Source: Amycolatopsis deserti
GTDB lineage: Bacteria; Actinomycetota; Actinomycetes; Mycobacteriales; Pseudonocardiaceae
Direction: 5' to 3'
Length of the DNA: 64,000 nt
Assembly (NCBI RefSeq): GCF_014653945.1
Contig: NZ_BNAU01000009.1
Span: 1 to 64,000 of the forward strand
Made by a program: the position numbers and the translations under genes. Below, one piece after another: positions 1-64,000 of the stretch (positions are counted from its first letter, which is position 1; every line of letters begins with the position of its first letter). The notes beneath the pieces are model-generated. The model had not been told where the DNA came from and did no database searches. It was given only the letters and a program-made list of their open reading frames with translations.

Positions 1-446
1 GCCTGATCGCCCGGTTCGGCTCCAAGAACCTGATCGTGGCCGGGCTGTGGGCACTGGCCGCGGGCCTGGTGTGGCTGTCCTTCGCCCGCCCCACCGGATC
101 CTTCGTGATCGACGTGCTACCCGCCTCGCTGGTGGCCGCCCTCGGGCAGGCGCTGGCGTTCATCCCCTCCCTGGGCATGGCCCTCTCCAGCGCCAAACCC
201 GAGGAAGACGGACTCGCCTCCGGCATCGTCAACACCGCCTACCAAATCGGCTCCGCCCTCGGCCTGGCCGCGATGACCGCACTCGCCCTCACCTCCGGCG
301 CCGGCGAACTCGGCAACACCATCGCCCTCACCAACGGCTTCTCCGCCGCCTTCCTCGGCGCCGCCGCCCTCGCCATCCTCGGCGGCTTCCTCGCACTCGC
401 CACGATCCGCACGGAAGCGCCCAAGCAGGAGGTGAGCAGCCTCTGA
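1..446 (+). CDS. MFS drug-efflux transporter, C-terminal part (5' truncated)
   Basis: The reading frame is open from base 3 and the gene starts before the window. The visible 147 residues contain about four hydrophobic segments typical of the last helices of a 14-helix DHA2 (EmrB/QacA-like) exporter. They include the family-typical stretch GLASGIVNTAYQIGSALGLA and end in a short charged tail. Such proteins export toxic compounds using the proton gradient. A perfect 18-bp hairpin follows 27 bases after the stop. The substrate cannot be told from this fragment. The family call is firm; the subfamily rests on the C-terminal signature only. Confidence 0.85.
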   Translation, partial: LIARFGSKNLIVAGLWALAAGLVWLSFARPTGSFVIDVLPASLVAALGQALAFIPSLGMALSSAKPEEDGLASGIVNTAYQIGSALGLAAMTALALTSGAGELGNTIALTNGFSAAFLGAAALAILGGFLALATIRTEAPKQEVSSL

Positions 447-473
447 AGCCCGACGACTGTCCCACCCGAGACT

Positions 474-513
474 GGAACGGCCGGCGAGCGGCGAACCGCT
501 CGCCGGCCGTTCC
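474..513 (+). terminator. Hairpin downstream of the MFS gene
   Basis: A perfect 18-bp inverted repeat (474-491 with 496-513) encloses a CGAA tetraloop. No T-run follows. This matches the U-less hairpins often found at 3' ends of high-GC actinobacterial genes, so termination or 3'-end protection is inferred rather than shown. Confidence 0.6.
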
Positions 514-611
514 CGCGCCGCGGCTCGTCCTCGCGTGAACTGGCCCGGCGACCGATCAGCCGTCGACGGCGGGGCGGACCAGGCGCCGGGACGACCCTGG
601 TCCCATGCTTG

Positions 612-688
612 TGGTGCCCCCGGCAGGACTCGAACCTGCGACCTAGAGATTAGAAGGCTCTTGCTCTATCCGGCTGAGCTACGAGGGC
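612..688 (-). tRNA. tRNA-Arg (anticodon UCU), CCA encoded
   Basis: Read on the minus strand the 77 bases fold as a full cloverleaf: 7-bp acceptor stem (682-688 with 616-622), 4-bp D stem, 5-bp T stem with TTCGAGT loop, discriminator A and an encoded CCA (612-614). The anticodon loop CTTCTAA gives UCU, which reads AGA and AGG, rare arginine codons in this GC-rich genome. The last anticodon-stem pair (31-39) is a C/U mismatch; the other four pairs are canonical. Confidence 0.93.
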
Positions 689-771
689 CTGGCGCCGACG
701 ACCCGCAGGCCGTCCTGACCTGCAGTTTAGTCAACGTCACTTCCCCTATCGCCGGACGGCGGGGGAACGTT

Positions 772-1515
772 TCAACCTCGGCCGATGAACGGCATCTTCG
801 TCGCCGTCACCGTCATGAACTGCACGTTCGCCGTGAGCGGGAGGTCCGCCATGTACCGCACGGCCTCCGCGACGTGTCTCGCGTCGAACGTGGGTTCGGG
901 CAGTTCACGGCCGTCGGCCTGGCGGGCGCCCCGCGCGATGCCCGCGGTCATCTCCGTCGCCGCGTTGCCGATGTCGATTTGGCCACACGCGATGTCGTAC
1001 GGGCGCCCGTCCAGCGACAGCGACTTCGTCAGGCCGGTGATGGCGTGCTTCGTCGCCGTGTAGGCCGCGCTGCCGGGGCGCGGGGTGTGCGCCGAGATGG
1101 AGCCGTTGTTGATGATGCGGCCGCCGCGCGGGTCCTGGTGCTTCATGATCCGGAACGCCTCGCGGGCGCACAGGAACGCGCCGGTCAGGTTCACCGCCAC
1201 GGTGTGCTGCCACGCCTCGACCGGGATCTCGTCCGGATCGCCGGCCGGGCCGAACGTGCCGGCGTTGTTGAACAGCACGTCGACCCGGCCCCAGCGGTCC
1301 GTCACGGCTTCGAACAGGGCGCTGACCTGGGCGGGGTCGGTGACGTCGGCCGGGTGCACCAGGGCGTCCGGCGCGCCGGCGGCGGTCTCCGCCAGGGCGT
1401 CGGCTCTGCGGCCGGCCAGCGCGACGCGGTAGCCGGCGTCCAGCAGCCCCCGCGCCACGTCCCGGCCGATGCCGGAACCCGCACCCGTCACGACGGCGAC
1501 CCCACCCATGCGCAC
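772..1515 (-). CDS. SDR family oxidoreductase
   Basis: A 247-residue classical short-chain dehydrogenase/reductase. The cofactor motif TGAGSGIG is at residues 10-17, NNAG at about 83-86, the catalytic Ser at 139, and YTATK gives Tyr152 and Lys156. The arginines after the second strand (AGRR, residues 34-37) suggest NADP(H) over NAD(H). It lies 46 bases after the stop codon's neighbour gene, a quinone-oxidoreductase-like gene on the same strand, so the two may be co-transcribed. An ATG two codons downstream (1509) is an equally possible start. The substrate is unknown; family membership is certain. Confidence 0.9.
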
Positions 1516-1561
1516 CTCCCGCCAGCACCGGCCCCAGCCGAACCACAGCCAGGCCGTTCGC

Positions 1562-2470
1562 CTACACAGTCAACACGACCTTGCCACGTCCGTGCCCGGT
1601 CTCGATCTCCCGGTGCGCCTCGGCGGCCTCATCCAAGGCGTACGTCCGCCGCACCAGGAAGCTCAGCTCGCCCCGGGCGTACATGCCGGCCACCTCGGCC
1701 AGCCGCTCGGCCGACCGCTGCCCGCGCACCAGCTGCACGCCCAGCGACTCCGCCCGGCCGTGGTCCACCAGGGTGACCACGCGACGCCGCTCCTTCACCA
1801 GGGCGAGTGAAAGATCGAGCGCCGGACCACCCGCGCCGTCCAGGACCGCGTGCACTCCACCGGGTGCGAGCGTTCGCAGCCGGTCCTCCAGACCCTCGCC
1901 GTAGACGACCGGCGTCGCCCCGAGCGAGCGCACGTAGTCCTGGTTCGCCTCGCTCGCGGTGCCGATCACGGTCGCACCCCACCGCCGCGCCAGCTGCACC
2001 GCCGCGGTACCGACCGAACCCGCCGCCGCGTGGATCAGCACCGTGTCGCCCTCGCCGACCTCGAGCTGCCGCAACGCCATGTACGCGGTCTGCGTCCCGG
2101 CGGTGAACCCGCCCGCGACGGTCCACGGCATACCCGCGGGCTTCGAAGTGATCTGGTCCTCCCCGACCACCACGAACTCGGCGTAGCAGCCGAGCACGTT
2201 GTAGCCGAGTACCTCGTCACCCACCGACCACGCCGCCCCGTCCCCGACCTGGTCGACCACGCCGGCGAACTCGTTGCCGGGGATCCGCGGCCAGGTCAGC
2301 CCCGTCGCGTACGGCGGCTCCCAGCCGGCCCGGACCGCCGCGTCGAACGGCTGGACACCCGCCGCCCGCACGCGGACCCGGACCTGTCCCGGGCCCGCCT
2401 GGGGGTCCGGGAGGTCCATGGTGCGCAGAACCTCGGGACCACCGGGCTCGGTGAACGCCGCTGCCTTCAT
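1562..2470 (-). CDS. NADPH:quinone-reductase-like medium-chain oxidoreductase
   Basis: A 302-residue zinc-independent medium-chain dehydrogenase/reductase of the quinone oxidoreductase type. It has the GroES-like N-terminal domain (PGNEFAGVV near 64-72) and the Rossmann motif AAAGSVG at 148-154. There are no structural-zinc cysteines, which fits the quinone/enone reductase branch. Start ATG 2470 is preceded by a GAGGAG ribosome-binding site. The promoter carries a 20-bp palindrome in a 19-bp spacer, the layout of SoxR/MerR-activated genes. Streptomyces SoxR is known to control an oxidoreductase of this kind, so a role in the response to redox-active compounds is a reasonable inference. Confidence 0.88.
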
Positions 2471-2503
2471 GAAGTGCCTCCTCGATCTCGGCCTGCGAGA
2501 TCA

Positions 2504-2534
2504 ACGGTGGCACCTCCAGTTAACTGGAGGTCAA
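2504..2534 (-). promoter_or_regulatory. SoxR/MerR-type promoter with 20-bp palindromic operator
   Basis: On the minus strand a -35 TTGACC (2534-2529) is followed by exactly 19 bases and a -10-like CACCGT (2509-2504). The spacer and -35 contain the perfect palindrome ACCTCCAGTTAACTGGAGGT (2512-2531). The SoxR box consensus CCTCAAGTTAACTTGAGG differs by one symmetric pair, and the overlong 19-bp spacing is the hallmark of MerR-family activation. No soxR gene is in the window. Confidence 0.75.
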
Positions 2535-2536
2535 CG

Positions 2537-2570
2537 AAAAAGCTCCCCGCGCCCGGTGGACGCGGGGAGC
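2537..2570 (-). terminator. Rho-independent terminator of lpd
   Basis: A perfect 10-bp stem (2570-2561 with 2551-2542) with a 9-base loop is followed on the minus strand by CTTTTT. It lies 12 bases beyond the lpd stop and just upstream of the SoxR-type promoter, isolating the two genes. Confidence 0.85.
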
Positions 2571-2581
2571 CCGATCGTGGA

Positions 2582-3979
2582 TCAGAAGTTGATCATGTGT
2601 CCGGCGAGGCCGTGGATGGCCTCCTTGACCGCCTCGCCGAGGGTCGGGTGCGCGTGCACGTTCCGGGCCACCTCGTGCACCGTCAGGTCCCACTGCTGCG
2701 CCAGCGTCAGCTCCGGCAGCAGCTCCGTCACGTCCGGCCCGATCAGGTGCGCGCCGAGCAGCTCGCCGTACTTGCCGTCGGACAGGATCTTGACGAAACC
2801 GCCCGCGTCGGCGAGGCCGTGCGCCTTGCCGTTGGCCGTGAACGGGAACTTGGCGACCTGCACGTCGTAGCCCTGCTCGCGCGCCTGCGCCTCGGTCAGG
2901 CCGAAGCTCGCGACCTGCGGCTGGCAGTACGTCGCGCGCGGGATCATGGTGTAGTCCAGCTCCATGGTCTCCGCACCGCCGATCGTCTCGGCCGCCACGA
3001 TGCCCATCGACTCCGCCGCGTGGGCGAGCATCAGCTTCGCGGTGACGTCACCGATCGCGAAGATGTGCGGCACGTTCGTGCGGCAGCGCCCGTCGACCGC
3101 GATGGCGCGGCGCTCGGTCAGCTCGACGCCGGTGTTCTCCAGCCCGTAGCCCTCGACGCGCGGCTGGAAGCCGATCGCCTGCAGGACCTTGTCGGCCTCC
3201 AGCGTCTGCTGGCTGCCGTTGCTGGACACGGTGACCTTGACCTTGGCGCCGCTGTCGTCGATGCTCTCGACCTTGGTGCCGGTCAGGACCTTGATGCCGA
3301 GCTTCTTGTAGCGCTTGGCCAGCTCCTTGGACACGTCCGCGTCCTCCAGCGGCACCATGCGGTCCAGGAACTCGACGATCGTCACGTCCACGCCGTAGTT
3401 GTGCATGACGTAGGCGAACTCGACGCCGATCGCGCCGGCACCGGCGATGATGATGCTGCCCGGCAGCTCGCGGGAGAGGATCTGCTCCTCGTAGGTCACC
3501 ACGCGCTCGGACAGCTGCGTGCCCGGCAGCAGCTTGGTGGTGGCGCCGGCGGCGATGATGCAGTGGTCGAAGGTGACGGTCTCGGTGCCGTTCTCACCGG
3601 TGACCTCGATGGTGTGCGCGTCGGTGAACTTGCCGCGCCCGGTGAATTCCTGAATGTTGTTCTTCTTCATCAGGAAGTGCACGCCCTTGACGCGGCCGTC
3701 GGCGACCGAGCGGCTGCGGTCGAACGCGGCGCCGTAGTCGAAGGTGATCGGCCCGTCCGAGCTGATCCCGAAGGTCTTGGCCTCCTTGGTGACCAGGTGG
3801 GCGAGCTCCGCGTTGCGCAGCAGCGCCTTCGACGGGATGCACCCGACGTTCAGGCACACGCCGCCCCAGTACTTCTCCTCGACGATCGCCGTCTTCAGGC
3901 CGAGCTGCGAAGCCCGGATCGCCGCGACATACCCGCCGGGCCCGGCACCCAGCACCACAACGTCGAAATGCGCACTCAT
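2582..3979 (-). CDS. lpd: Dihydrolipoyl dehydrogenase (E3)
   Basis: 465 residues, full length for lipoamide dehydrogenase, the FAD enzyme that reoxidises dihydrolipoamide of the 2-oxoacid dehydrogenase and glycine cleavage complexes. It shows the FAD motif GAGPGG near the N-terminus, the redox disulfide CLNVGC (Cys42 and Cys47), the NAD motif GAGAIG, and the catalytic His444-Pro/Glu449 pair near the C-terminus. I chose ATG 3979 ([11 protein letters not shown]), the usual N-terminus of actinobacterial homologues; a GTG three codons upstream (3988) is possible. The gene stands alone with its own terminator, far from the gcv genes at 37-41 kb that would use its product. Confidence 0.97.
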
Positions 3980-4007
3980 ACCCGCCACCCTATGCCCTCG
4001 CGGGAGA

Positions 4008-4039
4008 GCCGGTCGTGGGTGCTCGGACCCACGACCGGC
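4008..4039 (-). terminator. Hairpin terminator of the deazaflavin-oxidoreductase gene
   Basis: A 13-bp perfect inverted repeat (4008-4020 with 4027-4039) with a 6-base loop begins 6 bases after the stop of the minus-strand gene ending at 4046. There is no T-run. Confidence 0.6.
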
Positions 4040-4045
4040 CCCTGA

Positions 4046-4450
4046 TCAGGCGCGCTCGAGGATCACGACGGGGATCTTGCGGTCGGTCTTGCGCTGGTAG
4101 TCGTCGTAAGCCGGCCACACCTTCGCCATCTTCGGCCAGAGCACCTCGCGCTCCTCGTCGGTCGCGGTGCGGGCCTTGGCGGTGAACTTGTCGGCCTTGA
4201 CCTGCACCTTGACCTCGGGGTTGGCCTGCAGGTTGAGGTACCAGCCGGGGTGCTGGGGCGCGCCGCCCTTGGACGCGACGATCACGTAGTCGCCCTCGTG
4301 CTCCTGGTAGATCAGGGCGAACTTGCGCTCCTGACCGGACTTGCGGCCGACGGTGGTGAGGATCAGGATCGGGGCGCCCTTCTCCCAGTCGTGACCGACT
4401 TCACCATCGGTTTCCTCGTAGCGCCGTACGTGTTCGTCGCCGTAGAGCAT
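4046..4450 (-). CDS. Nitroreductase/deazaflavin-dependent oxidoreductase family protein
   Basis: A 134-residue protein of the DUF385/Ddn-like split beta-barrel group, which in actinobacteria binds F420 (or flavin) and reduces small molecules. Motifs typical of the group are ILTTVGRKSGQERKFAL, YVIVASKGGAPQHPGWYLNL and VWPAYDDYQ. ATG 4450 is preceded by AAGGA at good spacing; the longer upstream frame has no ribosome-binding site. It is divergent from the lacI-type gene at 4621, with a 170-bp shared control region that holds a short inverted repeat TGGTCctGACCA at 4553-4564. The natural substrate is unknown. Confidence 0.88.
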   Translation of the reverse strand: MLYGDEHVRRYEETDGEVGHDWEKGAPILILTTVGRKSGQERKFALIYQEHEGDYVIVASKGGAPQHPGWYLNLQANPEVKVQVKADKFTAKARTATDEEREVLWPKMAKVWPAYDDYQRKTDRKIPVVILERA

Positions 4451-4620
4451 GCGGGGGTCCTTTCGTTTCGGCGGACTTCTCCGTGATTTCGCAACGCGCG
4501 GGGGCGCGGGGGTATTTCCGGGGTCACTTTCGGTGATCCCCACTCGCTCGGGTGGTCCTGACCAGGCAAAAGCCGGAAACCGACCTAGAATTCGGCCCAA
4601 CGCCGACCGCGGGAGGAACG

Positions 4621-5670
4621 ATGAGCGACCGGCAGCACGTGACGCTCGAGGACGTGGCGAGGACCGCCGAGGTCTCGCTCGCGACGGCGTCGCGTGCGCT
4701 CAACGGCACCACCAGAGTGCGCGACGACCTGCGGGAGCGGGTCCTGTCCGCCGCCGCGGAGCTGGCCTACACGCCCAACGCGCACGCGCAGGCTCTCGCC
4801 GGCGGGTCGCGCCGGACGGTGGGGGTGATCTGCCACGACATCAGCGACCCGTACTTCGCGGCGATCACCCGTGGGGTGATGCGGGTGGCCGACAGCCACG
4901 GCCTGCTCGTGATGCTGGCCGGGACGTTCGCTGATCCGGATCGGGAGCTGGCGTGCGTGTCGACGCTGCGGGCGCAGCGGGCGTCGGCGATCCTGCTGAC
5001 CGGTTCGGCGTTCGAGGACCGGGCGTGGGAGCGGCGGATGGCGGCCGAGCTGGAGCCCTACCGGCGCGGGGGCGGGCGGGTGGCCGTCGTGACGCGGCAC
5101 CGGTCGCTCAAGGCGGACACGATCGCGCCGGACAACCGGGGCGGTGCGCGGGCGCTGGTCGAGGCGATGCACCGGCTGGGCCACCGGCGGTTCGCGGTGG
5201 TGACGGGGCCGCCGCAGCTGACCACAGTGGCCGATCGGGTGGCCGGGTTCCGGGAGGGGCTGGCCGGGCTCGGGGTCGAACTGTCCGATCGGGACGTGTT
5301 CGCCGGTTCGTTCGACCGGGACGGCGGCTACGACGCGACGAGGGCCCTCCTTTCGGCGAAACACAAGGCGACGTGCGTGCTGGCTGCTTCGGACGTGATG
5401 GCGGTCGGGGCGGTGAGCGCACTGCGGGCGGCGGGACTGTCGGTGCCGGAGGATGTTTCGGTCACCGGCTTCGACGACGTGCCGCTGGTGCGGGATTTCG
5501 TGCCCGGGTTGACGACGGTGTCGTTGCCGCTGGAGCGCATCGGGGCGGAGGCGCTGGAGCTGGCCCTGGACGAGAGCGGGGGCGCCGGCCGGGGCCGCGT
5601 CCGGCGGCTGTCGGGGGAGGTGCTGGTCCGCGAGAGCACGGCGAAGCCCCGCCGCCGGCGGCGGGGGTAG
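4621..5670 (+). CDS. LacI family transcriptional regulator
   Basis: 349 residues. The N-terminal LacI helix-turn-helix (TLEDVARTAEVSLATASRALNG, split across residues 8-29) and hinge helix are followed by a periplasmic-binding-protein fold from about residue 65 (VGVICHDISDPYFAAITRGV) to the C-terminal PLERIGAEAL region. ATG 4621 follows GGGAGGA by 5 bases. Family members are ligand-released repressors, usually of sugar genes, but no sugar operon is adjacent. Its divergent partner is the F420/DUF385-type gene. Immediately downstream lies the 23-bp repeat array. Confidence 0.93.
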   Translation: MSDRQHVTLEDVARTAEVSLATASRALNGTTRVRDDLRERVLSAAAELAYTPNAHAQALAGGSRRTVGVICHDISDPYFAAITRGVMRVADSHGLLVMLAGTFADPDRELACVSTLRAQRASAILLTGSAFEDRAWERRMAAELEPYRRGGGRVAVVTRHRSLKADTIAPDNRGGARALVEAMHRLGHRRFAVVTGPPQLTTVADRVAGFREGLAGLGVELSDRDVFAGSFDRDGGYDATRALLSAKHKATCVLAASDVMAVGAVSALRAAGLSVPEDVSVTGFDDVPLVRDFVPGLTTVSLPLERIGAEALELALDESGGAGRGRVRRLSGEVLVRESTAKPRRRRRG

Positions 5671-5745
5671 GGGCTGGGCTGCGGGGTCTGCGGCGGCAGG
5701 CTTCGAGGGTGGGCTTCGGGGTGGGCTTCGGTGGCCGGCTTCGGG

Positions 5746-6395
5746 GCACGAGAGGGCCACTCGCGACGGCGCGAGAGGGCCACTCGCGCCGTCACGAAAA
5801 GGCCAGTCACCGCCGCACGACAGGGCCACTCGCACCGGCACGAGAAGAACCACTCGTAGGCGCACGAGAGGCCCAGTCGCCCACCCCCGCACGACGGGGC
5901 GACTGGCACCGGCACGAGATGGACCAGTCGCAGGCGCACGAGAGGCCCAGTCGCCCACCCCCGCACGAGAGGACCACTCGCGACCCCACGAAAGGGCCAG
6001 TCACCGCCGCACGACAGGGCCACACACAGCGGCACGAGAAGGACCACTCGTAGGCGCACGAGAGGGCCAGTCGCTCGCCCTCGCGCGAGAGGGCCAGTCG
6101 CAGCCACGCTAGTGGGCCACTCATCGCCGCACGAGAGGACCAACCGCACGTGACCATGCGAGAGGACCACTCATCGCCGCATGAGGGGGCTAGTCACCGT
6201 CGCGCGAGAGGACCACTCGCGGCAGCACGAGAGGACCGTCTGCGAGCTCACGAAGGGGCCACCCGCGGCAGCGCGAGTGGTCCAGTCACGGGCGTACGAA
6301 ACGACCACTCGCGGCAGCACGGCAGCGCCACTCGCGGCGGCACGGCAGCGCCGTCCGCGGTAGCGCGGGAGGACCACCCGCTGCAGCGAGCGAAC
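5746..6395. repeat. Array of about 27 degenerate 23-bp repeats
   Basis: The stretch is built of units 22-27 bp long, mostly 23 bp. Each has a core like GAGAGGnCCACTCGC followed by a variable GC-rich octamer ending in CAC or CGC. The core is an imperfect palindrome (GCGAG...CTCGC), so each unit can form a small hairpin. Units 3-6 (from 5793) recur as units 11-14 (from 5987), a 194-bp higher-order repeat, showing growth by segmental duplication. Because 23 is not a multiple of three, the long open frames crossing it shift phase with each unit and are not genes. The rest of 5671-6445 (G-rich CTTCGGGGTGGG repeats at 5690-5745, and 6396-6445) shows no gene. Confidence 0.85.
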
Positions 6396-6445
6396 CACCA
6401 GCCAGCGCCCGAGTGGACCGTCACCAGCCCAACAACCCGCCGCGC

Positions 6446-7384
6446 TCAATAGCAGGCCGACACCACCGGCAGGCACACGTACGTGTCCCCCCAATGCCCG
6501 TGCCCCGTGGCATTCGTGGCGTAGCGGATCAGCGGCGCGAGCCGTGCGACGCCCGTGGCCAGCGACTCCTGATTGCGCTGCAACATGCCGGTCAGCTGGT
6601 CCAGCGAACCCAGCACCGCGCGCAACGCGACATCGTTGTCATCGACCATCCCCCGCACCTGCCGCGACAACTCCCGCGCCCCGGCCAGCAACGTCGAAAT
6701 CGCCTGGGTGCGGGCCGCCACCTCGGCCAGCACCAGGTTTCCGTCCGACAGCAACCGCACCAGCGCGGAGTCCCGGTCCGACAGTGTTCGCGACACCGCC
6801 GCCGTGTTCGCCAGCAGCCTCGACAACGCCGCGTTCCGCGACGCGATCGTCTCCGACAGCTGCGTCAAACCGGACAACGCGCCCCGCACCGTGGGCCCGC
6901 CGGGCAGCGCCTCCGCCAGCACCTCGAACGACCGCGCCAGCCCCTCCGTGTCCAGCGAACGAACCGTCGTCGACAGGTCCCGGAACGCGTCCAGCACGTC
7001 GTAGGGCGCCACCGTCCGCTCCCGCGGGATCACGTCCTCCAGCGGCGCCGCGCCGAGCGGGTCCAGCGCCAGGTACTTCTGCCCCAGCAGCGTCTTGATC
7101 TTGATCGCCGCCGTCGTCCGATCACCCAGCCAGGTGTCCTCGACCTTGAACCTGACCCGCACGGACCCACCGTCCAGCCCGACATCCACGACCTTGCCGA
7201 CCTTCACGCCGGCCACCCGCACCTCGTCGTCGACCGCGAGCCCCGCCGCTTCGCTGAATTCCGCCTCGTACGCAATCCCCGCCCCGATGATCGGCAGCGA
7301 GTCCGCATTCGCCGCCGCGACCAAGGCCAGCACCAGCACCACGAGCCCGGCAATTCCAATACCGACAGGATCCCGATCACGCAT
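6446..7384 (-). CDS. MCE family (MlaD-like) protein, solitary
   Basis: 312 residues. One N-terminal membrane helix (GIAGLVVLVLALVAAANA, about residues 8-26) precedes a single MCE/MlaD domain (residues 35-120, with VRVAGVKVGKV and LLGQKYLALDP) and a long alpha-helical tail rich in Leu/Ser/Arg. MCE proteins form envelope channels that carry lipids or sterols, normally six per operon with YrbE permeases. Here none of those partners is present, so this is an orphan MCE gene. ATG 7384 follows GGAAGG. The C-terminus ends close to the 23-bp repeat array. Divergent from a TetR gene that probably regulates it. Confidence 0.9.
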   Translation of the reverse strand: MRDRDPVGIGIAGLVVLVLALVAAANADSLPIIGAGIAYEAEFSEAAGLAVDDEVRVAGVKVGKVVDVGLDGGSVRVRFKVEDTWLGDRTTAAIKIKTLLGQKYLALDPLGAAPLEDVIPRERTVAPYDVLDAFRDLSTTVRSLDTEGLARSFEVLAEALPGGPTVRGALSGLTQLSETIASRNAALSRLLANTAAVSRTLSDRDSALVRLLSDGNLVLAEVAARTQAISTLLAGARELSRQVRGMVDDNDVALRAVLGSLDQLTGMLQRNQESLATGVARLAPLIRYATNATGHGHWGDTYVCLPVVSACY

Positions 7385-7445
7385 GCGCGGCCCCTTCCAC
7401 CGGGTTACGCTCTTAACACGTGCCTCCGATCGAATGACGTATTCG

Positions 7446-7457
7446 CCGACATGTCGG
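7446..7457. promoter_or_regulatory. Palindrome in the mce/tetR divergent region
   Basis: The perfect 12-bp palindrome CCGACATGTCGG lies between the two start codons, where a TetR-type repressor would control both itself and the MCE gene. Operator function is inferred from position and symmetry only. Confidence 0.45.
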
Positions 7458-7500
7458 AAAAGAACAACTCCGTCGGGTGACCCGTGCCAGCATGTCGCCC

Positions 7501-8118
7501 ATGACGGACTCCGAGCCCCGGTGGCGGAGACTCGAACCGGACCAGCGCAGGGAGCAGATCTTCGCCTGCGCCGCCCGGCTCTTCGGCGAACGCCCGTACG
7601 CCGAGGTGTCCACATCGGACATCGCGGCGGCGGCGGGCGTCGCCCGCGGGCTGATCAACCACTACTTCGGCACCAAGCGCCAGCTGTACCTCTCGGTGCT
7701 GCGCCGTACGATGACGATCCCGACCGCGGCGCTGGACATCGTCACCGACGGCCCGCTCGAGGAGAAGGCCCGCGTCGCGGTCGACTGGTTCCTCACCCTC
7801 GTCACCAAACAGGGCAAGACCTGGCTGGTGGCCACTGCCCCGGATGGCCTGGGCAGCGACCCCGAGGTCGAGGAAATCCTCGTCGAGGCCGAACGGCGCT
7901 CGGCCGCCCGCGTGCTGGAAGCGCTGGGCGTGAAGGTCGACCCCGCGCACTCCGAGGCCTGCAACGCGCTGATCCGCGCCTACGGCGGCATGGTCAAGGC
8001 CGCCGGCCGCGAGTGGCTGCTGCGCGGCGACCTCGACCGCGACCAGGTGCACACGCTGCTGTCGCGCTCGCTGGTGACGCTGATCGAGGAGGTGTTCCCC
8101 ACGGTCACCGATACGTGA
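7501..8118 (+). CDS. TetR/AcrR family regulator
   Basis: About 205 residues. The N-terminal TetR helix-turn-helix is clear (FGERPYAEVSTSDIAAAAGV, then ARGLINHYFGTKRQLYLSV). The C-terminal ligand domain is not diagnostic. Three in-frame starts exist (GTG 7477, ATG 7492, ATG 7501). None has a strong ribosome-binding site; I chose 7501 because the conserved part begins just after it. It is divergent from the MCE gene, and its last 14 bases overlap the convergent phosphatase gene. Likely a local repressor of the MCE gene. Confidence 0.88.
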   Translation: MTDSEPRWRRLEPDQRREQIFACAARLFGERPYAEVSTSDIAAAAGVARGLINHYFGTKRQLYLSVLRRTMTIPTAALDIVTDGPLEEKARVAVDWFLTLVTKQGKTWLVATAPDGLGSDPEVEEILVEAERRSAARVLEALGVKVDPAHSEACNALIRAYGGMVKAAGREWLLRGDLDRDQVHTLLSRSLVTLIEEVFPTVTDT

Positions 8119-8767
8119 GCAGGCGGGCGGCGCGGCCCTCGAAGTGCGCGTGGTCGTTGAACGACACGAGCGTGACCCCGCCGCGCCCGGACACCAGCTT
8201 GGTGATCCCGCAGTTCACCGTCACCCGGTTGAGCCGCAGCAACCCCATCGCCGGGTCGCCGAGCAGGTGCCCGGCCAGCGTGCCGATCACCCCGCCCGAG
8301 GTGAACACGACCGCGCTCTCGCCCTTGCGCAGCACGCCGACCAGGTCGGCCAGCGCCTCGCGCACCCGCTCGGCGAACCGCGGCCAGGTCTCCGCGCACG
8401 GGCTGTCGTTCCCGGCGCGGACCCACGCGGCGAGCGAGGAGTCCAGCACCTCCTGGTAGCCACGCGGGTCGCTGGCGTCCTGCAGCGCGCCGCCGCCGTG
8501 CCGGGCGACGATGTCGACGTGGTCGTACTCGTTCCAGCGCGGATCCTCCTTGGCCGAGGCGCCCGCCCCGAGCCAGTCCAGGACGATCTCCGCGGTGGCG
8601 CGCTGACGGGCCATCGACCCGGTCCGGCCCTCGGTGACGCGGATCTTGCGGCGCAGCAGCTCGGCGCCGACCACCGCGCCCTGCTCGATGCCGGTGCTGG
8701 ACAGCCGGTCGTAGTCGGCCGCGCCGAAAGAGGCCTGACCGTGCCGGATCAGGTGGATGGCGCCCAT
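8105..8767 (-). CDS. Histidine phosphatase family protein
   Basis: 220 residues of the phosphoglycerate-mutase-like superfamily. The phospho-accepting motif LIRHGQAS holds His9 near the N-terminus, and the later GGVIGTLAGHLL region matches the second catalytic-His block of the fold in a degenerate form. The enzyme would hydrolyse a phosphate ester through a phospho-histidine; the substrate is unknown. Start ATG 8767 has weak Shine-Dalgarno sequence. The 3' end overlaps the convergent TetR gene by 14 bp. Confidence 0.88.
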   Translation of the reverse strand: MGAIHLIRHGQASFGAADYDRLSSTGIEQGAVVGAELLRRKIRVTEGRTGSMARQRATAEIVLDWLGAGASAKEDPRWNEYDHVDIVARHGGGALQDASDPRGYQEVLDSSLAAWVRAGNDSPCAETWPRFAERVREALADLVGVLRKGESAVVFTSGGVIGTLAGHLLGDPAMGLLRLNRVTVNCGITKLVSGRGGVTLVSFNDHAHFEGRAARLLTYR

Positions 8768-8802
8768 CGGCCGTCCTTTCGCTCGCCGTGCCCCGCCGCA
8801 GC

Positions 8803-9966
<1,164 letters not shown>

Positions 9967-10179
9967 GAGCCACCGTCTCCTCTCCCCGACCGGGTGGTGC
10001 GTTCTCATGCAATCCCGGGGGCCGGAGCGGGGCAATGATTCACAGTTACCAGTACTCACCCGATCGGGGCAGGTATCAACCACTCGAAGGGATGAGGCGT
10101 TGATCGTCCTTCTCGGACGAGTAGAAGTCACTGACTGCTACCATCGGCGGTGGCGAAGTCGATTTCCAGGTGGTAACAG

Positions 10180-11085
10180 GTGTCCACGTCCGAGCGCGCG
10201 GTGCCGAGCCCGTTCGCCAGGAGACTCCGGTCCGCGATCGCCCGCAGTGGGCTCAGTCTCGATCGCATCCAGGCCCGCCTGCAGGCCAGCGGCGTGCCGA
10301 TCAGCGTCACGGCCCTGAGCTACTGGCAGTCCGGCAAGCGGCAGCCCGAGCGGCAGAGCTCGATCTCGGCGGTGCGGGTGCTCGAGGACGTCCTCGGCCT
10401 GCAGCGCGGTGAGCTGCTGTCCCTGCTCCCGCCGCCGCGCCCGCGCGGGCTGCCGTCGCGGCGGCAGGCGGACGGGGTCGTCAAGTTCCCGATGGAGGCG
10501 CTGCGGATCCTGCTGGAGCGGGTCGGCGCGCCGCACGCGCTCGAGCAGCAGCACCGGCTCAACCTGCTCAACCTGCACGACCGGTGCGAGATCGCGGCCG
10601 GCGGACGGCAGCGCTCGCTGACCACGCGGTCGGTGTTCCAGGCCACCGCCGACCAGCAGGACCGGTGGATCCTGGTGTACGACCACGGCGGCGCGCCCGC
10701 GCCGACGCTGCACCAGCTGCGCAACTGCCGCAGCGGGCGGGTCGAGATCGATCCCGAGCACGGCCTCACGGTCGCCGAGCTGCTGTTCGACCGCCCGATC
10801 CACCGCGGCGAGACCTGCCTGATCGAATACACGCTGACCAACAGCGGGCCGCCGTACCCGGACTGCGAGAACACCTACTACCGCGAGTTCCGCCGCCCCA
10901 TCCGCGAGTACCTGCTGGAGATCCGCTTCGACGAGGCCGACGCGCTGCGCGGGTGCTGGCAGTACGCGCGCCGGGGCAACGCGGAGACCGAGGAACGGCG
11001 GGAACTGCACCTGGACACCGCGGGCGGGGTGCACGCCGTGGCGCTCGACTACGGGCCCGGCGTGTTCGGCATTTCCTGGGAGTGA
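10180..11085 (+). CDS. XRE-like helix-turn-helix regulator with unknown C-terminal domain
   Basis: 301 residues. The N-terminal 70 residues resemble a Cro/XRE-type helix-turn-helix (FARRLRSAIARSGLSLDRIQ, then VPISVTALSYWQSGKRQPER). The remaining 200 residues form a conserved-looking globular domain without a recognised motif, rich in beta segments (LIEYTLTNSGPPYPDCENTYYREF). Start GTG 10180. The gene follows a 213-bp non-coding spacer divergent from the protease, and converges on a small membrane-protein gene with a shared hairpin between them. A developmental or stress regulator is possible, but this is only context. Confidence 0.75.
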   Translation: MSTSERAVPSPFARRLRSAIARSGLSLDRIQARLQASGVPISVTALSYWQSGKRQPERQSSISAVRVLEDVLGLQRGELLSLLPPPRPRGLPSRRQADGVVKFPMEALRILLERVGAPHALEQQHRLNLLNLHDRCEIAAGGRQRSLTTRSVFQATADQQDRWILVYDHGGAPAPTLHQLRNCRSGRVEIDPEHGLTVAELLFDRPIHRGETCLIEYTLTNSGPPYPDCENTYYREFRRPIREYLLEIRFDEADALRGCWQYARRGNAETEERRELHLDTAGGVHAVALDYGPGVFGISWE

Positions 11086-11087
11086 CC

Positions 11088-11119
11088 GGGCCGGCCACGG
11101 CTCGCGCCATGGCCGGCCC
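11088..11119. terminator. Bidirectional hairpin between convergent genes
   Basis: A 10-bp perfect stem (11088-11097 with 11110-11119) with a 12-base loop fills the 39-bp gap between the convergent XRE-like gene and the small membrane-protein gene. It has no T-run on either side. Confidence 0.6.
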
Positions 11120-11124
11120 CGCCT

Positions 11125-11430
11125 TCACGCCGACTCGAGCCGGCGGCTGGTGACCTGGTCGGCGACCTTCACCAGCACGAGCGCCAGCATGCACAGCACG
11201 GCCGGCTGGATCGCCTTCGCCAGGGCGAACGCGATCATCGCCAGCGCGGCCGCGCACAGGAACCCGAGGACGACGACGCGCCAGAACAGCGCGGGCCCCT
11301 CGAGCGTCCGCTCCACGAACTCCCAGACCGGGTCCTCGCCCCGCGTGCTGAACACCTCCGGCGCGATCTCACCCCGATCCGGCGAAGGCTCGTCTGGCAT
11401 TCCCGGAGTCTCCGGTTGTAACGTGGGCAC
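11125..11430 (-). CDS. Small membrane protein, paralogue A
   Basis: 101 residues, function unknown. A polar acidic N-terminus (1-45) is followed by two hydrophobic segments (about 51-70 and 74-90: VVVLGFLCAAALAMIAFALA and AVLCMLALVLVKVAD) and a short basic tail. GTG 11430 is chosen because AAAGGAGG lies 7 bases upstream and because the encoded start MPTLQP matches MPTVQP of the paralogue at 11794. The two share the block RVV-LG-ALAMIAFAL-KA-LCMLALV-VK-AD. Its 5' leader is also homologous to that of the paralogue, see 11463. Confidence 0.75.
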   Translation of the reverse strand: MPTLQPETPGMPDEPSPDRGEIAPEVFSTRGEDPVWEFVERTLEGPALFWRVVVLGFLCAAALAMIAFALAKAIQPAVLCMLALVLVKVADQVTSRRLESA

Positions 11431-11462
11431 CTCAGTGCCTCCTTTGCATGGGTTGTGCCACT

Positions 11463-11663
11463 GACAAAACGCGCGGCTCCCTGTTGCAGCAGGGGGCCGC
11501 GCTCCATATCGCGGTATACCGCGACAAGGCCATAGTGCAGAAACCGTTCTGTTACTCGCGCGTCAGTTCTCGAACGGAGCGACGATCGGCTCTTCCCGGT
11601 CGCCGAACGGCGCAGGGTAGACCGGCCGGGCCGCTCCGGGCGACGGGCAATTCGTTCAGGTGA
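11463..11663 (-). other. Structured 5' leader, copy 1 (candidate RNA element)
   Basis: This stretch upstream of paralogue A matches 12146-12329 upstream of paralogue B over most of its length, including the end motif CTCGTTCAGGTGAG or its close variant. It contains a 13-bp hairpin (11471-11483 with 11490-11502, loop of 6) and a second palindrome TCGCGGTATACCGCGA (11509-11524). On the minus-strand RNA the first hairpin sits about 40 bases before the start codon and is followed by GTTTTG. The remaining 11664-11793 holds no gene. Confidence 0.5.
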
Positions 11664-11793
11664 GCCAAACAGCGGGACAGGCAAGATCAAGAGTCACAGT
11701 GTGCTAGCTACCGGAACCACTCCACTCGTTCGGATGGCGATTCGCCCGTTGGTGTCGGCCGTGCACGCCGGAACTTCACACGCGCTCGGCAGC

Positions 11794-12120
11794 TCACCGT
11801 TCATGATCGACCGCTCGTCGGCCCCCGGGCTCCGCTATGTGATCGGCGATCTTCACCACGACCAGCGCCAGCATGCACAGCGCCGTGGACGGAACGGCCT
11901 TCATCAGGGCGAACGCGATCATCGCCAGCGCGGACACGGCCGTCAGGCCGAGCAGGACCACCCGCCACACGCGGGCGCATTTCGCGACGGCGCGGTCCAG
12001 GACGGGACGTACCGGCGGCGGCTCGTCGGCGGGGGCGGGCTCGACGGCGTAGAACGACCCGTCGAGCACGATCCGGTGCCGTTCCGGCCGGTGCTCGGCC
12101 GGCGGTTGTACGGTGGGCAC
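11794..12120 (-). CDS. Small membrane protein, paralogue B
   Basis: 108 residues, function unknown, homologous to the product of 11125-11430 in the two hydrophobic segments (VVLLGLTAVSALAMIAFALM and ALCMLALVVVKIAD) and in the first residues. The middle polar part is unrelated and proline-rich (PAPADEPPPVRP). I start it at GTG 12120, which has GGAAGGAT at good distance and gives the N-terminus MPTVQP; an ATG at 12150 would lie outside the conserved part. Both copies face the same way and each carries its own leader, so this is a tandem duplication of gene plus leader. Confidence 0.72.
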   Translation of the reverse strand: MPTVQPPAEHRPERHRIVLDGSFYAVEPAPADEPPPVRPVLDRAVAKCARVWRVVLLGLTAVSALAMIAFALMKAVPSTALCMLALVVVKIADHIAEPGGRRAVDHER

Positions 12121-12145
12121 GTTGATCCTTCCTCTCCGGATGGTC

Positions 12146-12329
12146 GACACCTACGCGGCTCCCTGTGGCAGCAGGGGGCCGCGCTCTGTCGCGGTGCGGC
12201 GCGACATCACTCATCGTGCAGAAACGGCTCGGCACCGTCACGAAATCGCCGAGCGTCAGCGCCCACCGGCCGACGTGCGTCGCCGAACGGCTCGTCTCGG
12301 TAGACCGGCGGCCACTCGTTCAGGTGAGG
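12146..12329 (-). other. Structured 5' leader, copy 2 (candidate RNA element)
   Basis: Homologue of 11463-11663. It keeps the 12-bp hairpin (12154-12165 with 12172-12183, loop TGGCAG instead of TTGCAG) and a reduced second stem TCGCG/CGCGA (12189-12193 with 12200-12204). Much of the sequence between the stems has diverged. It fills the space between the MFS stop at 12320 and paralogue B, and its conserved border includes that stop codon. Confidence 0.5.
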
Positions 12330-13474
12330 GTCGCCAGGACGGCGGCGATCCCGGCGAGCCCCGCGAGCAGGATCAGGGCCGTGGCGTACCCGCCGGCGCG
12401 CTCGGCGAGCACGATGGCTCCACCGGGCGCGATGGCCGTCGCCGCGGTGATCGGGGCGTTGAACAGCCCGTTGAGCGCCCCGAACCGGGCCGTCAGCCAC
12501 CGGTCGGCGACGGCCGTGGCCTGCACGAGCGTGAAGGCGCCGCGGGCCATGCCGAGGATCACCGCGACCACCAGCAACGCGCCCGCGGGCCCGGGCAGCA
12601 ACGCGAGCAGGACGAGCGCGGCGCAGCTCGCGGCGAGGACGCCGGTCGTGCGCCAGGCGGGTGCGCTGCTGCGCGGCACGGCGGCGAACACGAGCCGCCC
12701 GAGGACCTGGCCGGCGCCGACCAGCCCGAGTGCGACCGCGGCGAGCGCGTGGCTCAGGCCCCGTTCCACGAACAGCGGCACCATCACGATCGCCGACGCG
12801 TACAAGCCGAGAGCGGCGAGTGTCATCGCCGTCTGCAGCAGCCGGAACCGGGCCGAGCGGGTCACGTGACGGACCGGCGTGGCCATGGGACGCGTGCGGT
12901 GGTCCGGCCAGGCGGGGGTGAGCAGCAGCCAGTGGACTGGCAGGTTGACCACGACGAAAACCGCGGCGTAGACGAGGTAGCTCGCGCGCCAGCCGACCTG
13001 GTCGACCAGCAGCGCGGTGAGCGGCGCGAACACGGTGCTCGCCAGGCCCCCGACCAGCGTCACGATCGTCAGCGGGCGGGCCCGGCGGTCGCCGTACCAG
13101 ATGGTGATCGCCGCGAACGCCGGCGGATACAGCTGCATCGCCTGCGCCACGCCGACGACCACCCAGGCGAGGAAGAACAGCGGGCGGTTCTGCGCCGTGG
13201 CCACCAGCACGAGCGCGACGGCGGCGACCGCCGACCCGGCGGTCATCACCAGCCGCGGCCCGTAGCGGTCGATCAAGCGGCCGAGCGGGATCCCGGCGGC
13301 GGCCGCGACGAGGAGACCGGCCGAGAACGCCAGCGTGATCGTGCTCGGTGTCCACCCGGTGGTGCCCGCGATCGGCGCGGTGGCGACCGGCAGCGCGTAG
13401 TAGAGCGCGCCCCAGCTGATCACCTGGGTGCCGCACAACCCGACGAGTGCGCGGCGGAGGCGGGTCTCCTCCAC
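12320..13474 (-). CDS. MFS transporter
   Basis: 384 residues with twelve predicted membrane helices and the cytoplasmic loop GRLIDRYGPR between helices 2 and 3, the MFS signature. It resembles monocarboxylate/oxalate-type importers of about 400 residues. GTG 13474 lies 8 bases after the stop of the acyl-CoA synthetase gene, which suggests translational coupling and a joint role, for example uptake and activation of a carboxylic acid. No ATG with a ribosome-binding site was found. The substrate is not identifiable. Confidence 0.88.
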   Translation of the reverse strand: MEETRLRRALVGLCGTQVISWGALYYALPVATAPIAGTTGWTPSTITLAFSAGLLVAAAAGIPLGRLIDRYGPRLVMTAGSAVAAVALVLVATAQNRPLFFLAWVVVGVAQAMQLYPPAFAAITIWYGDRRARPLTIVTLVGGLASTVFAPLTALLVDQVGWRASYLVYAAVFVVVNLPVHWLLLTPAWPDHRTRPMATPVRHVTRSARFRLLQTAMTLAALGLYASAIVMVPLFVERGLSHALAAVALGLVGAGQVLGRLVFAAVPRSSAPAWRTTGVLAASCAALVLLALLPGPAGALLVVAVILGMARGAFTLVQATAVADRWLTARFGALNGLFNAPITAATAIAPGGAIVLAERAGGYATALILLAGLAGIAAVLATLT

Positions 13475-13482
13475 GGCGCACC

Positions 13483-15111
13483 TCAGCTCAGCTTGTTGCG
13501 CAGGACCTTTCCGGTGGCGTTGCGCGGCAGTTCCGGCACGAACTCCACGTCGCGCGGCACCTTGTAGCGGGCCAGGTTGCCCTTGACGTACTCGCGGATC
13601 GCGTCGGCGTCGAGCGTGGAGTCCGGCTTCGTCACCACGATCGCCTTGAGGCGCTGGCCGAAGTCGTCGTCCGGGACGCCGATGACGGCGGCCTCCAGTA
13701 CGTCCGGGTGCTCGACCAGCAGGTTCTCCACCTCGACCGGGAACACGTTCTCGCCGCCGGAGACGATCATCTCGTCGTCGCGGCCGTCGATGAACAGCAG
13801 GCCGTCCTCGTCGAAGTGGCCGACGTCGCCGGTGGAGAGCAGGCCGTCGATGATCTCCTTGTGGCGGCCGTCGGTGTAGCCCTCGAAGGACAGGCCGCTG
13901 CCGACGAACACGCGGCCGGTCACGTGCGGCTCGGTGATGCGGTTGCCCTGCTCGTCGTACAGCTGGACCTTGCAGGTGACGGGCGGGCGGCCGACGGTGC
14001 CGGGGGCCTTGCGCCAGTCCTCGGGGGTGGCGACGGTGGCGACCGCGACCTCGGTGGAGCCGTAGAGGTTGTAGATCACGTCGCCGAACGCCTGGGTGGC
14101 GCGGTTGCCCAGGTCGGGCGAGAGCGCCGAGCCCGCGACGAAGATGATCCGCAGCGACGACGTGTCGTACTTGCCCAGGATGTCCGGCCCGAGGTCGACG
14201 ATGCGCTGCAGCATGGTCGGCACGAGGACCAGCGCGGTGCACCCGTGGTCGGCGACGCCCTTCAGGGTGGCTTCGGGGTCGAACCGGCGGCGCAGCACGA
14301 CCTTGCAGCCGAGCGCGAACGACAGGATGAACTGCGAGATGCCGGTGCCGTGGAAGATCGGGGCGCCGAGGAACGTGGCCTCGCCGGCGCGCAGCGGGAT
14401 GCGGTCGAGGAACTGGACGGTGGCCAGCACGGAGGTCCGCTCGCGCGGGGCGCCCTTCGGGGTGCCGGTGGTGCCGCTGGTGAGCAGCACGAACCCGCCG
14501 CGCTGGGGTGGCGGGGGTAGCGGGCGGTCGTCGGTGCTGGCGATCAGCTCGTCGAGGACGGGGACGCGGCCGGCCGGGTCGGGGTCGTCCACCCAGGCCA
14601 GGTAGCGGTCGACGGTGTCCGGGATGCCGGAGAGCAGGTCGGTGAACTCCTGGTCGTGGACGAGCACCTGGACCTTCTCGCGCGCGGCGACGTCGGTGAG
14701 CTGCGGTTTCGCGAAGCCGGTGTTCATCAGCAGGAGGCGCGCGCCGACCTTGCCGGCGGCGATCATGACCGTCACGAGGCCGCGGTGGTCGCGGCACAAC
14801 GCCGCGATGACGGTGCCCGGCCGCACGCCGCGGTCCGCCCAGGCGCGGGCCAGGGCGTTGGAGCGCAGGTCGAGCTCGCGGAAGGTGAGCGGCCCCAGCT
14901 CGTCGACCAGCCCGATGGCGTTCGGATCGCGCCGGGCGGAAGTCTGCGCCGCGGCGGCGAACGGACCGACCTTGCGAGTCGCGATCACGCTGCGCAGGCC
15001 CTCGTCCAGACGGGGAAACGGGACGAGCCCGGCGCGCCACATGACCTCCACGCCGCGGGCGGTCTCCGCCACCTTGCCGGGGAGCACGGACAAGCGGGGC
15101 GGAATTCGCAT
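13483..15111 (-). CDS. Acyl-CoA synthetase (AMP-forming, class I adenylate-forming enzyme)
   Basis: 542 residues. The phosphate-binding loop LLTSGTTGTPKG is near residues 215-226, YGSTE near 340, the hinge STGDVGHFDEDGLLFIDGRDDEMIVSGGENV region near 430-460 and the catalytic lysine in RNATGKVLRNKLS at the C-terminus. All core A motifs are present. It activates a fatty or aromatic acid to the CoA thioester. ATG 15111 is preceded by GGAGG eight bases upstream; the in-frame ATG at 15126 is part of that site. Forms an operon with the following MFS gene. Confidence 0.93.
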   Translation of the reverse strand: MRIPPRLSVLPGKVAETARGVEVMWRAGLVPFPRLDEGLRSVIATRKVGPFAAAAQTSARRDPNAIGLVDELGPLTFRELDLRSNALARAWADRGVRPGTVIAALCRDHRGLVTVMIAAGKVGARLLLMNTGFAKPQLTDVAAREKVQVLVHDQEFTDLLSGIPDTVDRYLAWVDDPDPAGRVPVLDELIASTDDRPLPPPPQRGGFVLLTSGTTGTPKGAPRERTSVLATVQFLDRIPLRAGEATFLGAPIFHGTGISQFILSFALGCKVVLRRRFDPEATLKGVADHGCTALVLVPTMLQRIVDLGPDILGKYDTSSLRIIFVAGSALSPDLGNRATQAFGDVIYNLYGSTEVAVATVATPEDWRKAPGTVGRPPVTCKVQLYDEQGNRITEPHVTGRVFVGSGLSFEGYTDGRHKEIIDGLLSTGDVGHFDEDGLLFIDGRDDEMIVSGGENVFPVEVENLLVEHPDVLEAAVIGVPDDDFGQRLKAIVVTKPDSTLDADAIREYVKGNLARYKVPRDVEFVPELPRNATGKVLRNKLS

Positions 15112-15179
15112 GGACAGCACCTCCATTGGGCCGACCGTACTGGGAGTATGTGTGGTTACTGGACAGTAGCCGAAGGTTG

Positions 15180-16130
15180 CGGGGGCGCGCCAGGGTGCGG
15201 GGTGGAACGGGTGAAACGGGCAAATGGGATGGTTGGTGCGCAGGGGTGGGGGGCGCGTAGCGCGGCGTAGCGAGGAAGCGCGGGCGGGCGCGGCACGCGG
15301 GAGCGCGGCGCAGTGCGCGGGCGCGGCGTCGCGGGCACGCGGACCGCGGCGCCGCAGCGCGGGGCAGCGCGGCCGGGCGGGGCAGCGCGGCCGGGCGGGG
15401 CAGCGCGGCAGGGCGTGGAAGCGCGGCCGGGAGCGCGGCAGCGCGCGGGACCGCGGCAGCGCGCGGGAGGGCGGGAGGGCGGCAGCGCGCGGGAGAGCGC
15501 AGCGGGGAAGCGCGGTGCAGCGCGGGAGCACGGAGCGGGGCGCGGGAGAGCGCAGCGCGGGAGCACGGCACGGCACAGTGCGGGCGTGGCGCAGCGCGGC
15601 GGTGGCGCAGCGGCGGGAGCGCGGCACCAGCACGGTAGCGCGCGGAAGCGCGGGCGCGCGGCGCAGTGCGCTGGCGCGCAGGGCGGCAGCAATGGGCGGG
15701 CGCGGGAGCGCGGCCGGGCGCAGCGCGGCGCGGCGGCTACGCGGATGGCAACCTGGCGCAGCGCGCGGCAGGCGCAGCAACACACGAATGGCACGGGCGG
15801 GCGCACCGCGAGAGTGCGAGAGGGCGCGGCGCAGTGCGCTGGCGCGGCGCGCGGTAGCGCAGGCGGTAGCGGGGACGGGCGCGGCTGCGCCGCGCGAGGT
15901 AGTGCGGCAGCGCAGCACCAGCAGCGGTCGGTAACCCGGGCGCCGCATGCGGTCGTGCGACGCGGAGCGCGCAAGCCGGCGGGCTGGCGCCTGGCGCGGG
16001 GGCCGGACACGCAGCACGCGACCGAGGCACCCAAGCGGGCGCGGCCGCCCGGCGGTGCACGCCGCAGTGCTGGGCCGCGCGGCGGCGCGCACCGCACGTG
16101 CTGGGTAGCGCGACAGCGCAGCGCACGTGC
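15180..16130. repeat. Low-complexity G-rich tract, degenerate AGCGCGG repeats
   Basis: Almost 1 kb is composed of short shuffled units such as AGCGCGG, GCAGCGCGGCCGGGCGGG and GCGCGGGAGCGCGGC. The plus strand is strongly G-rich and there is almost no A/T. Every reading frame is open for long stretches and the predicted proteins are only Arg/Ala/Gly/Pro, so none is accepted as a gene. The tract lies between divergent genes (acyl-CoA synthetase at 15111 and polymerase at 16565). Together with 16131-16564 it makes a 1.45-kb region with no gene. Confidence 0.8.
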
Positions 16131-16168
16131 TGCGCGCCCTTGATCTTTGACCCCGACCCGAGCTGGGT

Positions 16169-16306
16169 GGTCATCCCGTCGCCTGGGATCAGAACCATCA
16201 CTTTGAGCCAGGCCCGCAACCCAGGGCACCCACTGGCAGCCGACAACGCGACCTTGCGGGCCTGGCTCAAAGTGATACACCCAAACCGGCAGGCGACGGG
16301 ATGACC
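16169..16306. repeat. Nested inverted repeat (cruciform-forming element)
   Basis: Two perfect inverted repeats are nested. Outer arms of 16 bp are at 16169-16184 and 16291-16306; inner arms of 23 bp at 16197-16219 and 16254-16276 (containing CTTTGAGCCAGGCCCGC and its complement). The element is flanked by similar direct repeats, TTGATCTTTGAcCCCG at 16139 and TTTGATCTTTGAACCCG at 16384. There is no transposase and no long frame inside, so it resembles a MITE or large REP-like element. Confidence 0.7.
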
Positions 16307-16564
16307 GCACAGCGACCACCCACCCAAGGCGAGCCGACAACGTCACCCCGTCATCCCGGAGCCTGCCCGTCCGGCGAGGACATCCTTTGATCTTTGAACC
16401 CGCACCCGGCACGGCGAAGAGCCCGCCCCACGGGCGGTGAATCACGCGCCACCACGGTGAGCCCACCAACGACCCGGAGCGGATCGCTTTCGGCAGCAAG
16501 ACCCGCTCCGCCTCCGAAAACAAACCCACCCGAAAATGTCAGCCCCCCGGCGCACAATGGACGC

Positions 16565-18223
16565 GTGCAGGCGATCGTCACGCGGGAGGAGGACCGTAGC
16601 TTCGTCATATCGACGCCCGCAGGCCAACAGCGGGTTTCCGAGAACCAGCTCGCCCACCGCCTGGCCGAGCTGGAGCGCACCCACGCACCACGCTGGGTCT
16701 TCCACTCGGTCCCCCAGCTCTACCCGCTCCTCCTGCGCGCGAACCTCCGCCTCAACCGCTGCCACGACCTCGCCCTCACCGAAGGTCTCCTCCTCGCCGC
16801 GGAAGGAAGAGCTGGTCAGCCCAAGGCGCTGCCCGCGGCCTGGGCTCGGCTCCACGGTCAGGAACCGCCGCCGGACGTGCCCACCCACGCCGACGCCCAG
16901 CCCGCCCTCTTCGAGACCCGCGCCTCCGGCCTCCCGCCCGGCACCAGCGTCGCCGACGCAGCCGCGGCGGTCCTCGCCGATCAGGAGCGCCGCATCCGCC
17001 ACGTCGAGCACCCCGAGCGCTTCCGGCTCCTCGTGGCGGCGGAGTCGGCCAGCGCGCTCGTCGCCGAGGAGATGCGGGCCGACGGGTTGCCGTGGCGCGC
17101 CGACGTGCACGACGCCCTCCTGACCGAGCTGCTCGGCCCCCGCGTGCCGGCCGGTCAACGGCCCAAGAAGCTCGTCGAGCTGGCGGCGCGCATCACCGAA
17201 GCCTTCGGGGGCAAACCCGTCAACCCGGACAGCCCGCAGACCATCGTCCGCGCCTTCGGCCGCGAAGGCATCTCCATCCCCTCGGCACGCGCGCACGTCC
17301 TGCGCGACATCGACCACCCCGCCGTCCCCCTGCTCATCGAGTACCGCGAACTCTCCCGGCTGCACTCCGCCAACGGCTGGGTGTGGCTCGACGAATGGGT
17401 CACCGACGGGCGGTTCCGGCCGGAATGGGTGGTCGGCGGCGTCGTCTCCGGACGCTGGGCCAGCAGCGGCGGCGGAGCCCTGCAAATCCCCAAGACCCTG
17501 CGCGTGTGCGTGAAAGCCGACCCCGGCTGGAAACTCGTGGTGGCCGACGCCGCCCAGCTCGAACCCCGCGTGCTGGCCGCCCTGTCCGGCGACCGCCGCC
17601 TGGCCGAGGCCTCCGCCTCCACCGACCTGTACGCCCGCCTGTCCGAAGCCATGTTCGCCGGCACGATGACCACCGCGGAGGGCCGGCCCCGCGCCAAGAT
17701 CGCCATGCTGTCCGCGATGTACGGCGGCACGGCAGGCGAAGCCGCGTCACTGCTCGCCCTGCTGCGGCAACGCTTCCCGGACGCGGTGTCCTATGTGGAG
17801 CGCGCCGCCCAGGCCGGGGAACGCGGTGAGCGCGTCCGCTCGAGGCTCGGCCGGGTCTCCCCCGCGCCGAGCGAAGCGTGGCGCGCCCTCACCGGCGGCG
17901 CGAACGAGGACGAGACCCGCGCCCGCCAGGCGGCCCGCAACTGGGGCCGCTTCACCCGCAACTTCGTCGTCCAGGCCAGCGCGGCGGACTTCACCGCGGT
18001 GCTGCTCGCCACCCTGCGCCGCAAGTTGCCCGCGCCCGCGCACCTGGTGTTCTTCCAGCACGACGAGGTCATCGTGCACACCCCGGAGGACCTGGCGCCG
18101 CAGGTCGAGGCCGCCATCGGCGACGCCGTCCCCGAGGCGGCCGCGCTCACGTTCGGCCCCGCCTGCCCCGTGCACTTCCCCATGCAACCGGCCACAGTGG
18201 ACACCTACGCCGACGCCAAGTAG
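16565..18223 (+). CDS. Bifunctional 3'-5' exonuclease/DNA polymerase (PolA-like, actinobacterial short form)
   Basis: 552 residues. The C-terminal half has family A polymerase motifs: A (VVADAAQLEPRVLAALSGD), B (RPRAKIAMLSAMYGG) and C (FFQHDEVIVHTP, containing the catalytic HDE). The N-terminal part corresponds to a 3'-5' exonuclease-like region that lacks obvious DEDD carboxylates, and there is no 5' nuclease domain. This matches the actinobacterial protein annotated as bifunctional exonuclease/polymerase, distinct from the 900-residue PolA. Start GTG 16565 (MQAIVTREED) is chosen by homology of length; there is no good Shine-Dalgarno sequence. In vivo role unknown, possibly repair. Confidence 0.85.
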   Translation: MQAIVTREEDRSFVISTPAGQQRVSENQLAHRLAELERTHAPRWVFHSVPQLYPLLLRANLRLNRCHDLALTEGLLLAAEGRAGQPKALPAAWARLHGQEPPPDVPTHADAQPALFETRASGLPPGTSVADAAAAVLADQERRIRHVEHPERFRLLVAAESASALVAEEMRADGLPWRADVHDALLTELLGPRVPAGQRPKKLVELAARITEAFGGKPVNPDSPQTIVRAFGREGISIPSARAHVLRDIDHPAVPLLIEYRELSRLHSANGWVWLDEWVTDGRFRPEWVVGGVVSGRWASSGGGALQIPKTLRVCVKADPGWKLVVADAAQLEPRVLAALSGDRRLAEASASTDLYARLSEAMFAGTMTTAEGRPRAKIAMLSAMYGGTAGEAASLLALLRQRFPDAVSYVERAAQAGERGERVRSRLGRVSPAPSEAWRALTGGANEDETRARQAARNWGRFTRNFVVQASAADFTAVLLATLRRKLPAPAHLVFFQHDEVIVHTPEDLAPQVEAAIGDAVPEAAALTFGPACPVHFPMQPATVDTYADAK

Positions 18224-18358
18224 CTAAGTGTAGTACCCAGTGAGGTTGTCGACGCGGGTGATGGGTGGTTGGCCGCTGAGTGCGGTGTGAGCTCGGTGGT
18301 GGTTGTAGTGGTGGAGGAAGTCGGGTAGCGCGGCGGAGGAAGGCGGCGCAGGTGGCGG
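18224..18358 (-). pseudogene. IS481-type transposase, C-terminal remnant
   Basis: The minus-strand frame ends in LPDFLHHYNHHRAHTAL, then SGQPPITRVDNLTGYYT and a stop. This is the typical C-terminus of IS481/IS3-like DDE transposases (HHYNxxRPHxALxxxPP). The upstream catalytic part is missing: before about 18358 the frame holds unrelated residues, and no inverted terminal repeat pair is visible. The rest of the 300-bp gap up to hrpA (18359-18524) has no gene. It marks a past insertion and deletion between two housekeeping genes. Confidence 0.75.
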
Positions 18359-18524
18359 CGGTTTCGTCGGGGTGAAGCTCGGCAAGAGGAGGGCCAGGCC
18401 GCGCTGGCCGATCGCTCGAGTCGCCCGCACACCTCGCCCATCCGCGCTTGCGCGGACGTGCAGCGGGAGGTTTTGCAGGTGCGCCAAGACCGCCGGTTGG
18501 TCAACAACGACCATGGGCCGACAG

Positions 18525-21500
18525 CTAAGCGGCGGCCTTGTCCAGCGCCCGGATCACCCGCTTCAACGACACCGGATGCGCCGTCCCCAGGGTCTGCGCG
18601 AAGAAGCTCACCCGCAGCTCCTCGATCATCCACCGCACCTCGAGCAGCTCCGGCCCCGGCGCCACGCCGGGCGGGAGCGCCGCGACGGCTGCCTCATACT
18701 CGCCCGTCACCCACTCCACGTCACGCAGCAGCTCGACGTCCTTGGCGCCCATCGACGGCAGCTTCTCCAGCCGCCGCCCGATCCCGCGCAGGTACCGCAC
18801 CAGATGCGGCAACCGGTCGAACCCGGTGCCGGTCACGAAACCCGGGTACACCAGCCGCGACAACTGCTGCCGCATGTCGGCCAGCGACTCCGTCGGACCA
18901 CGAGCGCCCTCCAGCGCGACCTCGGCCTCGTTGGCGGCCTTCAGGATCTTCTCCACCTCGGTGAGCACGTCGAGCACCGTCGGGTTCAGCGCACCGCGCA
19001 CCTTCTCCAGCAGGACCCCGAACCCGGCCTCGTCCCACGCCGGGCCGCCGTTGTCGGTCATCAGCTTGTCCACCGCGCAGTCCACGCAGTCCTCCAGCAG
19101 CGCCGCCACGCTGCCGTGCGGGTTGCGGCTCAGCGCCAGCTTCGCCTGGTTGGTCAGCGCACGGTTGATGAACTTCATCGGCGAAGGCAGGTTGAGCCGC
19201 AACAGTTTCCGCGTGCCCTGCCACATCCGCTGCCGCTGCTGCACCGGCGTGTCCAGCATCCGCACGGCCACCGTGTCGCCCTCGTCGACCAGCGCCGGGT
19301 ACGCCTTGACCTGGTGCCCGCGCCGCTTCCCGGCGAACACGCGCGGCAGCTCCCCGAACGCGGGCGTGGTCAGCCCGGCCCGCTCGATGCTGTCCGCGGC
19401 CGCCGAGATCGTCGCCCGCACCTCGCCGCTCAGCTCCTCCTTCAGCACCGCCAGGTCCTTGCCCTCGGCGAGCTTGCGGCGCTTGTCGTTCACCACCCGG
19501 AACGTCATCCGCAAGTGGTCGGGCACCGCGTCGAGCTGCCACGCGTCCGGCGGCACCGCCACGCCGCGCAACGCCTCCAGCTCGCGGGCCAGCACGTCGA
19601 GCAGCGGGCCGTCGGCGGGACCGACCCGGGACAGGACCGCCGCAGCGGTGTCCGGCGCCGGCACGAAGTTGCGCCGCAGCTGCTTGGGCAGCGACTTGAT
19701 CAACGCGGTCACCAGCTCCTCGCGCAACCCCGGCACCTGCCAGTCGAACCCGTCCGGCGTGACCTGGTTGAGCACCGCGACCGGGATGTGCACGGTGACA
19801 CCGTCGGCGTCGGCGCCCGGCTCGAACTGGTAGGTCAGCGGGAACCGCAGCGAGCCCTGCGTCCAGGTGTCCGGGTAGTCCGATTCGGACACCTGCTCCG
19901 CGGCCTCGTTGAGCAGCATGGCCTTTTCGAAGTTGAGCAGGTCCGGCTGCGTGGCGCGGACCTTCTTCCACCAGCTGTCGAAGTGCCGCGCGGAGACGAC
20001 CTCCTCGCCGACCCGCTGGTCGTAGAACTCGAACAGCGTCTCGTCGTCGACCATGAGGTCGCGGCGGCGGGCCCGGTTCTCCAGGTCCTCGACCTCGTCG
20101 AGCAGCGCCCGGTTCGCCTTGAAGAACTGGTGGTCGGTGTCCCAGTCGCCGTCCACCAGCGCCCGCCGGATGAACAGCTCTCGCGACAGTTCGGGGTCGA
20201 TCCGCCCGTAGTTGACCTTGCGGCCGACGACCAGCGGCACCCCGTACAGCGTCACCCGCTCGGACGCCATCACCGCGCCCCGCTTGCGCTCCCAGTGCGG
20301 CTCGGAGTACGTGCGCTTGACGACGTGCCCGGCCAGCGGCTCGATCCACTCCGGCTCGATGCGCGCGTTGACCCGGCCCCACAGCTTCGAGGTCTCGACC
20401 AGCTCCGCCGACATCACCCAGCGCGGCTGCTTCTTGAACAGCGCCGAGCCGGGGAAGATCGCGAACCGCGTGCCGCGGGCGCCGAGGTAGTCACCCTTCT
20501 CCGGGTCCTTGAGCCCGATGTGCGACAGCAGCCCGGCGATCAGCGCGGTGTGCACGCGCTGCGGGTCGGCCGGCTCGGAGTTGAGCGTGACGCCCAGCGG
20601 TTTGGCGAGCTGCCGCAGCTGGCTGTAGATGTCCTGCCACTCCCGCACGCGCAGGTAGTTCAGGTACTCCGCCTTGCAGCGCTTGCGGAACTGGCTGTTG
20701 GACAGCGTCTTCTGCAGCTCCCGCAGGTACTCCCACAGGTTGAGGTAGGCCAGGAAGTCCGAGGACTTGTCGGCGAACCTGGCGTGCTGCTGGGCCGCGG
20801 CGTCCTGCTTGTCCGCGGGACGTTCGCGCGGGTCCTGGATGGACAGCGCGGCGGCGATGATCATCACCTCGCGCACGCACCCGGTGCGCGCGCCCTCCAG
20901 CACCATCCGGCCCAGCCGCGGGTCGACCGGCAGTTGCGCGAGCTGACGGCCGATCTCGGTGAGCCGCCGCTCCTTGGCGGACTCCTCCAGCGCGCCGAGT
21001 TCCTGCAGCAGCTGGACTCCGGCGGTGACCTGGCGGCGGTCCGGCGGGTCGACGAACGGGAACGCGGCCAGGTCGCCGAGGCCGAGCGAGGTCATCTGCA
21101 GGATGACCGACGCGAGGTTGGTGCGCAGGATCTCCGGGTCGGTGAACTCGGGCCGGGACAGGAAATCCTCTTCGCTGTAGAGCCGGATGCAGATACCGTC
21201 GGAGGTGCGGCCGCAGCGGCCCTTGCGCTGATTGGCCGAGGCCTGCGACACCGGTTCGATCGGCAGGCGCTGCACCTTCGTGCGGTGGCTGTAGCGGGAG
21301 ATGCGCGCGGTGCCCGGGTCGATGACGTACTTGATGCCCGGGACGGTCAGCGACGTCTCGGCGACGTTGGTGGCGAGCACGATCCGGCGGCCGGTGTGGC
21401 GGCTGAACACGCGGTGCTGGTCGGCCGCGGACAGCCGTGCGTAGAGCGGGAGCACCTCGGTGTTGCGGAGGTCCATCCGGTTCAGCGCGTCGGCGGTGTC

Positions 21501-22397
21501 GCGGATCTCCCGCTCGCCGGAGAGGAACACGAGGATGTCGCCCGGGCCCTCGGCGCACAGCTCCTCGACCGCGTCGGCGATGGCGGTGACCTGGTCGCGG
21601 TCCTCCGACGCCGGGTCGTCCGGGTCGACGATCGGGCGGTAGCGGACCTCGACCGGGTAGGTACGGCCGGACACCTCGACGATCGGCGCGTCGCCGAAGT
21701 GCTTGGAGAAGCGCTCCGGGTCGATGGTCGCGGAGGTGATGATCACCTTGAGGTCGGGCCGCTTCGGCAGGAGCTGCTTGAGGTAGCCGAGGATGAAGTC
21801 GATGTTGAGGCTGCGCTCGTGGGCCTCGTCGATGATGAGCGTGTCGTAGCGGCGCAACATCCGGTCGCTCTGGATTTCGGCGAGCAGGATGCCGTCGGTC
21901 ATCAGCTTGACCATGGTGTCGTCGCCCGAGGAGTCGGTGAAGCGCACCTTGTAGCCGACCGTGCTGCCCAGCTCGGTCTTCAGCTCCTCGGCGATGCGCT
22001 CGGCGACGGTGCGGGCGGCCAGCCGGCGGGGCTGGGTGTGCCCGATCTGGCCGCGCACGCCCAGGCCGAGTTCGAGGCAGATCTTCGGCAGCTGGGTGGT
22101 CTTGCCCGAGCCGGTCTCGCCGGCGACGATCACGACCTGGTTGTCGCGGATCGCGGCGGCGATGTCGTCCTTGCGCTGGCTGACCGGCAGCTCGTCGGGG
22201 TAGCGGATCTCCGGCGCGCGGCGGCGCCGCACCCGGGCCTCGGCGGCCTCGATGTCGGCGGCGATCTCCCGCGCGACGCGGTCCTTGTCACGGGCCCGGC
22301 GGGCACCGTCGAGCCGGCGGCGCAACCGGTGCTCGTCGCGCAGCATCAGGCCGGGCAGCCGGGCCCGGAGGTCTTCGAGGGGGGATCGCGTAGACAT
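18525..22397 (-). CDS. hrpA: ATP-dependent RNA helicase HrpA (DEAH box)
   Basis: 1290 residues, full length for HrpA. Walker A GETGSGKT is at 93-100, the DEAH motif follows in LIIDEAHERSLN, SAT in ITSATIDPERFSKHF, and the family motif QRKGRCGRTSDGICIRLYS (motif VI) is intact. The long C-terminal HA2/OB-fold region and DUF3418 domain are present to the end. HrpA unwinds structured RNA and rescues stalled ribosomes. ATG 22397 has GGAGG four bases upstream. Divergent from the phosphotransferase gene at 22442 with only 44 bp between starts. Confidence 0.96.
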   Translation of the reverse strand: MSTRSPLEDLRARLPGLMLRDEHRLRRRLDGARRARDKDRVAREIAADIEAAEARVRRRRAPEIRYPDELPVSQRKDDIAAAIRDNQVVIVAGETGSGKTTQLPKICLELGLGVRGQIGHTQPRRLAARTVAERIAEELKTELGSTVGYKVRFTDSSGDDTMVKLMTDGILLAEIQSDRMLRRYDTLIIDEAHERSLNIDFILGYLKQLLPKRPDLKVIITSATIDPERFSKHFGDAPIVEVSGRTYPVEVRYRPIVDPDDPASEDRDQVTAIADAVEELCAEGPGDILVFLSGEREIRDTADALNRMDLRNTEVLPLYARLSAADQHRVFSRHTGRRIVLATNVAETSLTVPGIKYVIDPGTARISRYSHRTKVQRLPIEPVSQASANQRKGRCGRTSDGICIRLYSEEDFLSRPEFTDPEILRTNLASVILQMTSLGLGDLAAFPFVDPPDRRQVTAGVQLLQELGALEESAKERRLTEIGRQLAQLPVDPRLGRMVLEGARTGCVREVMIIAAALSIQDPRERPADKQDAAAQQHARFADKSSDFLAYLNLWEYLRELQKTLSNSQFRKRCKAEYLNYLRVREWQDIYSQLRQLAKPLGVTLNSEPADPQRVHTALIAGLLSHIGLKDPEKGDYLGARGTRFAIFPGSALFKKQPRWVMSAELVETSKLWGRVNARIEPEWIEPLAGHVVKRTYSEPHWERKRGAVMASERVTLYGVPLVVGRKVNYGRIDPELSRELFIRRALVDGDWDTDHQFFKANRALLDEVEDLENRARRRDLMVDDETLFEFYDQRVGEEVVSARHFDSWWKKVRATQPDLLNFEKAMLLNEAAEQVSESDYPDTWTQGSLRFPLTYQFEPGADADGVTVHIPVAVLNQVTPDGFDWQVPGLREELVTALIKSLPKQLRRNFVPAPDTAAAVLSRVGPADGPLLDVLARELEALRGVAVPPDAWQLDAVPDHLRMTFRVVNDKRRKLAEGKDLAVLKEELSGEVRATISAAADSIERAGLTTPAFGELPRVFAGKRRGHQVKAYPALVDEGDTVAVRMLDTPVQQRQRMWQGTRKLLRLNLPSPMKFINRALTNQAKLALSRNPHGSVAALLEDCVDCAVDKLMTDNGGPAWDEAGFGVLLEKVRGALNPTVLDVLTEVEKILKAANEAEVALEGARGPTESLADMRQQLSRLVYPGFVTGTGFDRLPHLVRYLRGIGRRLEKLPSMGAKDVELLRDVEWVTGEYEAAVAALPPGVAPGPELLEVRWMIEELRVSFFAQTLGTAHPVSLKRVIRALDKAAA

Positions 22398-22441
22398 ACG
22401 GCCTCCAGGATAGCTCCGCGCGATCCGGCTAGCCTGCGAAT

Positions 22442-23248
22442 ATGCCCGCACCACACCTGGAGTGGCTCCGCGAGCTGGGCCTGGACGGGCTGCGCCGTCG
22501 CCCGCTGTCCGGCGGGTACCGGGGAACCGTGTGGTCGCTGGAGGACCGGTACGTGCTCAAGACGGGCGGACGGCCCGGGGTCGAGGCCGCGCTGGCCCGG
22601 CTGGTGCCCGGGATCGCGCCCGAGGTGATCGCCGTCACGCAAGACGCGGCGGTGACCGCGTTCGTGCCTGGCACCAGCGTCGAGGTGCTGCTGGCGGAGC
22701 TTCCCGACGCCCGGGCCCGCGAGCTGGGTCTCGCGGCCGGGCACGCGCTCGCGCGGATCGGCGCGGTGCGGTTCCCGGCGCCGGGCTGGTTCCTCGACGG
22801 GGAGCTGCGGCTGGGCCCGATGCCGGGCGACCTCACCGGGTTCGTGCGCGACTGCCTGTCCCGGCGGCACCCCGGCTGGCCGCTAACCGCGGCCGACGAG
22901 CGCGGGCTCCTCGACCGGGCCGGGGCGTGGGCGCCGCTGGTGCCCGCCGGGGAGGCGCGCCTGGTGCACTCCGACTTCAACCCGAAGAACCTGATCGCCG
23001 CCCGCACCGGCGACGGCTGGCGGGTCACCGTGCTGGACTGGGAATTCGCGCACAGCGGCAGCCCGCTCACCGACCTCGGCAACGTCCTGCGGTTCGGCGA
23101 CACCCCGTTCACCGAAGGGGTACTCGACGGCTACGGCCCGCGGCCCGCGGGCTGGCGGGACGCCGCGCGGGCGCTGGATCTGTTCGCGCTGGCGGACTTG
23201 CTGCCCGCCCGCCCCAGGAGCCGCTGGCGTCGCGGCTGCTCGCCGTGA
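22442..23248 (+). CDS. APH-family phosphotransferase, probable C-terminal frameshift
   Basis: 268 residues with the aminoglycoside/choline kinase fold. The Brenner-type catalytic loop HSDFNPKNLI (Asp is the base) is followed by the metal-binding VLDWEFAHSGSPLTDLGN. The N-lobe has LSGGYRGTVW and VLKTGG. Such kinases phosphorylate small molecules; resistance cannot be assumed. The last 15 residues (ARPRSRWRRGCSP) are unlike the family, whereas the +1 frame reads ARPPQEPLASRLLAVIR, a typical end. A single-base slip in the GCCCGCCCGCCCC run at 23203-23215 would explain this. Whether it is real or a sequencing error cannot be judged here. Confidence 0.8.
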   Translation: MPAPHLEWLRELGLDGLRRRPLSGGYRGTVWSLEDRYVLKTGGRPGVEAALARLVPGIAPEVIAVTQDAAVTAFVPGTSVEVLLAELPDARARELGLAAGHALARIGAVRFPAPGWFLDGELRLGPMPGDLTGFVRDCLSRRHPGWPLTAADERGLLDRAGAWAPLVPAGEARLVHSDFNPKNLIAARTGDGWRVTVLDWEFAHSGSPLTDLGNVLRFGDTPFTEGVLDGYGPRPAGWRDAARALDLFALADLLPARPRSRWRRGCSP

Positions 23249-24412
23249 TCAGGACCGTTGCAGCGACTCCGGGCCCAGCTCGGCGATCGAGTGGTGACCG
23301 GTCAGCGCCAGGCTGATGTCGAGGTCCGCGAGCAGGCTGCGCAGCACGTGCCGCACGCCGTCCTCGCCCGCGTGGCCCAGCCCGTACACCCAGGGCCGTC
23401 CGACGAGCACCGCCTTCGCGCCCAGGGCCAGCGCCTTGAGGATGTCCGCGCCGGTCCGCACGCCGGAGTCGAACAGCACCTCGATGCGGTCGCCGACCGC
23501 GGTCACGATCGGCGGCAGCGCCTCCAGTGACCCGATGGCGCCGTCGACCTGCCGTCCGCCGTGGTTGGACACCACGAGGCCGTCCATCCCGGCGTCCACC
23601 GCGCGCCGCGCGTCGTCGACGTGCTGGATGCCCTTCAGCACGATCGGGCCGTCCCAGTGCTCGCGCAGGAACGGCAACTGGTCCCAGCTGTGGTCGGTGC
23701 CGGTGAACAACGACACCCACCGCAGGATCGCCGAGGGCATGTCGTCCTCGGGCGCCTTGTCCAGCAGCGCGCGGAAGGCCGGGTCGGACAGTGGCGTGGC
23801 CAGGCCCTCGCCCCGCAGGAACGGCAGGTAGGCGGAGTCGAGGTCGCGCGGGCGCCAGGCCAGTGTCCAGGTGTCGAGCGTGACGACGAGCGTGGTGTAG
23901 CCGGCCTTCTTCGCGCGGGTCAGGATGCTCGCGGTGACGTCCGAGTCGGCGGGCCAGTACAGCTGGAACCAGCGCGGGCCGTCGCCGGAGGCCTCGGCGA
24001 CCTCCTCGATCGTGCGGGAGGCGGCGGTGGACAGGATCATCGGCAGGCCCAGCGCCGCCGCGGCCCGGGCGGTGGCCAGCTCGGCGTCCGGGTGCACGAT
24101 CGACTGGACCCCGACCGGCGCGAGCAGCACCGGCGCGGGCAGCTCGGACCCGAGCACGGTGGCCGACGTGGTGCGGGCGGTCGCGTCGGTGAGCATGCGC
24201 GGCACGAGCTTCCACTTGTCGAACGCCGCGCGGTTGGCGTCCATCGTGGCGCCGGAGCCCGCGCCGCCGGCGACGTAGCCGTAGGCCTCCGGGGACAGCA
24301 CCGCGCGGGCCGACTCCGCCAGGCGCGTGGGATCGGTGGTGAACGGCGGCTTCGTCCCGCCGAGTCCGTGCAGGTAGATCTCGTTCTGGTAGCCACCGAA
24401 CCGCTCGCCCAC
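23249..24412 (-). CDS. Lactate 2-monooxygenase-like FMN alpha-hydroxy-acid oxidase
   Basis: 387 residues, TIM-barrel FMN enzyme. Signature SNHGGRQVDGA carries the catalytic His and Arg. LAPVGVQSIVHPDAE, LSTAASRTIEEVA and the FMN-phosphate loop DSGVRTGADILKALALGAKAVLVGRPWVYGL are all intact. Length and the segment GSGATMDANRAAFDKWKLVPRML fit the lactate 2-monooxygenase branch, which turns L-lactate into acetate and CO2. GTG 24412 follows GAGGAGG by 5 bases. The gene ends where the phosphotransferase frame ends, so the frame-shifted version of that gene would overlap it by some 65 bp. Confidence 0.88.
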   Translation of the reverse strand: MGERFGGYQNEIYLHGLGGTKPPFTTDPTRLAESARAVLSPEAYGYVAGGAGSGATMDANRAAFDKWKLVPRMLTDATARTTSATVLGSELPAPVLLAPVGVQSIVHPDAELATARAAAALGLPMILSTAASRTIEEVAEASGDGPRWFQLYWPADSDVTASILTRAKKAGYTTLVVTLDTWTLAWRPRDLDSAYLPFLRGEGLATPLSDPAFRALLDKAPEDDMPSAILRWVSLFTGTDHSWDQLPFLREHWDGPIVLKGIQHVDDARRAVDAGMDGLVVSNHGGRQVDGAIGSLEALPPIVTAVGDRIEVLFDSGVRTGADILKALALGAKAVLVGRPWVYGLGHAGEDGVRHVLRSLLADLDISLALTGHHSIAELGPESLQRS

Positions 24413-24482
24413 GCGAACCTCCTCGTCGACACGCCGGAGACCGCAGCGTACCGCCGGTACTTGATCACCTAACCTCACCGGC

Positions 24483-25121
24483 GTGAAGGCTCGGGTGTGG
24501 GTGCCGTTCCTGGTCGTGGTGGCGGTGGCGGTTCTGGTGGTGGTGTGGCGGCCCGGTCCGGTGCCGCCGTCGAAGGCGAATCCGGGCACCGATCCCGGGG
24601 TGGCGCGGCAGCAGCTCGCCGAGCTGCAGGTCAAGCCGCGCGGCACGCTCAACGGCTACTCCCGCGAGAAGTACCCGCACTGGGACACCATCGAGGGCAC
24701 CTGCAACACCCGCGAGGAGGTGCTCAAGCGCTCCGGCACGAACGTGGTGGTGGGCAAGGACTGTTCGCCCACGTCGGGCACCTGGGTCAGCCCCTACGAC
24801 GGCGCGACCTGGACCAAAGCGTCCGATGTGGACATCGACCACATGGTGCCGCTCGCGCAGAGCTGGGTCAGCGGGGCGTCGGCGTGGACGCAGGCCCAGC
24901 GCGAGGCGTTCGCCAACGACCTGGTCCGCCCGCAGCTGTGGGCGGTCACCGACAACGTCAACCAGGCCAAGAGCGACAAGGCGCCGGACGAGTGGAAACC
25001 GCCGCTGGAGTCGTTCTGGTGCACCTACGCCACGGACTGGATCGAGGTCAAGCACTACTACCAGCTGTCCGTCACGACCGCGGAGCAGGCGGCGCTGAGC
25101 GACATGCTGAACCGCTGTTGA
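24483..25121 (+). CDS. Secreted HNH (DUF1524/GmrSD-type) nuclease
   Basis: 212 residues. A single N-terminal membrane or signal segment (VWVPFLVVVAVAVLVVVW, 5-22) precedes an exported domain. The active site is the DUF1524-type DVDIDHMVPLAQSW (Asp119-His120), followed by NLVRPQLWAVTDNVNQAKSDKAP-like residues, with Asn and Lys of the His-Asn-His finger. Cysteines 74, 94, 195 and 212 may form disulfides. This type is common as an extracellular nuclease in actinomycetes. GTG 24483 lies 70 bases from the divergent oxidase start. No immunity gene is apparent. Confidence 0.85.
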   Translation: MKARVWVPFLVVVAVAVLVVVWRPGPVPPSKANPGTDPGVARQQLAELQVKPRGTLNGYSREKYPHWDTIEGTCNTREEVLKRSGTNVVVGKDCSPTSGTWVSPYDGATWTKASDVDIDHMVPLAQSWVSGASAWTQAQREAFANDLVRPQLWAVTDNVNQAKSDKAPDEWKPPLESFWCTYATDWIEVKHYYQLSVTTAEQAALSDMLNRC

Positions 25122-25155
25122 CCTTCGACCCGCTCGAAGCCGCAGAATCTCCCGC

Positions 25156-26130
25156 ATGCTGACCATCAGCGCGTTCGCGCGGCGGGCCGGGCTCACGCCG
25201 AGCGCGCTGCGCTTCTACGACGACTGCGGTGTGCTCACCCCGGCCCGCGTGGACGAGGTCACCGGCTACCGCTACTACCGCGAGGACCAGGTCGAGCGGG
25301 CCGTCCGGCTGCGCGAACTGCGCGCCGCGGGCCTGCCGCTCGCGCAGGTCACGACGGTGCTCGACGGGCCGCCCGCGCAGGCGCGTGCGGTGCTGGAGGC
25401 GCACCGGCGGCGGCTGCGGGAGGACTTCCGGGCCGCGTCCGAGGCGGTCGGCCGCCTGCTGCCGGGCCCCGCCCGGCTCGCCGGCCTCGACCTGGCGAGC
25501 GCGATCCGGCAGGTCGCGCCCGCCGCGGGCGCGCCGCTGGACTTCGTGCTGATCGAGGCCGACGGCGACGAGGTCCACGTCGTCGCCACCGACCGCTACC
25601 GGCTCGCGATGCGGGTCCTGCGTCCGGTGCACGGCGGCACCGGCCGGTTCGTGGTGCCCGCGCGGGAGCTGGCCGCGCTCGGTCCGTGGTTCGCGCGACA
25701 GGACGAGGTGACCCTCGACGACACGACGCTGCCGCTGGTGGACGAGACCTTCCCGGACTACCGCGCCGTGCTCGACGCGCTGCCGGTCCCGGAGCAACGG
25801 GTCGTCGTCGACCGCGTCGCGCTCCGGGACGCGCTGCCCGCCACCGGCCCGGCCGAGCTGGTCCTCGGACCGGACCGGCTGACCGTCGGCGGCACGACGG
25901 TGCCCGCCATCACCGGCGACGACCTGCGCATCGGCTTCGACCCGGCCGTGCTCGGCGCCGCGCTGGAAGCGGGCGTCGGGCCCGACGTGCTGCTGGAGTT
26001 CGCCGGGCCGCTGCGGGTCACCCGTGTCCGGTCGGCCGATCAGGGATCGTTCACGACACTGGTGATGCCGGTCGCGCTCGGACCAGCCGTGCCAGGCTCG
26101 CCGACCGCAGCACCGCGAGCGGACCGATGA
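25156..26130 (+). CDS. MerR-type regulator fused to beta sliding-clamp domains II and III
   Basis: 324 residues. Residues 1-70 are a MerR DNA-binding domain (ISAFARRAGLTPSALRFYDD, then VTGYRYYREDQVERAVRLRELR) followed by a dimerising helix to about 105. From about 110 the sequence follows DnaN: ATDRYRLA at 144-151, FVVPARELAAL at 165-175 and FPDYRAVL at 199-206 belong to clamp domain II. VDRVALRDAL at 218, LRIGFDPAVLGAAL at 257-270 and VMPV at 303-306 belong to domain III. Clamp domain I is absent and seems replaced by the MerR part. Its 3' end overlaps the convergent antiporter gene by 80 bp. Function unknown: a clamp-shaped regulator or a sensor binding clamp partners are possible. Confidence 0.85.
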   Translation: MLTISAFARRAGLTPSALRFYDDCGVLTPARVDEVTGYRYYREDQVERAVRLRELRAAGLPLAQVTTVLDGPPAQARAVLEAHRRRLREDFRAASEAVGRLLPGPARLAGLDLASAIRQVAPAAGAPLDFVLIEADGDEVHVVATDRYRLAMRVLRPVHGGTGRFVVPARELAALGPWFARQDEVTLDDTTLPLVDETFPDYRAVLDALPVPEQRVVVDRVALRDALPATGPAELVLGPDRLTVGGTTVPAITGDDLRIGFDPAVLGAALEAGVGPDVLLEFAGPLRVTRVRSADQGSFTTLVMPVALGPAVPGSPTAAPRADR

Positions 26131-27232
26131 TCGCGAGCAGCAGCACGTAGCCCGCCACGAACGGCGCGACCCGCGAGTCCAGCCCGGCCGCCGCCGCGAG
26201 CGTGGCCAGGACCAGCGAGAACTCGCCGCGGGTGAGCACGGTGAGGCCGATGTTCAGCCCGGCCTGGCCGTCGAACGAGTGCAGCTTCGCCGCGATCGCG
26301 CCCGCGGCGAGGTTCAGCACGAGCGTCAGCGCCACGGCGATCAGCACCGGCACCACGACCGTGCCGACCGCGGCGGGGTCGATGCTGAGCCCGAAGATGA
26401 AGAAGAACAACGCGCCGAACGCGTCTCGCAGCGGCAGCACCAGCTTGTGGATGCGGGGCGCGACCTTCGAACCGCCGAGCATCATGCCGACCATGAACGC
26501 GCCGATCGCGTCGGAGACCCCCAGTTCCTCGGCGACCGCGGCGCCCAGCACGGCGACGCCGACGAAGCACACGGTCAGCAGCTCGTCGTCGGCCGAGCCG
26601 AACAGCTTCGACACCAGCCGGCCGCCCCAGCGGGCCAGCGCGGCCAGCGCCAGCAGGAAGCCGAGGGCCTTGCCGAAGTCGGCGAGCGCGGGCCAGAACG
26701 AGTCGGCGCCGGACAGCACCGGCTGCAGCAGCGCCAGGTACAGCGCGAGGAACAGGTCCTCGATCACGATGATGCCCATGATCAGGCGCGATTCCGGGGT
26801 GCGCGTGCGGCCGGTTTCGACGAGAAGCTTGGTCACGATCGCCGACGACGAGATCCCGATCGCCCCCGCGATCACCAGCGCTTCGCTGGAGCCCCAGCCG
26901 AGCAGGAACCCGAACGCGAGCCCGCCGCCGATGTTGAGCGCGAGGTAGACCAGGCCGGACACGGCGAGTTTGCGGCCGCCCTTGGCGAGGTCGTCGAGGG
27001 AGAACTCCAGGCCGAGGTAGAACAGCAGGAACACCAGGCCGAGCCCGGCGAGCACGCTCAGCTCGCCGGGGTCGTGCACCAGCGACAGGCCGGGGGTGTT
27101 GGGGCCGAAGATGAAGCCGGCCAGCATGAACAGGGGGATCGTGGGCAGCCCGATGCGGGCGCCGGCTCTGGCCAGCACGCCGGCGGCGAGGAAGGCGCCG
27201 CCGACGGCGAGCAGGGCGTGTCCGGTGTGCAT
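26051..27232 (-). CDS. CPA2-type cation:proton antiporter
   Basis: 393 residues, about 12 membrane segments with the Na+/H+ exchanger fold (KefB/GerN-like). Family features are GLVFLLFYLGLEFSLDDLAKGG, AGAIGISSSAIVTKLL and GAFMVGMMLGGS, with the paired acidic region EELGVSDAIGAF. There is no C-terminal TrkA-N domain. It exchanges K+ or Na+ for protons at the cell membrane. ATG 27232 has GGAGGG upstream. A small secreted-protein gene lies 72 bp upstream on the same strand and may share its transcript. The last 80 bp overlap the MerR-clamp gene on the other strand. Confidence 0.92.
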   Translation of the reverse strand: MHTGHALLAVGGAFLAAGVLARAGARIGLPTIPLFMLAGFIFGPNTPGLSLVHDPGELSVLAGLGLVFLLFYLGLEFSLDDLAKGGRKLAVSGLVYLALNIGGGLAFGFLLGWGSSEALVIAGAIGISSSAIVTKLLVETGRTRTPESRLIMGIIVIEDLFLALYLALLQPVLSGADSFWPALADFGKALGFLLALAALARWGGRLVSKLFGSADDELLTVCFVGVAVLGAAVAEELGVSDAIGAFMVGMMLGGSKVAPRIHKLVLPLRDAFGALFFFIFGLSIDPAAVGTVVVPVLIAVALTLVLNLAAGAIAAKLHSFDGQAGLNIGLTVLTRGEFSLVLATLAAAAGLDSRVAPFVAGYVLLLAIIGPLAVLRSASLARLVRARPASPVS

Positions 27233-27303
27233 GTCGTGAAGTCCCTCCAGGGCAGGGCGAGCGCACCGCGGTGGGACGCGGTGTGCGGAAACGGTCCGGG
27301 GCG

Positions 27304-27624
27304 TTACCTGGAGGGCGGCGCGCGGGCGCCGAGAGCGGTGCCCGGATGGTGGGTGAGCGGCGCGACGGCCAGCGCTGGCGGGTCTTCCGCGTGCGCGTCC
27401 GGTGGTCGCGTGACGGCGATCGGCGGAAGGTCCGCGACCGGCAGCGGAGCGGCGGTGACGTGCGGCAACGGCTCGGCCGCGAGGGCGGCGATGCCGTCCG
27501 GCACGGGCGGGTGCGGGTGGTTCTCCGGCGTCGTCGGCGTGACGAGGCTGAGCAGCAACAGCGCCAGGACGAGCAGGGCGCGGACGGACCGGTGCCGGGA
27601 GCTCGCACCCAGCTTCCGCCGCAC
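27304..27624 (-). CDS. Small proline-rich secreted protein, hypothetical
   Basis: 106 residues. A basic start (MRRKLGASSRHRS) and hydrophobic core (RALLVLALLLLSLVT, 15-29) form a signal peptide or anchor; the rest is an Ala/Pro/His-rich disordered chain without cysteines. GTG 27624 has GAGGAG seven bases upstream, the main support for a real gene. Not recognised as a family. It precedes the antiporter gene and could be co-expressed. Confidence 0.55.
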   Translation of the reverse strand: MRRKLGASSRHRSVRALLVLALLLLSLVTPTTPENHPHPPVPDGIAALAAEPLPHVTAAPLPVADLPPIAVTRPPDAHAEDPPALAVAPLTHHPGTALGARAPPSR

Positions 27625-27673
27625 AACACTCCTCTCGACCTCGGTCCGGTATGTCCAGAATACCAGACAGTAG

Positions 27674-27688
27674 AGTCCACAGTGGACT
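27674..27688. promoter_or_regulatory. Palindrome in the divergent promoter region
   Basis: AGTCCAC-A-GTGGACT is a perfect 7+1+7 palindrome between the small secreted-protein gene (start 27624) and the MFS gene (start 27783). Possible operator, but the inner CCACAGTGG also occurs inside coding sequence elsewhere in this window, so the evidence is weak. Confidence 0.3.
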
Positions 27689-27782
27689 GATCACGTCCGG
27701 GTGGTCCGTGCCACAACGGGGAATGCGAGCGCGATGTCCGGTGTTCGGTGTTGCCGGGTGGATCCGGTCGAGTGGAGGCGGT

Positions 27783-29000
27783 TTGAGCACGACAGCGGTC
27801 ACGGCACCGGCGAAGGTCAGACGGTCCCCCGGAACTCTGCGTTACGTGCTCATCCTCGGCGGGCTGTCGGCGTTCGCGCCGCTGTCGATCGACATGTACC
27901 TGCCCGCGCTCCCCCGGATGGCCGACGACCTGCACAGCTCGGCGCCGACGCTGCAGTTGACGCTGACCGCGTTCATCATCGGGCTGGCGCTGGGGCAGCT
28001 GATCGCCGGGCCGCTGTCGGACTCGCTCGGCCGCCGCCGTCCGCTGCTGGCCGGCCTGGCGCTCTACGCCGTCGCGTCGGTCCTGTGCGCGGTGAGCCCG
28101 ACCGCCGAACTGCTGGTCGCGGGACGGGCGGTGCAGGCCCTGGGCGCGGCCGCCGGGATGGTGATCGCGCGGGCGTGCGTGCGGGACCTGTTCGCCGGCA
28201 CCGCGATGACGAAGTTCTTCTCGATGTTGATGCTGGTCAGCGGCCTGGCGCCGATCCTGGCGCCGGTGATCGGCGGGCAGGTGCTGCGGCTGACGTCGTG
28301 GCGCGGGGTGTTCGTGGTGCTGGCCGTGTTCGGCGCGCTGCTGCTGGTGGCCGCGGCGCTGGCGATGCCGGAGACGCTGCCGGCGCAGCGCCGCCGGCCG
28401 GCCCGGATCGGCTCGACGCTGCGCGGGTACGCCGGACTGCTGCGGGACCGGTCGTTCGTCGGGTACGCGCTGTCGGCCGGGCTGATGTTCGCCGGGTTGT
28501 TCGCCTACATCTCCGCGTCGTCGTTCGTGCTGCAGGAGCTGTACGGGCTGAGCCCGCAGGAGTACAGCCTGGTGTTCGGCGCGAACGGGCTGGGGATCGT
28601 GATCGCCGGGCAGGTCAACGGGCGGATCGTGGGCCGGGTGGCCGAACGGACGCTGCTGACGGTCGGCCTGTGCGCCTCGGCGGCCGGCGGGATCGGGGTG
28701 CTGGTGGCGGCGGTGGCCGGGCTGCCGCTGCCGGTCCTGCTGGTGCCGCTGCTGGTGATGGTGTCGAGCATCGGGCTGGTCATGCCGAATGCGTCGTCGC
28801 TGGCGCTGGCCGAGCACCCGCACAACGCCGGGGCGGCGTCCGCGCTGCTCGGGGTGATGCAGTTCGTGGTCGGCGGGCTGGCCACGCCGCTGGTGAGCCT
28901 CGGCGACGAGGCGAGCGCGGTGCCGATGGGCGCCGTGATGGCCTCGTTCGCGGTGGTGGCGCTGCTGGTGTTCGGGACGCTGACCCGGCGGCGGGGCTGA
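27783..29000 (+). CDS. Bcr/CflA family multidrug efflux MFS transporter
   Basis: 405 residues, twelve membrane segments. Helix 1-2 region APLSIDMYLPALPRMADDL and loop GPLSDSLGRRRPLL are the Bcr/CflA signature, and GRAVQALGAAAGMVIARACVRDL is the typical helix 4-5 block. These proteins expel drugs such as bicyclomycin, florfenicol or peptides by proton antiport. TTG 27783 is chosen because GGAGG lies five bases upstream and the conserved part starts soon after; no ATG fits. One base after the stop begins a small membrane-protein gene, so the two are probably one operon. Confidence 0.92.
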   Translation: MSTTAVTAPAKVRRSPGTLRYVLILGGLSAFAPLSIDMYLPALPRMADDLHSSAPTLQLTLTAFIIGLALGQLIAGPLSDSLGRRRPLLAGLALYAVASVLCAVSPTAELLVAGRAVQALGAAAGMVIARACVRDLFAGTAMTKFFSMLMLVSGLAPILAPVIGGQVLRLTSWRGVFVVLAVFGALLLVAAALAMPETLPAQRRRPARIGSTLRGYAGLLRDRSFVGYALSAGLMFAGLFAYISASSFVLQELYGLSPQEYSLVFGANGLGIVIAGQVNGRIVGRVAERTLLTVGLCASAAGGIGVLVAAVAGLPLPVLLVPLLVMVSSIGLVMPNASSLALAEHPHNAGAASALLGVMQFVVGGLATPLVSLGDEASAVPMGAVMASFAVVALLVFGTLTRRRG

Positions 29001-29001
29001 G

Positions 29002-29394
29002 GTGCCCTACGTCTCGTCCCGCACGCCGAACTGGGCGGCGCGTCCCGCGTTGTTCCTCCTCGGCGTGCTTTTCGTCCCGCTCGGTGGGAGCCTCGTGCTC
29101 GACGGGCACGGCTTCGGGTTCGTGTTCGCGGCGATGGGTCTGCTGTTCCTGGTGACGTGGTGGTTCCTGCAGCCCGGGCAGCCCACCGCGCGGGCGCGGC
29201 GCCGGCAGCGGTGGGCGTGCTCGCTGAGCCTGGTGACCGCGGCGCTGGTGGTCACCGCGGTCGTGCTGTTCCTCGGCGCCGGCGCGCACCGGCCCACCTT
29301 CGCCGAACTGGCGCCCTCGATCGGCGCCGGCGTCCTCGCCGTCGCCGCGCTGGTCGCGCGCGTCGTGGTCGGTGTCAGCGGGCGACGGTCTTGA
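29002..29394 (+). CDS. Small four-helix membrane protein, hypothetical
   Basis: 130 residues with four hydrophobic segments (about 15-30, 36-55, 72-92 and 102-123) and a basic loop QPTARARRRQRWA between the second and third. Not recognised. GTG 29002 starts one base after the exporter stop, so translation is probably coupled. Its last 20 bases overlap the convergent gene ending at 29375. Confidence 0.7.
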   Translation: MPYVSSRTPNWAARPALFLLGVLFVPLGGSLVLDGHGFGFVFAAMGLLFLVTWWFLQPGQPTARARRRQRWACSLSLVTAALVVTAVVLFLGAGAHRPTFAELAPSIGAGVLAVAALVARVVVGVSGRRS

Positions 29395-29686
29395 CGATCC
29401 CGCCGTTGTCCGGGAAGTCCACTCCGCCACCGCACTCGAGCTTCGTGCCGTTCTTGAAGTAGACGGTGATGTCGCCCTTGCACTCGAACGCCTTGAAGCC
29501 CGTCCACGTGCGGGTGCCGGGCTGCAGGCACAGGGCGTCCTTGCCGAAGCGGCGGATGTAGCCCGAGTAGCCCTGGCCGCAGGTGGTGATGATGTCCGAG
29601 CCGGTCACGGGCGCCGGCGTGGCCGACGCCGGCACGGGCAGGGCGGCCGCGGTCGCGGCGACGGCCGCGATCAGGAGGGTGCGCAT
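29375..29686 (-). CDS. Small secreted protein, hypothetical
   Basis: 103 residues with a clear signal peptide (MRTLLIAAVAATAAALPVPA, cleavage near ASA-TP). The mature part of about 80 residues has four cysteines (C-G-Q-G, ALC, FEC, LEC), which may form two disulfides, and ends VDFPDNGGIVKTVAR. No known family. ATG 29686 follows GAAAGG. It lies 11 bases after a second secreted-protein gene on the same strand, and the two probably form an operon. Confidence 0.72.
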   Translation of the reverse strand: MRTLLIAAVAATAAALPVPASATPAPVTGSDIITTCGQGYSGYIRRFGKDALCLQPGTRTWTGFKAFECKGDITVYFKNGTKLECGGGVDFPDNGGIVKTVAR

Positions 29687-29697
29687 GTCGTGGCCTT

Positions 29698-30084
29698 TCA
29701 GTAGCAGCGGGCGGAGGAGATGGCGTACGTGTAGTTGTTCGACAGGTTCGAGGTCACGTCGAACGCGATCTCGTAGCCGATCGGCGGCTCGCCGAACACG
29801 TCGGTCCGCACCGTGTGCTCCTTGCCGGGCGCGATGACGCCCTTCCAGAGCTGCTTCTCGCGCGTCACGTCGCGGATCACCAGCGCCAGGCCGCGGTAGT
29901 CGTGGTTGTGGACCTTGATGTGGATGACCTGGTCGGCCGCCACGCCGGCGGTGGTGGTCCGGCCGCCCATGAGCGAGCCGCCGGCGCACACCTTCTCCGC
30001 GGCCGACGCCTGCGGCGCCACGAGCAGCGGGAGCGCCGCCGCGAGGGGCAGCGCGACGGCCAGGGTCCTGATCGATTTCCGCAT
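29698..30084 (-). CDS. Secreted beta-sandwich-like protein, hypothetical
   Basis: 128 residues with a signal peptide (MRKSIRTLAVALPLAAALPL to ASA, cleavage near residue 28). The mature 100 residues look beta-rich (IHIKVHNHDYRGLALVIRDV, then HTVRTDVFGEPPIGYEIAFDV) with one N-terminal and one C-terminal cysteine that may pair. Function unknown. It is the first gene of the pair with 29375-29686. Confidence 0.72.
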   Translation of the reverse strand: MRKSIRTLAVALPLAAALPLLVAPQASAAEKVCAGGSLMGGRTTTAGVAADQVIHIKVHNHDYRGLALVIRDVTREKQLWKGVIAPGKEHTVRTDVFGEPPIGYEIAFDVTSNLSNNYTYAISSARCY

Positions 30085-30233
30085 CCGGGATCTCCTTCGT
30101 CGGGTGTCCTGGCGCCGACGCTAGAGAGGTCTGGACCACCGGCGGAAGACTCGCGGCGGCCACAACCCGTGCGGTGGTCAAATCCGGACGTCCACGCAGG
30201 TCAGGGCTTTGACCACCGGGGCGGGTGGCCGAA

Positions 30234-31061
30234 TCAGCCGACCACCCGGACGTAGCAGTAGGCCGCGCGGGTGCCCGGCAGGAGCAGCCGGCCCGCGCTG
30301 TCGGCCATCTTGAAGTACACCTGGCAGTACCCGGGCTCGTCCGGCGCGCGCACCTCCACCGAGACGCGCACGGACTGGCCAGGCGGGGTCTCCGGGATGG
30401 GCACGACGGCAGGCGTCTGGCAGCCGTCGCCGGGGCCGAAGCCGCCCTCGCGGCGCAGCGAGCGGTCCACCCATGGCACGGTGCCGGTGTTGCGGAACTC
30501 CCACGTCTTGACGAACCGCGCGCCGGTCGGCACCACGGTGCCGTCGGGCACGGTGACATCCCCGGTGAACTCGGACGCGTCGCCGGGGACCAGCGGCGGG
30601 AGGGTGGCCGCCTGCGTCGTGACGGGTTCCGGCGTGCGCAGCACCGCGACCCCGGCGACGACGCCGATCGCCAGCACGACGGTCGCCGCGGCGGCGAGGA
30701 CCACCAGGCGGCCCCGGCGGCGCCGGACGGTGGACGGTTTCGCCGCGCCGACGCGGACGCGTTCCCAGTCGGCGCGCCAGCGGGCCCGGACCTCGTCCTC
30801 GTGCTCGCCGAGCACGCCGACGGCCAGGACGCGCACGAACTCCCAGGTGGTGTCCCAGGACGGCAGCCGCTGCCCGCGCGCGGCGGCCGAGAGGGCGGAC
30901 TTCGAGGCGAGCGCCCCCAGCTCGGTGCGCATGCGGTCGTAGGAGGGATCGCCCGCCGACCGCTTGAGGGCCCACAACCGGTGCGCGAACGCGGCCACCG
31001 GACCGGCCGCCGGATCCGGACAGCTGGCGACCCGGCCGCGCCTGGCGCCTTCGTTGATCAC
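30234..31061 (-). CDS. HTH, membrane anchor and NBR1-Ig-like domain protein
   Basis: 275 residues. Residues 15-95 resemble the XRE-like N-terminal domain seen in actinobacterial signalling proteins (FAHRLWALKRSAGDPSYDRM, LSAAARGQRLPSW, TWEFVRVLA). One membrane helix spans about 118-141 (LVVLAAAATVVLAIGVVAGV). The outer part, 165-275, is an NBR1-like immunoglobulin domain (FVKTWEFRNTGTVPWVDR, YCQVYFKMADSAGRLLLPG). The topology puts the DNA- or protein-binding domain inside and the Ig domain outside, suggesting a one-component envelope sensor. GTG 31061 start. The ligand is unknown. Confidence 0.82.
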   Translation of the reverse strand: MINEGARRGRVASCPDPAAGPVAAFAHRLWALKRSAGDPSYDRMRTELGALASKSALSAAARGQRLPSWDTTWEFVRVLAVGVLGEHEDEVRARWRADWERVRVGAAKPSTVRRRRGRLVVLAAAATVVLAIGVVAGVAVLRTPEPVTTQAATLPPLVPGDASEFTGDVTVPDGTVVPTGARFVKTWEFRNTGTVPWVDRSLRREGGFGPGDGCQTPAVVPIPETPPGQSVRVSVEVRAPDEPGYCQVYFKMADSAGRLLLPGTRAAYCYVRVVG

Positions 31062-31115
31062 GAGGATCGAGGGTATTGGCGCATTGCTCCGATCGGGTGG
31101 ATGTGCGGGTCAGGT

Positions 31116-32459
31116 TCAGCCGAGCAGGTGTCTCTCCCGCAGGTGCGCCAGTAGCTCGTCGCGGGGTGGGCCGGGTGGGGTCGGCGGGCCGAGTGCGGCC
31201 AGGATCTCCGCGATGCGGTCGTGCAGGGCGCGGTCCTCGTCGAACACCGCGACCCGGTCCAGCAGTCCGATCCGCCGGATGGTCCGGCGCAGCACCAAGT
31301 CGTCGTGCGAGGCCGCGGCCAGCGCGCCGGCGAAGGAGAACAGCGGGTAGTCCCCGTCGGGACGGGCGAGGTTCACCGGTTCACCACGCCAGCGCGCGGA
31401 CCGGCCCGCGTCGATGCCGCACGCGAGCGCGTGCCGCTCGCGGGCCTCGGGGCCGGCCTTCGCGCGGAAGCACGCCCCGAGGTCGTCGGGCGCCTCCGCC
31501 GCGGCATCGGCCAGGGCCCGCGAGTGGGCGAGCGCGAACGACAACCCGTAGGCGAAGGCCGGGTCGGTGTGGCAGAAGGCGTCCCCGACCGCGAGGAGCG
31601 CCGTCGAGCGGGTGTGGTCGACGTTGCGCAGGCCACCCATCGGCATGACGCCGGTGATCGGCTCGGCGAAGTCCGGCGCGGTCATCACGTCCAGCGGCGT
31701 GATCCGCGCGCAGGCCGCCTGCCAAGCCGGCTCGGACCGGAGCGCGCGCAGTTCCCGGTCCTCGCTCGGGGTCAGGATGATCACCGCGAACGTGCGGTTG
31801 TCGCCGCGGAAGGTGTTGAACCCGAGGTAGCCCAGGTCGCCGCGCGGGTTGAGCACCGGCGCGTCCAGGTATTCGGCGCCGGGCCGCAGGCGGAAGTAGC
31901 GGCAGTAGTAGACGGCGCCGCAGTCGGTCGGCTCCCCCGCGGCCTTCGGCCAGGCCGGCGGCCGCCGGTAACGGCCGAGCGCGTCCACCACGACGTCGCC
32001 GGGCACCGGCTGCCCGTCGGCCACCACCGAGCCGTCCTCGGAAAGCCCGTCGACGTGCACCCCGCCCCGCAGGTCGACGCCCGGTTCGGCGGCCACCGCG
32101 CGGCGCAGCGCCCACTCGATGAGCGGGCGGCGCGCCCAGAGGTAGAGCAGGTCTTCGTCGCCCGGTTCGCGGGGGCCGTGCAGCTTTTCGGTGAGGTCCT
32201 GGTCGGTCGCGCCGGCCTGCGCGAGCGAGGCGAGGACGTCCGGGGCCCACTCGGCCAGCAGCTTCCGGCCGCGGGGCAGGAACGTGTGGGGCTGGAAGTA
32301 GTGCGGGATGCCGCGGCGCTCCAGCGCGAACGCGCTCTCCGGAGGCCCGGCGGGATCGGGCGCGTCGCGCTCCAGCAGAACCGCGTCGTGCCCGGCCCTG
32401 GCCACCGCCAGCGCCGACGCGAGACCGGCCACACCGCCGCCCGCCACGACGAACCGCAT
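31116..32459 (-). CDS. FAD-dependent oxidoreductase, halogenase/hydroxylase-like
   Basis: 447 residues. The FAD motif GGGVAGLASALAVARAGHDAVLLERD is at residues 7-32 (written here across the fold), and the second FAD motif is in LLAVGDAFCHTDPAFAYGLSFALAHS, the GD block of class A flavoprotein monooxygenases. It lacks the WxWxIP motif of tryptophan halogenases, so a hydroxylase or geranylgeranyl-reductase-like enzyme is more likely. No biosynthetic cluster is adjacent. It is transcribed in the same direction as the ferredoxin-reductase-like gene upstream, separated by a hairpin. Confidence 0.8.
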   Translation of the reverse strand: MRFVVAGGGVAGLASALAVARAGHDAVLLERDAPDPAGPPESAFALERRGIPHYFQPHTFLPRGRKLLAEWAPDVLASLAQAGATDQDLTEKLHGPREPGDEDLLYLWARRPLIEWALRRAVAAEPGVDLRGGVHVDGLSEDGSVVADGQPVPGDVVVDALGRYRRPPAWPKAAGEPTDCGAVYYCRYFRLRPGAEYLDAPVLNPRGDLGYLGFNTFRGDNRTFAVIILTPSEDRELRALRSEPAWQAACARITPLDVMTAPDFAEPITGVMPMGGLRNVDHTRSTALLAVGDAFCHTDPAFAYGLSFALAHSRALADAAAEAPDDLGACFRAKAGPEARERHALACGIDAGRSARWRGEPVNLARPDGDYPLFSFAGALAAASHDDLVLRRTIRRIGLLDRVAVFDEDRALHDRIAEILAALGPPTPPGPPRDELLAHLRERHLLG

Positions 32460-32612
32460 CGCCCGACGCTAATTCCCGGCGACGCCCGGAACAACGCGTT
32501 CTTCACCCGGGCGCGGGGTCGAGGTCGCTGCCTTCGCGGCGGGGCCAGACGCCACGGCGCTGGTCCCGCGCGCCGACCGCAGGGGCCGCTGGGCGCACGA
32601 CCACGTACATTG

Positions 32613-32652
32613 CCCGCCTGCGGCGCGGGGAAGCCTCACGGCCGCAGGCGGG
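32613..32652 (-). terminator. Hairpin between two flavoprotein genes
   Basis: A 12-bp perfect inverted repeat (32613-32624 with 32641-32652) with a 16-base loop lies downstream of the minus-strand gene ending at 32696. There is no T-run. The surrounding 236-bp gap shows no gene. Confidence 0.5.
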
Positions 32653-32695
32653 ACCTTGGCGCAGGAGCGGAGAGCGGCACGGGCCCGCTCTGCGC

Positions 32696-33916
32696 TCACG
32701 CGAGCGCGGCCAGATCTCCCTCGCGAAGTTGGTCCGCCGTCACCTTCGTTTCGCCGTCGACCAGGGCCTTCAGCGCGTCGCCGTCGTCCCACATGTTCAC
32801 GTTCATCGCGGCCGTCACGTGGCCCTCGCGCAGCCAGAACGCGGTGAACTCGCGCTTGCCCAGGTCGCCGCGGACCACCAACTCGTCGCGCGAGGGGTCG
32901 GCCAAGCCGCGGTACTCGCAGCCGAGGTCGTACTGGTCGGTGAAGAAGTACGGCGTGCGCGTGTACTGCTCCTGCCCGCCGGCCAGGTTCGCCGCCACGT
33001 GGGCGCCCTGGTTCTTCGCGTTCGCCCAGTGCTCGACGCGCACGCGGCGTCCGTAGCGCGGGTGCCACTGCGCCGCGATGTCCCCCGCCGCGTACACCCC
33101 CGGCGCCGCCGTGCGCAGGGACGCGTCCACGGCCACCCCGCCCTCGTCAGCCAGTTCCAGCCCGGCCGCGTGCGCCAGGTCGACCCGCGGCGCCGCACCG
33201 ACGGCGACCAGCACCACGTCCGCGGGCAGCTCGCTGCCGTCGGCCAGCCGCACGCCCGCGACCCCGCTCGGACCACCGGTGACCCGCTCGATCCCGCTGC
33301 CCAGCCGCCACCGCACGCCGTGCTCGGTGTGCAGGTCGGCGAACACCTTGCTGATCTCCGGCCCGAGCGCCCACAGCGGCCCGGGCAGCACGTCGACCAT
33401 CGTGACCTCGGCGCCGTGGTGCCGCGCGGCCGCCGCGGCCTCCGTCCCGATCCAGCCCGTGCCGATCACCACCACCCGCGGCGAACCGGTGAACGCCGAA
33501 CGCAGGGCGAGCGCGTCGTCGAGGGTGCGCAGCGTGTAGACGCCGGGCAGGTCCACCCCGGGCACCGGCAGCGTCCGCGGCTGCGACCCGGTCGCCAGCA
33601 GCAGCCGGTCGTAGGAGTGCCGCCCGCCACGCGCGTCCAGCACCACCCGCGCCCCCAGTTCCACCCGCGTCGCGCTGGTGCCGGAGCGCAGGTCGATGCG
33701 GTTCTGCGCGTAGAAGTCGGCGTCCCGCACCCAGTCCGGCTCGTCGCCCTCGCCCAGCAGGATCCGCTTCGACAACGGCGGCAACTCGTAGGGCCGGTGC
33801 GCCTCCGCGCCGAGGACCACCACGTCCCCGTCGTAGCCGTTCTCGCGCAAGGCCGCCGCTGCCGACGCCCCGGCGAGACCAGCGCCGACGATCAAGATCC
33901 GCTTCGGCTCGGACAT
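32696..33916 (-). CDS. FAD/NAD ferredoxin (rubredoxin)-reductase-like oxidoreductase
   Basis: 406 residues, the usual size of oxygenase-coupled ferredoxin reductases. FAD motif GAGLAGASAAAALRENGY is near residue 11, the NAD motif GTGWIGTEAAAAARHHG near 152, and the second FAD block VYAAGDIAAQWHP is intact. The family C-terminal reductase domain (YFFTDQYDLGCEYRG) is present. It passes electrons from NAD(P)H to a ferredoxin or rubredoxin partner for P450s or oxygenases, but no such partner is adjacent. ATG 33916 follows GAGGAG. Confidence 0.92.
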   Translation of the reverse strand: MSEPKRILIVGAGLAGASAAAALRENGYDGDVVVLGAEAHRPYELPPLSKRILLGEGDEPDWVRDADFYAQNRIDLRSGTSATRVELGARVVLDARGGRHSYDRLLLATGSQPRTLPVPGVDLPGVYTLRTLDDALALRSAFTGSPRVVVIGTGWIGTEAAAAARHHGAEVTMVDVLPGPLWALGPEISKVFADLHTEHGVRWRLGSGIERVTGGPSGVAGVRLADGSELPADVVLVAVGAAPRVDLAHAAGLELADEGGVAVDASLRTAAPGVYAAGDIAAQWHPRYGRRVRVEHWANAKNQGAHVAANLAGGQEQYTRTPYFFTDQYDLGCEYRGLADPSRDELVVRGDLGKREFTAFWLREGHVTAAMNVNMWDDGDALKALVDGETKVTADQLREGDLAALA

Positions 33917-34049
33917 GGGCCGCTCCTCATCCGTGTGATCCGTGCCACCCGACGCTACTGCGGACATTTTTTCCGCGCCACCGCGTCACGCCGGCCCCGC
34001 TGGAGCGTCCCCTTGTCACCCGCAACACCACCGAGGGAAGGCGACGGAC

Positions 34050-34250
34050 GTGGCGGCTCGAGACGAATGGTCGATCAGCTGCCGGGACCTGGCCGGCAGG
34101 CGGCGTGACCTGACGGTGTTCGTGAGCAGCGGACGGGTGGTCCTGGTGGCGCCACCGGGCGAAGCCGCGGTGCTCGAACCGCTCGACGTCGGCCGGCTGC
34201 GCGCGGCACTGCGCGACGCCGTCGTCGTGGTCGGCGAACGGTCCCAGTAG
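34050..34250 (+). CDS. Small conserved-looking protein, hypothetical
   Basis: 66 residues beginning MAARDEWSISCRDLAGRRRD. It is predicted as two or three short beta strands (LTVFVSSGRVVLVAPPG) plus one helix (VGRLRAALRDAVVVV). GTG 34050 follows GGGAAGG; the longer upstream frame has no start signal. It resembles small proteins of unknown function I recall from Amycolatopsis relatives, without certainty. Its stop codon abuts the convergent GH172 gene. Confidence 0.65.
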   Translation: MAARDEWSISCRDLAGRRRDLTVFVSSGRVVLVAPPGEAAVLEPLDVGRLRAALRDAVVVVGERSQ

Positions 34251-35255
34251 TCACTCCAGATCCGCGACGGCCGCGGCGACGTCCACCGGCGGCACCGCCT
34301 GGGCCCGCTCGCACACCGTGAACGCGGCCGCGCAGTAGTCGTCGACGCGCTCGACCAGACCACCCCGGTCGGCGCCGATCTGCTGCAGCGTCACCCGCAG
34401 GTCCGTGCTGAACATGACCGGGTCGAGCACGTGCCAGCGGTAGAACCCGACGTACTTCGGGATCGGGCCGCGGCCGGACACCTCCAGCGGCGCACCCGCG
34501 TACAGCCCGGCGTGCGGGCCCATCCCCCACGCCGAACCGACGTAGTCCTCCAGCCCGGTCCCGCAGATCGTGGGGAACTCGCGGTCCCCGTCGCGGTAGA
34601 TCTTCACCTCGCCCTCGCCGTACCACTGGCCGCCGTCGATCGGCCGCACCCCGCCGACCCAGCCGAGGAACCGGCCCGGGCCGCGCAGCCCGTCGGTCAC
34701 CACGAAATCCCGCTTCGACACCGTCGGGTTCTCGCGGCGGAAGCCCACGTGCAGCCGGCCGGCCCCGGACTCGCCGAGCGTGTAGTCGATCTGGAAGTAC
34801 AGCACGATCGGGTCCGGGTTGCCGTTGACCAGGTCGATGTGGATGCGCTCGCCGAACGCCATCGGCAGGTAGCTGTTGAAGCCGCGGGCCTCCGGCATGC
34901 TGGTCAGCGCGCTGGCGTAGGCGACCGGGCGGCCGTGCGGCGAGCCGAAGAAGTCCAGGCAGGGCACCGAGACGCTGGGGTAGGACAGGCCGCCGTAGCG
35001 GACCTCGAGGTAGACGGCGCGCATGCGGGCCGGCCGGTCCGGCGGGAACGTCATCCAGATGTGCCGGATCGTGCCCGGCCCGGCGAGGTCGGCGAGGGTG
35101 ACGCGCTCACCGCCCTCGATGACCCGGCTGGGGGCGCCCTTGCGGCCGCCGCCGGCCCGGCCGCCCGCGCCGCGCTCTCCGGTGGGGTTTTCGAACGTGA
35201 CCGCCCGCGAGTCGAGCACGGGCGTGACGCGGGTCAGATCCGTGACGTCGAACAC
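34251..35255 (-). CDS. DUF2961/GH172-type glycoside hydrolase family protein
   Basis: 334 residues, intracellular (no signal peptide). Motifs of DUF2961, now glycoside hydrolase family 172, are SRVIEGGERVTLADLAGPGTIRHIW-like residues 43-67, PVSVPCLDFFGSPHG near 95-110, SYLPMAFGERIHIDL and GTGLEDYVGSAWG with acidic residues. Known members act on D-arabinofuranosides or fructose dianhydride, and mycolate-type walls contain D-arabinan, so a cell-wall arabinan role is conceivable but unproven. Divergent from the iron-box operon at 35315, so its promoter lies within 60 bp of the IdeR-like site. Confidence 0.85.
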   Translation of the reverse strand: MFDVTDLTRVTPVLDSRAVTFENPTGERGAGGRAGGGRKGAPSRVIEGGERVTLADLAGPGTIRHIWMTFPPDRPARMRAVYLEVRYGGLSYPSVSVPCLDFFGSPHGRPVAYASALTSMPEARGFNSYLPMAFGERIHIDLVNGNPDPIVLYFQIDYTLGESGAGRLHVGFRRENPTVSKRDFVVTDGLRGPGRFLGWVGGVRPIDGGQWYGEGEVKIYRDGDREFPTICGTGLEDYVGSAWGMGPHAGLYAGAPLEVSGRGPIPKYVGFYRWHVLDPVMFSTDLRVTLQQIGADRGGLVERVDDYCAAAFTVCERAQAVPPVDVAAAVADLE

Positions 35256-35295
35256 TCTGCCAAGGTAGGCATGGTCCGTACCGTTCGCCAGACTT

Positions 35296-35314
35296 GTAGG
35301 TTAGCCTAACCTCT
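35296..35314 (+). promoter_or_regulatory. IdeR/DtxR iron box
   Basis: GTAGGTTAGCCTAACCTCT matches the 19-bp IdeR/DtxR consensus (TTAGGTTAGSCTAACCTAA) with a perfect 7+1+7 core AGGTTAG-C-CTAACCT (35298-35312). It ends one base before the ATG at 35315, so the transcript is probably leaderless and is blocked by the iron-loaded repressor sitting on the start site. Confidence 0.9.
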
Positions 35315-36136
35315 ATGGCCCAGACCGTGGATCTCGTCGCCGAGCCGACCACCAGCACCCGGCTGCACGGTGACGGCCTGACGTTGGGGTACGACGGGCG
35401 GGTCGTCGCCGAAGATCTCTCGGTCACCATCCCGGACCGGTCGTTCACCGTCATCGTCGGGCCGAACGCGTGCGGCAAGTCCACGCTGCTGCGGGCGCTG
35501 AGCCGGCTGCTGAAGCCGCGGCGGGGCATGGTCTACCTGGACGGCGAGGTCATCACGTCGCTGCCGGCCAAGCAGGTCGCGCGCAAGCTGGGGCTGCTGC
35601 CGCAGAGCTCGATCGCGCCGGACGGCATCACGGTCGCCGACCTGGTGTCCCGCGGCCGCTACCCGCACCAGCGGCTGCTGCGCCAGTGGTCGCGCGAGGA
35701 CGCCGAGGTGGTCGAGCGCTCGATGGCCGCCACCGGCGTGTCCGAGCTGGCCGACCGCATGGTCGACGAGCTGTCCGGCGGGCAGCGGCAGCGCGTGTGG
35801 CTGGCGATGGCGCTGGCGCAGGAGACCGAGCTGCTCCTGCTCGACGAGCCGACCACGTTCCTGGACATCGCGCACCAGATGGACATCCTCGACCTGTGCG
35901 CGCAGCTGCACGCCGAGCAGGGCCGCACGCTGGTCGCGGTGCTGCACGACCTCAACCACGCGGCCCGCTACGCCACGCACCTGATCGCGATGCGCGGCGG
36001 CGAGGTCCTTGCGACCGGCACACCGGAGGAGGTCGTGACCGCCGAGCGCGTCGAGGAGATCTTCGACCTGCCGTGCTCGGTGATCCCGGACCCGGAAACC
36101 GGCACTCCGTTGGTCATCCCGAAGGCCCGCCGGTAG
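35315..36136 (+). CDS. Siderophore-type ABC transporter ATP-binding protein (FepC-like)
   Basis: 273 residues. Walker A GPNACGKST is near 52-60, Q-loop PQSS, ABC signature LSGGQRQRVWLAMALAQ, Walker B LLLLDEPTTFLD, and the H-loop in VLHDLNHAARYA. The C-terminus contains the TPEEVVTAERVEEIF stretch typical of Fe3+-siderophore importers. It powers ferric-siderophore uptake but no permease or binding-protein gene is adjacent, so partners are elsewhere. ATG 35315 directly follows the iron box and lacks a Shine-Dalgarno sequence. Ten bases separate it from the O-methyltransferase gene, suggesting an iron-regulated operon. Confidence 0.94.
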   Translation: MAQTVDLVAEPTTSTRLHGDGLTLGYDGRVVAEDLSVTIPDRSFTVIVGPNACGKSTLLRALSRLLKPRRGMVYLDGEVITSLPAKQVARKLGLLPQSSIAPDGITVADLVSRGRYPHQRLLRQWSREDAEVVERSMAATGVSELADRMVDELSGGQRQRVWLAMALAQETELLLLDEPTTFLDIAHQMDILDLCAQLHAEQGRTLVAVLHDLNHAARYATHLIAMRGGEVLATGTPEEVVTAERVEEIFDLPCSVIPDPETGTPLVIPKARR

Positions 36137-36146
36137 TTTCGGCCCT

Positions 36147-36803
36147 GTGAGCCAGGACGTGTGGAGCGCGGTCGACGACTACGTCGGCCGGACGCTCATC
36201 CCAGCCGACCCGGTGCTCGACGACGTGCGGGCCGCCACGGACGACGCCGGGCTGCCCCCGATCGCGGTGTCCCCGCCCCAGGGCAAACTGCTGCACCTGC
36301 TGGCGCGGATGCACGGCGCCCGCTCGATCCTGGAGATCGGCACACTCGGCGGCTACAGCACGATCTGGCTGGCGCGGGCGCTGCCGCCGGACGGCAGGCT
36401 GGTGACGCTGGAGGCGGACCGCAAGCACGCGCAGGTGGCGGAGAACAACCTCGACGCGGCCGGGTTCGGCGAGATCGTCGAGGTGAGGGTCGGCAAGGCG
36501 CTGGACACGCTGCCGTCGGTCGAGGGGCCGTTCGACCTGATCTTCATCGACGCGGACAAGCCGAACAACCCGGAGTACTTCCGGTGGGCGCTGCGGTTGT
36601 CGCGGCCGGGTTCGGTGATCATCGTGGACAACGTGGTGCGCAACGGCGCGATCGCCGACGCGGACACCACGGACCCGGCGATCGTCGCCACGCGGGAGAT
36701 GCACGAGCTGATCGCCGCCGAGCCGCGGGTCGAGGCGACCGTGGTGCAGACGGTGGGCTCGAAGGGCTACGACGGGTTCACGCTCGCGCTGGTGACGGAG
36801 TGA
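36147..36803 (+). CDS. O-methyltransferase, catechol-OMT-like (class I SAM)
   Basis: 218 residues of the caffeoyl-CoA/catechol O-methyltransferase group. The SAM motif ILEIGTLGGYSTIWLARAL is near residue 62, the metal-binding and catalytic block FDLIFIDADKPNNPEYFRWAL near 130, and IIVDNVVRNGAIAD near 155. It transfers methyl from SAM to catechol-like hydroxyls using Mg2+. GTG 36147. It lies 10 bases after the FepC-like gene and overlaps the NUDIX gene by 4 bases (GTGA), so all three probably form one iron-controlled operon. Methylation of a catecholate could link the activities, but this is inference. Confidence 0.9.
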   Translation: MSQDVWSAVDDYVGRTLIPADPVLDDVRAATDDAGLPPIAVSPPQGKLLHLLARMHGARSILEIGTLGGYSTIWLARALPPDGRLVTLEADRKHAQVAENNLDAAGFGEIVEVRVGKALDTLPSVEGPFDLIFIDADKPNNPEYFRWALRLSRPGSVIIVDNVVRNGAIADADTTDPAIVATREMHELIAAEPRVEATVVQTVGSKGYDGFTLALVTE

Positions 36804-37178
36804 TCGACAAGGTCGCCTGGCTGCGGGTGGAGTCCGGCCGTGTGCTCGCGGCGCGCTCGCACGGCAAGTCGGTGTGGTACCTGCCGGGCGGCAAGCGCGA
36901 GCCGGGCGAAAGCGACGTGGCGACGCTGGTGCGGGAGGTCGCCGAGGAGCTGTCCGTGACGATCGACCCGGCGACCGTCCACCACTTCGGCACCTTCGAG
37001 GCCCCGGCCCACGGACGGGCCGGGGTGGTGCGGATGGCCTGCTACACCGCCGAGTACCACGGAACCCTCGCGGCCTCGGCGGAAGTGGCGGAGCTGGCGT
37101 GGCTGGGTGCCGCCGACCGCGACCGGCTCTCGGCGGCGGGCGCGCTCGTCTTCGACGAGATGCACCGCCGCGGCGAAC

Positions 37179-37189
<11 letters not shown>
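36800..37189 (+). CDS. NUDIX hydrolase
   Basis: 129 residues. A complete NUDIX box, GGKREPGE followed by SDVATLVREVAEELSV, lies at about residues 32-55 with the REVAEE metal-binding triad. Such enzymes hydrolyse nucleoside diphosphates linked to another group. GTG 36800 overlaps the previous stop (GTGA). It converges on gcvT with an 11-bp overlap. The compact size and lack of extra domains resemble MutT-like housecleaning enzymes, but the substrate is unknown. Confidence 0.88.
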
Positions 37190-38267
<1,078 letters not shown>

Positions 38268-38269
38268 GG

Positions 38270-41092
<2,823 letters not shown>

Positions 41093-41120
41093 CGGGAGCT
41101 CCTCATCTGCGGGTGGCGGG

Positions 41121-41305
41121 AACTCCCCCTCTGTCATCGGCACCTGAGAGTTTCACCGCGCTCGCGGCTTTCACCTTGGGTGAGACGCGATGGCGCGCCT
41201 GCTTTCCAGAGTGGCCTGGCGCGGAGCGGTAACTGGTACCTGAGAGATTGGCGGGGAAGTTGCTCCTTCGGCGCCCCAGCTGACCTGGGGACTCTCCCGC
41301 TCCGG
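41121..41305 (-). promoter_or_regulatory. Tandem glycine riboswitch upstream of gcvP
   Basis: On the minus strand two glycine aptamers follow each other. Aptamer 1 spans about 41305-41232, with GGGAGAG, a GCCGAAGGAGCAA core and closing CTCTCAGGTACC. Aptamer 2 spans about 41215-41128, with ACTCTGGAAAG, CACCCAAGGTGAAAG and closing ACTCTCAGGTGCC. These are the conserved elements of the Rfam gcvT class. The element ends some 30 bases before the gcvP ribosome-binding site, the usual ON switch for glycine cleavage genes. The promoter lies upstream, in 41306-41342. Confidence 0.93.
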
Positions 41306-41342
41306 CTCGTGACGGCCTGCTGTTCAGTTGTCCGGCTTCAGT

Positions 41343-42107
41343 CTACAGCGGGGTAACGTACGCGCCCGAGATACCGCCGTCCACCAGGAACTGCGACGCC
41401 GTGATGAACGACGCATCGTCGCTGGCCAGGAAAGCCACGGCAGCGGCGATCTCCTCCGGCTCGGCGAAGCGGCCCAGCGGCACGTGCACCAGGCGGCGCG
41501 CGGCCCGCTCCGGGTCCTTGGCGAACAGCTCACGCAGCAGCGGGGTGTTCACCGGACCGGGGCACAGGGCGTTGACCCGGATGCCCTCGCGGGCGAACTG
41601 CACGCCCAGCTCGCGGGTCATCGCCAGCACCCCGCCCTTGGACGCGGTGTAGGAGATCTGCGAGGTCGCCGCGCCCATCACCGCCACGAAGGACGCGGTG
41701 TTGACGATCGAGCCCTTCCCCTGCCGCCGCATGTGCGGGATGGCGTGCTTGCAGCACAGGTACACCGAGGTCAGGTTGACCTGCTGGACCTTCTGCCAGG
41801 CGTCCAGGCCGGTGGTGAGGATCGAGTCGTCCTCCGGCGGCGAGATGCCGGCGTTGTTGAACGCGACGTCGAGCGAGCCGAAGCGGTCCACCGCGGTCTG
41901 GAAGAGGGCCTCGACCTGCTCCTCGCTGGTGACGTCGGTGGCGACGAACTCGCCGCCGACCTCGTCCGCGGCGGCCTTGCCCGCGTCGGCGTCGATGTCG
42001 GCGATCACCACCTTCGCGCCCTCGCTCGCCAGGCGGCGGGCGGTCGCCAGGCCGATCCCGCTGCCGCCGCCGGTGATCACGACGACCCGGCCGTCGAACC
42101 GCTGCAT
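41343..42107 (-). CDS. SDR family oxidoreductase (3-oxoacyl-ACP reductase-like)
   Basis: 254 residues. Cofactor motif TGGGSGIG (12-19), VIADIDADAG with an aspartate after strand 2 that favours NAD(H), NNAG near 89, Ser near 140 (NTASFVAVMG) and YTASKGG with catalytic Tyr and Lys near 154-158. ATG 42107 follows GGAGG. It is the last gene of the set SRPBCC-GlnA-PuuD-SDR on the minus strand. In other actinobacteria an SDR or aldehyde dehydrogenase next to such GlnA/PuuD pairs works in amine breakdown, the basis for that inferred role. Confidence 0.9.
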   Translation of the reverse strand: MQRFDGRVVVITGGGSGIGLATARRLASEGAKVVIADIDADAGKAAADEVGGEFVATDVTSEEQVEALFQTAVDRFGSLDVAFNNAGISPPEDDSILTTGLDAWQKVQQVNLTSVYLCCKHAIPHMRRQGKGSIVNTASFVAVMGAATSQISYTASKGGVLAMTRELGVQFAREGIRVNALCPGPVNTPLLRELFAKDPERAARRLVHVPLGRFAEPEEIAAAVAFLASDDASFITASQFLVDGGISGAYVTPL

Positions 42108-42139
42108 CCCTGTTCCTCCGTGCTCCTCGTGCGGGCCGG

Positions 42140-42835
42140 TCAGCGGCATGCCGCCACCAGCGCCGCGAACAACCGGACTTCCTGCGTGTCCTGCTCCGGG
42201 TGCCACTGCACGCCGACCACGAAGTCCGCGCCCGGCAGCTCCACCGCCTCGATGGTGCCGTCCGCGGCCCAGCCGACGGCGCGCAGGCCGTCGCCGAGCT
42301 CCTCGACGGCCTGGTGGTGGTAGCACTGGCACTTGGTCTGCGCGCCGAGGATCCCGGCGACGCGGCTGCCGTCGGCGAGCGTGACGTGCGTCGGGCCGTA
42401 GACGCCCGGTGACGGCTGGTGCTCGCTGTGCCCGACGCGGTCCGGCAGGTGCTGGGTCAGGCTGCCGCCGAGCGCGACGTTGAGGACCTGCATGCCGCGG
42501 CACACACCGAGCACGGGCATCCCCCGGTCGAGGGCGGCGCGCACGAGGGCGAACTCGAAGGCGTCCCGCTCGGGGCGCGTGACGGTCTTGTCCTGGGGCT
42601 GTTGTCCATAGCGGTGGGGTTCGACGTCCGCTCCCCCGGTCAGGATGAGAGCGTCCACAGCGGACAGCACGTCGGTGTCCCCTGCGGGGAGCAGGACGGG
42701 TATGCCGCCCACATTGCGCACGGAGTCCACATAGGAGCTTGGCAGCAGTGCGGCATCGGTGTGCCAGACGCCCCAGCTCGCCTTCTCGGTGTAGGTGGTG
42801 AGACCCATGACCGGTTTAGAGGCGTTCGAACCCAC
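42140..42835 (-). CDS. Gamma-glutamyl-gamma-aminobutyrate hydrolase family protein (peptidase C26, PuuD-like)
   Basis: 231 residues, class I glutamine-amidotransferase fold. The nucleophile is Cys112 in GVCRGMQ; His212 and Glu214 in QWHPEQ complete the triad. LILTGGADVEPHRYG is the family signature. It would release glutamate from gamma-glutamyl amines made by the adjacent ligase. GTG 42835 is preferred because GGGAG lies upstream, giving a 20-bp overlap with the GlnA-like gene; the inner ATG 42808 is the alternative. Confidence 0.92.
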   Translation of the reverse strand: MGSNASKPVMGLTTYTEKASWGVWHTDAALLPSSYVDSVRNVGGIPVLLPAGDTDVLSAVDALILTGGADVEPHRYGQQPQDKTVTRPERDAFEFALVRAALDRGMPVLGVCRGMQVLNVALGGSLTQHLPDRVGHSEHQPSPGVYGPTHVTLADGSRVAGILGAQTKCQCYHHQAVEELGDGLRAVGWAADGTIEAVELPGADFVVGVQWHPEQDTQEVRLFAALVAACR

Positions 42836-44159
42836 GCTGGCGCTCCCAGTCGGTGACGGCGGCGTCGAAGGCGGCGAGCTCGACCCGGGCAGCGTTGAGG
42901 TAGTGCTCGACGACGTCCTCGCCGAACGCCTCGCGGGCGACCTTGCTGTCGGACAGCAGTTCCGCCGCCTCCCGCAGCGTGGCCGGGACCCTCGGCTTGT
43001 CCGAGTGGTAGGCGTTGCCGATGAACTCGTCCTCCAGCGGCAGCTCGTTCTCGATGCCGTGCAGGCCGGCGGCGATGAGCGCGGCGACCGCGAGGTAGGG
43101 GTTGACGTCGCCGCCCGGCACCCGGTTCTCCACCCGCAGCGACGGCCCGTGACCGACAACGCGCAGCGCGCAGGTGCGGTTGTCGGTGCCCCAGGCGACG
43201 GCGGTCGGCGCGAAGCTGCCGGGCACGAAACGCTTGTAGGAGTTGATGTTCGGGGCGAGGAAGCAGGTCAGCTCGCGCAGGCAGGCCAGCTGTCCGGCGA
43301 TGAAGTGCCGCATCAGCGTCGGGTCTTGCGCGAACACCGGCGTGCCGTCCGTGCCGCGCAGGCTGAGGTGGATGTGGCAGGAGTTGCCCTCGCGCTCGTT
43401 GTACTTCGCCATGAAGGTGAGGCTGCGGTTCTCCTGCGCGGCGATCTCCTTCGCGCCGGTCTTGTAGATGCTGTGGTTGTCGCAGGTGCGCAGGGCCTCG
43501 TCGAAGCGGAACGCGATCTCGTGCTGGCCGGGGTTGCACTCGCCCTTGGCGGATTCGACGTACATGCCGGCGCCGGCCATGTCGTTGCGGATGCGGCGCA
43601 GCAACGGTTCCAGCCGCGCCGTGCCGAGCATCGAATAGTCCACATTGTACTGGTTGGCCGGCTGGAGGTCGCGGTAGCCGCGGCGCCAGGCCTGTTCGTA
43701 GGTGTCGTCGAAGACGATGAACTCCAGCTCGGTGCCGACGTAGGCGGCGAGGTTCCGCTGCGCGAGCCGGTCGAGCTGGCCGCGCAGGACCTGCCGTGGC
43801 GAGGCGGTGACCTCGCCGCCCTCGACGCGCTCGACGTCGCACAGGACCAGGGCGGTCCCGTCGTGCCAGGGCACGCGGCGCAGCGTGGACAGGTCGGGGC
43901 GCAGCACGAAGTCGCCGTAACCGCTTTCCCAGGAGGAGATCGCGTAGCCGTCGACGGTGTTCATGTCCACGTCGACGGCGAGCAGGTAGTTGCAGGCCTC
44001 GGTGGCGTGGGTGACGACCTCGTTGAGGAAGTACTCGGCCGAGCAGCGTTTGCCCTGGAGACGGCCCTGCATGTCGGTCATCGCGACGAGGACGGTGTCC
44101 ACGGTGCCCTCCTCGACCAGTTCCCGGAGCTGGTCGAGGGTGAGCATGCCCTTGTTCAT
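42816..44159 (-). CDS. Glutamine-synthetase-family gamma-glutamyl ligase (GlnA3/GlnA4-like)
   Basis: 447 residues. ATP and metal-site blocks of GSI are present: TELEFIVFD, GECNPGQHEIAFRFDEALRTCDNHSIYKTGAKEIA, NSCHIHLSL, NSYKRFVPGSFAPTAVAWG and RVENRVPGGDVNPYLA (each shown in part). The sequence departs from true GS at the adenylylation site and flap, as in GlnA3/GlnA4 enzymes that glutamylate polyamines or ethanolamine. Pairing with a PuuD-like hydrolase supports this. ATG 44159 has AAAGG upstream. It follows the SRPBCC gene by 32 bases, probably one operon. The amine is unknown. Confidence 0.9.
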   Translation of the reverse strand: MNKGMLTLDQLRELVEEGTVDTVLVAMTDMQGRLQGKRCSAEYFLNEVVTHATEACNYLLAVDVDMNTVDGYAISSWESGYGDFVLRPDLSTLRRVPWHDGTALVLCDVERVEGGEVTASPRQVLRGQLDRLAQRNLAAYVGTELEFIVFDDTYEQAWRRGYRDLQPANQYNVDYSMLGTARLEPLLRRIRNDMAGAGMYVESAKGECNPGQHEIAFRFDEALRTCDNHSIYKTGAKEIAAQENRSLTFMAKYNEREGNSCHIHLSLRGTDGTPVFAQDPTLMRHFIAGQLACLRELTCFLAPNINSYKRFVPGSFAPTAVAWGTDNRTCALRVVGHGPSLRVENRVPGGDVNPYLAVAALIAAGLHGIENELPLEDEFIGNAYHSDKPRVPATLREAAELLSDSKVAREAFGEDVVEHYLNAARVELAAFDAAVTDWERQRGFERL

Positions 44160-44191
44160 GGGTCAAACCTTTGAGGGCGGGCGGTGCGCTG

Positions 44192-44659
44192 TCAAGCGAG
44201 CGCGCGGAGAAGCCGCACGTACGGGCTCCAGCGGGCGGGCCGGGCGACGGTGCCGGTGAGCTCACGCTCGGCGCGGTCCAGGAGATCTTCCAGCGCCGCG
44301 TCGTGTGCCGGACGCCAGAACAGCGGGTAGGTGAGCAGCGCCCACCGGCGCAGCCGGACCACCACGACGTGCCGCAGCTCGCTCGTGCCATCCGGACCGG
44401 GCAGAGCGGTGAACTCGTGGTAGCCGTCGAAGCCGCGCGGGCGCAGGAAACGGCAGCGGAGCAGCCGGCCCGGCACGTAGGACTCGACGCGGTAGCGAAC
44501 CGGGCCGTGACCACCGGTCGCGCCCACTTCCAGTTCGAGCCGCATGGGCGGCCACTTCCGCGGCCACAACCGGTCGCCGGGCCCGCCGAGGGAGTCGATC
44601 AGTTTCCCGGTCGCGGTCTCGCCGACGGCGAAGCGGCGGGTGTGGAGGTTGACCACCAT
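44192..44659 (-). CDS. SRPBCC (polyketide-cyclase-like) family protein
   Basis: 155 residues of the START/Bet v 1-like fold, small-ligand-binding proteins. It starts MVVNLHTRRFAVGETATGKL and has a beta-rich middle (YRVESYVPGRLLRCRFLRP, HEFTALPGPDGTSELRHVVVVRL) and a C-terminal helix (DAALEDLLDRAERELTG). ATG 44659 is close to a palindromic operator. It is divergent from the TetR gene and precedes the GlnA-like gene, so it is probably the first gene of a TetR-controlled operon. Its role there is not known. Confidence 0.75.
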   Translation of the reverse strand: MVVNLHTRRFAVGETATGKLIDSLGGPGDRLWPRKWPPMRLELEVGATGGHGPVRYRVESYVPGRLLRCRFLRPRGFDGYHEFTALPGPDGTSELRHVVVVRLRRWALLTYPLFWRPAHDAALEDLLDRAERELTGTVARPARWSPYVRLLRALA

Positions 44660-44662
44660 GAA

Positions 44663-44680
44663 TTGGAGAGTACTCTCTAA
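44663..44680. promoter_or_regulatory. 18-bp operator-like palindrome between SRPBCC and tetR
   Basis: TTGGAGAGTACTCTCTAA is palindromic in 16 of 18 positions. It lies exactly between the two divergent start codons (44659 and 44684), so a repressor bound there would block both genes. The adjacent TetR protein is the obvious candidate. Confidence 0.65.
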
Positions 44681-44683
44681 AAA

Positions 44684-45283
44684 ATGGGGAGGCCACCTCG
44701 TCATTCCGCCGACGACCTGTTGGACGCGGCCGTCCGGCTGTTCGCTTCGGGTGGGCCGGAGGCCGTGACCATGTCGGCCGTGGCGCGGGAGGCAGGGGCG
44801 CCCAGCGGGTCGGTGTACCACCGGTTCTCCGGGCGGCCGGCGTTGCTCGCCGCGCTGTGGCTGCGGACGGTGCGGCGGTTCCACGGCGACTACCGCTCGG
44901 TGCTGGGGTCGGAGCCGTCGGTGCGGGCCGTGGTCGAGGCGACCGCCTCGGTGGTGCGCTGGTGCCGGGAGCATCCGGGTGAGGCGCAGGTGCTGTACGC
45001 GGGCAAGCGGGCACTGGGGTTCGGCACCTGGTCCGCGGAGGACCGGACAGCGGCCGGCCGGACGGACGCCGACCTCGACCACATCCTGCGGGCCGCGCTG
45101 CGGCCGCTGCGTCCGGCCACCGGTTTGGGCACCGACGAGCTGCTGCTGGTGTTGATCGACCTGCCGTACGCGACTGTGCGGCGTTACCTGGCGCAGGGGC
45201 GGCCACCCCCCGTTTTGGCCGAGGCCCTGGTGGCGCGGGCTGCCCGCACTTTGTTGACCGGCGAAGGGAAGAGCGATGGCTGA
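44684..45283 (+). CDS. TetR/AcrR family regulator
   Basis: 199 residues with the TetR DNA-binding domain at the very N-terminus (RHSADDLLDAAVRLFASGG, then TMSAVAREAGAPSGSVYHRF). The C-terminal ligand-binding part is alpha-helical. ATG 44684 lies 4 bases after the operator palindrome, so the leader is very short. Its 3' end overlaps the amidohydrolase gene by 8 bp, so the two are translationally coupled. Predicted local repressor of itself, the amidohydrolase and the GlnA/PuuD/SDR set. Confidence 0.9.
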   Translation: MGRPPRHSADDLLDAAVRLFASGGPEAVTMSAVAREAGAPSGSVYHRFSGRPALLAALWLRTVRRFHGDYRSVLGSEPSVRAVVEATASVVRWCREHPGEAQVLYAGKRALGFGTWSAEDRTAAGRTDADLDHILRAALRPLRPATGLGTDELLLVLIDLPYATVRRYLAQGRPPPVLAEALVARAARTLLTGEGKSDG

Positions 45284-46088
45284 CGTGATCGACGTGTGGA
45301 TGCAGCAGCCGAACCAGCGGTTCATGGACCAGCCGTGGCTGGAGACGCTGCTGCGGTGGACGGACATGTCCCGCCGGGCGCCGCGGCTGGCGGCGACGCT
45401 CGACGCGATGGACGAGGCCGGGGTGCGGGTCGGGCTGTTGTCGGCGTGGCACGGGCCGGGCGGCGCGCTGATCACGAACGACGAGGTGGCCGAGGTGGTG
45501 TCGGCGCACCCCGACCGGTTCGCCGGGGTGGCCTCGGTGGATCTGACGGACCCGGTGCGGGCGGTGCGGGAGATCCGGCGGTGCGTGCGGAACGGGTTCG
45601 TCGGGGTGCGGGTGGTGCCGTGGCTGTGGAACCTGCCGCCGAACGACCGGCGCTACTACCCGGTTTACGTCGCGTGCGTGGAGGAGGACGTGCCGTTCTG
45701 CACGCAGATCGGGCACACCGGGCCGCTGTGCCCGTCCGAGCCGGGGCGGCCGATCCCCTACCTGGACGAGGTGCTGCTCGACTTCCCGGAGCTGGTCGTG
45801 GTGGGCGGGCACGTGGGCTACCCGTGGATGGCGGAGGTCCTGTCCCTGGCGACGAAGTACCCGAACTTCTACGTGGACACGTCGGCCTACGCGGTGCACC
45901 GGTTACCCGGGGAGCTGGTGGAGTACATGCGGGGACGCGGCCGGACGCGGGTGCTGTTCGGCAGCAACTACCCGATGCTGACGCCGGCCCAGGCGCTGAA
46001 GCGACTGCCCGACCTGGAGCTGGGAGCCACCCCGGAGGAGCTGTTCCTGGGCGGCAACGCCCGGCGGGTGTTCGCGCTGCCGAATTAG
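45276..46088 (+). CDS. Amidohydrolase family protein (ACMSD-like, amidohydrolase_2)
   Basis: 270 residues, TIM-barrel metal hydrolase. The N-terminal metal motif of the family (HxH) is not present at the usual place: DVIDVWMQQPNQRF has no histidines there, which is unusual. The later metal-site blocks GGHVGYPWMAEVL, CTQIGHTG and FGSNYPM (catalytic Asp normally in GSDxP, here Asn) are recognisable. The loss of two key residues suggests altered chemistry or a non-hydrolytic role. ATG 45276 overlaps tetR. An amidohydrolase next to a GS-type gene recalls the fungal FluG fusion, only as an analogy. Confidence 0.78.
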   Translation: MADVIDVWMQQPNQRFMDQPWLETLLRWTDMSRRAPRLAATLDAMDEAGVRVGLLSAWHGPGGALITNDEVAEVVSAHPDRFAGVASVDLTDPVRAVREIRRCVRNGFVGVRVVPWLWNLPPNDRRYYPVYVACVEEDVPFCTQIGHTGPLCPSEPGRPIPYLDEVLLDFPELVVVGGHVGYPWMAEVLSLATKYPNFYVDTSAYAVHRLPGELVEYMRGRGRTRVLFGSNYPMLTPAQALKRLPDLELGATPEELFLGGNARRVFALPN

Positions 46089-46379
46089 CGCGTTGGGCGG
46101 GTCAGCCGCGCTGGGGAGACTCCAGCCGCGCCGACCCGGCAGCCGCGCCGGCAACCTCCGTTGGCGCCCACCAGGGTGCGTGCCCCTGCCGCCCGCGACC
46201 GGGGGTCCCGATCCCGCACGGCCCGCACAGTCCTCATCCACCGGCTTCCGCCAGACTCCACCGCCGCCACTGCTTCCGACCCGGCAAGCGGTCACCGAAC
46301 CTCGCGAGCAGCCGCGCGGCCCGCACAATTCTCACCCACCGGGCGTCCCGCCAGACCGCAGTTCGCCCGCAGGTCCGGC
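46089..46379. other. Convergent intergenic region with degenerate repeats of the next gene's 3' end
   Basis: There is no gene in these 291 bp. Two related blocks (about 46205-46262 and 46282-46362, e.g. CGGCCCGCACAgTcCTCA with close variant) resemble the 3' coding end of the monooxygenase gene at about 46402-46480. They look like decayed tandem copies of roughly 100 bp. No terminator hairpin stands out. Confidence 0.5.
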
Positions 46380-47438
46380 TTATGCCGCCGCGACCTCCAC
46401 CCCGGCGAGCAACTGCCGGATCTCGCGGACAGCCGCACGACCCGCGCGGTTCGCGCCGATCGTGCTCGCGGATGGGCCGTAGCCGACCAGGTGGAGGCGC
46501 GGCTCGGCGGCTACGCGGGTGCCCTCCATGCGGATGCCGCCGCCGGGTTCGCGCAGGTGCAGCGGCGCCAGGTGGTCCAGGGCGGCGCGGAAGCCGGTCG
46601 CCCAGAGGATCACGTCCACGCGCTGTTCGCTGCCGTCCGGCCACACCACGCCCGTCGGCGTGATGTGGTCGAACATCGGCTTGCGGTCGAGGATTCCGCG
46701 GGCCTCGGCGTCACGCACCTGGGGCGTCCGCATCAGGCCGGTCACGCTGACCACGCTCGCCGGCGGCAGGCCCGCCCGGACCCGGCGCTCGACCTTCGCC
46801 ACGGCTTCGCGGCCCAGTTCGGGGCCGAATTCGACGTCCTTGAACACCGGCGGGCGGCGGGTCACCCACGTGGTGCCGCCGGCGAAGTCCGCGATCTCGA
46901 TCAGCAGCTGCACGGCCGACGTCCCACCGCCGACGACCAGGACGTGCTGCCCGCGGAACTCCTCGGCGCTGCGGTAGTCGGCGGTGTGCAGCTGGCGGCC
47001 GGTGAACGTCTCCTGGCCGGGGTAGTGCGGCCAGAACGGGCGGGTCCAGGTGCCGGTCGCGTTGATCACGGCGCGGGCGGCCCAGCTGTCGCCGGCGCTC
47101 TCGACGAGGAGCCGCTCACCTTCGTCCCGCACGGCTCGCACCTCGACCGGGCGACGGACCGGCAGGTCGAAGGTGCGCTCGTAGCGGTCGAAGTACTCCG
47201 CGACGACCTCCGAGGCCATCCGGTGCTCGTCCTGCTCGGCGAAGGCCATGCCGGGCAGGTCGTGGAACTTGTGGACCTTGTCCAACCGCAGCGACGGCCA
47301 CCGGTGCCGCCACGCACCGCCCGGCCCGGGATTCTGGTCGAGGACGACGAACTCCAGACCAGCCCGCCGGAGGAAGTAGGCGGCCGACAGCCCAGCCTGC
47401 CCCGCCCCGATCACCACGACGTCGGTTTCGCTGCGCAC
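46380..47438 (-). CDS. Flavin-containing monooxygenase-like NAD(P)/FAD oxidoreductase
   Basis: 352 residues. FAD motif VIGAGQAGLSAAYFLRRAG is near 10, NADPH motif VLVVGGGTSAVQLLIEIADF near 165, and the ATG motif LWATGFRAALDHLAPLHL near 285. The FMO-identifying FxGxxxHxxxY/F block appears as FTGRQLHTADYRSAEEF. It would oxygenate a soft nucleophile or ketone using NADPH and O2. GTG 47438 is chosen as the first start before the conserved fold; no strong ribosome-binding site is present. Its upstream region is the G-rich tract at 47521. Not linked to the Cox-like cluster by operon structure. Confidence 0.87.
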   Translation of the reverse strand: MRSETDVVVIGAGQAGLSAAYFLRRAGLEFVVLDQNPGPGGAWRHRWPSLRLDKVHKFHDLPGMAFAEQDEHRMASEVVAEYFDRYERTFDLPVRRPVEVRAVRDEGERLLVESAGDSWAARAVINATGTWTRPFWPHYPGQETFTGRQLHTADYRSAEEFRGQHVLVVGGGTSAVQLLIEIADFAGGTTWVTRRPPVFKDVEFGPELGREAVAKVERRVRAGLPPASVVSVTGLMRTPQVRDAEARGILDRKPMFDHITPTGVVWPDGSEQRVDVILWATGFRAALDHLAPLHLREPGGGIRMEGTRVAAEPRLHLVGYGPSASTIGANRAGRAAVREIRQLLAGVEVAAA

Positions 47439-47520
47439 ACCCGGTACAACCGCCCAGGCGGCGCGCCACTTCCCCACCGTGGCGCGCAGCACGTCGCGGC
47501 AACCGGGGCAAAGCGCCCAG

Positions 47521-48240
47521 GCGACGCGGGACGGGCTGCGAGGCCCGTGACGCGCGGAGGCGCGATGCGCGGCGCGCGCGAGACCCGCGAGGCGCGGCGC
47601 GCGGGCGCGCGGCGCGCGCGAGACCCGCGAGGCGCGGAGGCTCGATGCGCGGCGCGCGAGACCCGCGGGGCGCGGGGCGCGAGGCGCGAGGCGCGCGGGG
47701 CGCGCGGGGCGCGAGGCGCCCGGTGCGGAGGGGCGAGGCCCCTGGCGCGAAGGTGCGGGGCGCGCGGGACAGCTCGCGCGCGGGGCCCCGAGCCCCGCGA
47801 GGCGCGGACCGCGGGGGGCGCGGGACCGCGGGGCGCGCAGGCGGAGGGGCGCGAGGCGGAGGGACCCCAACGCGGAGGGCGGGGCGGAGGGCAGGGCCGC
47901 AAGGCCCCTGGGGCGAAGGGGCGGGCACGTGGCGGGGGCGCGCGTTGCGCGATCGCGAGGCGCGGGCGCGCGGGGATCGCGGGGCGCGGGGCCCGCGAGG
48001 CGCGGACCGCGGGGCGCGCAGGCGGAGGCGCACGGGGCGGCGGGCCCCCAATGTGGAGGGCGAGGCGCGCGGGGCGGAGGGCGAGGCCGAAAGGCACCTG
48101 GGGGCGAAGGGCGGGGGGCCGCGCATGGCGCGACGACCCGCGAGGCGCGGGGCGCCCGGGACCGCGGAGCGCGGGGCGCGCGGTTGCGTCTTGTGTCCGG
48201 GGCGCGGAACGAGCCGCGCTGCGTCGGGGGGCGCGTCGAG
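47521..48240. repeat. Low-complexity G-rich tract, degenerate GAGGCGCGG repeats
   Basis: About 720 bp of shuffled short units (GAGGCGCGG, GGGGCGCG, GCGCGAGACCCGCGAGG) with a G-rich plus strand. Open frames occur in all directions with Arg/Ala/Pro/Gly-only products, so none is accepted. The adjacent stretches 47439-47520 and 48241-48273 also hold no gene. It is analogous to, but made of different units from, the tract at 15180-16130. Confidence 0.75.
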
Positions 48241-48273
48241 CAGGGGGGTGGTGCCTGCTCGACGCGCGAAGGG

Positions 48274-48954
48274 TCAGCGGCGGCGGATCAGGCGCACGAT
48301 CGCCACGATGCCGAGCACCGCGGCGACTCCGGCCAGCACCGGGGCCAGGCGCTTGGTCACGGAGCTGCCGGCGTACTCGAAGAGGTCGATGGCCTCGGCT
48401 TCCTGCGGCTGGGGCTTGACCGTCTCGAGCTTGGGCTTGTCCGGGGCCGGCTCGGTGGTCACCCCGGACTCGGCCGGCTTCTCCTCCGCCGCCGGGGTCG
48501 CGGGGGCCTCCGGCGTGCCGAGGCGGTCGGCCAGGTTAGCGGCGAACTGGTCCAGGATCTTGCCCCCGACCTCGGAGATCATGCCGCGGCCGAACTGCGC
48601 CGGGCGGCCGGTGACGTTCAGGTCCGTCGCCACGGTGCCCTTGGTGCCGCCGTTTTCCTCGGCCAGCGTCACCGTGACGGTCGCCGCCGCGGTGCCGGCT
48701 CCGCGGGAGTCCTTGCCGGAGGCCTTGATCACGATCTTGCGGGCCTGCTCGTCGGTCTCCAGGAACTCGCCGGAGCCCTTGTACAGCAGGGAGATCGGCC
48801 CCAGCTTCACCTTGACCGTGCCGGTGAACGTGTCGCCCTCGACCTTGGTCAGGGTCGCGCCCGGCATGCAGGGGGCAACGCGTTCCGGGTCGGTGACCGC
48901 CTTCCACACCTCGGCGGGCGGGGCCGGAACGGTGAATTCATGGTCGAGCCGCAC
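48274..48954 (-). CDS. CoxG-like SRPBCC protein with C-terminal membrane anchor
   Basis: 226 residues. The N-terminal 145 residues match the carbon monoxide dehydrogenase subunit G family (MRLDHEFTVPAPPAEVWKAV, PCMPGATLTKVEGDTFTGTVKVKLGP). An acidic/proline linker follows and a single C-terminal membrane helix (LAPVLAGVAAVLGIVAIVRLI, about 203-223) with basic end. CoxG-type proteins are thought to recruit Mo-hydroxylases to the membrane. It sits 376 bp downstream of the CoxM-like gene, same strand, probably with its own promoter. Confidence 0.88.
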   Translation of the reverse strand: MRLDHEFTVPAPPAEVWKAVTDPERVAPCMPGATLTKVEGDTFTGTVKVKLGPISLLYKGSGEFLETDEQARKIVIKASGKDSRGAGTAAATVTVTLAEENGGTKGTVATDLNVTGRPAQFGRGMISEVGGKILDQFAANLADRLGTPEAPATPAAEEKPAESGVTTEPAPDKPKLETVKPQPQEAEAIDLFEYAGSSVTKRLAPVLAGVAAVLGIVAIVRLIRRR

Positions 48955-49287
48955 GGGCCGACCTCCCTTCTCCAGAAAGCTGCAAGTCCCTCGGAGCCAC
49001 CTTAGTGCCGGAACCGGCTTGCGGGTGACTTCGAGGGACCCGGATCGGTGGTTGTGCGCGCGGTGAGTGGCTGCGCGGGCACTGGGTGGCTGTGCGCGGG
49101 GGGATGGCTTTCGGGGTGGCTGCTCACCGCGGTTGGGCGCCGAGACGACGCGGCCCGCTCGATCCTCGGCGGCGAGGCGGCAGAGCGGCGGGGCGGCGTG
49201 CCCGGCGCAGCTGGGCGGTGGGTGCCCACGGGGGACGGGGGCCGCGCACCGGCGGGCCGCGGCCGCGCGCAGGACCGCGCGGCCGTG
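48955..49287. other. Non-coding spacer between coxG-like and coxM-like genes
   Basis: No gene is supported here. The sequence contains short GGTGGCTG-like repeats (49050-49120) and a G/C-rich part without a start signal. It should carry the promoter of the CoxG-like gene. Confidence 0.6.
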
Positions 49288-49327
49288 CGGTGGGTGGCCA
49301 CCCCGCCGCCGGGGTGGCCACCCACCG
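49288..49327 (-). terminator. Hairpin downstream of the coxM-like gene
   Basis: A perfect 17-bp inverted repeat (49288-49304 with 49311-49327), loop GCCGCC, lies 3 bases after the CoxM-like stop on the minus strand. There is no T-run. It separates the S-L-M operon from the CoxG-like gene. Confidence 0.65.
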
Positions 49328-49330
49328 GGC

Positions 49331-50188
49331 TCAGACCGCTGCCAGGGCTGCCGACACGGCCCGGCCCGTCAGCACCTTCGCCAGCTCCTGGCGGTACTCC
49401 ACGTCCGCGTTGCCGTCCGCTGTGGGGCTGGTGCCCTCGGCGGCGTGGGCGGCCGCCGCGCGGATGGTGTCGTCAGACGCGAACTGGCCGACCAGGGCCT
49501 GCTCCACCGCGGTGGCGCGCACCGGCACCGACGCCATGTTCGTCAGCGCCACCCGAGCCTCGGCGATCGTGTCGCCGTCCGTGCGGACCGTGGCCGCCAC
49601 CGCGACCATCGACCACGCCTGGGCGACCCGGTTGAACTTCTCGTAGTGCGCCTTCCAGCCGGTGTGCTTCGGCACGCGGACCTCGACCAGGATCTCGCCC
49701 GGGTCCAGCACCGTGGTGAAGAAGTCCTGGAAGAACTCCGCCGCCGGCACGGTCCGCCTGCCGCTGCTGCTCGCGATCACCATCTCGGCGTCCAGCGCCA
49801 GCGCGGGGGCCAGCAGATCGCCCGCCGGGTCCGCGTGGGCGATCGAACCGCCGAACGTGCCCCGGTGCCGCACCTGCGGGTCGGCCACCGTGTCGGTCGC
49901 CCTGGCCAGCAGCGCGGCGTGCTCGGCGACCAGCTGGTCGCGCTGCACGTCGTAGTGCGTGGTCATGGCGCCGATGACGATCGCGTCACCGTCGTCGCGG
50001 ACGCCCCGCAGCTCGGTGATCTTGCCGAGGTCGATGAGCGTCGTCGGCGCGGCCAGCCGCATCCGCAGCACCGGAAGCAGGCTCTGCCCGCCGGCCAGCA
50101 CCTTGGCGTCCTCACCGGCCGCGGCCAGTGCCTGCACCGCCTCGTCCACAGTGGACGGGGCGACGTAGTCGAAGGCAGCGGGGATCAC
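49331..50188 (-). CDS. Molybdenum hydroxylase FAD subunit (CoxM-like)
   Basis: 285 residues, FAD-binding PCMH fold. The FAD-binding loops AGGQSLLPVLRMRL (32-45) and GGSIAHADPAGDL near 115 are characteristic, and the C-terminal CO-dehydrogenase flavoprotein domain is complete (LTNMASVPVRATAVEQAL). It passes electrons from the FeS subunit to the acceptor. GTG 50188 overlaps the stop of the large-subunit gene (GTGA), a coupled arrangement. Length fits the family. Confidence 0.94.
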   Translation of the reverse strand: MIPAAFDYVAPSTVDEAVQALAAAGEDAKVLAGGQSLLPVLRMRLAAPTTLIDLGKITELRGVRDDGDAIVIGAMTTHYDVQRDQLVAEHAALLARATDTVADPQVRHRGTFGGSIAHADPAGDLLAPALALDAEMVIASSSGRRTVPAAEFFQDFFTTVLDPGEILVEVRVPKHTGWKAHYEKFNRVAQAWSMVAVAATVRTDGDTIAEARVALTNMASVPVRATAVEQALVGQFASDDTIRAAAAHAAEGTSPTADGNADVEYRQELAKVLTGRAVSAALAAV

Positions 50189-52623
50189 TGCGCACCTCCC
50201 GAAGCGTCGATGGAACCCAGTCCGCCGCCGGCTTCCGCGCCGACGCCACCGGCGTCGGTGCGGCCGCGGTGGATCGCCGACCAAACCCGCATGGGCGAGC
50301 ACGGCATCTCGATGTCGTTCACCCCGAAGTGCCGCACGGCGTCCACCACCGCGTTGACCACCGCCGGGGTGGAGGCGATCGTGCCGGCCTCGCCGACGCC
50401 CTTGACACCCAGCGGGTTCGACGTCGCCGCCGTCTCGGTGCGGTCGGTGACGAACGACGGCAGGTCGGCCGCCGAGGGCAGCAGGTAGTCGGCGAACGTG
50501 CCGGTGGTGAGCGTGCCGCTCTCGTCGAACACCGCCTCCTCGTAGAGGGCCTGCGCGATGCCCTGGGCGAGACCGCCGTGCACCTGCCCCTCCACGATCA
50601 GCGGGTTGACCACCTTGCCCACGTCGTCCACGCACACGTACGAGCGCAACCGCACCCGCCCGGTCTCGGTGTCCACCTCGGCGGCGCACAGGTGCGTACC
50701 GTGCGGGAACGAGAAGTTCTCCGGGTCGAACACGGCCTCCGAGTCCAGCGTGGGCTCCATGCCGTCGGGCAGGTTGTGCGCGGCGAAGGTCGCGAACGCG
50801 ACGTCCTGGATCGTCGTCGACGTGTCCGTGCCGCGGACGGTGAACTTGCCGCCCTCGAACTCCAGGTCGTCCGGCGAGCACTCCAGCAGGTGCGCGGCGA
50901 TCGTGCGGGCCTTGTCGACGACCTTCTCGGCGGCCTTGACCACCGCGATGCCGCCGACGGCCAGCGACCGCGACCCGTAGGTGTCCATGCCCTTGTGCGA
51001 GGACTGCGTGTCGCCGTGGATGACCTCGATGTCCTCGAACGCCACACCGAGCCGGTCGGCGACGATCTGACTCCACGCCGTCTCGTGCCCCTGCCCGTGC
51101 GCCGAGGCGCCGGTCACGACCTCGACCTTGCCTGTGGGCAACACGCGGATGGCCGCGTGCTCCCAGCCGCCGGCCCCGTAGTCGAGGGACCCGAGCACCC
51201 GGGACGGCGCCAGGCCGCACATCTCGGTGAACGTCGAGATGCCGATGCCCAGCTGCACCGGATCCTTGCGCTCACGGCGTTCCCGCTGCTCCCGACGCAG
51301 GCCCTCGTAGTCGAACAGCTCCTTGGCGCGCTCGGTGGCGGCCTCGTAGTTGCCCGAGTCGTAGGTCAGCCCGCAGACCGTGGTGAACGGGAACTCCTCG
51401 TGCTTGATCCAGTTCTTCTCGCGCAGCTCCAGCGGGTCCATGCCCAGCTCGGCGGCCAGCTCGTCCATCATCCGCTCGATAGCGAACGTGGCCTCCGGCC
51501 GCCCGGCGCCGCGGTAGGCGTCGGTGAGCGTGGTGTTGGTGAACACGTTCGTGCACGCGAAGTGGTAGGCCGGGATCTTGTAGATCGCGTTGAACATGAA
51601 CGCGCCCAGGATCGGCACGCCGGGGCCGACCAGCCCGTTGTAGGCGCCCATGTCGGCGAGCAGCTCGACCTTGAGGCCGGTGACCGTGCCGTCGCGGTTC
51701 GCGCTGATCGTGATGTCCTGGATCTGGTCGCGGCCGTGGTGCGCGGTCTGCATGCACTCCGAGCGGGTCTCGGTCCACTTGACCGGCTTGCCGAGCTTCT
51801 GCGCGATGAGGACCGCCATGGTCTCCTCGGGCAGCACGGCGATCTTGCCGCCGAACCCGCCGCCGACGTCCGGCGCGATGACGCGCAACTTGTGCTCGGG
51901 GATGCCGAGCGTCAGCGCGGTCATCGTCTTGAGGATGTGCGGCACCTGGGTGGCCGACCACATGGTGATCTGGGTGCCGGTCGGGTCGACCACGACCGAG
52001 CGCGGCTCCATGAACGCCGGGACCAGCCGCTGCTGGCGGAAGCGGCGCTTGAGCACGACCTCACCGCCGGACAGCGCCTCCTCGACGTTGCCGCCGGTGC
52101 CGGCCTCGCCCGAGTCGAAGACCCAGGTCGCCTGCTTGTTCGTGCCCAGGTCCTCGTGGACCAGCGGCGCGTCGTCGGCGATCGCGTTCTCCAGGCCGAG
52201 GACCACGGGCAGTTCCTCGTAGTCCACGTCGATGGCCTCGAGCGCGTCGGCGGCCTCGGCCTTGCTGCGGGCCACCACCACCGCGACGCCCTCACCGGCG
52301 AAGTTGACCTGGTCGGCGGCCAGCACGGGCCGCCGCGGCTGCTTCATGTCCGGCGTGATCGGCCACGCGCACGGCATGCCGATCGCGCTGTCCGGGTCGA
52401 GGTCGCGGGCCGTGTAGACGGCCACGACGCCCGGCATGTCCCGCGCCGCGGCCGTGTCGATGGAATTGATCCGGGCGTGGGCGAAGGGGCTGCGCAGGAT
52501 CGCCACGTGCAGCATCCCGGGCAGCGTGATGTTGTCCGTCCAGCGGGTGCGGCCGGTGATGAGCCGCGCGTCCTCCTTGCGGGTGCGCGCCTTGCCGACC
52601 TCGGGCTCGATCGTCGACGTCAT
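50185..52623 (-). CDS. Molybdenum hydroxylase large subunit (CoxL-like, form II)
   Basis: 812 residues. The molybdopterin-cytosine-dinucleotide loop VGGGFGGK is at 253-260, the active-site loop AYRGAGR at 369-375, and catalytic Glu745 in GVGEAGT. The loop AYRGAGR marks form II proteins; true aerobic CO dehydrogenases have AYXCSFR with the Cys that binds copper. The substrate may thus be an aldehyde, purine or other heterocycle. ATG 52623 starts one base after the small-subunit stop. All three structural genes are in order S-L-M. Confidence 0.95.
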   Translation of the reverse strand: MTSTIEPEVGKARTRKEDARLITGRTRWTDNITLPGMLHVAILRSPFAHARINSIDTAAARDMPGVVAVYTARDLDPDSAIGMPCAWPITPDMKQPRRPVLAADQVNFAGEGVAVVVARSKAEAADALEAIDVDYEELPVVLGLENAIADDAPLVHEDLGTNKQATWVFDSGEAGTGGNVEEALSGGEVVLKRRFRQQRLVPAFMEPRSVVVDPTGTQITMWSATQVPHILKTMTALTLGIPEHKLRVIAPDVGGGFGGKIAVLPEETMAVLIAQKLGKPVKWTETRSECMQTAHHGRDQIQDITISANRDGTVTGLKVELLADMGAYNGLVGPGVPILGAFMFNAIYKIPAYHFACTNVFTNTTLTDAYRGAGRPEATFAIERMMDELAAELGMDPLELREKNWIKHEEFPFTTVCGLTYDSGNYEAATERAKELFDYEGLRREQRERRERKDPVQLGIGISTFTEMCGLAPSRVLGSLDYGAGGWEHAAIRVLPTGKVEVVTGASAHGQGHETAWSQIVADRLGVAFEDIEVIHGDTQSSHKGMDTYGSRSLAVGGIAVVKAAEKVVDKARTIAAHLLECSPDDLEFEGGKFTVRGTDTSTTIQDVAFATFAAHNLPDGMEPTLDSEAVFDPENFSFPHGTHLCAAEVDTETGRVRLRSYVCVDDVGKVVNPLIVEGQVHGGLAQGIAQALYEEAVFDESGTLTTGTFADYLLPSAADLPSFVTDRTETAATSNPLGVKGVGEAGTIASTPAVVNAVVDAVRHFGVNDIEMPCSPMRVWSAIHRGRTDAGGVGAEAGGGLGSIDASGGAQ

Positions 52624-52624
52624 G

Positions 52625-53167
52625 TCACTCGCCCCCGCCCGCGAACGCGCTGGGAGCCCGGGTGACGTCGTCACCGGACACGCGCTCGGCCTCCGGGCCC
52701 GCGCCCGGGCTCATCCGCTGCGCGGCGTCGCGCACGGCCCGGACGATGTTCTGGTAACCCGTGCAGCGGCACAGGTTTCCTTCCAGCCCCTCGCGCACGG
52801 CGTGCTCGTCGGGGTTCGGGTTGTCGGCGAGCAGGTCGATCGACTGCATGATCATGCCCGGGGTGCAGAACCCGCACTGCAGGGCGTGGTTGTCGTGGAA
52901 CGCTTCCTGCACGGGGTGGAGCTTGCCGTCGCGGGCCAGGCCCTCGATGGTCGTCACCTCGGCCCCGTCGGCCTGCACGGCGAGAACCGAGCAGGACTTC
53001 ACGCTGTGCCCGTTGAGGTGCACCGTGCAGGCACCGCAGTTGCTGGTGTCGCACCCGACGACGGTGCCGACTTTCCCGAGCGTCTCCCTCAGGTAGTGAA
53101 CGAGCAACGTGCGGGGTTCGACCTCGTCGGTGTAGCTGGTTCCGTCCACATTGACGGTGATGCGCAT
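52625..53167 (-). CDS. Molybdenum hydroxylase [2Fe-2S] subunit (CoxS-like)
   Basis: 180 residues. The plant-ferredoxin-type cluster is bound by Cys39, 44, 47 and 59 ([21 protein letters not shown]); the second cluster by Cys98, 101, 133 and 135 (CGFCTPG and CRCTGYQ). It relays electrons from the Mo site to FAD. ATG 53167 follows GGAGG. It is the first gene of the S-L-M operon. It has a longer than usual C-terminal tail (about 20 residues). Confidence 0.94.
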
Positions 53168-53332
53168 GAGGCCTCCAGTGGTGGGAGCTGGGTGATCGGC
53201 TTCACAAGCGAGCGTGCTACGTCCGTGCCGATCGGACAAGTCCTGGTTGGGTGACACTTCAACCCGGCTCCCGCAACTGCACGGAAATCCCCCGCAACAC
53301 CGCCGCAAACGCGGAACAGCCTCGTACGAACT

Positions 53333-53380
53333 GACCACTCGCAGAGGTGCGAAAGGGCCCACTCGTGCACGCGCGAGAAG
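53333..53380. repeat. Solo copies of the 23-bp repeat family
   Basis: GACCACTCGC, then CGAAAGGGCCCACTCG and CGCGAGAAG, match two successive units of the array at 5746-6395. They fill the space between the XdhC-like stop and the operon promoter, showing the repeat is dispersed. Confidence 0.6.
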
Positions 53381-54493
53381 TCAGCCGTGGATGCGCCCGG
53401 ACAACTCCGTGAGCCGTTTCCCGCCGCCGCCCCACCGCAACGCGATGATCTCCGCGGCGATCGACACCGCCGTTTCCTCCGGTGTGCGCGCCCCGAGGTC
53501 GAGCCCGATCGGGGAGGCCAATCGCGACAGTTCGTCCTCTGTCAATCCCGCCTCCCGCAAGCGGGTGAGGCGATCCTCGTGCGTGCGCCGCGATCCCATC
53601 GCCCCGATGTAGCCGACGTCCAGCCGCAGCGCGACCTCCAGCAGCGGCACGTCGAACTTCGGGTCGTGGGTGAGCACCGCGATCACCGTCCGCCGGTCGA
53701 TCCGGCCCGCCTCCGCCTCGGCCTTGAGGTAGCGGTGCGGCCAGTCCACGACCACGTCGTCGGCCTCCGGGAACCGCGACGCGGTGGCGAACACCGGACG
53801 CGCGTCGCACACCGTGACCTGGTAACCGAGGTAGGAGCCCATGCGCGCCATCGCCGCCGCGAAGTCGATCGCGCCGAACACCAGCATCCGCGGCTGCGGT
53901 TCGAAGGAGCTGACGAACACCGCCATGCCCTCGCCGCGCCGCTCGCCCTCGAGCCCGTAGTGCAGCGTCCCGGTGCGCCCGTTGGCGAGCAGGCCGCGCG
54001 CGTCGTCGGCGACCGCGTCGTCGATCCGGTCGGTGCCGAGCGTGCCCGCGGTCCGGTCCGGCCACACGATCATGTGCCGCCCGCGCCGCTCCGGGTCCTC
54101 GTGCTCGATCACGGTGACGACGGCGACCGGCTCCCCGCGGTGCACGGAGTCCACGACGTCGCCCAGCTCGGGCAGGGTCTCCCGGTCGATCCGCTCGACG
54201 TAGATGTCGATGATCCCGCCGCAGGTCAGGCCCACCGCGAACGCGTCGTCGTCGCTGACGCCGTAGCGCTGCAGCACCGGCTCGCGGTCAGCCACGACCT
54301 GCTGCGCCAGCTCGTACACCGCGCCCTCGACGCAGCCGCCGGACACGCTGCCGACCGCCGTGCCGTCCTCGGTGACCAGCATCGCGGCGCCCGGCGCACG
54401 CGGGGCCGACGAGAACGTCGCCACGACGGTCCCGACGCCGACGGCCTCGCCCTCGCGCCAGCGCTTGTACAACTCGTCCAGTACGTCATGCAT
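53381..54493 (-). CDS. XdhC-like molybdenum cofactor insertion protein
   Basis: 370 residues. The N-terminal XdhC/CoxI block (VATFSSAPRAPGAAMLVTEDG, SVSGGCVEGAVYE, GLTCGGIIDIYVE) is followed by a Rossmann domain (MLVFGAIDFAAAMARMGSYLGYQVTVCDARPVFATASRFP, in parts) and the end GLDLGARTPEETAVSIAAEIIALR. XdhC binds sulfurated Moco and inserts it into the apoenzyme. Its start overlaps the CoxE-like gene by 8 bp. The 213-bp gap to CoxS contains two copies of the 23-bp repeat and the likely operon promoter. Confidence 0.92.
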   Translation of the reverse strand: MHDVLDELYKRWREGEAVGVGTVVATFSSAPRAPGAAMLVTEDGTAVGSVSGGCVEGAVYELAQQVVADREPVLQRYGVSDDDAFAVGLTCGGIIDIYVERIDRETLPELGDVVDSVHRGEPVAVVTVIEHEDPERRGRHMIVWPDRTAGTLGTDRIDDAVADDARGLLANGRTGTLHYGLEGERRGEGMAVFVSSFEPQPRMLVFGAIDFAAAMARMGSYLGYQVTVCDARPVFATASRFPEADDVVVDWPHRYLKAEAEAGRIDRRTVIAVLTHDPKFDVPLLEVALRLDVGYIGAMGSRRTHEDRLTRLREAGLTEDELSRLASPIGLDLGARTPEETAVSIAAEIIALRWGGGGKRLTELSGRIHG

Positions 54494-55595
54494 CGCGGAT
54501 CTCCAGCAGCAGTCGTTCCAGGGTGGCCAGGCTGTGGCCGGCCAGCAAGCGGTCGACGTGCGGGAGCGCGGCCGCGATGCCGGACTGCACCGGAGCGTAG
54601 CCTTCGCGTCCCGCGTGCGGGTTCACCCAGAACACCGCGTGCGCCAGACGGCGCATCCGCGCCATCTGCTCACCGAGCAGGCTGGGATCCCCGCGCTCCC
54701 AGCCGTCGGAAAAAACCGTGACGACGGCGCGGCGCGCGAGCCCGCGCTGTCCCCAGCGGTCCAGGAAGATCCGCAGCGTCTCGCCCAGCCGGGTGCCGCC
54801 GGCGAAGTCGGGCACCGCGGTGCCGGCGGCCAGCATCGCGCGTTCCGGGTCGCGCTGCCGCAACTGCCGGGACACCCTGGTCAGCCGCGTGCCGAGGGTG
54901 AACACCTCGACCGCGGCCGGCGCCCGGCGGACCACGACGTGCGCGAACCTGAGCAGCGAGTCGGCGTACGGGCTCATCGAGCCGGACACGTCGAGCAGCA
55001 GCACCACCCGCCGCGGCCGGTTCGACCGGTTCCGGTGCACCAGGCGCACCGGTTCCCCGCCGCCGGCCAGCATCGCGCGCAGCGTCCGCCCCGGATCGAG
55101 CGAGCCGCGGCGGGCGGGCCTGCTGCGCAAGGACTTCCGCACCGGCGGTTGCGGCCGCAGCACCGCCATCAGCTCCCGCAGGTGCTCCCGCTCGGCCTTG
55201 GTCAGCTCGGCGAGATCGCGTTCGCGCAGCACCTCCGCGTCCGTCGCCGCGACCCGCAGCTCGTCGTTGTCCGACTCGGCCTCGCCCTCGCCCGCGGACT
55301 GGGACACCAGTGCCGCCATGCGGGACCGCTGCTCGCGGCGGACCGTGGCCGGCCGCGGTTCCGGCGGCGCGGCGGCGAACCACTGCGCGAACGCGTCGTC
55401 GTAGCGGATCAGGTCGTCCGGGTCCGAGCACAGCGTCAGCCGGCCCGCCCAGTACAGCTGGTCCGCCTCGCCGACGTCGAGACGCTCGACCGCGTCGAGG
55501 TAGGCCTGCACCCGCTGCGGCCCGCATGCGACGCCGGCTTCGCGCAGCGCGGTGGCGAAGCCGACGAATCCCGCCAGCGGATCCTGGGTGCTCAC
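54486..55595 (-). CDS. VWA-domain protein (CoxE-like)
   Basis: 369 residues. A von Willebrand A fold with MIDAS motif DVSGSMS (near residue 195), then FTLGTRLTRVSRQL and the metal Asp region VTVFSDGWERGD. The N-terminal 190 residues are the CoxE-type helical region rich in Arg and Glu. CoxE works with the AAA+ ATPase CoxD to mature the Mo-hydroxylase. Its partner is 3 kb away at 58668 behind an unrelated gene group. Operon with the XdhC-like gene. Confidence 0.9.
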   Translation of the reverse strand: MSTQDPLAGFVGFATALREAGVACGPQRVQAYLDAVERLDVGEADQLYWAGRLTLCSDPDDLIRYDDAFAQWFAAAPPEPRPATVRREQRSRMAALVSQSAGEGEAESDNDELRVAATDAEVLRERDLAELTKAEREHLRELMAVLRPQPPVRKSLRSRPARRGSLDPGRTLRAMLAGGGEPVRLVHRNRSNRPRRVVLLLDVSGSMSPYADSLLRFAHVVVRRAPAAVEVFTLGTRLTRVSRQLRQRDPERAMLAAGTAVPDFAGGTRLGETLRIFLDRWGQRGLARRAVVTVFSDGWERGDPSLLGEQMARMRRLAHAVFWVNPHAGREGYAPVQSGIAAALPHVDRLLAGHSLATLERLLLEIRDA

Positions 55596-55605
55596 CTGCC
55601 CATTG

Positions 55606-57096
55606 TTACGCGAAAACCCGATGTGAGGGGTCGCGCGTGCCGAACCAGGTCGCGAACGCCTTCTCCAGCCCGTCGGTGCCGCCGTCCTCGGAGGCCCACG
55701 CGACGTGGCCGTCCGGCCTGATCAGGGCCTTGAGGCCGGGCCGCTGGACGCACCGGCCGGGCACCACGCGCACCCGCTCGTCGTCGATCCGCGCGCCGAT
55801 CAGCACGGCCCGTCCGTCGTGGCAGTGGTCGGCCAGCCGGCTGCCGTCGGTGAACTCGAAGTCCGGCGCGCTGCGGCCGGCGAGGTCGTGCTCGCCGTCG
55901 ACCGGGTAGCGGTGCAGCTGCCCGGACAGCTTCTTCGCCAGGTACGTCGAGCCGTCGCCGGTGGTGAGCAGGTCGGTGAGCACCGAGCGCAGTGCCTTGG
56001 CGCGCGGGTCCGGCCGCATCGCCGCGATCTGCGCCCGGGTCCACTCCAGCACCCACTCGCCGATCGGGTGCCGTTCGACGGTGTAGGTGTCGAGCAGCCC
56101 CTCCGGCGCGGTGCCGCGGATGGTCGCGGCGAGTTTCCAGCCGAGGTTGACCGCGTCGCCGATGCCGAGGTTGAGCCCCTGCCCGCCGAACGGCGAGTGC
56201 ACGTGGGCCGCGTCCCCGGCGAGCAGCACCCGGCCCCGGCGGTAGGTGGTGGCCTGACGGGCGTTGTCGGTGAACCGCGTCGCGGACCGCAGCGCGGTGA
56301 CCGTGACGTCCACTCCGGACACTCGGCGGACGCTCTCCTGCAGCTCCGCCACCGTGACCGGCGAGGTGCGGTCGGCGGGCGGGCCGTCGAACTCCACGGT
56401 CAGGATCCGCCCGGGCAGCGGGCCGTGCACGTAGACGCCGGTATCCGTGCGGTGCCAGCCCACCCCGAGCGCCTCGGCACCGTCGAGGTCGGCCAGCGCC
56501 TGGCGCCCGGTGATCTCCGGATCGGTGCCGGGAAAGGCGAACCCGGCGAGCTTGCGCACCAGACTGCGGCCGCCGTCGCAGCCCACCAGCCAGCCGGCGC
56601 GGACCCGGTCGCCGCCGAGGAAGACGGTCACGCCGTGGTCATCGGCGTCGAACCCGGTGACCTCGGCGCCCCGGCGCACGACCGCCCCCAGGCCGGTCGC
56701 GTGCTGCTCCAGCACCTTCTCGACGGACTGCTGGCCCACCAGCGTCAGCCGGGCCGCCGGTCCCGCGTCGCGGAACGCGGGGTCGGTGAAGTCGACCCGG
56801 TCCGAGCCGACCATGATCCCGCCGAAGTGCCCGACGAGCGGCGGCGGCGAGTTCCGCAGCCCCGTCCCGACCTTCATCGCCCGCAGCGCCTGGTCGCGCT
56901 CGGCCTCGAGCCGGTCCAGCAGGCCGCGCCGGTACAGCGCCTCGGCCGTCACCAGGTTGATCGAGCCCGCCTTGAGGGTCGGGTCGATCTCGGTGCGCCG
57001 TTCCACGACCAGCACGGTCGCCCCGCCGAGCCGCAGCTCGCCCGCCAGCATCAGGCCGACCGGCCCGCCCCCGGAGATCACCACATCGAAGTCCAT
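55606..57096 (-). CDS. FAD-dependent aromatic monooxygenase (PHBH/PheA-like, class A)
   Basis: 496 residues. FAD/NADPH motifs: GGGPVGLMLAGEL at the N-terminus, DG motif VGCDGGRSLVRKL near 160, GD motif LLAGDAAHVHSPFGGQGLNLGIGDAVNLGWKLA near 275-305. The C-terminal thioredoxin-like domain (RSAPDFEFTDG, VRVVPGRCVQRPGLKALIRPDGHVAW) is present. It hydroxylates a phenolic or polyketide substrate. ATG 57096. It is divergent from a TetR gene, with a symmetrical operator between, so it is likely induced by its substrate. It interrupts the Cox-like gene set. Confidence 0.92.
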   Translation of the reverse strand: MDFDVVISGGGPVGLMLAGELRLGGATVLVVERRTEIDPTLKAGSINLVTAEALYRRGLLDRLEAERDQALRAMKVGTGLRNSPPPLVGHFGGIMVGSDRVDFTDPAFRDAGPAARLTLVGQQSVEKVLEQHATGLGAVVRRGAEVTGFDADDHGVTVFLGGDRVRAGWLVGCDGGRSLVRKLAGFAFPGTDPEITGRQALADLDGAEALGVGWHRTDTGVYVHGPLPGRILTVEFDGPPADRTSPVTVAELQESVRRVSGVDVTVTALRSATRFTDNARQATTYRRGRVLLAGDAAHVHSPFGGQGLNLGIGDAVNLGWKLAATIRGTAPEGLLDTYTVERHPIGEWVLEWTRAQIAAMRPDPRAKALRSVLTDLLTTGDGSTYLAKKLSGQLHRYPVDGEHDLAGRSAPDFEFTDGSRLADHCHDGRAVLIGARIDDERVRVVPGRCVQRPGLKALIRPDGHVAWASEDGGTDGLEKAFATWFGTRDPSHRVFA

Positions 57097-57121
57097 GCGG
57101 ACATGCTGCCGCAAAATCTTG

Positions 57122-57147
57122 TACTCGGTCAAATTTTTGATTCGGTA
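57122..57147. promoter_or_regulatory. TetR-type operator between monooxygenase and tetR
   Basis: An imperfect 26-bp palindrome: half-sites TACnnnnTCAAA and TTTGAnnnnGTA separated by two T. It lies over the divergent promoters. A -10-like TATAGG (57146-57151) is 8 bases before the GTG of tetR, so that transcript is probably leaderless. Confidence 0.6.
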
Positions 57148-57159
57148 TAGGATCGGCGT

Positions 57160-57765
57160 GTGGGACTGCGCGAAGAGAAGAAGCGGGCGACCCGGCGGCA
57201 CATCTCCGACGTCGCGACCGGACTGTTCGCGGCGCGGGGCTTCGACGACGTGACGGTGGCCGAGGTCGCCGAGGCGGCCGGCGTGTCGAAGATGACCGTG
57301 TTCAACTACTTCCCGCGCAAGGAGGACCTGTTCCTCGACCGGCACGCCGACCGGCTCCGCGACCTGGAGCGGGTGATCCGGGAGCGCCCCGACGGCCAGG
57401 ACGTGGCGACCGCGTTGCGGCGGTACCACCACGAACTGGTGGCACAGCGGCACCCGCTGGCCGGCACCCGGCCCGGCGCGGTGGGGTTCCTGAAGATCCT
57501 GTACGCCAGCCCCGCTCTGGTCACCCGGACCTACGAGCAGTCCCGCGAGATCGCCGACCTGCTCACCCGGCTGCTCGCCGAGGAGACCGGCGATCCGCTG
57601 GAGGCGCGGCTGACGGCGAACCTGGTGTCCGCGACCCTCGACTCGATCTACGAGCACGCCTGCCGGCGGATGCTGGACGGCGACGACCCCGACGACGTGC
57701 ACCGCGACCAGCCCGCGGTGATCGACCGGGCCTTCGATCTCCTGGAGCACGGCCTGCGACGCTGA
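57160..57765 (+). CDS. TetR/AcrR family regulator
   Basis: 201 residues. N-terminal TetR domain with the helix-turn-helix FDDVTVAEVAEAAGVSKMTV and NYFPRKEDLFLDRHADRL. The C-terminal region is alpha-helical with HACRRMLDGDDPDDVHR near the end. GTG 57160 lies 8 bases from a -10-like box, hence leaderless, and has no Shine-Dalgarno sequence. Likely repressor of the divergent monooxygenase. Confidence 0.9.
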   Translation: MGLREEKKRATRRHISDVATGLFAARGFDDVTVAEVAEAAGVSKMTVFNYFPRKEDLFLDRHADRLRDLERVIRERPDGQDVATALRRYHHELVAQRHPLAGTRPGAVGFLKILYASPALVTRTYEQSREIADLLTRLLAEETGDPLEARLTANLVSATLDSIYEHACRRMLDGDDPDDVHRDQPAVIDRAFDLLEHGLRR

Positions 57766-57840
57766 TCTTCTTGCGCGGCAAGGGTTTTCCCCGCGGCGCG
57801 TCCGGCCGCCGAGCGGGCCCGTACCCGATACGGTCGCCGC

Positions 57841-59537
<1,697 letters not shown>

Positions 59538-59565
59538 GCCTCCACCCTAAGGGGTTGGGCCGTGG

Positions 59566-59594
59566 TTGACAGCCACTCCGCACCGGATTAGCTT
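59566..59594 (+). promoter_or_regulatory. Consensus promoter of the tautomerase gene
   Basis: -35 TTGACA (59566-59571), a 17-bp spacer, and -10 TAGCTT (59589-59594) give a near-consensus sigma-HrdB/SigA-type promoter. The start would be near 59601, about 20 bases before the ATG at 59623 with GGGAG in between. Confidence 0.65.
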
Positions 59595-59622
59595 TGCTTG
59601 CAAATCTACTTTGGGAGTTGAG

Positions 59623-60006
59623 ATGCCACATCTGACCGTCCACGTCCTGGAGAGCGACCTCGCCGGGCGGGAGACCGAGTTGATCGAGGGCCTGACGGAG
59701 GCGATCGTCGCGGTGTACGGGGAATGGGCGCGGGAGATCGCGGTCGTGCGGCTGGTCGGGGTGCCGGCGAACCGGTGGGGCATCGGGGGCAAGCCGGCGG
59801 TGGCGCCGGCGCCGTCGGTGACCTTCGGGATCCGGGAGGCCGCCTTCGAGCGCCCGGACGCGGGTGACCTCGTGGCGCGGCTGGTGGCCGGGGTGACGGA
59901 GGCGGTGGTGGCGGTGTTCGGGGAGCGCGTGCGGCCGGGGGTGACGGTGGAGCTGGTGGGGACACCGACGGGGCGGACCGGCGTCGGCGGGGTTGTGGCG
60001 GCGTAG
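59623..60006 (+). CDS. Tautomerase family protein, fused two-domain 4-OT type
   Basis: 127 residues, about twice a single 4-oxalocrotonate tautomerase unit. After Met1 comes Pro2 (catalytic Pro-1 of the mature enzyme), MPHLTVHVLESDLAGRETEL, then a first beta-alpha-beta unit to about 62 and a second from APSVTFGIREAAFERPDAGD to the end. The second half begins with a proline inside, not N-terminal, so only the first can be catalytic. Fused trimers are the quaternary form of such proteins. Role unknown. It is convergent with the MobA-like gene. Confidence 0.85.
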   Translation: MPHLTVHVLESDLAGRETELIEGLTEAIVAVYGEWAREIAVVRLVGVPANRWGIGGKPAVAPAPSVTFGIREAAFERPDAGDLVARLVAGVTEAVVAVFGERVRPGVTVELVGTPTGRTGVGGVVAA

Positions 60007-60271
60007 GACGGTTTGGCGGGGGCGGGGTTGTGGGGCATCCGGCGGGTGGGGCGGGGACGGCGGGTGTTGCCGCCTAGGACGGGTTGGCTGATGGCCGCGG
60101 CGATTGGGTTGGTGGGAAACCCGCCGCGTGAGCCGGCGCCCGCGGGGTTGCCGCGGGCTGGGTCGCTGGTGGCCCGGCGTGAGCAGCGTTGTCGCGGCCT
60201 GGTGCGCCCGGCTGGGCGCCGGGGCGGTCGCGGCTGGGCTGGGGGGACGCCCGTGGAGGTGGCGTTGCCGC

Positions 60272-60835
60272 CTAGCGGGGCAGGTCCGCTGGGGTGTCCA
60301 CGTCCTGGCCGCCGCCCAGGTCGGCGCATTCCACCAGGCGCAGGTCGGTGCGGGCGCGGAGCCAGTCGCGGGCTCCGCGGTCGCCCGTGGCGCTCTCGGC
60401 GATCTCCTCCCACCACCGGCGGCCGAACAACACGGGATGCCCCGGCACGCCGTCGTAGGCGGCGCGCGCGACCACCTCCGCCGACGCCAGCGCACGCAGC
60501 CTCGCCACGATCCGCGCGTCCACCCCGGGCAAGTCGACCAGGTGCACCAAGACCGCCGGAGCTTCCGGCAGCGCGCGCAGTCCGGCCCGCAGTGACGCGC
60601 CCATCCCGGTGACCCAGTCCGGCGCCTCGACCGCGAGGTCGGGGGACGGCAACAACGCCCGCACCTCCGCGGCCTGCGCGCCCACCACCACCCGCACCGG
60701 GGCGCAGCCGCCGTCGGTCAGTGCGCGCAAAGCCCGGTGCAGCAACGGTTCTCCGGCCAGCTCGACCAGCGCCTTCGGACGGCCCATCCGCCGCCCCGCG
60801 CCCGCCGCGAGCAACAGCCCCGCGCACTCAACCAC
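60272..60835 (-). CDS. MobA-like molybdenum-cofactor nucleotidyltransferase
   Basis: 187 residues of the NTP_transf_3 group. Nucleotide motif LLLAAGAGRRMGRPKAL near residue 6 and the aspartates in VHLVDLPGVD near 95 are characteristic of MocA/MobA, which adds CMP or GMP to molybdopterin. This would supply MCD for the nearby Cox-like enzyme. GTG 60835 is chosen; its start codon region has been duplicated, see the findings. No Shine-Dalgarno sequence is visible. The 265 bp after it (60007-60271) hold only GTTGCCGCCTAG-type repeats. Confidence 0.85.
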   Translation of the reverse strand: MVECAGLLLAAGAGRRMGRPKALVELAGEPLLHRALRALTDGGCAPVRVVVGAQAAEVRALLPSPDLAVEAPDWVTGMGASLRAGLRALPEAPAVLVHLVDLPGVDARIVARLRALASAEVVARAAYDGVPGHPVLFGRRWWEEIAESATGDRGARDWLRARTDLRLVECADLGGGQDVDTPADLPR

Positions 60836-60945
60836 GACGCACCTGCACCGATGCCACAGCCACAATGGCCCACGGACGCCTCAAAGGCCGTCCCGCGCCC
60901 GCGAGCAACAGCCCCGCGCACTCAACCACGGCGCGCCTGCACCGG
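60797..60945. repeat. 94-bp partial tandem duplication at the pcaR/mobA-like junction
   Basis: Two near-identical stretches (60797-60850 and 60891-60945, offset 94 bp) contain GAGCAACAGCCCCGCGCACT and CAACCACG, then CCTGCACCG. One holds the start codon of the MobA-like gene and the other the stop codon of the IclR gene. The copies differ in a few bases. Confidence 0.8.
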
Positions 60946-61719
60946 GGCCACGGCCAGATCGTCCTCGATTCGCTTCGCGGCGGCCAGCAGGGGCGGCACC
61001 ATCTCCTCGACCACCGTCTCCCGCGGGGTGCGGCTCGCGTGCGTCGACACGTTCACCGCCGCGACAACCTTGCCCTGCCGGTCCCGGATCGGCGCCGCCA
61101 CCGAGCGCAGCCCCTCCTCCAGCTCCTGGTCGACCAGCGCCCACCCCTGCTGCCGCACCGCGGCCAGCTCCGCCCGCAGCGCCGCCGGGGACGTCAGCGT
61201 GTGCGAGGTCAGCGCCTGCAGCTCGGCCTGCTCCAGGTAGCGCGCGAAACCCTCGTCGTCCAGGCCGGCGAGCAGCACGTGCCCCATCGACGTCGCGTAG
61301 GCCGGGAACCGGGTGCCCACGTTGATGCTCACCGTCATGATCCGCGACACCGCGACCCGCGCGACGTACACGATGTCCGCCCCGTCGAGCACCGACACCG
61401 AACTCGACTCGCGCACCTCGGCCGACAGCCGTTCCAGGTGCGGCTGCGCGACCTCCGGCAGCGTCATGCTGGACAGGAACGCATACCCCAGCTCCAGCAC
61501 CCGCGCGGTGAGCGAGAAGTACTTGCCGTCCGTGCGCACGTACCCGAGGTCGACGAGCGTCAGCAGGAACCGCCGCGCCGCGGCACGGGTCAGGCCGGTC
61601 GAGCGCGCCACATCGGACAGCGTCAGCTCGGGCGCCCCGGCGCCGAACGCGCGGATCACGGCCAGGCCGCGCTCCAGCGACTGGACGTGGTGCGCTCCGC
61701 GCTCGGCCGGTTCCTCCAT
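60922..61719 (-). CDS. IclR family regulator of the beta-ketoadipate pathway (PcaR/PcaU-like)
   Basis: 265 residues. N-terminal winged helix (HHVQSLERGLAVIRAFGAG, LTLSDVARSTGLTRAAARR) and C-terminal IclR effector domain (VSVLDGADIVYVARVAV, TSMGHVLLAGLDDEGF, SVAAPIRDRQGKVVAAVNVS). These features and the gene order downstream of pcaC match the PcaR-type protein that responds to protocatechuate or beta-ketoadipate. ATG 61719; TTG 61728 is less likely. No ribosome-binding site, but a TAGATT-like -10 is close, so the mRNA may be leaderless. Its stop overlaps the ancestral start of the next gene. Confidence 0.9.
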   Translation of the reverse strand: MEEPAERGAHHVQSLERGLAVIRAFGAGAPELTLSDVARSTGLTRAAARRFLLTLVDLGYVRTDGKYFSLTARVLELGYAFLSSMTLPEVAQPHLERLSAEVRESSSVSVLDGADIVYVARVAVSRIMTVSINVGTRFPAYATSMGHVLLAGLDDEGFARYLEQAELQALTSHTLTSPAALRAELAAVRQQGWALVDQELEEGLRSVAAPIRDRQGKVVAAVNVSTHASRTPRETVVEEMVPPLLAAAKRIEDDLAVAPVQARRG

Positions 61720-61783
61720 GCTCGCCAATCTAGCCGCGGCGCGAAGCGCCTCCGTTGAGGGTGGTGGTGGGTGACGGGCGGGC

Positions 61784-62185
61784 TTAGCTGGTGCGCGGCT
61801 GGGCGGTGGGCTCTCCCATCCCGGCCAGTGTCTTCTGCGCGATGGCGAACGCCTCGTTGGCCGCCGGCACCCCCGCGTACACCCCGGTGTGCAGCAGCAC
61901 CTCGCCGATCTCGTCGGCGGTCAGGCCGTTGCCGACCGCGGCGCGGACGTGCATCGCGATCTCGCCGTGGCAGTGCAGCGCGGTCAGCACGGCCAGCGTG
62001 ACGCAGCTGCGGGTCTTGCGGTCCAGCCCGTCGCGCGTCCAGATCGAGCCCCACGCGGCGCGCGTGATGTAGTCCTGGAACTTCTGCGTGAACTCGGTCG
62101 CGTTGGCGGTGGCGCGGTCGACGTGCGCGTCGCCCAGCACCTCGCGCCGGACCCGCATGCCCGCGTCGTACAGCTCGTCGCTCAT
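61784..62185 (-). CDS. pcaC: 4-carboxymuconolactone decarboxylase
   Basis: 133 residues, AhpD-like fold. Characteristic AAWGSIWTRDGLDRKTRSCVTL and CHGEIAMHVRAAVGNGLTADEIGEVLLHT contain the family's conserved His and Glu. It converts 4-carboxymuconolactone to beta-ketoadipate enol-lactone, the step between PcaB and PcaD. ATG 62185 overlaps the pcaD stop (ATGA). Same-strand order is pcaB, pcaD, pcaC, then the regulator. Confidence 0.95.
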   Translation of the reverse strand: MSDELYDAGMRVRREVLGDAHVDRATANATEFTQKFQDYITRAAWGSIWTRDGLDRKTRSCVTLAVLTALHCHGEIAMHVRAAVGNGLTADEIGEVLLHTGVYAGVPAANEAFAIAQKTLAGMGEPTAQPRTS

Positions 62186-62943
62186 CGCGTCCCCTTCAGG
62201 TGCTCCAGGACCAGCTCGGTGAACTTGTCCGCCTGCTCGTAGCTGCCCAGATGGGCGGCGTGGCCGAGGACCTCGAACCGCGCGCCCGGGACCGCCTCGG
62301 CGATGGCCTGCCCGTGCGAGGGCGGCAGGGCGGCGTCGTCGGCGCCGGAAATCACCAGCGTCGGCGCGGTGATCGCGGCCAGCCCGGCGGTCAGGTCGAG
62401 CCCGGCGATGGCCTCGCAGCAGGACGCGTACCCCTCGGCGGGGGTCGTCGCGGTCATCTGCCGCAGCTCCTCGGCCAGTTCCGGATGAGCGGCGATCCAG
62501 TCCGGCGTGAACCAGCGGCCGATGCTGCCCGCGGCGATCTGGTCCATGCCCTCGGCCCGGACCTGCTTCGCGCGCCCGGTCCACATGTCGACGTTGCCCG
62601 GCTTGACCGAGGTGAACGTCAACGCCAGCGACCGGATCCGCTCCGGCGCGTGCTGCCCGAGCCAGGCGCCGGTCATGCCACCCAGCGACAACCCGACGAA
62701 GTGCGCGGCCTCCACCCCGAGCGTGTCGAGCAGCTCGACCACGTCGCCACCGAGGTCGGCGATCGAGTAGGGACCCGGCGGCACCGGCGACTGCCCGTGG
62801 CCGCGGGTGTCGTAGCGGACGACGCGGAAACCGTTGTCCGTCAACGGCTTCACCTGCGGCTCCCACATGCGCAGGTTGCTGCCGATGGAATTGCTCAGAA
62901 CGACGACGTCACCATCGCCCGCGGTCTCGTAGTGGACCTTCAC
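62182..62943 (-). CDS. pcaD: 3-oxoadipate enol-lactonase
   Basis: 253 residues, alpha/beta hydrolase. Nucleophile Ser86 in GLSLGGM, Asp in GADDAALPPSHG and His in GHAAHLGSYEQ form the triad. MWEPQVKPLTDNGFRVVRYD and the N-terminal LSNSIGSNLRMW are typical of PcaD. It hydrolyses the enol-lactone to beta-ketoadipate. ATG overlaps pcaB by 4 bases. In some actinobacteria PcaD and PcaC are fused as PcaL; here they are separate but overlapping genes. Confidence 0.95.
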   Translation of the reverse strand: MKVHYETAGDGDVVVLSNSIGSNLRMWEPQVKPLTDNGFRVVRYDTRGHGQSPVPPGPYSIADLGGDVVELLDTLGVEAAHFVGLSLGGMTGAWLGQHAPERIRSLALTFTSVKPGNVDMWTGRAKQVRAEGMDQIAAGSIGRWFTPDWIAAHPELAEELRQMTATTPAEGYASCCEAIAGLDLTAGLAAITAPTLVISGADDAALPPSHGQAIAEAVPGARFEVLGHAAHLGSYEQADKFTELVLEHLKGTR

Positions 62944-64000
62944 GAAGTTCCCTTCCGCTTCTCCAGCACCCGTTCGACGAAGACGCGCGCGCTCCCCAGG
63001 TAACCGGCCGGGTCCAGCAGCTCGCCGATGCGCTCCCGAGTCAGGTGCTTGCCCACCAGGGCGTCCTCGGCGAGCAGGTCGGCCAGCTCGCCCTCACCGG
63101 CCAGCGCGCGGCGAGTGCACGCGCTCACCGCGTCGTGCGCTTCGAGCCGCCCGGTCGAGGCCGCCAGCGCGGTCGTTACCCGCTCGGACAGCAGCGCGCC
63201 GCGCGTGATGTCCAGGTTCGCGCGCATCCGGTCCGCGTCCACCTGCAGCCGGTCCAGGCTCGTGCGCAGCCAGTGCACCGCGGATCCGGTGCTGCGGAAC
63301 AGTTCCGTGAGCGGCCGCCACTCGGCGTGCCACGAACCTGCGGCGCGCTGGTGCTCCTGCGCCATCGCCCCGAGCAGGGTCGCGACCAGCCCGGGCGCCT
63401 GCTGCGCGGCCGCGTTCGCCGCCACCGCGGCGACCGGGTTCCGCTTGTGCGGCATGGTCGACGAGCCGCCGCTGCCCTCGGCGACCTCGGCGATCTCCCC
63501 GACCTCGGTCTGCGCCAGCAGCACCAGCGACCGGGAGATCCCGGCGACCACGCCGGACAGCGCGCCGAGCGCACCGGCCAGCTCGGCGATCCGGGTGCGT
63601 TCGGTGTGCCACGGCAACGCGGGTTCATCGAGCCCGAGACGGCGGGCGAAGGCGGCCAACACCGCCGGCCCCTGGGCGCCCAGCGAAGCCAGCGTGCCGG
63701 TCGCCCCGCCGAGCTGCACCGCGAACCGCTGCGCGCGCAACCGGTCCGCGGCCGCGTCCAGCCCGGAGAGCCAGCCCGCGACCTGGAACCCGAACGTCAC
63801 CGGCAGCGCCTGCTGCAGCAACGTCCGTCCCGCTTGGACAGTCCCGGCGTGCTCCCGCGCCAGCTCGGCGAGCCGGTCCGCGCACGCCGCCACCTCGGTG
63901 AGCAGCACTTCCGAAGCACGCGCGGACACCAGCATCGCGGCGGTGTCCACAATGTCCTGACTGGTGGCGCCGAGGTGCACGACCCGCCCGGCCTCGCCGC
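62940..64000 (-). CDS. pcaB: 3-carboxy-cis,cis-muconate cycloisomerase (5' end beyond the window)
   Basis: The frame is open to the window edge and covers about 353 residues of a roughly 450-residue protein. The fumarase/aspartase signature SSTMPHKRNP and the HLGATSQDIVDTA block are present. It lactonises 3-carboxymuconate to 4-carboxymuconolactone. The upstream gene in this pathway would be pcaH/pcaG (protocatechuate dioxygenase), outside the window. Confidence 0.95.
   Translation of the reverse strand, partial: GEAGRVVHLGATSQDIVDTAAMLVSARASEVLLTEVAACADRLAELAREHAGTVQAGRTLLQQALPVTFGFQVAGWLSGLDAAADRLRAQRFAVQLGGATGTLASLGAQGPAVLAAFARRLGLDEPALPWHTERTRIAELAGALGALSGVVAGISRSLVLLAQTEVGEIAEVAEGSGGSSTMPHKRNPVAAVAANAAAQQAPGLVATLLGAMAQEHQRAAGSWHAEWRPLTELFRSTGSAVHWLRTSLDRLQVDADRMRANLDITRGALLSERVTTALAASTGRLEAHDAVSACTRRALAGEGELADLLAEDALVGKHLTRERIGELLDPAGYLGSARVFVERVLEKRKGTS

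Follow-up and report, generated by a model that had tools for sequence, protein, structure and literature searches.

A MerR-family regulator carrying sliding-clamp domains II and III in actinomycetes, with a predicted operator at its own gene and a TPR-type partner gene

The window analysed here is a stretch of 64,000 nucleotides from Amycolatopsis deserti. It contains a gene for a MerR-type regulator whose C-terminal part is built from two domains of the β sliding clamp, DnaN (Table 1). Upstream, at 24483-25121 (+), lies a nuclease gene that Pfam assigns to the GmrSD_C/HNH type and whose product has, by eye, a hydrophobic, signal-like N-terminus; the gene ends inside the -35 element of the MerR-clamp promoter, its stop codon overlapping that element. 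Downstream, a Na+/H+ exchanger gene at 26051-27802 (-) overlaps tail-to-tail with the final 80 nt of the MerR-clamp gene, and because of this overlap the variable tail of the regulator (residues 311-324) lies inside the exchanger gene. Regulation of the window's neighbours, i.e. the HNH nuclease, a hydroxy-acid oxidase named by eye and the Na/H exchanger, was considered and rejected on the occurrence of these neighbours among the 80 loci (below).

Table 1. Positions in the window of the MerR-clamp gene, the parts of its product and the predicted promoter.
Feature	Position	Strand	Remarks
MerR-type promoter/operator (predicted)	25118..25148	+	sequence, spacing, conservation
-35 element, TTGACC	25118-25123	+	
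Spacer, 19 bp	25124-25142	+	
Dyad, CTTCGA-N5-TCGAAG	CTTCGA 25123-25128; TCGAAG 25134-25139	+	held by the spacer
-10 element, CAGAAT	25143-25148	+	
-10-to-ATG gap	25149..25158	+	7 nt; ATG at 25156
CDS, MerR-clamp fusion	25156..26130	+	324 aa
MerR winged HTH	25156..25365	+	residues 1-70; Pfam MerR_1 1.3e-16 over residues 3-70
Long helix, position of the MerR dimerisation coiled coil	25372..25458	+	residues 73-101; AF2 secondary structure
Clamp domain II	25462..25764	+	residues 103-203; shorter than in other family members
Pocket segment ATDRYRL	25585..25605	+	residues 144-150; E. coli 171-177
Pocket segment FPDYRAV	25750..25770	+	residues 199-205; E. coli 241-247
Clamp domain III	25765..26079	+	residues 204-308; ring-interface E304 absent
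Pocket segment LVMPV	26059..26073	+	residues 302-306; E. coli 360-364; closes a highly conserved family stretch

The N-terminal winged helix-turn-helix (HTH) is recognised by two MerR profiles, PF13411 (60.9 bits, cut-off 21.6) and PF00376 (35.2 bits, cut-off 28.2). Structure comparison assigns residues 103-308 to the clamp fold of domains II and III, with an approximate boundary between the two, i.e. the fold that the protein shares with DnaN (PF02767/PF02768, TIGR00663). No match to clamp domain I (PF00712) was found in the protein at E<=10 and the clamp profile aligned from position 131 onward only; a precomputed PF00712 call is present on some homologues. Fold and profile evidence thus agree with the sequence-only reading of this locus, which had described a MerR HTH joined to clamp domains II and III without domain I. 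The alternative named in that reading, a GyrI-like effector domain, is contradicted by the clamp fold of the C-terminal part and by the lack of any GyrI-family match at E<=10; domain searches also returned no TipAS-family match. Matches to the human antigen CD276 were dismissed as chance because the matched stretches, taken singly, give E 0.12. In layout the protein resembles the GyrI-like MerR regulators BmrR and EcmrR, which share the N-terminal MerR HTH, the long helix, a C-terminal domain and a 19-bp-spacer promoter with a dyad, but in which the effector domain is GyrI-like whereas here it is a clamp. On the basis of the structural model, the protein is predicted to dimerise through the long helix (residues 73-101). 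The genuine DnaN of the same genome is encoded separately from the MerR-clamp gene.

A protein search returned at least 1278 relatives at E<=1e-3, of which 120 were listed; among these the nearest is from Amycolatopsis ruanii (95% identity), and most go under the names 'MerR family transcriptional regulator' or 'DNA polymerase III subunit beta family protein'. These NCBI/UniRef names denote the same proteins and carry no function, operator, partner or regulon. The locus set consists of the best 80 of 199 relatives, with one genome per species scanned, and all 80 come from actinomycetes by title. No paper describing a MerR-clamp fusion was found by title or abstract among the matches listed from open-licence PubMed Central full text, which is not proof that there is none, and a term search of the 2021 MerR review (PMC9909328) gave no occurrence of sliding clamp, DnaN or TPR. 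The family and literature searches are in agreement with the suggestion, made from the sequence, of an actinobacterial family without a functional description. In the class sample, at least 16 of 296 genomes contain a match of 138 bits or more; this line was set after seeing the gap in scores (138.7 to 118.7) and misses subfamily C (below), and the count may be too low because at most nine candidates were scored per genome. Profile matches occur in 325 of the 396 genomes of the phylum sample, a figure that is not a count of fusions because the profile also matches ordinary DnaN, and six genomes score above 150 bits. Among 200 genomes of the window's family, 82 have a match at E<=1e-3, DnaN-like ones included.

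When 42 clamp parts were placed in a tree, fusions and DnaN fell into separate groups (support 100/99). Subfamily A, to which the window protein belongs, has 18 rows (85/77), subfamily B comprises L123-L132, L192 and L193 (100/96), subfamily C comprises L138-L140 (100/99) and the nine DnaN rows group at 100/99. The tree is consistent with a single origin of the fusion, and no more than consistent, because the clamp tree is unrooted. Alignment A1 holds 49 proteins from the 120 matches listed together with the window protein, and A2 holds 45 of 78 clamp parts. In the tree comparison, truncation of the subfamily B sequences at 250 residues left artefactual gaps at 360-365, where MP is in fact present. 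The three subfamily C loci (L138, L139, L140), Streptomyces-like by sequence, encode a near-canonical pocket with LLMPVR behind the same operator type, and perhaps represent the ancestral form. Two pairwise comparisons of near relatives, with few changes, give dN/dS values of 0.21 and 0.43 for the clamp part, against 0.09 and 0.15 for the HTH. At the sequence level, the clamp part thus appears to be under purifying selection, weaker than that on the HTH, and to evolve faster. Frameshifted or truncated copies were observed at G146:C1:5517169-5517737 (L158), G791:C15:345576 (L133), G667:C7:96355 (L134) and L226, and these broken copies suggest that the gene is dispensable in some species.

The residues of the E. 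coli clamp that form the client pocket and the dimer interface are listed in passages of a review (PMC11139829), which allows the fusions to be compared with DnaN column by column. At the ring interface, the E304 column holds E in 9/9 DnaN rows and in 0/33 fusions. The window protein lacks equivalents of E298, E300 and E301, the last two being variable in DnaN as well, and the state of I272/L273 depends on the alignment: one shows no I or L in the 33 fusions, whereas in a second L makes up 47% of the I272 column. The mean net charge of four inner-helix segments is -2.6 in subfamily A, -3.3 in B and -2.0 in C, compared with a DnaN mean of -0.8, and the ranges overlap. The loss of E304, together with that of domain I, suggests that the clamp part has given up clamp function. 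The sequence-only reading had proposed a half ring at a promoter or a link between transcription and replication state. Domains II and III do hold the client pocket, and clamp clients could in principle bind there and report on replication. However, domain I is absent, E304 is lost in 33/33 fusions, the inner helices carry more negative charge on average than those of DnaN, if with overlapping ranges, and the operator sites (below) lie at the regulator's own gene, at TPR genes or at other genes, with no replication gene recognised behind those examined. A half ring, or any working clamp, was rejected because domain I and E304 are lost, and we consider the half-ring and replication-state explanation, taken as a whole, very improbable.

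Conservation of the client pocket was measured in 78 of 81 sequences, L066, L077 and L096 being omitted because they lack the cutting motif. In E. coli numbering, the core of subsite I is almost invariant in these 78 sequences: L155 97%, T172 99%, R176 100%, L177 95%, P242 97% and M362 100%, with V360 replaced by L in 96%; P363 is also present in 100%. The columns R152, R246, V247, V344 and R365 vary, of which R152, R246 and V247 are assigned to subsite I and R365 to subsite II. In subsite II, subfamily A has D at N320 (91%) and V at Y323 (87%), whereas N320 is N in 9/9 DnaN rows and Y323 is Y or F in 9/9; both positions are replaced in subfamily B also, and subfamily C has N in 2/3 and F in 3/3. 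At H175, which bridges the two subsites, 92% of the family have Y; this is no fusion-specific change because 7/9 DnaN rows share the Y. Judged from the alignments, then, core residues of subsite I are retained and subsite II is altered in subfamilies A and B, a combination that suggests that the pocket is still used. Across the 17 pocket columns, conservation exceeds that of randomly drawn column sets (mean 0.81 against 0.65, permutation P 0.007); it may be partly a consequence of the fold, as the segments contain core residues and the P value is modest.

A pocket of this kind could serve a sensor or sink resembling TipA, in which the clamp copy stands in for the clamp as the target of antibiotics that bind it, such as griselimycin, and binding raises the amount of the protein, which absorbs the compound. 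TipAS, the effector domain of TipA, has a fold that differs from the clamp. The retained hydrophobic core of subsite I would suit such a role, and the named family members are actinomycetes, the same group as the makers of griselimycin. According to passages of PMC11139829, griselimycin is a Streptomyces cyclic peptide that occupies the β-clamp pocket, and in PMC7762955 TipA is described as a 'minimal autoregulated' MerR-type system whose effector domain binds antibiotics. Against this, subsite II is altered, the sole conserved neighbour found is a TPR-type gene whose product has no Pfam enzymatic domain, and no paper on a MerR-clamp regulator was found by title or abstract among the matches listed. 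We regard this explanation as unlikely.

The gene is preceded by what reads as a textbook MerR-type promoter. According to PMC9909328 and PMC8113463, MerR-controlled promoters typically have spacers of 19-20 bp, and the spacer here falls in that range. TTGACC stands at the corresponding position in 79/81 loci, being absent in L054 and L070, and an in-frame ATG or GTG follows 37-39 nt past its first base in 79/79. As TTGACC was the search string, its 100% conservation follows from the search itself; this does not apply to the spacing, to the TTC/GAA arms or to the NANNNT form of the -10 element. Ten subfamily B loci (L123-L132, with TTGACT in L131) and the three subfamily C loci have the identical arrangement. 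One of seven pairs of positions in the dyad arms covaries better than shuffles (positions 10/18, P 0.012) and, with this single covarying pair, it is conservation that supports the dyad. From the distance between the -10 element and the ATG, the message is predicted to be leaderless. The MerR-clamp protein is predicted to bind the dyad and, with the operator at the front of its own gene, to act as an autoregulated switch, a prediction that we hold with the moderate confidence given to the whole of the explanation proposed below.

Directly downstream of the fusion gene and on the same strand, a TPR-like gene was found in 55/80 loci (tblastn with three TPR queries; best 80 of 199 relatives). No adjacent TPR gene was found in the other 25/80 of this set, and in 6/55 the adjacent TPR is truncated (<160 aa). 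The gap between the two genes ranges from -11 to +146 nt, and in several loci the TPR start overlaps the stop of the fusion. In the class sample, the TPR gene is adjacent in 13/16 strong-match genomes, with subfamilies A and B included, and in one of the 13 it shares an open frame with the fusion; subfamily C has no TPR neighbour and no TPR at a second operator site. In L123, MerR, clamp and TPR form a single open frame of 544 codons, a single case that a sequencing error or the loss of a stop codon could explain. The assignment as TPR rests on one partner above threshold (L049, TPR_12, 33.4 bits, cut-off 30.1), the other three tested lying below the cut-offs, and on an all-helical AF2 model (pLDDT 95.6), whose top Foldseek matches are mostly TPR proteins but weak (best E 1.5e-3, none at 1e-3). 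Alignment A3 combines 38 of the 55 TPR loci with 7 TPR proteins among the 120 matches listed. A stretch S-L-H-L-N-L in a TPR helix, sought by eye as a clamp-binding motif, may merely be TPR consensus.

The operator also occurs elsewhere in the genomes. The 31-base operator pattern, allowing up to three mismatches and with the reversed pattern as control, has two sites in the 7.7-Mb genome of the window (control 0). The first is the MerR-clamp gene itself (0 mismatches). The second, at G000:C2:1019703-1019733, has three mismatches, all in the -10 element, and the ATG that lies 37 nt past the initial T of its TTGACC opens a 134-aa TPR gene, a homologue of the partner. With a shorter, 21-base core (up to one mismatch), 19 genomes of the genus gave 27 sites (control 1), of which 14 are MerR-clamp starts (13 confirmed running into the clamp part and one frameshifted), 7 are TPR genes and 6 lie elsewhere, with both kinds of gene in 6 genomes. 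Of the 6 elsewhere, one (C2:443805, one mismatch) is the third core site of the window's genome and has no start codon at the expected position. In 16 other genomes, picked for holding a fusion, the scan gave 28 operator sites (control 0). MerR-clamp promoters account for each of the 12 exact matches and for three more; no TPR gene was found at the remaining 13, some of which precede other genes at equal distance. Among the 31 genomes in which the adjacent TPR is missing (25) or short (6), a TPR gene stands in trans behind the operator in 7 of the 25. The operators concerned depart from the 31-base pattern by 3-5 mismatches, and the genomes are those of two Amycolatopsis, three Kribbella, one Prauserella and Streptomyces lavendulae. 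The start lies at the leaderless distance in 5/7 and further downstream in 2/7. Separate lineages thus have a TPR gene that is distant from the fusion gene and carries the operator of the latter. An operator-bearing TPR was not found in the other 18/25: 11 had no TPR match (two Kribbella), 6 had operator-less TPR genes only and in one (L087) the TPR adjoins a second, apparently broken MerR-clamp copy. Five operator-less TPR genes (L236, L238, L239, L242, L249) each follow a similar stretch (CCCTTCAC..GATC..) and are perhaps a different, stand-alone TPR family. In three genomes (L215, L217 and L221), small genes of about 175 aa of the MSDYYNAF type start 37-38 nt past a related MerR-type site, TTGACCCTCACG-N2-GCGTGAGG, possibly another MerR regulon.

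By analogy, the nearest mode of action would be that of the TipA class: the MerR-clamp protein resembles TipA and SkgA in having its own promoter and very few sites, and differs in that a second gene, the TPR gene, stands under the same operator. This partnership is also what would be expected if the clamp surface were a scaffold that docks the TPR protein or RNA polymerase, its pocket segments being structural and the signal being carried by the TPR protein. Such docking would suit the adjacency of the TPR gene, with translational coupling at several loci or a shared open frame, its co-regulation in trans in several lineages, and the most conserved family stretch, VGPDVLLE...VRSADQGSFTTLVMPV, which is wider than the pocket and reaches past it. 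However, many loci have no TPR match, and the change in subsite II while subsite I is kept in subfamilies A and B suggests a pocket in use. We consider a scaffold of this kind doubtful.

The pair might instead be a small mobile toxin-antitoxin or defence module, autoregulated by happenstance. Neighbour families were drawn up with a crude GC3 gene caller (73/81 loci anchored), and the second frequent family occurs in 32 loci at varying positions. The few conserved neighbours beyond the TPR gene, the patchy distribution and the transposase or IS genes nearby in 3/4 plasmid cases would be in keeping with a mobile module. On the plasmids L223, L224 and L225, transposase, IS or TnsA-like genes lie near the MerR-clamp gene and the gene downstream of it, which suggests that the pair may move together. 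Next to the full-length plasmid copies a 'hypothetical protein' ORF of 169-217 aa follows in 4/4, as judged by position and length only. However, PADLOC matches the MerR HTH (mad1) only and nothing in two TPR proteins, and no relative was found in viral contigs. In addition, 11/80 loci, from close relatives, retain one or both of two neighbours, an oxidase and an HrpA-like helicase (named by eye); all 11 are what we take to be Pseudonocardiaceae. The nuclease and the exchanger stand beside the fusion gene in L042 and L043 only, within the best 80 of 199 relatives. A phage origin was rejected, as eight viral-contig stretches fit a pattern and none encodes a relative. We consider a mobile module very improbable.

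We propose, with moderate confidence, that the MerR-clamp protein is a one-component autoregulated switch of the MerR family, in which retired clamp domains II and III form a pocket sensor and the TPR protein is a dedicated partner. The protein would dimerise through its long helix and sit on the operator dyad, and its pocket would take up a short hydrophobic ligand, either a clamp-client-like peptide or a peptide segment of the TPR partner; the ligand is possibly supplied or presented by the TPR protein. Occupancy of the pocket would change the shape of the dimer and untwist the over-long spacer, which would switch on the regulator's own gene and the TPR gene, and the TPR protein would then join the regulator as co-sensor or feedback partner. 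A part of the replication machinery seems to have been reused as a sensor, because the DNA site fronts the regulator's own gene and, in several lineages of bacteria, that of a dedicated helper; we found no description of a core replication component reused in this way in a transcription factor.

A more specific version of the switch, which we regard as unlikely, is prompted by the natural clamp-pocket ligands, such as griselimycin, that Streptomyces makes. The retired clamp copy might be an integrated decoy that detects agents directed against the client pocket of the real clamp, either natural products that bind the clamp, griselimycin for example, or foreign proteins that do so, and that raises the levels of itself and of its TPR partner. 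If so, it would be a bacterial counterpart of the decoy domains of immune receptors, and if the pocket binds clamp-directed compounds the promoter would be a ready reporter for them. The textbook MerR site, the adjacent TPR gene, the TPR genes in trans under the operator and the contrasting pattern of pocket and ring are new, and with them the family gains an operator, a partner and a regulon, all predicted. Because the operator is short, strictly positioned and rare per scanned genome, binding, induction and ligand screening are directly testable. The window's own genome also encodes another MerR HTH (L002, 1495-2463, +), 50% identical to that of the window protein over residues 1-112, and fused to what reads by eye as a PP2C-type phosphatase.
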